A stretch of 21,924 nt of DNA, from IMG/VR virus record IMGVR_UViG_3300031766_000083, positions 1 through 21,924 of that record; one strand, 5' to 3'. How positions within the stretch are numbered: position 1 is the stretch's first letter; the number at the start of each line of letters is the position of its first letter. Origin of the DNA: a virus. This document shows positions 1 to 21,924 of the stretch, one piece after another. The position numbers and the translations under genes were made by a program. The notes under the pieces are model-generated. The model worked only from the letters and a program-made list of their open reading frames with translations, was not told the origin of the DNA and ran no database searches.

Positions 1-1
1 C

Positions 2-259
2 CGCGTGTGGAACGATAAAGAAGCGGTAGAAGATAAAGTGCGTAAGGCCAAGAAAATAAAACTAGAAGACGGCTTTACTTACTCCCTGAAATCGCCAGCG
101 CAGTTAGAGAAAGTATGTAAGACCTTGAAGGTAGACTTTAAGCAGTACGAGGGTTTTATCTCCAGTGTTTCGTCTGGCACTACGCTAGCTAAAGCCGATG
201 ATAAACGCCCAGCTGCGCTGCCTTTAGCAGGGCTCGAGCAGTTGAACGAAATGAATTGA
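2..259 (+). CDS. DUF2800-type (Cas4/RecB-like nuclease) protein, C-terminal fragment
   Basis: Partial gene: the frame is open to the left edge, so the true start lies outside the window and the GTG at 5 is probably internal. About 85 residues remain. They carry a terminal pattern I associate with phage DUF2800 proteins: an R-x-W-x-D-K-E-A segment, then a LKSPAQLEK helix, then a closing TTLAKADDKRPA motif. DUF2800 proteins are predicted PD-(D/E)XK (Cas4/RecB-like) exonucleases and commonly sit beside a single-strand-binding protein and a PolA polymerase in phage replication modules, as here. The catalytic core is not in this window, so activity cannot be judged. The stop codon is followed by a 179-bp non-coding leader before the next gene. 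Identification comes from motif memory and context, not a search. Confidence 0.6.
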   Translation, partial: RVWNDKEAVEDKVRKAKKIKLEDGFTYSLKSPAQLEKVCKTLKVDFKQYEGFISSVSSGTTLAKADDKRPAALPLAGLEQLNEMN

Positions 260-287
260 TATGTCTGTGTACTTAGCGTAGTCTCAT

Positions 288-293
288 TATAGT
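288..293 (+). promoter_or_regulatory. Weak candidate -10 box (TATAGT)
   Basis: TATAGT lies in the gap between the nuclease and the ssDNA-binding-like gene, upstream of a structured leader. No good -35 box sits at normal spacing; the best match, TTGATA at 256-261, is 26 nt away. If it is used, transcription would start near 300 and give a leader of about 140 nt containing the stem-loops at 315-365 and 387-406. Weak evidence. Confidence 0.2.
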
Positions 294-314
294 TTCGGTG
301 TGTGTTTGAGCACC

Positions 315-365
315 GGCGCTAGTGGGGCGGCCCTAAGCACAGCATTCGACGCTGTGGCTAGCGTT
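315..365 (+). promoter_or_regulatory. Possible three-way-junction RNA in 5' leader
   Basis: Hand folding gives three helices. P1 pairs 317-320 (CGCT) with 360-363 (AGCG) and can be extended by two G-U pairs. P2 is GGG 324-326 with CCC 331-333. P3 is AGCACAGC 336-343 with 351-355 plus 357-359, one bulged G at 356, and a 7-nt loop. An alternative 6-bp P1 (CGCTAG 317-322 with CTAGCG 358-363) would compete with the base of P3. It lies in the leader of the ssDNA-binding-like gene. The function is unknown and the fold was done by eye. Confidence 0.35.
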
Positions 366-386
366 TCAAAAAAGCCGAAACTAACC

Positions 387-406
387 CGCCGCCCGAAAGG
401 GCGGCG
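387..406 (+). promoter_or_regulatory. GAAA-capped 8-bp GC stem-loop upstream of start codon
   Basis: A perfect stem CGCCGCCC (387-394) / GGGCGGCG (399-406) is closed by a GAAA (GNRA-type) tetraloop. No T-run follows on the + strand, so it is not a canonical intrinsic terminator in that direction. It ends 32 nt before the ATG at 439. Plausible roles are mRNA stabilisation, an attenuator or a protein-binding site. Confidence 0.55.
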
Positions 407-438
407 ACTTAAACTTAGAAACCTAAAGAGAAAATACT

Positions 439-1167
439 ATGAGCAATTTACCTGCAAATATCTCCAACCTAGTCGGCGCGCTTGAGTCGGCACAACAGTC
501 AACCCCTCCAGTAGCTAGCGGTGATTTTCTATACCTGAAAATGACCAAAATAGGTGAGTGGGTGTACGGCGCCGAAGAAACCGAAGTAGCTGAAGACTCT
601 GTTTTTGTAGTAGAGCCGTCTAGCTATGCACAAGGTTACGTGGCGTGGGACGATGGCGAGTTAATCGACGAGCAGATGGCAGCCGCTGGGCAGCCTCCTA
701 TTGTCGTAGCTGACCTGCCGGCGTTACCTGCTGGCGTTCGCTGGGACTCCCAAGTAGCGTTTGCGCTTAAGGGTATCGAAGGCGGTGATAAAGGCGTACA
801 GCTGTTGTACAAAGTTTCTTCACGCGGCGGCAAAACGGCAATAGCTGAATTGCTGGCTGAAATAATTGCACGTGGCAAGGCGGGTAACGCTGACTTGTGC
901 CCTGTGGTTATCCTAGAACGTTCGTCTTATAAGCATAAGAAATACGGCAAAATTTTTACGCCGGTGCTTAGAATCGACGAGTGGCTGGACGTAGAAGACG
1001 CGGCGGAGAATGCTGAACCTGAACCTGAAGCGAAAGAGGACGAAGAGCCTGCAACTGAAGATAAGCCTAAACGATCACGTCGTGGTCGTGCGGCTGAACC
1101 TGAAGCGAAAGAGGCCGAAGAGCCTGAGCCGGCTAAACGCACGCGTCGCAGTCGGAGAAATACATAA
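439..1167 (+). CDS. Putative phage single-stranded-DNA-binding / replication accessory protein with charged repeat tail
   Basis: A 242-residue protein between a DUF2800-type nuclease and the DNA polymerase, the slot that holds the ssDNA-binding protein in many phage replication modules. Residues 1-195 form a compact, probably beta-rich domain with an FLYLKMTKIGEWVYGAEE segment near residue 31 and an SYKHKKYGKIFTPVLRIDEW segment near residue 160. I recall similar segments in uncharacterised phage proteins next to polymerases. The C-terminal ~50 residues are low complexity: two copies of an E-P-E-A-K-E-(D/A)-E-E-P acidic block, each followed by a Lys/Arg cluster (KRSRRGR; KRTRRSRR). Unlike bacterial SSB, which ends acidic, this tail ends basic. 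The ATG at 439 follows an AAAGAGAA ribosome-binding-like stretch. A terminator lies 18 nt after the stop. The function is inferred from position; the family name is not certain. Confidence 0.6.
   Translation: MSNLPANISNLVGALESAQQSTPPVASGDFLYLKMTKIGEWVYGAEETEVAEDSVFVVEPSSYAQGYVAWDDGELIDEQMAAAGQPPIVVADLPALPAGVRWDSQVAFALKGIEGGDKGVQLLYKVSSRGGKTAIAELLAEIIARGKAGNADLCPVVILERSSYKHKKYGKIFTPVLRIDEWLDVEDAAENAEPEPEAKEDEEPATEDKPKRSRRGRAAEPEAKEAEEPEPAKRTRRSRRNT
1021..1126 (+). repeat. Imperfect in-frame duplication, 75-bp offset
   Basis: A 31-bp core at 1021-1051 recurs at 1096-1126 with one mismatch. The 75-bp offset equals 25 codons. Each copy encodes an acidic block followed by a Lys/Arg block in the C-terminal tail of the ssDNA-binding-like protein. 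The in-frame spacing suggests a tandem duplication that kept coding. Confidence 0.75.
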
Positions 1168-1184
1168 CCTCTGCGATCTTAGAG

Positions 1185-1210
1185 GGGGCCGCTCGCGCGG
1201 CCTTTTCTTT
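1185..1210 (+). terminator. Intrinsic terminator after the ssDNA-binding-like gene
   Basis: A GGCCGC (1187-1192) / GCGGCC (1197-1202) stem with a TCGC loop runs straight into TTTTCTTTCT. The stem can be extended by G-U pairs at its base. This is a canonical + strand intrinsic terminator placed inside the early gene row, so it probably lowers transcription of the downstream small gene and polymerase relative to the ssDNA-binding-like gene. Confidence 0.75.
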
Positions 1211-1238
1211 CTAACCCCAACCAAAAAAGGTGTAAACG

Positions 1239-1640
1239 ATGTCCAGTGCCGAGCGAGACGAAATAATAACCCTTATGGCCACTAAGGCCTCAGACCTTAT
1301 TGCTACGTTTTTGACTGAACTAAGAATTGAAGGTATAGACGAAAAAGTAGCTCTGTCTATAGCTGTTTTAACGCTTATGGGCTGTGTAGGTGAGACCCTG
1401 AAAATAGCTATGGAAGAAGAGAGAAAGAAGATAGAAGCCAACCCTTATTCCTCCGACACTGCAAAAGAACGCGAAATAGAACTTCTGACCGGCACCTGCG
1501 TAAATCAGTGCTTGAACATACTTAAAAAGTCGCTACCTATTCCCATATCAGCTAAGGCTATAAAAGCCGGCGACGCCTCTAAAGTTGATTCTTACATAGA
1601 AGGCTTAGCTGCTGAAAATAAGTCAGGTGCGTTAAATTGA
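1239..1640 (+). CDS. Small helical protein of unknown function in replication module
   Basis: A 133-residue protein I do not recognise. It reads as mostly helical: residues 1-70 have a regular hydrophobic pattern (LATFLTELRIEG, VALSIAVLTLMGC), followed by a charged EEERKKIEANP segment. A second helical part has two cysteines (GTCVNQCLNIL). No signal peptide or convincing membrane span is seen; the 42-54 stretch is hydrophobic but short. The ATG at 1239 is preceded by AAAAAAGGTG, a reasonable ribosome-binding site. Its TGA stop (1638-1640) overlaps the TTG start of the polymerase, which suggests translational coupling and possibly matched dosage with the polymerase. A replication accessory role is inferred from position only. 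Confidence 0.75.
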   Translation: MSSAERDEIITLMATKASDLIATFLTELRIEGIDEKVALSIAVLTLMGCVGETLKIAMEEERKKIEANPYSSDTAKEREIELLTGTCVNQCLNILKKSLPIPISAKAIKAGDASKVDSYIEGLAAENKSGALN

Positions 1641-3622
1641 TCGTCGGCCTAGATTTCGAGACGCGCAGCGAAGTAGATTTAAAAGCCTGTGGCGCTGACG
1701 TTTACGCCAGTGACCCCAGCACCGATATTATTTGTTGCTCGTTCATAAACAAAGATAACGGGCAGGAGTGGCTATGGTATCCAGGGCAGAAAATACCTCA
1801 CGAATTAATTTTAGCGTTGCAGTTAGCCACGGACGTAGAAGCTCATAACGCGCGGTTCGATGAACTTATCTATGAATGTATAGCCGTATCTGACTACGGT
1901 TTCCCAATACTACCGAAAGAAAAATGGGTGTGCACCATAGCTCAATGCCGTGTAAACGCAATGCCGGCTAGCCTCGATGCGGCCACTAGAGCCGCCGACG
2001 CTAAGCATAAAAAAGATCACACCGGTAGCGCGCTAATTAGAAAGCTTTGCGTGCCAAAAGACGGCGTTTTCAATACGGACCCTACGCTCATAGCTAAGAT
2101 GGGTAAATACTGCATGAAGGATAGCCGTGCCATGGTGGGGCTCACTAATACGTTGCGGCCGCTGTCAGATATTGATAAGCGCGACTGGCAGATTAACGAA
2201 CGTATAAACGACCGGGGCATTCTAGTAGATATAGAGCTGGCCACGCTGGCGCAGGCTTACGCCGCACAGGAAAAAGACGAATTGGGCCGTCAGCTGTCTA
2301 ATCTTACAGACGGCGCCATAACTAAAGTGACTCAAACTACTAAGTTTTTAAAAGTGCTGAAAGAAGAGCTGCCAGCGGAGCTTATGCACTGCGTACAAAA
2401 ACCCCGTAAGGCAGCGAGTGACCCGGTAAAATACACGTTAGACAAGGCCGCCCGAGGTTTACTGCTGGAGGAAGAAGGTTTAGAGCCCCACCACCGCGAC
2501 ATAATAACTTTGATACACGAAGGCGGTAACTCTAGCGTGTCGAAGTTCACCGCCATGCTAAACAGGGCTGATCCTATTACCGGCCGGGTACACGGCGCTT
2601 TCATCTTTGCTGGTGCTGGCCAGACGCAGCGCTACTCCAGCAAAGGTCTACAACTCCATAACATGCGTCGCGATTGTCATTCTGCTGACGAAGCTGAGAT
2701 ATTAAAAGCTAAAATGCGTCGCGGCGAGAGCATAGGCGAGCCGGTAATGGACGTGCTGGCCAAGATGTTAAGGCCTACTGTGGTGCCCGCTAAAGGGCAC
2801 AAATTTATTGTGGGGGATTGGTCGGCCATAGAGGCTAGGGTGCTGCCATGGCTGTCTGACAGTCCCGGCGGGCGGAAAGTTTTAGACCGCTTCAGGCATT
2901 ACGACGCTAACCCCGAAAAAGGCGACATATACACCGCTACGGCCTCTGACATGAGTATGGACGATAGGCAGATAGGTAAAGTGGCCGTGTTGTCTTTAGG
3001 CTTTGGTGGGGCTGTGGGGGCGTTTCAGTCCATGGCCAAAAACTATGGCGTTACCATATCCGATAGCTACGCACTGTCAGTAGTAGGTAAGTGGCGTAGA
3101 GCTAACCCGTGGGCTGTTAAGTTCTGGGGCGAGCTTGAGAAAGCAGCGCTTAAAGCTGTGCGCCGGCCCCGAACAGTACACGCCGCCGGGCGGGTCAAAT
3201 ACGTATTCACTCCCGAACTTTTAGGCGGCACGTTGTTTTGTATCCTGCCTAACGACACAGTAATTCAGTACCCTTATGCACGTATAGACCGTGGCAATGT
3301 AACCGCCATGAAAGCCTCTGTGCAGCCTAAGAGCGACAGTGAAGACGAATGGCCTAGAATGTCACTGTGGGGCGGCTTTTTAGCAGAGAACATTACCCAA
3401 GCGTCTTCAGCGTGCCTGCTACGTGAGTTACTGGCAGACATGGTAGAAGATGAGTTCCCAGTAGTGGGGCACTGCCATGATGAAGTTATTTTAGAACCGC
3501 ACGACTATGAGGTAGATGTTATGCTGGAAGAATGTCAAAGCTATATGGAAGCTTGCCCAGAATGGGCCAAGGGTTTACCCTTACGGGCCGTGCCAGAAGT
3601 TTTTACCCGTTACGGAAAATAA
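1637..3622 (+). CDS. Family-A (Pol I-type) phage DNA polymerase with 3'-5' exonuclease
   Basis: A 661-residue replicative polymerase. The exonuclease domain shows DFETRS (D6, E8; Exo I), HNARFD (70-75; Exo II) and YCMKD (158-162; Exo III). The polymerase domain shows motif A, DWSAIEARVLPWL from D394; motif B (O-helix), RQIGKVAVLSLGFGG at 444-458 with R444 and K448; and motif C, GHCHDEV with H614-D615-E616. Aligned on Arg754/Lys758 of E. coli Pol I, the position-762 residue is Leu452 and the Tyr766 position is Phe456. There is no 5' nuclease domain, as usual for phage PolA. The start is TTG: D6 must be kept, an AGGTG site lies 7 nt upstream, and TTG overlaps the previous TGA. A - strand-oriented terminator follows the stop. 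The family call is very sure. Confidence 0.95.
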   Translation: MIVGLDFETRSEVDLKACGADVYASDPSTDIICCSFINKDNGQEWLWYPGQKIPHELILALQLATDVEAHNARFDELIYECIAVSDYGFPILPKEKWVCTIAQCRVNAMPASLDAATRAADAKHKKDHTGSALIRKLCVPKDGVFNTDPTLIAKMGKYCMKDSRAMVGLTNTLRPLSDIDKRDWQINERINDRGILVDIELATLAQAYAAQEKDELGRQLSNLTDGAITKVTQTTKFLKVLKEELPAELMHCVQKPRKAASDPVKYTLDKAARGLLLEEEGLEPHHRDIITLIHEGGNSSVSKFTAMLNRADPITGRVHGAFIFAGAGQTQRYSSKGLQLHNMRRDCHSADEAEILKAKMRRGESIGEPVMDVLAKMLRPTVVPAKGHKFIVGDWSAIEARVLPWLSDSPGGRKVLDRFRHYDANPEKGDIYTATASDMSMDDRQIGKVAVLSLGFGGAVGAFQSMAKNYGVTISDSYALSVVGKWRRANPWAVKFWGELEKAALKAVRRPRTVHAAGRVKYVFTPELLGGTLFCILPNDTVIQYPYARIDRGNVTAMKASVQPKSDSEDEWPRMSLWGGFLAENITQASSACLLRELLADMVEDEFPVVGHCHDEVILEPHDYEVDVMLEECQSYMEACPEWAKGLPLRAVPEVFTRYGK

Positions 3623-3649
3623 AAAAACCCGCTGCGGCGAAACAGCGGG
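3616..3649 (-). terminator. Intrinsic terminator on the - strand behind the polymerase gene
   Basis: CCCGCTG (3628-3634) pairs with CAGCGGG (3643-3649) across an 8-nt loop. Seven A at 3621-3627 on the + strand become seven T directly after the stem when read on the - strand. On the + strand the stem is followed by CTTCAGTG, with no T-run. The canonical orientation is therefore leftward, antisense to the replication genes. Confidence 0.75.
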
Positions 3650-3695
3650 CTTCAGTGCCCAACCAAAGGCATCAATCATTTAAAAGGCGTTCCAA

Positions 3696-6206
3696 ATGAC
3701 CAATGAAACGAAAGATACAGCTACTAACGACGAAGCGCAAGTAGTAAGCGACCTAGAAAAATTCGCTACCGCTGATGCTCCTAGCACTAATGCTATTACT
3801 TTCCCTGAAGTGCCCCCGAAAGATTACGATACTGACCTTATAGAAAACTTCCTGGACACTGTGTTCCACGCAGGGCTAGACGATGAAGAACAAGTGCTTA
3901 CGTGGATGGTTAAGCCTACTTCTCAACCTTACCACCCTAAAAGCGAGACCAGACTGCTAGAACTTTTAAGCAGTACCCGCCAGCCTAAAGCTTTGTACTA
4001 CGCCACTGCCACTTGCAAAGTGGACCCCGAGGACGGGAAACTCCACCACCGAAAAGACCTGTTTCAAACGCTCCGCGTGGTCGTACTGGACGATATAGGA
4101 ACTAAAGTTCCAGTAGCCAAAATACCTGAAGACTTCCCCCCGTCGTACATAATAGAGTCGAGCGCCGGCAATTTTCAGTACGGCTATGTTCTAACCGAGC
4201 CGGTAGAAGAGCTGCCCGCGGCTGAAGCTTTGATCCAACTGGTTTATGAGTCTGGCTACTCGGACGAAGGCGGTAAAACACCGGTAAAATTGGTGCGGCT
4301 CCCAGAGGGCGTAAACGGCAAGAAAGGTGAAAAAGGCAAGTTTATAAGCCGGCTTACTTCTCTCACTGACGTTACCTATTCACCGCAGGACATACTCGAC
4401 AAACTGAAACTTAACGTGGACTGGGCCGACGTGCTGGCAGACGCCGACGAGGTAACTAAACGCCGCGCTTCGCAGTCTTTAGGCGCGTCACCGTGGGCCG
4501 ACGTCACCCCTAAAGCGCAAGCTATGAACGGGTTTATAGACCCGGTATTAGAATGGCTATACGACACTAATCAAGTAGCGTTGGATAACCAAGGACCGTG
4601 GATAGACATAAAGTGCCCATGGAGCGAAGGACACACGTCTGGTAAATCTACTGCGCGTTACGCGCCGCTGGGAAGGGGAGAGAACGTCTCCATGCGCGGG
4701 TTTAAATGTTTCCATGACCACTGTGCCGGCACTAACACACCAGATTTTCTTAAGTACGTGGCCAACGTAAGCGGTATACAGGCAGGAGTGCATGATCCCG
4801 CTGCCGAGCTCGCTACGCGCTATGTGTTCGATAAAATACTTAATTCAGCGTGGGACATAAAAAGCCAAAAACGCGACATACGTATACCCATGACCTCTTT
4901 CACTACGCTGCACCCACATAAAACGACTATTCAAACCGTGGACGGCAAAGAGAAGTTGGTAGGCATGACGGCTCTGTGGTGCACTTCGCCTTCTAGGGTA
5001 GTAGTGGCCGGGGAAATTTACGACCCGAGCACGACAGCTAGAATAGTAAAATCAGCTGGGGAACTGTACGTTAACCAGTTTTTTATCCCTGACTGGGGAA
5101 AAGGCCCTATAGATACGTCGCACGTTGAAAAGTTTACTGACTATCTGGAATACTTAATCCCTGATGAAGCCAGCCGCGCCTATTTTCTTATGTGGCTGGC
5201 TGCTAAAGCTCAAGATATGAGCTTCCGCGGTGCGGCTATAGTTATGATAGCTGATAAGCAGGGCGTAGGACGTTCTACGCTCGCTGACATGATTAAAACA
5301 CTGCTAGGCGGTAGTAATGTGGCTGACGTGCCCCTTAAGGATATGGTAGGCGACAGCCAGTTTAACGAGTGGCAAGAAAAACCTTTCATAGTGTCAGAGG
5401 AAACATTATCCGCTGACCCTAAATTACAATACAACACCTACGAGAAGCTTAAAACTTTCATCGATCCACGAAGCCGAACCATAACTATTAACCCTAAGTT
5501 TGGTTTAAAACGCGACGCCGTAGCGCATGCTAGCTATTTGTTTCTTTCTAACCATGTCAACGCTATAGCCATACCTGAAGGTGATCGCCGGTTTTATGTG
5601 TTAAAGAACGCAGACACTCCTGCCGCGCCTCGGGTGTTTACCCATCTTAACCGCTGGCTGAAGGTTAAAGACGACGATGGCATGCCAGTGTGGGGGCGCC
5701 ATGTTTTTAGATGGCTTCAAACTTTAGAAGTGGACATAGAAGCCATGACAGCCCCACCGCCTAGAACCACTGCTAAAGCCGATATGGAGGGGGAGTCACT
5801 TAACAACATAGATTTTGCCGTCAATAATCTGCTTTCTATATGGCCTGACCCGTATATAAACGCGACTGAAGTTTTTAGTATTTTTGAGAACCCTCTACTG
5901 TCCGGCCCTTTACACTTCGATGATGAAGCTAACCGTAAATACATAAGGCGCGCGGTGAACATGGCGAGCACTGGCTACAAGTGCGATGGTGTTAGAGACG
6001 TCAACGGCACGGGGAGAGTCATACGCCCCAGAGTGCTTAAAACTATCTCGCTCACGGGTGAAGGGTTTGTGCCTTTCCCTATCACTGCTAAACAGACAGA
6101 AGACGCCACCGAACACTTGCGCGGGCATTACACGCAACGGACGGTAAACCTAGAACAACTGGCCGAGGCCGTAGCTAACGCATTACATGAAGACGACCGG
6201 ATATAA
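3696..6206 (+). CDS. Primase-polymerase / zinc / SF3-like helicase fusion (DUF5906-type)
   Basis: An 836-residue replicative primase-helicase. Residues 1-60 are acidic and probably disordered. Residues 95-230 look like an archaeo-eukaryotic primase (PrimPol) domain: a VVVLDDIG strand (128-135), PSYIIESSAGNFQYGYVL (149-166), and a KLVRLPEGVNGK motif (198-209). A probable zinc site has C307, H313, C338 and C343, in KCPW...H and FKCFHDHC. Residues 480-640 are an SF3-like ATPase: Walker A region ADKQGVGRST (519-528) with Arg526 where Lys is usual, Walker B-like KPFIVSEE (562-569), a sensor-like FLSNH, and DRRF (630-633) as a candidate arginine finger. The C-terminal ~150 residues are unassigned. 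The ATG follows an AAAAGGCG site. Its position directly after PolA fits a complete phage replisome. The order resembles the deep-sea phage NrS-1 primase. Confidence 0.88.
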   Translation: MTNETKDTATNDEAQVVSDLEKFATADAPSTNAITFPEVPPKDYDTDLIENFLDTVFHAGLDDEEQVLTWMVKPTSQPYHPKSETRLLELLSSTRQPKALYYATATCKVDPEDGKLHHRKDLFQTLRVVVLDDIGTKVPVAKIPEDFPPSYIIESSAGNFQYGYVLTEPVEELPAAEALIQLVYESGYSDEGGKTPVKLVRLPEGVNGKKGEKGKFISRLTSLTDVTYSPQDILDKLKLNVDWADVLADADEVTKRRASQSLGASPWADVTPKAQAMNGFIDPVLEWLYDTNQVALDNQGPWIDIKCPWSEGHTSGKSTARYAPLGRGENVSMRGFKCFHDHCAGTNTPDFLKYVANVSGIQAGVHDPAAELATRYVFDKILNSAWDIKSQKRDIRIPMTSFTTLHPHKTTIQTVDGKEKLVGMTALWCTSPSRVVVAGEIYDPSTTARIVKSAGELYVNQFFIPDWGKGPIDTSHVEKFTDYLEYLIPDEASRAYFLMWLAAKAQDMSFRGAAIVMIADKQGVGRSTLADMIKTLLGGSNVADVPLKDMVGDSQFNEWQEKPFIVSEETLSADPKLQYNTYEKLKTFIDPRSRTITINPKFGLKRDAVAHASYLFLSNHVNAIAIPEGDRRFYVLKNADTPAAPRVFTHLNRWLKVKDDDGMPVWGRHVFRWLQTLEVDIEAMTAPPPRTTAKADMEGESLNNIDFAVNNLLSIWPDPYINATEVFSIFENPLLSGPLHFDDEANRKYIRRAVNMASTGYKCDGVRDVNGTGRVIRPRVLKTISLTGEGFVPFPITAKQTEDATEHLRGHYTQRTVNLEQLAEAVANALHEDDRI

Positions 6207-6369
6207 GTGTTGCACCTTAACTATGCTTAGGGTGCACGCTACAGAACCTTTAACAATGGTAGGTTTTTACTGCACTAACTGCCAAAAATTCATGCCTGCC
6301 ATTGGCAGGGAAAGACAACTACCTATACGGGATAAACATGAAAGAACTACAATTCCTACGACAAGATGA
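6187..6369 (+). CDS. Doubtful small Cys-rich protein between helicase and oxygenase genes
   Basis: A 60-residue reading frame that begins 20 nt inside the end of the helicase gene and overlaps the oxygenase start by 32 nt. It fills an otherwise empty 131-nt gap. Residues 6-36 include a YKCC pair and a FYCTNCQKF (C-x-x-C) knuckle that could bind zinc, and codon choice resembles the neighbours. Against it: no ribosome-binding site near the ATG at 6187, a C-terminal third that is only a shadow of the next gene, and strong stem-loops inside it (6211-6236, 6295-6309). It may instead be a structured intergenic leader. Confidence 0.35.
   Translation: MKTTGYKCCTLTMLRVHATEPLTMVGFYCTNCQKFMPAIGRERQLPIRDKHERTTIPTTR
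6211..6236 (+). promoter_or_regulatory. 10-bp stem-loop just after the helicase stop
   Basis: TGCACCTTAA (6211-6220) pairs with TTAGGGTGCA (6227-6236), with one G-U wobble and a 6-nt loop CTATGC. It begins 5 nt after the helicase TAA. No T-run follows, so it is not a standard terminator on either strand. It could protect the 3' end of the helicase message or control the next gene. Confidence 0.5.
6295..6309 (+). promoter_or_regulatory. 6-bp stem-loop upstream of oxygenase gene
   Basis: CCTGCC (6295-6300) pairs with GGCAGG (6304-6309) across a 3-nt loop ATT, 28 nt before the ATG at 6338. It spans the alternative TTG at 6302, which makes that TTG an unlikely start codon. Possible leader structure. 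Confidence 0.4.
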
Positions 6370-6964
6370 ATGCCACGAATGGGCAGGCGCAGTAATGCGT
6401 TTGGCACCTTACGCTATTGACCAAGGAGGGTTTTACACCCTCGGCATGCCAGCCTATATAGCTGACAAAGAGCAATATGCCGGACTGGCTAACACCTACA
6501 ACGCCATGTTAATTCAAAATTTTAATGCACTATATGAAGGGCTGCGCTCCGTTCTTTCTGAACACTTTGATACCCCAGTTGGCTATTTTAATGATGGCGG
6601 GCTGCGTCCCAGTTTCCATATTTTCGATTCGCTATCTGTTAAACGCGAAGCCAGCATACACATAGACGAACAATATGAAAATGTTATAGCGCTTGAAGGC
6701 AGAGAGTGGAAAGACCCTTTCACCTTAACGGTCCCTATAATGTTGCCAGAAGGGGTAAACGGGCTAGATATGTGGCCCGAGGGTGCGCTAACTAGCGAGC
6801 CGCCGACTGAGCTTATCGAATACACGCCCGGTAAAATGTATATTCACAGCGGCGCTGCCCCACACCGCATACACAAGCCGGAGACCTTTAAAGGTGGGGC
6901 GTTTCGTATCACTTTACAAGCCCACGGTGTACACACCCCGGCCGGCGTTGTTCTTTACTGGTGA
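6338..6964 (+). CDS. 2-oxoglutarate/Fe(II)-dependent oxygenase-like protein
   Basis: A 208-residue protein with the double-stranded-beta-helix dioxygenase signature: H108-I-D110 (SIHID) as the H-x-D iron ligands, a distal histidine in APHRIHK (H176, or H179), and R190 in FRITLQAHG as the likely 2-oxoglutarate-binding arginine. The GKMYIHSG strand before the distal His also fits the fold. Substrates of phage members vary and include nucleic acid bases, amino acids and protein prolines. Its place at the end of the replication row suggests nucleotide, DNA or protein modification, but nothing in the sequence fixes the substrate. I chose ATG 6338, preceded by CGGGAT, over TTG 6302, which lacks a ribosome-binding site and lies in a hairpin. 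It ends 3 bp from the stop of the convergent endolysin gene. Confidence 0.7.
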   Translation: MKELQFLRQDECHEWAGAVMRLAPYAIDQGGFYTLGMPAYIADKEQYAGLANTYNAMLIQNFNALYEGLRSVLSEHFDTPVGYFNDGGLRPSFHIFDSLSVKREASIHIDEQYENVIALEGREWKDPFTLTVPIMLPEGVNGLDMWPEGALTSEPPTELIEYTPGKMYIHSGAAPHRIHKPETFKGGAFRITLQAHGVHTPAGVVLYW

Positions 6965-6985
6965 AAATTACCACCTAGCCGGTGG
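6964..6985 (-). terminator. Possible short - strand terminator at the convergent gene junction
   Basis: CCACC (6971-6975) pairs with GGTGG (6981-6985) across a 5-nt loop. Read leftward, it is followed by TAATTTTCACC, a short T-run overlapping the endolysin stop. Only a 5-bp stem, so termination here is probably partial. Confidence 0.35.
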
Positions 6986-7327
6986 CCCTGAGCGGGTGTC
7001 TATGTGGTTGAAAGTTTCATACACCCCGAGGCCGTACTTACCAGGGTATTTTTGAGTTAGGTAGTGGTGCACTGTTTCAGGCGTTGCTTTATCGAATTCA
7101 CAGTCTAAAGCGCGCGCTTTAGGATGTTGAGAGGCGTCTGAACTGCCTACTGAGGGGCTGCGATTGTACGCTAGACACCTGTACGCCGATGTAATTGTAA
7201 CTTTACTGTTAAAATGATCGCAAACATCCTGCACCACATTGACTGTTTCAAAGTCCATCGAATCTACACCACAGCCGCATTTACATGCGAACTCGTGGCG
7301 AGAGAGATTTTTAGTTAGGTCGCCCAT
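6968..7327 (-). CDS. Endolysin: peptidase M15A (zinc D-Ala-D-Ala carboxypeptidase-like)
   Basis: A 119-residue peptidoglycan peptidase, typical of the short single-domain M15A (Peptidase_M15_3) phage and prophage enzymes. Residues 8-20 are the family's N-terminal SRHEFACKCGCG motif. The zinc site is S66-x-H68-x6-D75 (SQHPKARALD) plus H108 in FNHIDTR. TSAYRC (46-51) and KYGLGVY (97-103) are the other conserved strands. It probably cuts stem-peptide bonds in the periplasm at lysis. No signal peptide is present, so release should depend on a holin, for which a candidate lies two genes upstream. The ATG abuts the TAA of the lipoprotein gene with no gap. It is the last gene of the late row, 3 bp from the convergent oxygenase gene. 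Confidence 0.9.
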   Translation of the reverse strand: MGDLTKNLSRHEFACKCGCGVDSMDFETVNVVQDVCDHFNSKVTITSAYRCLAYNRSPSVGSSDASQHPKARALDCEFDKATPETVHHYLTQKYPGKYGLGVYETFNHIDTRSGPPARW

Positions 7328-7558
7328 TTAACAGTCCGGCGCGTTCGGGCCAGTATTCTTTTTGTAGCCTAGCCGTGTGTTGCTGTTCACCAAAGGTACA
7401 GGGTTAAGGTCTAGAGTCGTTTCCATCTCTACGCACCCTTCATCCCCTTCATCCCCTTCATAGAATTCTAGCTGTTCTATTATGGCTTTCACCGCGTCGC
7501 CGCTGCTATTGCAACCTACTAAAAACGAGCTGATCAATACCAACATTAGTAGTTTCAA
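7328..7558 (-). CDS. Small lipoprotein in lysis cassette (o-spanin candidate)
   Basis: A 76-residue protein beginning with a lipoprotein signal: K2, a hydrophobic run to residue 14 and a lipobox ending L-V-G-C16. After cleavage and lipidation about 60 residues would sit in the periplasm on the outer or inner membrane. The mature part has an acidic EGDEGDEG stretch encoded by a 9-bp tandem repeat, then two further cysteines (C42, C76). Its place between holin-like and endolysin genes, with a spanin-like gene nearby, makes an outer-membrane spanin subunit plausible, but it lacks the Pro-rich character of classical Rz1. The start is TTG (7558-7556), overlapping the holin TGA by 4 nt with an AGGTG site upstream; ATG at codon 5 is the alternative. 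The lipoprotein call is firm, the spanin role an inference. Confidence 0.75.
   Translation of the reverse strand: MKLLMLVLISSFLVGCNSSGDAVKAIIEQLEFYEGDEGDEGCVEMETTLDLNPVPLVNSNTRLGYKKNTGPNAPDC
7436..7461 (-). repeat. 9-bp tandem repeat, ~2.9 copies, inside the lipoprotein gene
   Basis: On the + strand the unit is CCCTTCATC, repeated at 7436, 7445 and 7454. It encodes an in-frame G-D-E repeat. Slippage would add or remove three residues without a frameshift. Confidence 0.8.
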
Positions 7559-7728
7559 GATTCACCTACCTTAGTGTCCGTGAAAAAGCGCAGTATGATG
7601 CCGGCTAGCGATACCGCCCCTGCGGACAGTGCTGCCTGTTCAGATTCTGGGATGATAACCCCTGTGCCGGCTAAAAGAGCGTATAGCAAGCCCATACCCA
7701 TTACTACTATCGTTTTATACCCTTTCAT
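7555..7728 (-). CDS. Holin-like two-helix membrane protein
   Basis: A 57-residue protein translated by hand: start ATG 7728-7726, stop TGA 7557-7555. Residues 6-26 (TIVVMGMGLLYALLAGTGVII) and about 33-49 (ALSAGAVSLAGIILRFF) form two hydrophobic segments separated by a short PESEQ turn, with a basic N-terminus (MKGYK). That matches the layout of small class II-type holins or pinholins with two transmembrane helices. An AAAGGA ribosome-binding site lies about 6 nt upstream. The gene sits between the spanin-like and lipoprotein/endolysin genes, and its stop overlaps the next start (TTGA). The membrane topology is seen directly; the holin role rests on size, topology and neighbours. Confidence 0.75.
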   Translation of the reverse strand: MKGYKTIVVMGMGLLYALLAGTGVIIPESEQAALSAGAVSLAGIILRFFTDTKVGES

Positions 7729-7741
7729 TATTTTTCCTTTT

Positions 7742-8170
7742 TCACATTTGAGCTTTTAAATAATCGACTTCCCGCTTGAGAGATGTCAGGTGCAGTTCAT
7801 AGCGGTCTCTGTCTTCGTAGTATATTTCAGGGACGTCGGGGTTTCGTTCGATAACCCGTTTAACACTGGCTAGACTCTCAGTGGCGTTTTCAATTTGATA
7901 CTCTGTTCGATCTATCCGCCTAGAAACTTCTGAGGCAAGATAATTTGTGTTCATCTGCTCCATTAAGTCGTCAAGTTTATCTTTGACGTGGTTTTCTTCG
8001 TCTAGGTGTTCCTCTCTGTGATCTTCAAAATAAGAGTTTGCTTCCTCTTCGTGAAGTAAAACATAGCTCCCTATTGCGGTCGATAATATAAGAAAAAACC
8101 AAGCGCAATGTTTCACTGCTACTCTATTTATTAACCCTTCTCCGTGGAGTTCTTCGATAATGCTATTCAC
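7742..8170 (-). CDS. Single-TM coiled-coil protein, i-spanin (Rz-like) candidate
   Basis: A 142-residue protein with a short cytoplasmic-type N-terminus (INRVAVKH), one transmembrane segment at about residues 23-39 (AWFFLILSTAIGSYVLL), then a highly charged helical body to the end. The body has two coiled-coil-like runs, about 43-75 and 79-140. That is the architecture of inner-membrane spanins, which span the periplasm and pair with an outer-membrane lipoprotein; one lies two genes downstream. The start is GTG (8170-8168), supported by a GGGGAAG ribosome-binding site 5 nt upstream. It begins the lysis cluster. An alternative is a Rap/LysB-like coiled-coil accessory protein. There is no sequence-specific family match. 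Confidence 0.65.
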   Translation of the reverse strand: MNSIIEELHGEGLINRVAVKHCAWFFLILSTAIGSYVLLHEEEANSYFEDHREEHLDEENHVKDKLDDLMEQMNTNYLASEVSRRIDRTEYQIENATESLASVKRVIERNPDVPEIYYEDRDRYELHLTSLKREVDYLKAQM

Positions 8171-8187
8171 TTCTACTTCCCCTGCGT

Positions 8188-8673
8188 TTACACGATACGA
8201 CGAATTACAACCCTAACTAATTTTTTCAGTACCCCTCTGGCATCGGCTGCGGTTGTTACGTTCGCATCCCACCACGCGTTATACTCCGCGTTTGTCATAG
8301 CTTTTAAGTTATGTATGACGCTGTCTCCTGCTATTTCTGTCTCTAGGTCTTCTAACCTTTGTACCTCCGCCGCTGCTTCTGCTTCTGCTTCTAGCTCTTC
8401 TGCTGTTTTGTTGACTATCTCGTAAGTTACTTTAGTCGTTTTATCGCTGGGGTCAGGAGTGAGAATTTCATCGCCAAATTTTTCATGGCTTTGGAGTTCC
8501 TGCCCTACAGGGGTAAGCGGCCAGTATTCTATGTCGACGTGGTCGTGGAGCGTTAGCTGCTCTATATCAACTACCGATTGAAGGTTCCGCAGGGTTTCCA
8601 CGCCTAACCCCCGCATTTTCTTAGGTGGGTGTTCGCGTGTCGCTGTTAATGTTCTTGTGTTGACTTTGGCCAT
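8188..8673 (-). CDS. Tail-fibre-associated protein of unknown function
   Basis: A 161-residue protein directly downstream of the beta-propeller gene, its ATG overlapping that gene's stop (TAATG). Residues 1-80 look beta-rich. A TYEIVNKTAEELEAEAEA stretch (about 83-100) starts an Ala/Glu helical segment. That arrangement resembles the C-terminal parts of tail-fibre-associated or assembly-type proteins, in which a strand and a charged helix follow a fibre gene. The end is basic (LKKLVRVVIRRIV). I recognise no domain. Translational coupling to the preceding gene suggests the two products work together, possibly as chaperone and receptor-binding protein. Confidence 0.65.
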   Translation of the reverse strand: MAKVNTRTLTATREHPPKKMRGLGVETLRNLQSVVDIEQLTLHDHVDIEYWPLTPVGQELQSHEKFGDEILTPDPSDKTTKVTYEIVNKTAEELEAEAEAAAEVQRLEDLETEIAGDSVIHNLKAMTNAEYNAWWDANVTTAADARGVLKKLVRVVIRRIV

Positions 8674-9563
8674 TACGCAAAATCCCCCAGTAAAACTGCT
8701 TGGTGTATTATGTTACCGCCGATGAGCTTAAAAAATCTTCGGCCGGTGTCTCCTATCCACATAGCATTGCCGGCAGACCCGCCGATTCCTGAGTGGTTAA
8801 AGGGTGTGACACTTGTTTCGCTAATGCTCGCCACGTCGAATCTGTTGTCCATGAGATACGTATAAACGAAAGGCGATCCGATAGCGAACATCTCATACCC
8901 GTTGGGGTCGAAGTGTATACCCTCCCGCCCGCCAATGGAGTAGTTTGTTACGTACGTCGCTGTGGAAATGTCCCAAGGGGTGTCCATTGTGTAAGTGTAA
9001 ATGTCGTCGTTTGTGTCGCCAAACACCCAAAGAGTCAGCCCGTCTGGAGCCCAACGCATAGACTCTGGTGCGCCATCTTCAGAGCTTATGTCTAACGTCG
9101 CCTCGACGGCACTAGCAGTGCTTAAATCCCACGGCGTGGCAAGGGAGTGCTGCTCGACTTTATCTCCTGTCCCGTACGCTAAGTACAGTTTCGTCCCGTC
9201 GTCGCTAAGAATTATTGCCGCGCATAACGTCGAAGACCCATCCACTTTTTGCCCTGTGCCATACGCCGCTGTGGTTATGTCCCAAGGGGTCGATAGGTCG
9301 TACCGTCTAGCACCCCCATCCGCAGCCACGGAGTCATAATCAGCCATGTAACAGTATTCGCCTGTAGGGTCGAAAACCATGTCTTTTACTAAGTTCTCCC
9401 CTTGAGTAGTCGTGAAGCTTCCCGCGCTGGCGTTAAGAAAATTGGGGAGCCCGTGATACCAAGGAATCAACTCTACGACAGTAGGGCAGACAGGGGCCAC
9501 GCCCGATCTGTCCGGCACGCCTAAAGCCCTGAATTTACTGCCTATCGGAGTCGGCCTACTCAT
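8673..9563 (-). CDS. Beta-propeller-like virion protein, probable receptor-binding/tail fibre component
   Basis: A 296-residue protein with repeated blades. A T-P-W-D-(I/L)-(S/T)-T-A motif occurs near residues 92, 143 and 195, with a degenerate copy (NRFDVASIS) near 240, giving units of about 45-52 residues. Each unit also has a F/W-x-P-x-G-x-x-(L/Y) strand (FDPTGEYCYM, LSDDGTKLYL, WAPDGLTLWV, FDPNGYEMFA). Similar repeat proteins are common among phage tail and receptor-binding genes. It overlaps the upstream gene by ATGA and the downstream gene by 1 nt. Residues 1-50 are non-repetitive and may attach it to the particle. Receptor binding is inferred from place and fold. Confidence 0.75.
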   Translation of the reverse strand: MSRPTPIGSKFRALGVPDRSGVAPVCPTVVELIPWYHGLPNFLNASAGSFTTTQGENLVKDMVFDPTGEYCYMADYDSVAADGGARRYDLSTPWDITTAAYGTGQKVDGSSTLCAAIILSDDGTKLYLAYGTGDKVEQHSLATPWDLSTASAVEATLDISSEDGAPESMRWAPDGLTLWVFGDTNDDIYTYTMDTPWDISTATYVTNYSIGGREGIHFDPNGYEMFAIGSPFVYTYLMDNRFDVASISETSVTPFNHSGIGGSAGNAMWIGDTGRRFFKLIGGNIIHQAVLLGDFA

Positions 9564-9964
9564 AAGTCTAAGGCTCGGCCTGTGAAGGCAATGCCGCTTG
9601 CAAAAGCAGTGGCTGCACCTACATACAGTTTATCGCCCGCCTGTAAATGTAAGGGGGCGGCTTCGGTGTAGCCGAAATCAGTAGGCTCAATAACGCCCGT
9701 CGCGGCTACAGTTACTGCGGCCATAAGGACGCTCTTTACGAAGAAATAGTCGCCTGCACCTCCGAGCTGTATAAACAGGTCGAGCCTGTTATCCGCTGCT
9801 AAAGTGGCGCGTGGCACAGCGGATAGACCTACCATAGTAGCGCCTTTTGTGCCTGCTGTGGCTATTAGCTCTACACCGGCGGGCGCCGAAGTTAGGTCGT
9901 CCGCTGCCGTAACGTCTGCCGCTACGACTTTTGGTATTGAAGGGAAAGCTGCTAAGTCGGACAT
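9560..9964 (-). CDS. Small beta-rich virion protein of unknown function
   Basis: A 134-residue protein rich in Ala, Thr, Val and Gly with regular strand-like segments (GVELIATAGTKGATMVGLS; DNRLDLFIQLG; LHLQAGDKLYVGAATAFASG), suggesting a single beta-sandwich. It lies between the tail-fibre gene and the propeller gene. The ATG follows an AAGAGG ribosome-binding site 10 nt after the fibre stop, and the TGA overlaps the next ATG. Short beta-sandwich proteins in this position are often accessory fibre or adhesin subunits. No named family was recognised. Confidence 0.7.
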   Translation of the reverse strand: MSDLAAFPSIPKVVAADVTAADDLTSAPAGVELIATAGTKGATMVGLSAVPRATLAADNRLDLFIQLGGAGDYFFVKSVLMAAVTVAATGVIEPTDFGYTEAAPLHLQAGDKLYVGAATAFASGIAFTGRALDL

Positions 9965-9976
9965 GGTATAAACCTC

Positions 9977-10948
9977 TTAAAATGATACTGCTGTTGTTTG
10001 CATGTTAGCTAAAGTTAGTGCGGCTGTTAAGGTTATCGCCCAGTCCGCGTAAGTGCCTTCGCCGATAGCCATAGCTACCGACACTTCAAGCGCTCCTGTG
10101 CCCGCGTCGTAGGCCGTTACAATGCCCGACATATACTCGTCGGCTGCTGCCCCAGTATACGCTATTTTCACTGAGTGCCCGGGTAGAAAGTCTTTCCCCG
10201 TCTCTATGGTTAAGCTCTGCGCGCCTTTGTCTATATCCAGAGAGGTAGTGGACGTGCCTGTGGTGCCTGCGGCGCCTGCGGCTACTGCTGCTGCGGCTGC
10301 TTCTGCGCTAGCTGCGGCCTCTGCTGCACTAGCCGCCGAGGCCGAGGCAGCTTGTAGCGCTCCGGTCTCGTTCTGGTATACAGCCGTTAATTTAGTCCCT
10401 GCGGCGTATGACGTGGCCAGTGTGACCTCGTTCAGTACCGCGTCGTAAGTGTACTCGTCGTCTATAAGCAGCCGACCGCGATCTATGCCAGCGCCGGTCA
10501 GGTACATGGAGGCGCCTGCTACCACCTCAACAAACGGCACAACCGTCTGGAGCGCTGCAAGGGTTACCGTCTCTTCAAATGCGCCTAAACTGTTACTTGT
10601 GGTAACGCTGTACCATGCGCTGTCGCCTACGTCCCAGATTTCTAGGCCGTTTACGGTGACGCGGATTCTGTCCACCCCAGTAACTGACACTCGGTAATCC
10701 GCAACGGCGGGTAGATAAGCGCCTGTGCGTGCGTCAGATGCGAAAGAAGCGGCTGGGAAAGCTGCCGACCCGTCTGCCAAAACCAAAGGCGCCAACATAC
10801 CGCCGTTGCCGTTACGGCTAAGGCTAGCCGTCAGTGCCGCCGCTATATCAGGTAGGGTAGTATTAGCCCAGTCCGCATCGATAAGCGTATCGACTATTAC
10901 GGGGTTTCCTGCAACCAGTGTAAACGTGCCATTTGAATTACGTGGCAT
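9977..10948 (-). CDS. Tail fibre protein
   Basis: A 323-residue protein. The N-terminus (MPRNSNGTFTLVAGNPVIVD, then a DADWANTTLPDIAAALTASL segment and LSRNGNGGM) is a recurrent virion-attachment module of podophage tail fibres. Residues ~105-195 look beta-rich. Residues ~198-225 are almost pure Ala/Ser/Glu and should form a trimeric helical stalk, followed by a beta domain to residue 323. The ATG follows an AGGAGA site. It lies after the internal-virion genes and before three genes of the adhesin/lysis end, as in T7-like and related phages. The body is short, so host recognition may be shared with the propeller protein downstream. Confidence 0.85.
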   Translation of the reverse strand: MPRNSNGTFTLVAGNPVIVDTLIDADWANTTLPDIAAALTASLSRNGNGGMLAPLVLADGSAAFPAASFASDARTGAYLPAVADYRVSVTGVDRIRVTVNGLEIWDVGDSAWYSVTTSNSLGAFEETVTLAALQTVVPFVEVVAGASMYLTGAGIDRGRLLIDDEYTYDAVLNEVTLATSYAAGTKLTAVYQNETGALQAASASAASAAEAAASAEAAAAAVAAGAAGTTGTSTTSLDIDKGAQSLTIETGKDFLPGHSVKIAYTGAAADEYMSGIVTAYDAGTGALEVSVAMAIGEGTYADWAITLTAALTLANMQTTAVSF

Positions 10949-10957
10949 TTCTATCTC

Positions 10958-12424
10958 CTATTCGTTAGCGGCGCCTACTATGCTGCCTCTAACACCATAA
11001 TTACGTAGCGCTTCAGCCATTGGCAGGTAAAACCCTTTCTGCATTAGCTTCTGTGGCGCTGTATTGCCTAGTATTGCTTGCCCTGTAGACTGTAAAGGCA
11101 ATATGTTCGGCGTATTAACGGCTAAACCTTTCAGCACATCTATAATCGGGTTAGGTTCTTTCCGCCCTAACGTCTGCATGCTTGTGCTGGCAAAGTCGTA
11201 TAGAGGCGCATCGCCTGTGGCCGCTCGGGTTTTGCCCCCGGCCGACTTTACACCGCTCATAAGAGTAGCCGGGTCGATGATACCGCCCTGTTTCATAGCG
11301 CTTAAAGACGAGGCCGAGTTACGTATGGTTATAAAATCACCGTACTTACTATCGACTGCGGCTAGAGCATCTAACGTGTCTGGGCCGGCAGACGCCCTAA
11401 GCTTACCGCGCATGCTGTTAAGCGTGTCCGTAAGCGCGTCGTCACCCCTTATCGCGGCAGCTTCTATACGCCTGCGGAAAGCATTATCGAGTTCTTTTAG
11501 CCCGTCACTAGAATAGTTACGTGATAAATTGCCTAAATCGTCCAGGAGGCTGCGTAACACGGCACCGCTATTTCCGCCTAAGTTATTTCCGGCTTTTACG
11601 CCCTCGTTTACCATGTCTACCATGGCCTCTCCAGAGGGTTTAGTAGCTTTAGCCCACGCAGCTGAATACGCGTCATTAAACTGATTTTTCAAGGCTTTAA
11701 CGCCCTTGACGCCCGTTTCGGCTATTTCACCTAGTGGGGCTACGCGGTTAAGAAGCACTTTATTCCACGATTCAGCGCTTCTTTCGCCAGCTTCGCGGGT
11801 GCCCTTAGCCATAAAAGGTGTTATCTGCATAGCATACCCCATGGCTCTTGGCAGTACGCTGGTAGAAGCCTTATCAGGCGTTAAATATACGCCCATATCC
11901 ATAAGGCTTTTAGCAGCGTCCGTCACATCTATGCCGGTTATGGCTTTACGCAAAGTGCTACCCACAACACCGCCAGCTAGCGCGGCCGCACCTTCTTTAA
12001 CTGCCCCCTCAAAACGGGTTTTTCCAGCTTCAGGCAGTTTTAAACCCCCGTGGGTCGCGCTTAAGCCTATGTCAGCCGCTAGAATACTCTTCGCCCCGCG
12101 GTTAAGTAGCTTAGCACCTTTAGCTATGCCTGCTGCGGGTAACGCCAGCTGGGCTATTTCTCCAGTTATGTTACCGGCTGTACCCCAACCACCGGACGCA
12201 TCTACGTCTCGGCGCATCATTTCCATAGCTTTTTTGGTGTTGTCAGACAGCTCCCCGCCAAACAGCTCATACCCTCCAAGCGCTGTTCTAAGCGTGGATT
12301 CAGCTAGCCCGCGTTTAAAGTCTTGAAATCGGGACGAGTCGGGCTTCTCCGGCGTTTCTTCCACCGCTGAAGCCATGTTAAAACCGGCAGTTTCCGGCTT
12401 AGCTGTTGATAGGTCAAAAGCCAC
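10958..12424 (-). CDS. Internal virion / DNA-ejection-type protein
   Basis: A 488-residue protein, largely helical and Ala/Gly-rich. Two glycine-rich amphipathic or hydrophobic stretches stand out: residues ~90-118 (AQLALPAAGIAKGAKLLNRG onward) and ~140-160 (GAAALAGGVVGSTLRK), the kind of segment by which podovirus ejection proteins insert into membranes. Downstream helices carry regular charged heptads (NQFNDAYSAAWAKA; LDDLGNLSRNY). It sits between other internal-virion-type genes and the fibre, matching the place of P22 gp7/gp20/gp16 or T7 gp14-16. The start is GTG, overlapping the upstream TAG by 1 nt (TAGTG). The ejection role is inferred from position and composition, not homology. No lytic transglycosylase motif seen. 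Confidence 0.7.
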   Translation of the reverse strand: MAFDLSTAKPETAGFNMASAVEETPEKPDSSRFQDFKRGLAESTLRTALGGYELFGGELSDNTKKAMEMMRRDVDASGGWGTAGNITGEIAQLALPAAGIAKGAKLLNRGAKSILAADIGLSATHGGLKLPEAGKTRFEGAVKEGAAALAGGVVGSTLRKAITGIDVTDAAKSLMDMGVYLTPDKASTSVLPRAMGYAMQITPFMAKGTREAGERSAESWNKVLLNRVAPLGEIAETGVKGVKALKNQFNDAYSAAWAKATKPSGEAMVDMVNEGVKAGNNLGGNSGAVLRSLLDDLGNLSRNYSSDGLKELDNAFRRRIEAAAIRGDDALTDTLNSMRGKLRASAGPDTLDALAAVDSKYGDFITIRNSASSLSAMKQGGIIDPATLMSGVKSAGGKTRAATGDAPLYDFASTSMQTLGRKEPNPIIDVLKGLAVNTPNILPLQSTGQAILGNTAPQKLMQKGFYLPMAEALRNYGVRGSIVGAANE

Positions 12425-13575
12425 TAATCTAGCTCCCTTATCACTTGTTTGTCTGGGCCTACTAAAGCCTTATTTCCGTTGGCATCTATCCATACGGTGC
12501 CTTCCTCTTCCGGCGGCCCTTCACCATAGCGTTCTAGGGCGTTTGCTACGCTGGCTTCTACTTGGCTTATATAGCCAAGTATATCTTCGGCTTCAGCACT
12601 GCCGCCTATTACTGCTTCACCACCTGCCTTTTTAAGCATAGGCAAATATTGATCCCTACCCCATATAGCCCACGCTAACGGCTGCGTGCCAGCAGTAGGT
12701 ATACTGGCAAAAGCTACGTCTAAATCTTTGTCGGTAGGGTTAATGCCAAGTCCTTGCAAGTTAGTCTTAACGCTGTCTATGCCTACATCGCTCATTTTAG
12801 CCTGCAAAGCCTGTATTTCAGGGCCTTGGGTGGCGGGTGAACTAGGGTCTAGGCTGTAACCAAATTTGCCTGCCCAGCGTTCAGGGTTAAGTGTACCGGT
12901 AGCAGTCTGAAGAAGGTCGCTGTCCAGTATCTGTGATATCAAATCGGGTGACCCTACTCTGTCTAGCGGCTCTCCGTCCTTCTTGGCTTTAGCCTTATTC
13001 CTAGCTACGCTACGTGTAGCCACAGAATATTCTCTGTACGGTATCTTATTTGATACGTCTATAGGCAGACCGTCAGCTCCTATAAAACCTGAATCGGTCA
13101 TAAACCCGGTTACTTGGCCTGTACCGTCAGAATTTACCCATGCTTCAGGAGCGTTTCTGGCATTAGCTCTTGATTCGGCTAAAGCTTTGGCCGCTGAGAG
13201 CTGGTTATCTTCTGTAGTGTTGAACTCCAACACGCCCCTGTCATAAGCCCTATCAGCGTGTTTTTCGGCTAGTTTTCTGGCTTTTTCTTCTTGGCCTGCC
13301 TTGTACAGAGGTAACGCGGAAGCCCCTTCAGCTATAGTCTGCCGGATAGCGTCTCTTTCAGGTTGCTGAGCACGCATTTTACGCTCGCCTACTACGCCTC
13401 TAAGCGCAGACGCAAGTCCCAGCATAGGGCTTAAATACCCGAACTGATTAGCTTCTGCCACAGGCGTATCACGCATCTGTTTGTACTGTTCAGCCTTTTC
13501 GTTTAGGCCGGCCAGTTTCTGTTCAGCAGACGCTGTATTACGTAAAGCTGAAGAGAGCGCATTAAGGTCTGACAT
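12424..13575 (-). CDS. Internal virion protein candidate
   Basis: A 383-residue protein with a coiled-coil N-terminus (residues 1-35, LNALSSALRNTASAEQKL), a short hydrophobic patch (YLSPMLGLASALRGVVGE, about 47-64), a long charged helix (GQEEKARKLAEKHADRAYDR) and a more globular C-terminal half. It lies between two other virion-module genes. The ATG is separated from the upstream stop by 1 nt (TAACATG) with GGAGC as ribosome-binding site. Composition and position suggest an ejected internal protein. No enzymatic motif is visible. Confidence 0.65.
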   Translation of the reverse strand: MSDLNALSSALRNTASAEQKLAGLNEKAEQYKQMRDTPVAEANQFGYLSPMLGLASALRGVVGERKMRAQQPERDAIRQTIAEGASALPLYKAGQEEKARKLAEKHADRAYDRGVLEFNTTEDNQLSAAKALAESRANARNAPEAWVNSDGTGQVTGFMTDSGFIGADGLPIDVSNKIPYREYSVATRSVARNKAKAKKDGEPLDRVGSPDLISQILDSDLLQTATGTLNPERWAGKFGYSLDPSSPATQGPEIQALQAKMSDVGIDSVKTNLQGLGINPTDKDLDVAFASIPTAGTQPLAWAIWGRDQYLPMLKKAGGEAVIGGSAEAEDILGYISQVEASVANALERYGEGPPEEEGTVWIDANGNKALVGPDKQVIRELD

Positions 13576-13576
13576 G

Positions 13577-14140
13577 TTAGCTCCATAACTCCAAAAATTC
13601 GCCTAAGTCATACGCCATTTTAGCCTGTCCCAGTATGGGTATGGCTTGACTAGCAACGGTGCCCAAAGCGTTAGTCGCTACGGTCTCTGCCCCTTTTTCT
13701 GCTAGGGCTTCAGCGCCCGCCGACGCTGCGGCTTCGGCCGCTTGGTTTTCTACTTGTGTAGCGGCTGCATTTACCGAGGTGTCCACTGCCGCATCTGTAG
13801 CAGCGTCTGCGGCTACGTCTGTAGCAACGTCGGTGGCTACATCTGTAGCAGCGTCTGTGGCTGCTACCTCTGGGGCTACGAAGTCAGGAACGGATTCTAC
13901 AATAGGGGGGCCGCCTTCAGGAGCGACTGGAATGCCAAGGATGTTACGGATAGGCGAGCTGCCATCCATAGCCTTGTTATACAGCGCTCCTAACTCTAGC
14001 CCGCCGCGCAAAGTATCCGCACGGGCTTGGTTTTTTTCCATCCTCGCGCGGTTATTAGCCGTATTTTGAGCTGCTGCCGCTTCGGCAAACTGGGGTGTAT
14101 CTTCTACCCCGGCCTGATTAAAATTTTGAAAACCCCACAT
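13577..14140 (-). CDS. Small virion-module protein with Ala/Asp/Thr/Val repeats
   Basis: A 187-residue protein. Residues 1-65 form a charged helical N-terminus. Residues ~90-125 consist of D-(A/V)-A-T-D repeats (ATDAATDVATDVATDVAADA) encoded by a degenerate repeat near 13790-13870. Residues ~130-175 are Ala-rich and mildly hydrophobic (TNALGTVASQAIPILGQAKM). It overlaps the upstream gene by 1 nt (TAATG). The repeat is low-complexity and probably a flexible linker; the C-terminus could contact membrane. Probably a small ejected or internal structural protein, by position only. Confidence 0.65.
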   Translation of the reverse strand: MWGFQNFNQAGVEDTPQFAEAAAAQNTANNRARMEKNQARADTLRGGLELGALYNKAMDGSSPIRNILGIPVAPEGGPPIVESVPDFVAPEVAATDAATDVATDVATDVAADAATDAAVDTSVNAAATQVENQAAEAAASAGAEALAEKGAETVATNALGTVASQAIPILGQAKMAYDLGEFLELWS

Positions 14141-14973
14141 TAGCTACCTCCAGAATAGGTTTCTGCTATCGTTTGAACATCAGGCTTAAGCCTCTCTTGT
14201 TCGTTCAGTGAAAAATTACGTTTGGCTAGCGTCTCTGCTATCTTCTTCTCGCGCAGAGCGTTAGCCGTAGCCGCGGCTCTGGAACGTTGATCAAAAGACT
14301 GCTGTTCAGTCCGGCGGTTAGTATCCCAAGCAGTGTTAGCCTGGCGGAAAGATTGACTGTCCTCTGCTCGGCCTTCAGATGTAGCTCCCATACGGGCCAT
14401 TTCGTAAGCATCGTTTCGGCCAGTGTTGAATAGCTCCATTTCAGATTGATATTGTTGGTCTCCAGCGGCTAAACCCCGCCCACGAAGTCGCAACTCTAAA
14501 GCTTGTCTATCCTTCTCGAACTTAGGGTCTAAACGGCGTACTGAACGCCCGTATGAGTCATCTTCGGCTCTTTGCCTGTTAGGGCTGGCCCAGTTAAACT
14601 CGCCAGTTCGGGCTGCCTCTGGGCCTTCTCTATACTCGCCAAACGACCCCCAATCTACCGGCGCGCTCATTTCTTCTGCTATGCGCGGACTTAAGTTAGC
14701 GGATAAGTCAGCTCGGGACGTGGCGTTTTCCAGTTCAGTATCTAACAATCCTTGTAGCTGAGGTGTCAATGTCTCAGTTTGATTCCACGTAGTAACTGGT
14801 TCGCCAGTAGCAGGATCGATACCTTGCTCTGTTTGCCAAGCCACATTGCCAAACGCGTTAGACTGGTTCGGCCTGTTAGCATAGGTTTGAGTAGTAACAG
14901 CTTCTCTGCCGTATTCACCCTCTACCTCTGCTGCGCCTACTACGTCTGTTGGTCTGCTGCTGCCTTTACCCAT
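14140..14973 (-). CDS. Conserved podophage virion-module protein (internal/DNA-transfer type)
   Basis: A 277-residue hydrophilic, helical protein. The N-terminal third has a TYANRPNQSNAFGNVAWQTE segment followed by a WNQTETLTPQLQGLL motif. I recall this Y-A-N-R-P-x-Q-x-x-x-x-G-x-x-x-W pattern in uncharacterised structural proteins of podophages, placed before the ejection proteins. The rest is Arg/Glu/Gln-rich helix (LELRLRGRGLAAGDQQYQSE; a run of DNAYEMARMG). It overlaps its neighbours by 1 nt on both sides. It lacks a membrane segment. Function unknown; packaging inside the head with the neighbouring proteins is the simplest guess. Confidence 0.7.
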   Translation of the reverse strand: MGKGSSRPTDVVGAAEVEGEYGREAVTTQTYANRPNQSNAFGNVAWQTEQGIDPATGEPVTTWNQTETLTPQLQGLLDTELENATSRADLSANLSPRIAEEMSAPVDWGSFGEYREGPEAARTGEFNWASPNRQRAEDDSYGRSVRRLDPKFEKDRQALELRLRGRGLAAGDQQYQSEMELFNTGRNDAYEMARMGATSEGRAEDSQSFRQANTAWDTNRRTEQQSFDQRSRAAATANALREKKIAETLAKRNFSLNEQERLKPDVQTIAETYSGGS

Positions 14974-15404
14974 TACGCTGCCTCTGCTTTTTCTAAGTAT
15001 GGACAGTTATTTCTAGTTAGTTCCATAAGTACGTAGTCTACACCGCGTGTAAACCCACCTTCAATAACTGTCTTAACCGTCCAGCCCATATGTTTATTTA
15101 GTTTAAGGGCTTTTTTATTGTTTGCTGGCACCCAGCCGTAAACAGACTGCATACCTTTATCGTTAAAAATGAAATCGCAGCACACTTCCATAAACGTATG
15201 ACGCAAAGCCATAGGATCTACAATTATCATATGGCATTGACAGCTTGTTCCCGTAAAATTATCTGCCAGTGCCGCTGCCACTATAGCTTTAGTTTCGGAG
15301 TCTATAGCCACTATGCCCAGCGTATCTTCTACGCATAGCACCGACGTATGAAGCTTAATAAACCCCCAATCTGACGCTTTAAAATCTCTAAATTCCAGTC
15401 TCAT
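14973..15404 (-). CDS. GNAT-type N-acetyltransferase inside the virion gene row
   Basis: A 143-residue protein from ATG 15404-15402, which overlaps the upstream TGA as ATGA; a longer frame reaching 15509 exists but lies inside the upstream gene. The fold signature is GNAT: an N-terminal MRLEFRDFKASDW strand-helix, a central CHMIIVDPMALRHTFMEV strand-helix (motif A region, without a clear R-x-x-G-x-G pyrophosphate loop), then VYGWVPANNKKALKLNKHMG, the typical motif B with N-x-x-A, and a closing VDYVLMELTR strand. Similar phage GNATs are frequent in podophage structural modules. Substrate unknown: it may acetylate a virion or host protein. The family call is good, the activity unproven. Confidence 0.8.
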   Translation of the reverse strand: MRLEFRDFKASDWGFIKLHTSVLCVEDTLGIVAIDSETKAIVAAALADNFTGTSCQCHMIIVDPMALRHTFMEVCCDFIFNDKGMQSVYGWVPANNKKALKLNKHMGWTVKTVIEGGFTRGVDYVLMELTRNNCPYLEKAEAA

Positions 15405-17056
15405 ATCATCGGCCCACCCACTGTATAGATAAGGTCCCAGCCTACTAGCCGTGTACGAGTACGTGTGCGGCCTCTGGTAGCTATAGCCACATAGCGGCCA
15501 GAGCCCCACGAACCGCCGATAGACGGATAACTAGAGTCTCTGGAAGAGCCCCAAATAGCCTCGTCCCATTTACTTATGCCCGACCCGCTCTGACTCCAAA
15601 GGCCGAAAAGTGAGTCTACTAACATTTCGGTTTCGGTGTTTATTCCCTCGTTTATGTTGAAGTCGAATTTACACTGCGAAATGTGAGTAGGTGGTGTGTT
15701 AGCCAAAAAATCAGGCCTTATCAAGTTAGGCTGTTTATACAGCCCTGGAGTCTCCAGAGCGCTAAAAGCCGTAAGAATAGAAAGTTCTATCTCTGCGCCG
15801 TTTGAACCGTCTGTGTTAGCCGTTAATTTGAAATCATCTACCGGCACGTCCATACGCATAAGCCGGTTATCTGCGGTGCCTATAAACACGGAGTTACTCC
15901 ATGAATCGAAAGCTATCATGGGCACTCCGCGCCACAGCCCCCACCCTCTAACTGCTAAATTATAGTAATACTGTATGGGTTCTGTAGAGCCTATAGTGGG
16001 GGTAGATATTAATATGCCGCCTTCGCTGGGTATATTAGCTATCCCCCAGCCAGCTAGGCCTATTTTGGTCCGCATATCGTCACGTATCAGGCTAGTTACT
16101 TTTACTGCGATACTTGATTGATCAGCCTGTAAGGCGTTTGAAGCTACACCTTTCAGCAAGTCTGTCATGCTGGTAAGGCCATAAGACGATAACAGGTATA
16201 ATTCCCCGCCTTGTTCAGTGCCGAAACGCGGCGTAGAAGGTATCTCGCCTATAAAATAGCTGCCTACTATGCCCCACGTAGAGTCTTCAGGGTCCAAACC
16301 ACCATAGACAATAACATCCCCCGCGTGACCTACCGCCACAAGGTGATCGTCTGAACCATCCCCGCCGTCTACTGTCCAGTTAAATATGCCATCCAGTGTA
16401 CCGCCGTGCTTTAATTTAGATCCAAAAAAGAACTCCGTAGCCGCTCCTGTGACGGCGCCTATGGCTAAATACCATGCAGAGGTACTGTCTTCTTCAATAA
16501 ACCATATTCGCTCTTTATGGACCACTACAAACTTAATATCGGCTATTGTAGGGCCGGTTATGCCTGTAGCCTGCGCCCATACGCCTGCGTCATACGAAAA
16601 TAGCCCGTTTACTGCATCAGCGTAAAAGAGAATTGTATCCCCAGCATCGGTAACGTAATGAGCGTAGCTACCATATCCAGCATTGCCGGTTACATCGCCA
16701 AACGCTACTGCCAGTGTGGGTGCGGTATCAAAATCTATATCTTCCCAAATACCTTCATTAGTTATGGCAAAAATTTCATCGGCGGTGCCGTCAGGACTTT
16801 CATAAGGTAAGACAGTTCTTACTCCAGCTCCGGCACCATCGTCTATATCGATAGTCCACTCTCTGTACCCTTCGCGAACCTTCATACCGTATTCATAAGG
16901 GGTAAGGTTGAACGTGTAAATGCACTGGTTAAGATTTTCAGAACCGACAGCTTGGCGTGTGTCTATACCGCCCATAGGTGCAGGATACCGAGTCACTTTA
17001 TGGGCTCGGCGTTTAGCCTGTTTAAGACTGCTTCTGGCTAGTGCACCGCCTATCAT
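15401..17056 (-). CDS. Tail hub/stabilisation protein (P22 gp10 / T7 gp12-like, beta-propeller)
   Basis: A 551-residue protein. The N-terminal segment (YPAPMGGIDTRQ, then NLTPYEYGMKVREGYREW) is a hallmark of phage proteins that plug the portal-adaptor channel. The body reads as successive four-stranded beta blades with alternating hydrophobic and Gly/Asp turns (GIWEDIDFD; GLFSYDAGVWAQA; LYLLSSYGLTSMTDLL; SVFIGTADNRLMRM), consistent with the beta-propeller tail accessory protein of P22 gp10 and T7 gp12. It is expected to assemble below the adaptor and help hold DNA in the head. ATGA overlaps link it to both the adaptor upstream and the GNAT downstream. The class assignment is good; exact homology was not tested. 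Confidence 0.78.
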   Translation of the reverse strand: MIGGALARSSLKQAKRRAHKVTRYPAPMGGIDTRQAVGSENLNQCIYTFNLTPYEYGMKVREGYREWTIDIDDGAGAGVRTVLPYESPDGTADEIFAITNEGIWEDIDFDTAPTLAVAFGDVTGNAGYGSYAHYVTDAGDTILFYADAVNGLFSYDAGVWAQATGITGPTIADIKFVVVHKERIWFIEEDSTSAWYLAIGAVTGAATEFFFGSKLKHGGTLDGIFNWTVDGGDGSDDHLVAVGHAGDVIVYGGLDPEDSTWGIVGSYFIGEIPSTPRFGTEQGGELYLLSSYGLTSMTDLLKGVASNALQADQSSIAVKVTSLIRDDMRTKIGLAGWGIANIPSEGGILISTPTIGSTEPIQYYYNLAVRGWGLWRGVPMIAFDSWSNSVFIGTADNRLMRMDVPVDDFKLTANTDGSNGAEIELSILTAFSALETPGLYKQPNLIRPDFLANTPPTHISQCKFDFNINEGINTETEMLVDSLFGLWSQSGSGISKWDEAIWGSSRDSSYPSIGGSWGSGRYVAIATRGRTRTRTRLVGWDLIYTVGGPMI

Positions 17057-17811
17057 GCGGGTGTACCTCCGCCATAGCCAGTGTCAGGTATATTTCGACG
17101 GTCCAGATAGGGATACCCATAGCCGGTACGTCCTGCATTAAGAATAGGCGCTCCTTTATCGGTGCCGGTGAGAAAACTGAAAATTTGATTTAGGTCGGCT
17201 TGCGCTTTAGTCGTGTCGAAACCGCCAGACTCTAGGTATTTCACCTTCACCGCGCGTGTGATCAAAGTCTTATCGAACAGAGGTATATTGCTAGCCTCTG
17301 TTACTTGCTGTACGTAAGCACCGTCACCTTTGAGCACCCAAGCACAGCTTATATACTCAAAATTTAAGTCTAAGCTAACGTAGTCGGCGCCCGCGGCGGG
17401 AGGTTCTGGGAAGATATTGAATTTACCCTGTGATATGCGAAAACTGGCGTACAGGGTGTTTTGTGCCAGATCACGGCCCTTTAAATAAGTCCAATCTTGA
17501 GCCGATAAAGGGCCGCCCATAGGGACGTTATTTGTACGATCCCATTCAGTCTGGTTAAGAATATAGCCGAAGTCGGCGGGCATATCGTACTCGCCCGAGT
17601 CTCCGGCGGCGGAGGTAATGCTATGCGATCGCACCAGGTGTTCCCACGGATAAGCCTGCATGAGCTCTTCACCGGCCGTATTAAGCAGGTATCGAAGCTG
17701 GATGAAGAACGGGTCTTCACTTGATAAAGGCGCCTCTATAGGTGCTATACCAACTTCTGCGGCTACTCTGTTGAGTATTTCCGAGGCTACTATTGTGGTG
17801 TTCACTGACAT
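17053..17811 (-). CDS. Head-to-tail adaptor (connector) protein
   Basis: A 252-residue protein. Residues 1-60 are helical (TIVASEILNRVAAEVG; a LLNTAGEELMQAYPWEHLVR segment). A core follows with GEYDMPADFGYILNQTEWDR and GPLSAQDWTYLKG, a pattern found in podovirus adaptors of the P22 gp4 / T7 gp11 class, then alternating strands (FRISQGKFNIFPEPPA; YVSLDLNFEYISCAWV). It should form a ring beneath the portal. The place between capsid genes and the gp10-like protein fits. An AAGGT site precedes the ATG at 17811, and its TGA overlaps the next ATG. Confidence 0.78.
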   Translation of the reverse strand: MSVNTTIVASEILNRVAAEVGIAPIEAPLSSEDPFFIQLRYLLNTAGEELMQAYPWEHLVRSHSITSAAGDSGEYDMPADFGYILNQTEWDRTNNVPMGGPLSAQDWTYLKGRDLAQNTLYASFRISQGKFNIFPEPPAAGADYVSLDLNFEYISCAWVLKGDGAYVQQVTEASNIPLFDKTLITRAVKVKYLESGGFDTTKAQADLNQIFSFLTGTDKGAPILNAGRTGYGYPYLDRRNIPDTGYGGGTPA

Positions 17812-17827
17812 AGCTCATACCTTAGTT

Positions 17828-18586
17828 TTATGCGCGACGTTTTCGTGAGGCGCGTTTCTTTTTAGCTGCTGGAGCCGCGGCTACTGGCACTGCTGCGCCT
17901 TCTACTTTTGGCTCAGCTTCGGAAGTAAGACTGCCCACGTTTTCGTTTGGGGGTATTTCAGACTCTTCAGCTACCTGTACTTGCGTATCGGTGCTATCCA
18001 ATGAGCTAGACAGGTCAACACTAACTATATCCCCCTTACCGGCTTCTGAAGCGTTGTTAGCTTCTAAAAGCTGCCGTACCTGCTCTTTCAAGGTAGCTAC
18101 TTCCTGTTTAAGCTCCGTTTTTTCGCGGTCTTCGGTCTCAGCGTCATTATTTTCTAGCCACTTAATTGCTTGGTCACGTAACGCATGGCCGTTCATAAAT
18201 TTTTGCACGTTACTGTCTTTCATGCTGGCCAGCTGCTCAACGGTTTTTACATTCAGAAAAGAGAACTCTTCTGCTTGGGTCCGCGTAATTTTTGGCCACT
18301 CGGAAAGGGGCATGCCCTCTGTAGGCGGCTCCATACGCTTCTCAAAAGCCTCTAAATGGAGTGGAAAACGCATTTTATCCGCGTGAGTAGCTGGCCGGCA
18401 GGCTTGTACGTCCCGCTGGCCGGGAACTCTAATTTCAATGTAGATTTTCTCTTTAAAAACCGGCCTCCCTTGTTTCTGGCTTTCTAGCTTGTTTTCCACA
18501 TTTTTATAGAAAAAACGCACCATTAGAGACTTATCAGCCTCTACCGTGTTAGCGAAATCTTCGTGGTTGTATTCTGCCTGTTGCAT
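17828..18586 (-). CDS. Virion-module protein with HhH-like helices, coiled coil and basic tail
   Basis: A 252-residue protein between the capsid block and the adaptor. Residues 20-85 hold a conserved-looking beta domain (LMVRFFYKNVENKL, then GRPVFKEKIYIEIRVPGQRD and RPATHADKMRFPLHLEAF). Residues ~110-145 (FLNVKTVEQLASM to ALRDQAIKWLEN) resemble a helix-hairpin-helix pair. Residues ~150-178 form a coiled coil (KTELKQEVATLKEQVRQLLE). The C-terminus is Ala-rich and ends in a Lys/Arg cluster (KKKRASRKRRA). I recall the N-terminal pattern in unannotated phage head-module proteins. DNA contact through the HhH and basic tail, or a scaffold-like role, are both possible. An AAGGAA site precedes the ATG. 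Confidence 0.65.
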   Translation of the reverse strand: MQQAEYNHEDFANTVEADKSLMVRFFYKNVENKLESQKQGRPVFKEKIYIEIRVPGQRDVQACRPATHADKMRFPLHLEAFEKRMEPPTEGMPLSEWPKITRTQAEEFSFLNVKTVEQLASMKDSNVQKFMNGHALRDQAIKWLENNDAETEDREKTELKQEVATLKEQVRQLLEANNASEAGKGDIVSVDLSSSLDSTDTQVQVAEESEIPPNENVGSLTSEAEPKVEGAAVPVAAAPAAKKKRASRKRRA

Positions 18587-18607
18587 AACTTTTTCCTTTT
18601 CGTAGGG

Positions 18608-19963
18608 TTAGAGTAAAAAACTATTATCTAGGTATTCTTGCATATCGGCAACTTCCGGTTCTGTTAATTGCCTGTCAAATACGATAAGTTGGGCTATGTA
18701 GCCTACCCAAGGGGTCGCACCCGAAATATTGACAAATAAAGAAGCAAAGTCCCAATCATTGCTTCCACTGTCTCCAACAACAGAGTTATCGCCAGCCGTA
18801 AATTTGCTTGATGAGTTGCCGTTTGCCTGAAAGGTAAACAGCTTTAATCCAGTAGAAAAAGGAAGTGTTCTAATAGTGCTACCGTTACTCCAGTCAAAGT
18901 TATTTGAGTCAGAGAAATCGGTGAACATAAATATTCTTTCCCCGGATTCGGACTTAGCATCAAATAAAACCTGATCGGCAGAGGGAGCATCAATAGGCTT
19001 TGCCACACAAAAAACCGTAAAGGGGTTTGCTATCGTTTGACCTACGCTAGTTTCCAACCCAACACTACCAATACTATGCACAACGCTATGGCCTGTGTTC
19101 TGTATGAAGGTGTTGCCGTTGAGTGTCCAGACCTCTCCCGTAGAAGAGCTTGGGAATTGTGTATCACTACTTCTATTCACATAATAAGCAGCGTTAAAGT
19201 CTACTGCTAGAGTGCTTGCGTTATAAAGCTCTACTTGACCGATGGTGCCATTTAACAAGTTCGCCGTACCAGATTGGCTTGAGCCTACCTCTATGACGTT
19301 TGAACTGTTAAATATAGTCCCAAGAGTAATAGTTATCGTATCGCCTAGCTTAGTCCAGTTTCCGCCTCTATCCGTGGACGTATAGAAAATGCAAGTCGTG
19401 GAGGTCAATTCAACCTTAATAGATATTTGCTGCCCATCTGAAGCGGGCACAACGACCGTGGAGTCGGCAACATTAAGACTTGCCCCGTCATTCGACCATG
19501 CAAATCTTAATGTTCCGGCGACTGAGTTTTTCACGCCCAGATAGAATGCCTCTTGAGAAGAGGCATCCGTTTGGCTTGTAATCATAGTGAAGCCAGCAGG
19601 AGTCCAATCATCTAACGCCACATCGTAAGCAATGATTTTATTGAGAGTTGACATGTCCTGAGCAGGAGTAGAAACATAATCCCCGCTAGCGCCATACATC
19701 AAGCACGCATCACTAATCGACTTCTTAAGATTGGCTCCTGTGCCTACAACTACATCCAAATCATAAACAGAGCCACCTGTGACTTGATTAGTCATCGATG
19801 TGACTGAAGAGCCTAAGCCTTGGTGATAGTTTGCAATGCTGGCGTCTATAGCGACAGCTAAGGTACCGTCGGCTTCGAAAGGAATGCCGTTGTGTACACT
19901 GGCTGGCGCGTTTACACCGTTGGTATACCCGCGTTTAGCCCAATTTTGTAGTAGTGCGCTCAT
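18608..19963 (-). CDS. LamG/concanavalin-A-like lectin-domain protein between capsid genes
   Basis: A 451-residue secreted-looking but signal-less protein, probably with two jelly-roll domains. The first spans about 75-250 (NGTIGQVELYN near its end). The second spans about 300-450 and closes with a typical LamG_3 strand-helix, YIAQLIVFDRQLTEPEVADM. Such domains bind glycans and occur in virion decoration or adhesin proteins. It lies just behind a strong terminator, so it is uncoupled from the capsid genes, and has only a weak ribosome-binding site (GAGACGG). Five sampled 60-base lines (18721-19020) count about 41% G+C against roughly 45-58% in sampled neighbouring lines, suggesting separate acquisition. 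Fold: fair confidence. Virion location: inference. Confidence 0.7.
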   Translation of the reverse strand: MSALLQNWAKRGYTNGVNAPASVHNGIPFEADGTLAVAIDASIANYHQGLGSSVTSMTNQVTGGSVYDLDVVVGTGANLKKSISDACLMYGASGDYVSTPAQDMSTLNKIIAYDVALDDWTPAGFTMITSQTDASSQEAFYLGVKNSVAGTLRFAWSNDGASLNVADSTVVVPASDGQQISIKVELTSTTCIFYTSTDRGGNWTKLGDTITITLGTIFNSSNVIEVGSSQSGTANLLNGTIGQVELYNASTLAVDFNAAYYVNRSSDTQFPSSSTGEVWTLNGNTFIQNTGHSVVHSIGSVGLETSVGQTIANPFTVFCVAKPIDAPSADQVLFDAKSESGERIFMFTDFSDSNNFDWSNGSTIRTLPFSTGLKLFTFQANGNSSSKFTAGDNSVVGDSGSNDWDFASLFVNISGATPWVGYIAQLIVFDRQLTEPEVADMQEYLDNSFLL

Positions 19964-19979
19964 GCTGCCGTCTCGTGCC

Positions 19980-20012
19980 CTGTAAAACTAAAGGCACCTC
20001 GAAAGGTGCCTT
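19980..20012 (-). terminator. Intrinsic terminator after the capsid/decoration genes
   Basis: AAGGCACC (19991-19998) pairs perfectly with GGTGCCTT (20005-20012) across a 6-nt loop. Read leftward, the stem is followed by TAGTTTTA. It sits 9 nt after the stop of the decoration-like gene and before the LamG-like gene, so it should cap the high-abundance capsid message. Confidence 0.7.
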
Positions 20013-20020
20013 AATCTACA

Positions 20021-20485
20021 CTAAGTGGGGAAGCAACATATAATCTCTTTAGCAGATATGTCGTCAGCGATAGCACAGATATGATCTGTAACCAGGGCTG
20101 ATACGTCTAAAGTGCCGTCAGTTGCCCCTACGGGAGTAAGTGCGTTACCGTCTGCGCCCGCAGTAAGTGCGATAGTCAGAGTTGCAGGGCCAGTAACTTG
20201 CACCCAACCGTACTCACCATCTGCCAAAGCTGCCTGTAGCACGCCCGCGCCAATATTTACACTGTCTGATAGATCAGAAGTGACTACGTTGTCTTGACTG
20301 CCGCCAGCACCTAGAAAATAGGCTACTTCGCCAGCTACGCCGGCTACAGCTGCGGTGGCTGCGTCGTACTGCACGTATCGATAAGTTTTTTGTGGTCCTG
20401 TGGTGCCAATGTCTCCGGCGATAGTGCCTAGCTTAAACTTGGCCTCAGTATCTACCTGAGTAGGGTCTATTCCGATAATATTCAT
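20021..20485 (-). CDS. Capsid decoration/cement-like protein
   Basis: A 154-residue protein immediately after the major capsid gene. Strand-rich and Ala/Gly/Thr/Val-rich: YRYVQYDAATAAVAGVAGEV, then VNIGAGVLQAALADGEYGWV, a G-x-Y-G-W-V-Q-V-x-G segment that I recall in small head-decoration or head-fibre-type proteins next to phage capsid genes, then an acidic C-terminal half. It has its own AGAAGGT ribosome-binding site and a terminator directly downstream, consistent with high expression at a stoichiometry near that of capsid. A role on the capsid surface is inferred from position and composition. Confidence 0.65.
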   Translation of the reverse strand: MNIIGIDPTQVDTEAKFKLGTIAGDIGTTGPQKTYRYVQYDAATAAVAGVAGEVAYFLGAGGSQDNVVTSDLSDSVNIGAGVLQAALADGEYGWVQVTGPATLTIALTAGADGNALTPVGATDGTLDVSALVTDHICAIADDISAKEIICCFPT

Positions 20486-20515
20486 AACTATTTACCTTCT
20501 GTGATTGTTAAAATC

Positions 20516-20535
20516 GGGGACGCCTAGACGCCCCC
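20516..20535 (-). terminator. Possible weak stem-loop/terminator between capsid and decoration genes
   Basis: GGGG and CCCC arms enclose CG/CG pairs with one bulged A and a 6-nt loop. Read leftward it is followed by GATTTTAAC, a short T-run. Possibly an attenuator setting the capsid to decoration ratio, or an mRNA-stability element. Confidence 0.35.
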
Positions 20536-20559
20536 TAAAACCCCTACGACAAGGTTTAT

Positions 20560-21555
20560 TTACCCGTTAGCGTCGTATCGGCCTTGAAACATTCGGCCAG
20601 AAGACGTCAAATTACCCGCCCAGCCAAGAATCTGCACTTCTGCATCTTGGTTAGTAGAGTAGCGGCGGTTTGGAGACAGGCTAACCATGTTACGGTCAGC
20701 GTGTGGGCGATAGTGGATATAGTTAGTGTTCAAAAAGAACCCTGTACCCGCTGGCGTGCCACTGCCTGAGTTACCGTTATAGATACCGCCGTCCAAACAG
20801 ACATCGGCGTCCATAAACTTAACCGTCGCAAAACCTGCATCGGCCTGGTTCGTGTTGCTGAAACGTTGCTGAGTCTGAAGAGACTCAATATATGTATTCC
20901 AGACAGTAGTATCTGTCATAACTAGGTCAGGGCGATCTTGACCGCGTACCAGAGAAGCCCAAAGCGCGTTCCAGTACCCCTGAATTTTAGTTGCATCCAG
21001 TCCGTTAGCGGCTGTCTGGTCACTTACGGCGTTCTGCCAGAAAGTAAACACGTTGCCGTCGATACCACCATAAGCAGCCGCAGTAGGATCTACAGGTACG
21101 GCGGCTTCTAAACCGTCGATCTGCTTACCGCCTGCCGCTGTGCCGTCTGAATACAGACCGCCAGTGATAAGGTTAGCCATTGTGGCTTCCGCCACTTCAA
21201 GTCGGGCTTCCATAAGGTCGATCATTCGTTCTCGGCCGCTGTTTTGCAGCTGCTCAAGACCTGAAATGATAACCGGTACGGCCGCCTGCTTGATATCAAA
21301 CTCAGCTGCACTGATAACGTCAGATACACCCACCGGAAGCAGGTCATACCCCGAATACCAGCCGGCATTAGAGTTTTCAGCAAAGGAAAGTTCTTGCATG
21401 ATCTTGTGACCACCACTAAAAGTTTTAATGCGACCTTTAGTTTTCAACTTGCTCAATAGAGCATTATTGTTGGTTACGTTATCAGCGATTTTGCGAGTGC
21501 GAGACTCGATAGTAGTAGCGAGAATGTCGCTAATGTTGGCATTTGCAAAAGACAT
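20560..21555 (-). CDS. Major capsid protein
   Basis: A 331-residue protein of the HK97-fold-type phage capsid class, judged by length, composition and order. The N-terminal arm (SFANANISDILATTIESRTR) leads into KTFSGGHKIMQELSFAEN. A spine-like helix with a membrane-free hydrophobic pattern follows (ERMIDLMEARLEVAEATMAN, then LITGGLYSDGT), then a DLVMTDTTVWNTYIESLQTQ segment and the usual closing GRMFQGRYDANG. I recall this overall pattern in podophage and temperate siphophage capsids. A strong AGGAG site lies 7 nt before the ATG. The 163-bp region upstream carries an inverted repeat and a possible promoter, suiting a highly expressed late gene. No prohead protease or scaffold gene is visible here. 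Confidence 0.88.
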   Translation of the reverse strand: MSFANANISDILATTIESRTRKIADNVTNNNALLSKLKTKGRIKTFSGGHKIMQELSFAENSNAGWYSGYDLLPVGVSDVISAAEFDIKQAAVPVIISGLEQLQNSGRERMIDLMEARLEVAEATMANLITGGLYSDGTAAGGKQIDGLEAAVPVDPTAAAYGGIDGNVFTFWQNAVSDQTAANGLDATKIQGYWNALWASLVRGQDRPDLVMTDTTVWNTYIESLQTQQRFSNTNQADAGFATVKFMDADVCLDGGIYNGNSGSGTPAGTGFFLNTNYIHYRPHADRNMVSLSPNRRYSTNQDAEVQILGWAGNLTSSGRMFQGRYDANG

Positions 21556-21598
21556 TAGTGTCTCCTAAAAAGCGTAATAGACAATGACCAAAGGTGGC

Positions 21599-21614
21599 CG
21601 GTTTCTAGTAAACC
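21599..21614 (-). other. Small stem-loop in the capsid gene leader
   Basis: GGTTT (21600-21604) and AAACC (21610-21614) form a 5-bp stem with a 5-nt loop in the untranslated leader of the capsid gene. Weak alone; recorded as part of the structured leader. Confidence 0.3.
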
Positions 21615-21675
21615 ATTCTAGGAGGCTTTTGTGCGGTGCTACCGTGGCTGGCCGCTGCCAAGAAAAGTGATACTT

Positions 21676-21709
21676 ATTGTCTCCGATTCTATACAGAATC
21701 AGAGACAAT
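21676..21709. promoter_or_regulatory. 15-bp inverted repeat upstream of capsid gene (operator or RNA hairpin)
   Basis: The arms at 21676-21690 and 21695-21709 are inverted copies with a single mismatch (C21684 against A21701) around a 4-nt centre ATAC. The repeat is AT/GC mixed, lacks an adjacent T-run on the - strand, and overlaps a candidate - strand -10 box. It fits either an operator for a dimeric regulator or a strong hairpin that starts the capsid message. It lies 10 nt beyond the stop codon of the preceding gene. Confidence 0.65.
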
Positions 21710-21713
21710 GCAA
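21686..21713 (-). promoter_or_regulatory. Candidate sigma70-like late promoter for the capsid gene
   Basis: On the - strand, TTGCAT (21713-21708) and TAGAAT (21691-21686) are separated by 16 nt. The -10 box matches consensus at 5 of 6 positions, the -35 box at 3 of 6. Transcription would start near 21680, inside the inverted repeat. Moderate to weak evidence. Confidence 0.3.
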
Positions 21714-21718
21714 GTTTT

Positions 21719-21924
21719 TTATCGGCCCAACCGTATTGCTAGCGCGTCAGCGTACTCTCGCATAGCTTTTAGCTGTATACGTAAGTCGCGCCGTGCGGTC
21801 TTATCTAGGGCCGCGTGGGCTTTAGTTTTCTGGAAGGTGTTAATTTTACCTGCCTTTTCAACTAAGTCTGCGAGCTCATTATTCATCCGCTGTAGGTGCG
21901 TACCGCTTTCACGGTACGAATTCT
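21719..21924 (-). CDS. Small helical phage protein upstream of capsid gene, possibly incomplete at the window edge
   Basis: Translated by hand: the stop TAA is 21721-21719, and the frame is open to the right edge. An ATG at 21886-21884 would give 55 residues (MNNELADLVEKAGKINTFQK to YADALAIRLGR). No ribosome-binding site precedes it, and 12 more in-frame codons run to the edge, so the start may lie outside. The sequence is a helical hairpin: a K-x-x-x-L-x-x-F-like first helix, a D-K-T-A-R-R-D-L-R-I-Q-L turn, then LKAMREYADALAIRL. I recall short phage proteins of this general layout in structural modules, function unknown. Confidence 0.65.
   Translation of the reverse strand, partial: NSYRESGTHLQRMNNELADLVEKAGKINTFQKTKAHAALDKTARRDLRIQLKAMREYADALAIRLGR
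21899..21918 (-). other. 7-bp perfect stem-loop just upstream of the possible ATG
   Basis: CGTACCG (21899-21905) and CGGTACG (21912-21918) pair perfectly with a 6-nt loop. It lies 13 nt upstream of the ATG at 21886 on the - strand. If that ATG is the real start, this is an intergenic hairpin; if the gene starts beyond the window, it is inside coding sequence. Confidence 0.45.

Follow-up and report, generated by a model that had tools for sequence, protein, structure and literature searches.

The modular display of adhesion domains on phages is already known. Hoc-type decoration proteins (T4 Hoc, T5 pb10, N4 gp17) carry adhesion-type beta domains, are bound to the capsid and add little to its stability, and in other phages capsid-bound proteins enhance cell-surface binding via carbohydrates (both from excerpts of PMC7602432). 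Modular Ig-like display domains confer surface adhesion on gut phages, according to excerpts of PMC13370021. Accessory or inserted genes also occur in P22-type late operons, as is the case for Dec of the P22-like phage L and for the ant moron (passages of PMC2629481 and PMC8022706). The passages of PMC2629481 place a variable moron between the homologues of genes 16 and 9 and report none elsewhere in the morphogenetic clusters; the Dec gene is described there as the rightmost of its genomes.

The window analysed here (21,924 nt; IMG/VR record IMGVR_UViG_3300031766_000083, positions 1 to 21,924) is part of a phage genome, with its structural genes on the minus strand. By capsid protein, the nearest annotated phages are Stenotrophomonas phage BUCT555 (65.7%) and the Myxococcus phages Mx9 (58.4%) and Mx8 (56.7%). 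Since excerpts of PMC10386132 place Mx8 in the podovirus structural lineage related to P22, this kinship suggests that the window phage is a podovirus. Unlike the P22-like Dec and moron genes, the accessory gene studied here lies in a slot between capsid and tail genes. At this locus a putative display site and a shared tag can be seen together with close relatives whose tags are joined to different parts, and because all of these are visible, the swapping of adhesion domains becomes directly testable in one lineage.

The accessory gene and its signals

The features of the region are listed below; L-numbers denote the loci of relatives.

20560..21555, minus: major head protein (phrog_9953 match)
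20021..20485, minus: 154-aa capsid-side gene, without family match, decoration- or cement-like by position only; first slot boundary
19991..20012, minus: intrinsic-terminator-like hairpin AAGGCACCTTTCGAGGTGCCTT, then TAGTTTT, after the 154-aa gene; -13.5 kcal/mol
18608..19963, minus: accessory gene in question (ORF 19963-18608, ATG start, 451 aa), chimeric; proposed virion-surface adhesin
19799..19963, minus: residues 1-55, slot tag at the N-terminus; contains a single unit of the 24-aa repeat (residues ~24-47; repeat HMM)
19154..19714, minus: residues 84-270, first of the LamG/ConA-like pair; L086 (53-58% identity) and L087 (38-40%) have relatives
19034..19153, minus: residues 271-310, linker, nearly the same in L087
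18611..19033, minus: residues 311-451, second domain; Laminin_G_3 match over residues 312-439, below cut-off
17828..18586, minus: 252-aa gene (phrog_20268, unknown function); second slot boundary
17053..17811, minus: SU10-adaptor-like / phrog_6013 tail protein (SU10 E 6e-5, below cut-off)
15401..17056, minus: phrog_5107 protein (PHROG match)
14973..15509, minus: GNAT-type ORF (family match)

An earlier note on this DNA had placed the gene between the capsid and adaptor genes; its actual flanks are the 154-aa and the 252-aa genes. It has a G+C content of 44.7%, compared with 49.4% for the window, 47.7% and 50.8% for its neighbours at 17828-18586 and 20021-20485, and 49.6% for the capsid gene. 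Thus, the gene is AT-richer than its neighbours, as had been claimed, and the value of about 41% given with that claim is true of the last domain alone (41.4%). The tag has 50.9% and residues 84-270 have 44.9%, so the base composition is a mosaic along the chimera, the tag stretch being short (165 nt). The deviation in G+C is modest; 3.4% of the sliding windows of gene length are as AT-rich (n=412, with the gene's own windows included), and at least equal AT-richness is found in three other genes of the window. In synonymous codon use the gene is the worst fit of the 23 genes, with a z of -3.27 (next -2.92 and -2.06).

The ribosome-binding site was confirmed as weak (Shine-Dalgarno -3.1 kcal/mol, 4th weakest of 23), and the strong terminator previously reported upstream is present as the hairpin with a T-rich tail at 20012-19991. 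Note that the terminator scan of the whole window was at chance level (13 sites, compared with 14.7 +/- 3.9 expected), so this hairpin rests on its position and strength. Upstream of the gene, a scan of the minus strand for the consensus promoter type, by which a phage promoter could be missed, found no promoter-like site, and a hairpin scan found no terminator after it. Repeats flanking the gene were also sought as marks of an insertion mechanism, and none was convincing.

A variable slot behind the capsid gene pair

Relatives' loci were fetched chiefly by the capsid protein: the best 80 loci of a larger number, and 51 via a second capsid query, four of them already included. Six further loci came from genome contigs, five were annotated phages and the others were drawn by other queries. 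Removal of near copies reduced the 145 loci with a capsid match to 108 distinct ones, of which 84 reach the 252-aa gene; in the remaining 24 of 108 (L088 among them) the slot is cut by the contig end and can't be judged. Slot counts refer to the 72 of the 84 distinct closed loci whose capsid identity is at least 60%. The first ORF after the capsid gene was taken as the resident gene, which may itself be an insert in L030, L054 and L120.

In 35 of the 72 loci, one or more further ORFs of at least 80 aa separate the first capsid-side gene from the 252-aa gene; 37 loci have none, and the longest slot measures 6.4 kb (L071). Together with six empty-site relatives, this supports the accessory insertion proposed in the earlier note. 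In gene order, the accessory gene is not at the same place in all relatives, and its codon use does not match, as seen from the z score above. The insertion is confirmed; the gene is not, however, the one-off moron that had been supposed, since slot and tag are both recurrent and it is one occupant among others.

Terminators were scored by a loop of 3-8 and a T-run, with -10 kcal/mol or lower. By this score, 27 of 83 loci have a terminator behind the first capsid-side gene, compared with 6 of 72 behind the 252-aa gene and 3 of 71 behind the adaptor gene; most loci have none by this criterion, which misses inverted repeats visible by eye in L014, L048 and L051 (GC-rich). The terminator is equally common in slots with an insert (11/35) and without one (14/37) and is rare after the 252-aa and adaptor genes, which is why we assign it to the end of the capsid pair and not, as had been thought, to the accessory gene. 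It may be likened to the leaky terminator behind the T7 capsid gene. In 30 of 83 distinct loci, a scored terminator-like hairpin was also seen no more than 60 nt downstream of the major capsid gene itself.

The AT-richness of the accessory gene had been read as a mark of insertion. As a group, however, slot genes elsewhere show no excess of AT over their flanks (n=35, of which 20 are lower in G+C; mean -0.003; Wilcoxon p=0.71), so the window gene does not exemplify a rule here. At most 21 of the 75 slot ORFs gave Pfam matches at E 0.001, and one of the 75 matched GTA_holin_3TM, which is not an adhesin family. In BUCT555 (L001, 9878-10966), the slot contains small ORFs and an annotated putative holin and endolysin; the slot thus also takes lysis genes.

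Empty sites and exchange between close relatives

The slot is empty in six relatives (L014, L016, L044, L048, L051 and L053), in which a homologue 58-69% identical to the 154-aa gene is followed by the 252-aa gene after 66-101 nt; among them, only L016 has a scored terminator there. The non-coding borders regarded in the earlier note as the gene's own do not look like its own, since an intergenic stretch is kept at the same place in relatives that lack the gene. The 154-aa gene is likewise flanked by non-coding borders. DNA similarity between L014 and the window restarts at 18607, the base after the stop of the accessory gene, and both share the leader CCCTACGAAA before the 252-aa gene, so the gene borders look inherited from the empty site. 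In L055, L018, L013 and L007, similarity restarts at 18577 to 18610.

Exchange is seen between close relatives. Contig names assign L008 and L010 to one metagenome, and the two share 99.2% identity over the capsid gene and onwards to the end of the LamG-like domain, tag included; the tag protein of L008 then has 117 extra residues compared with L010, after which 96% identity resumes. In L077, the first gene and the tag gene are replaced compared with L073, between flanks that are 93.6% and 91.9% identical, and similarity restarts where the tag gene stops. The window's own virus is represented a second time by L088, which matches the window without a difference over 2113 bp; the L088 contig breaks off at 19812, near residue 50, where the tag ends. 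This end may be due to chance or to the population branching there; it would be expected if the population differs beyond 19812.

A repeat tag found in the slot

When the 451-aa protein was compared with the capsid-bearing relatives by tblastn, only its first 50-77 residues matched (114-177 nt in the later set). This tag is built on a repeat of 24 residues with the consensus HNGLPFTADGRLAVTLDGAITHYH. The window tag has one clear unit (E 2e-9 with the repeat HMM, whose seed contains this very unit) and is 41% identical to the tag of L019 and 34% to that of L009. Among all loci at that stage plus the window, the repeat profile found 32 frames at E 0.01 or less. For 29 of these the position is downstream of the capsid gene, and upstream of the 252-aa gene whenever the locus extends that far; the remaining three are the window gene and its copies in the other orientation.

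The tag is present in 18 of the 108 distinct loci, a count that includes L088 and the close pairs L009/L095 and L108/L120. L020 was left uncounted (E 2.7e-7 with the first tag HMM, absent from the final E 0.01 list), as were L049 and L069 (E 0.3 and 0.7). Of all bases in the distinct loci, 15% fall within slots, with open slots taken as far as the contig end, and in this sample, which was drawn mainly by the capsid gene and so favours its neighbourhood, the tag was found only in the capsid-side slot. It also lies in the slot in the nine loci drawn by tag queries, of which only L095, L097 and L153 are new contigs. Two tag queries of annotated phage records (E 0.01 and E 1) found no tag, and none of the papers listed in the literature searches describes the slot or the tag in its title or the opening of its abstract.

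The position and partners of the tag vary. It stands N-terminal to LamG-like (L008 family, below cut-off), Ig-like/Hoc-like (L019) and FN3 (L054) domains, C-terminal to Ig/HYR (L007) and cadherin-like (L013, below cut-off) domains, and alone in L071, L077, L015, L065 and L067. Moreover, it adjoins different kinds of first capsid-side gene.

An AlphaFold model of the tag, made with 13 tag sequences, reached a mean pLDDT of 79.8 and a pTM of 0.73, with block means above 90 for residues 21-60. Each repeat is predicted to contribute one longer strand and one small hairpin, in regular succession; note that the model shows a four-unit relative as a single chain, and the window protein has one unit. 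Foldseek found nothing in the PDB for this model (best E 1.5), and VIA-align gave 0 of 144 chains with Z >= 2. For a predicted structure, this absence does not prove a new fold. Because the model matches nothing in the PDB, the tag is a candidate virion anchor of structural interest. A single PDB match of the A4 tag profile (E 0.68) was set aside. In a viral library, the model matched three uncharacterised proteins of uncultured phages (E 2.5e-6, 2.5e-6 and 1.9e-4), with TM by query of 0.79, 0.74 and 0.66.

The LamG/ConA-like module

The LamG-like character noted earlier has weak backing, in that the match to Laminin_G_3 (PF13385; E 1.2e-4) falls short of the curated cut-off (22.7 compared with 27.6 bits; 23.0 for the C-terminal part alone). 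As in ConA-like domains of this family, the last domain spans profile positions 16-151 of 151; unlike them, it scores below the curated cut-off and its jelly-roll (ConA) fold is putative. AlphaFold gave a poor model of the window protein, with 3 sequences only and a mean pLDDT of 34.4. A PDB sequence search with the single window protein gave no match, and no Ig family was found in it at E up to 10.

Near relatives of the module, as judged from sequence identity, are in unrelated phages. The phage L086 has genes for a tail sheath, a tape measure and a baseplate, and carries a relative of the first domain in a protein of 620 aa. L087, which has another head-protein type, encodes the first domain (Laminin_G_3 at E 3.2e-4, below cut-off) and the same linker, and its contig breaks off after the beginning of the second domain. 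A search of genome contigs for the module gave 26 pattern matches and no relative, and tblastn found the LamG part in none of the capsid-bearing relatives, 24 of whose 108 loci, L088 included, are truncated in the slot. The sole annotated-phage match to the LamG part is the gene after the tape measure gene of Streptomyces phage Chymera (two records; 28.5% over 53% of the query, E 8e-4), which was too weak and remained unused.

In L086, the gene at 7656-9515 is of a DUF2612 baseplate type, with the LamG-like domain and a GTA head-spike fibre domain (NF048003) between the DUF2612 parts. The latter domain is above cut-off (61.4 compared with 36 bits) and adjoins the same LamG module; it was not found in the window protein. 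Two PDB matches of the A2 profile were set aside: the Tako8 designed propeller, with weak repeated matches, and baseplate protein gp89 (E 0.04), whose match, judged by eye, is to the DUF2612 stretch that L086 brings into the profile.

A proposed virion-surface adhesin

On balance, we think it somewhat more likely than not that the product of this gene in the variable slot is a virion-surface adhesin, optional and modular, docked by its tag and bearing a paired LamG/ConA-like module. The slot would form part of an Mx8-like (P22-type podovirus) structural module. From its position behind the capsid gene pair and terminator, the gene would be expressed by read-through with the tail genes, at a level below that of the capsid. 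The tag (the first ~55 residues) may dock the protein on the virion, at the head shell or the neck, and the LamG/ConA-like pair would probably bind a polysaccharide of the cell surface or biofilm. Adhesion could then change by swapping of the tag's partner or of the whole slot content. The earlier proposal of a glycan-binding coat protein is plausible with regard to a glycan-binding-like domain; mucus adhesion in particular is without evidence. The resemblance to Hoc-type proteins extends to a slot relative with the same tag, L019, which matches Hoc-like PHROGs. Unlike Hoc, the window protein has no Ig family, its proposed anchor is a 24-aa repeat and its binding to the capsid is putative. From the gut-phage adhesins, set out in the excerpts of PMC13370021, it differs in being LamG-like and not Ig-like and in belonging to other phages; evidence for animal surfaces is absent for the window gene, and the excerpts do not mention the tag. 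Going further, and more tentatively, we suggest that the tag, a beta repeat in its model, might be a dedicated docking plug that works at either end or alone and clips domains as diverse as LamG, Ig, FN3, HYR or cadherin onto Mx8-like podoviruses, all from one slot beside the capsid genes.

Another possibility, which we hold to be unlikely though worth weighing, is that the tag is a fibre element, either a trimerising shaft or a chaperone-like segment, and that the protein binds receptors as a tail-associated fibre or spike instead of decorating the head. Behind the slot come the tail genes, individual slot ORFs have matches to a tail spike and a tail protein PHROG, GDSL lipase/esterase families are matched in the slot of L071, and the short regular beta repeats of the tag model would suit a fibre. 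However, the stand-alone tag ORFs of 64-117 aa (L030, L065, L067, L071, L077 and L015) would be odd for a shaft, the partners of the tag include Ig-like and Hoc-like domains, and the ORF at 9977-10948, without family match, looks by eye like a separate fibre gene. The head- or neck-docked adhesin remains our preferred reading.

The other two alternatives concern the origin of the gene and its site of action. It could be a long-standing resident, its low G+C being due to amino-acid composition and not to recent transfer, and its first-position G+C, the lowest of the 23 genes (0.465), does point partly to amino-acid content. The codon use of the gene at 8673-9563 deviates almost as much (z -2.92), and slot genes are not AT-rich in general. 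Yet the LamG part is absent from the capsid-bearing relatives by tblastn, those with cut slots being unjudgeable, and we regard this explanation as improbable. We give still less credence, indeed very little, to a classical moron, expressed independently and acting in the host or lysogen with no role in the virion. Its presence is patchy, with presence or absence at the same place (35 loci with and 37 without a further ORF among the 72, and the empty sites), and its base composition and codon use are atypical, the former not being a rule for slot genes. Against this, the scans described above detected neither a promoter of its own upstream nor a terminator after it, and the relatives of its parts are virion-type proteins.

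Neighbouring genes

Some observations concern the flanking genes. The label of phrog_5107 (15401-17056) is amidase; the place of this gene after the adaptor-like gene suggests a tail-tube or head-closure protein, and its Mx9 relatives are annotated 'head closure'. The amidase label is probably misleading. As called, the GNAT-type ORF overlaps the preceding gene by 109 nt, and its true start is probably further in. Finally, L147 and L151 carry a 154-aa gene 62-64% identical to that of the window, whereas their capsid proteins show only 36% and 34% identity; judging from these comparisons, the capsid-side gene seems to travel on its own.
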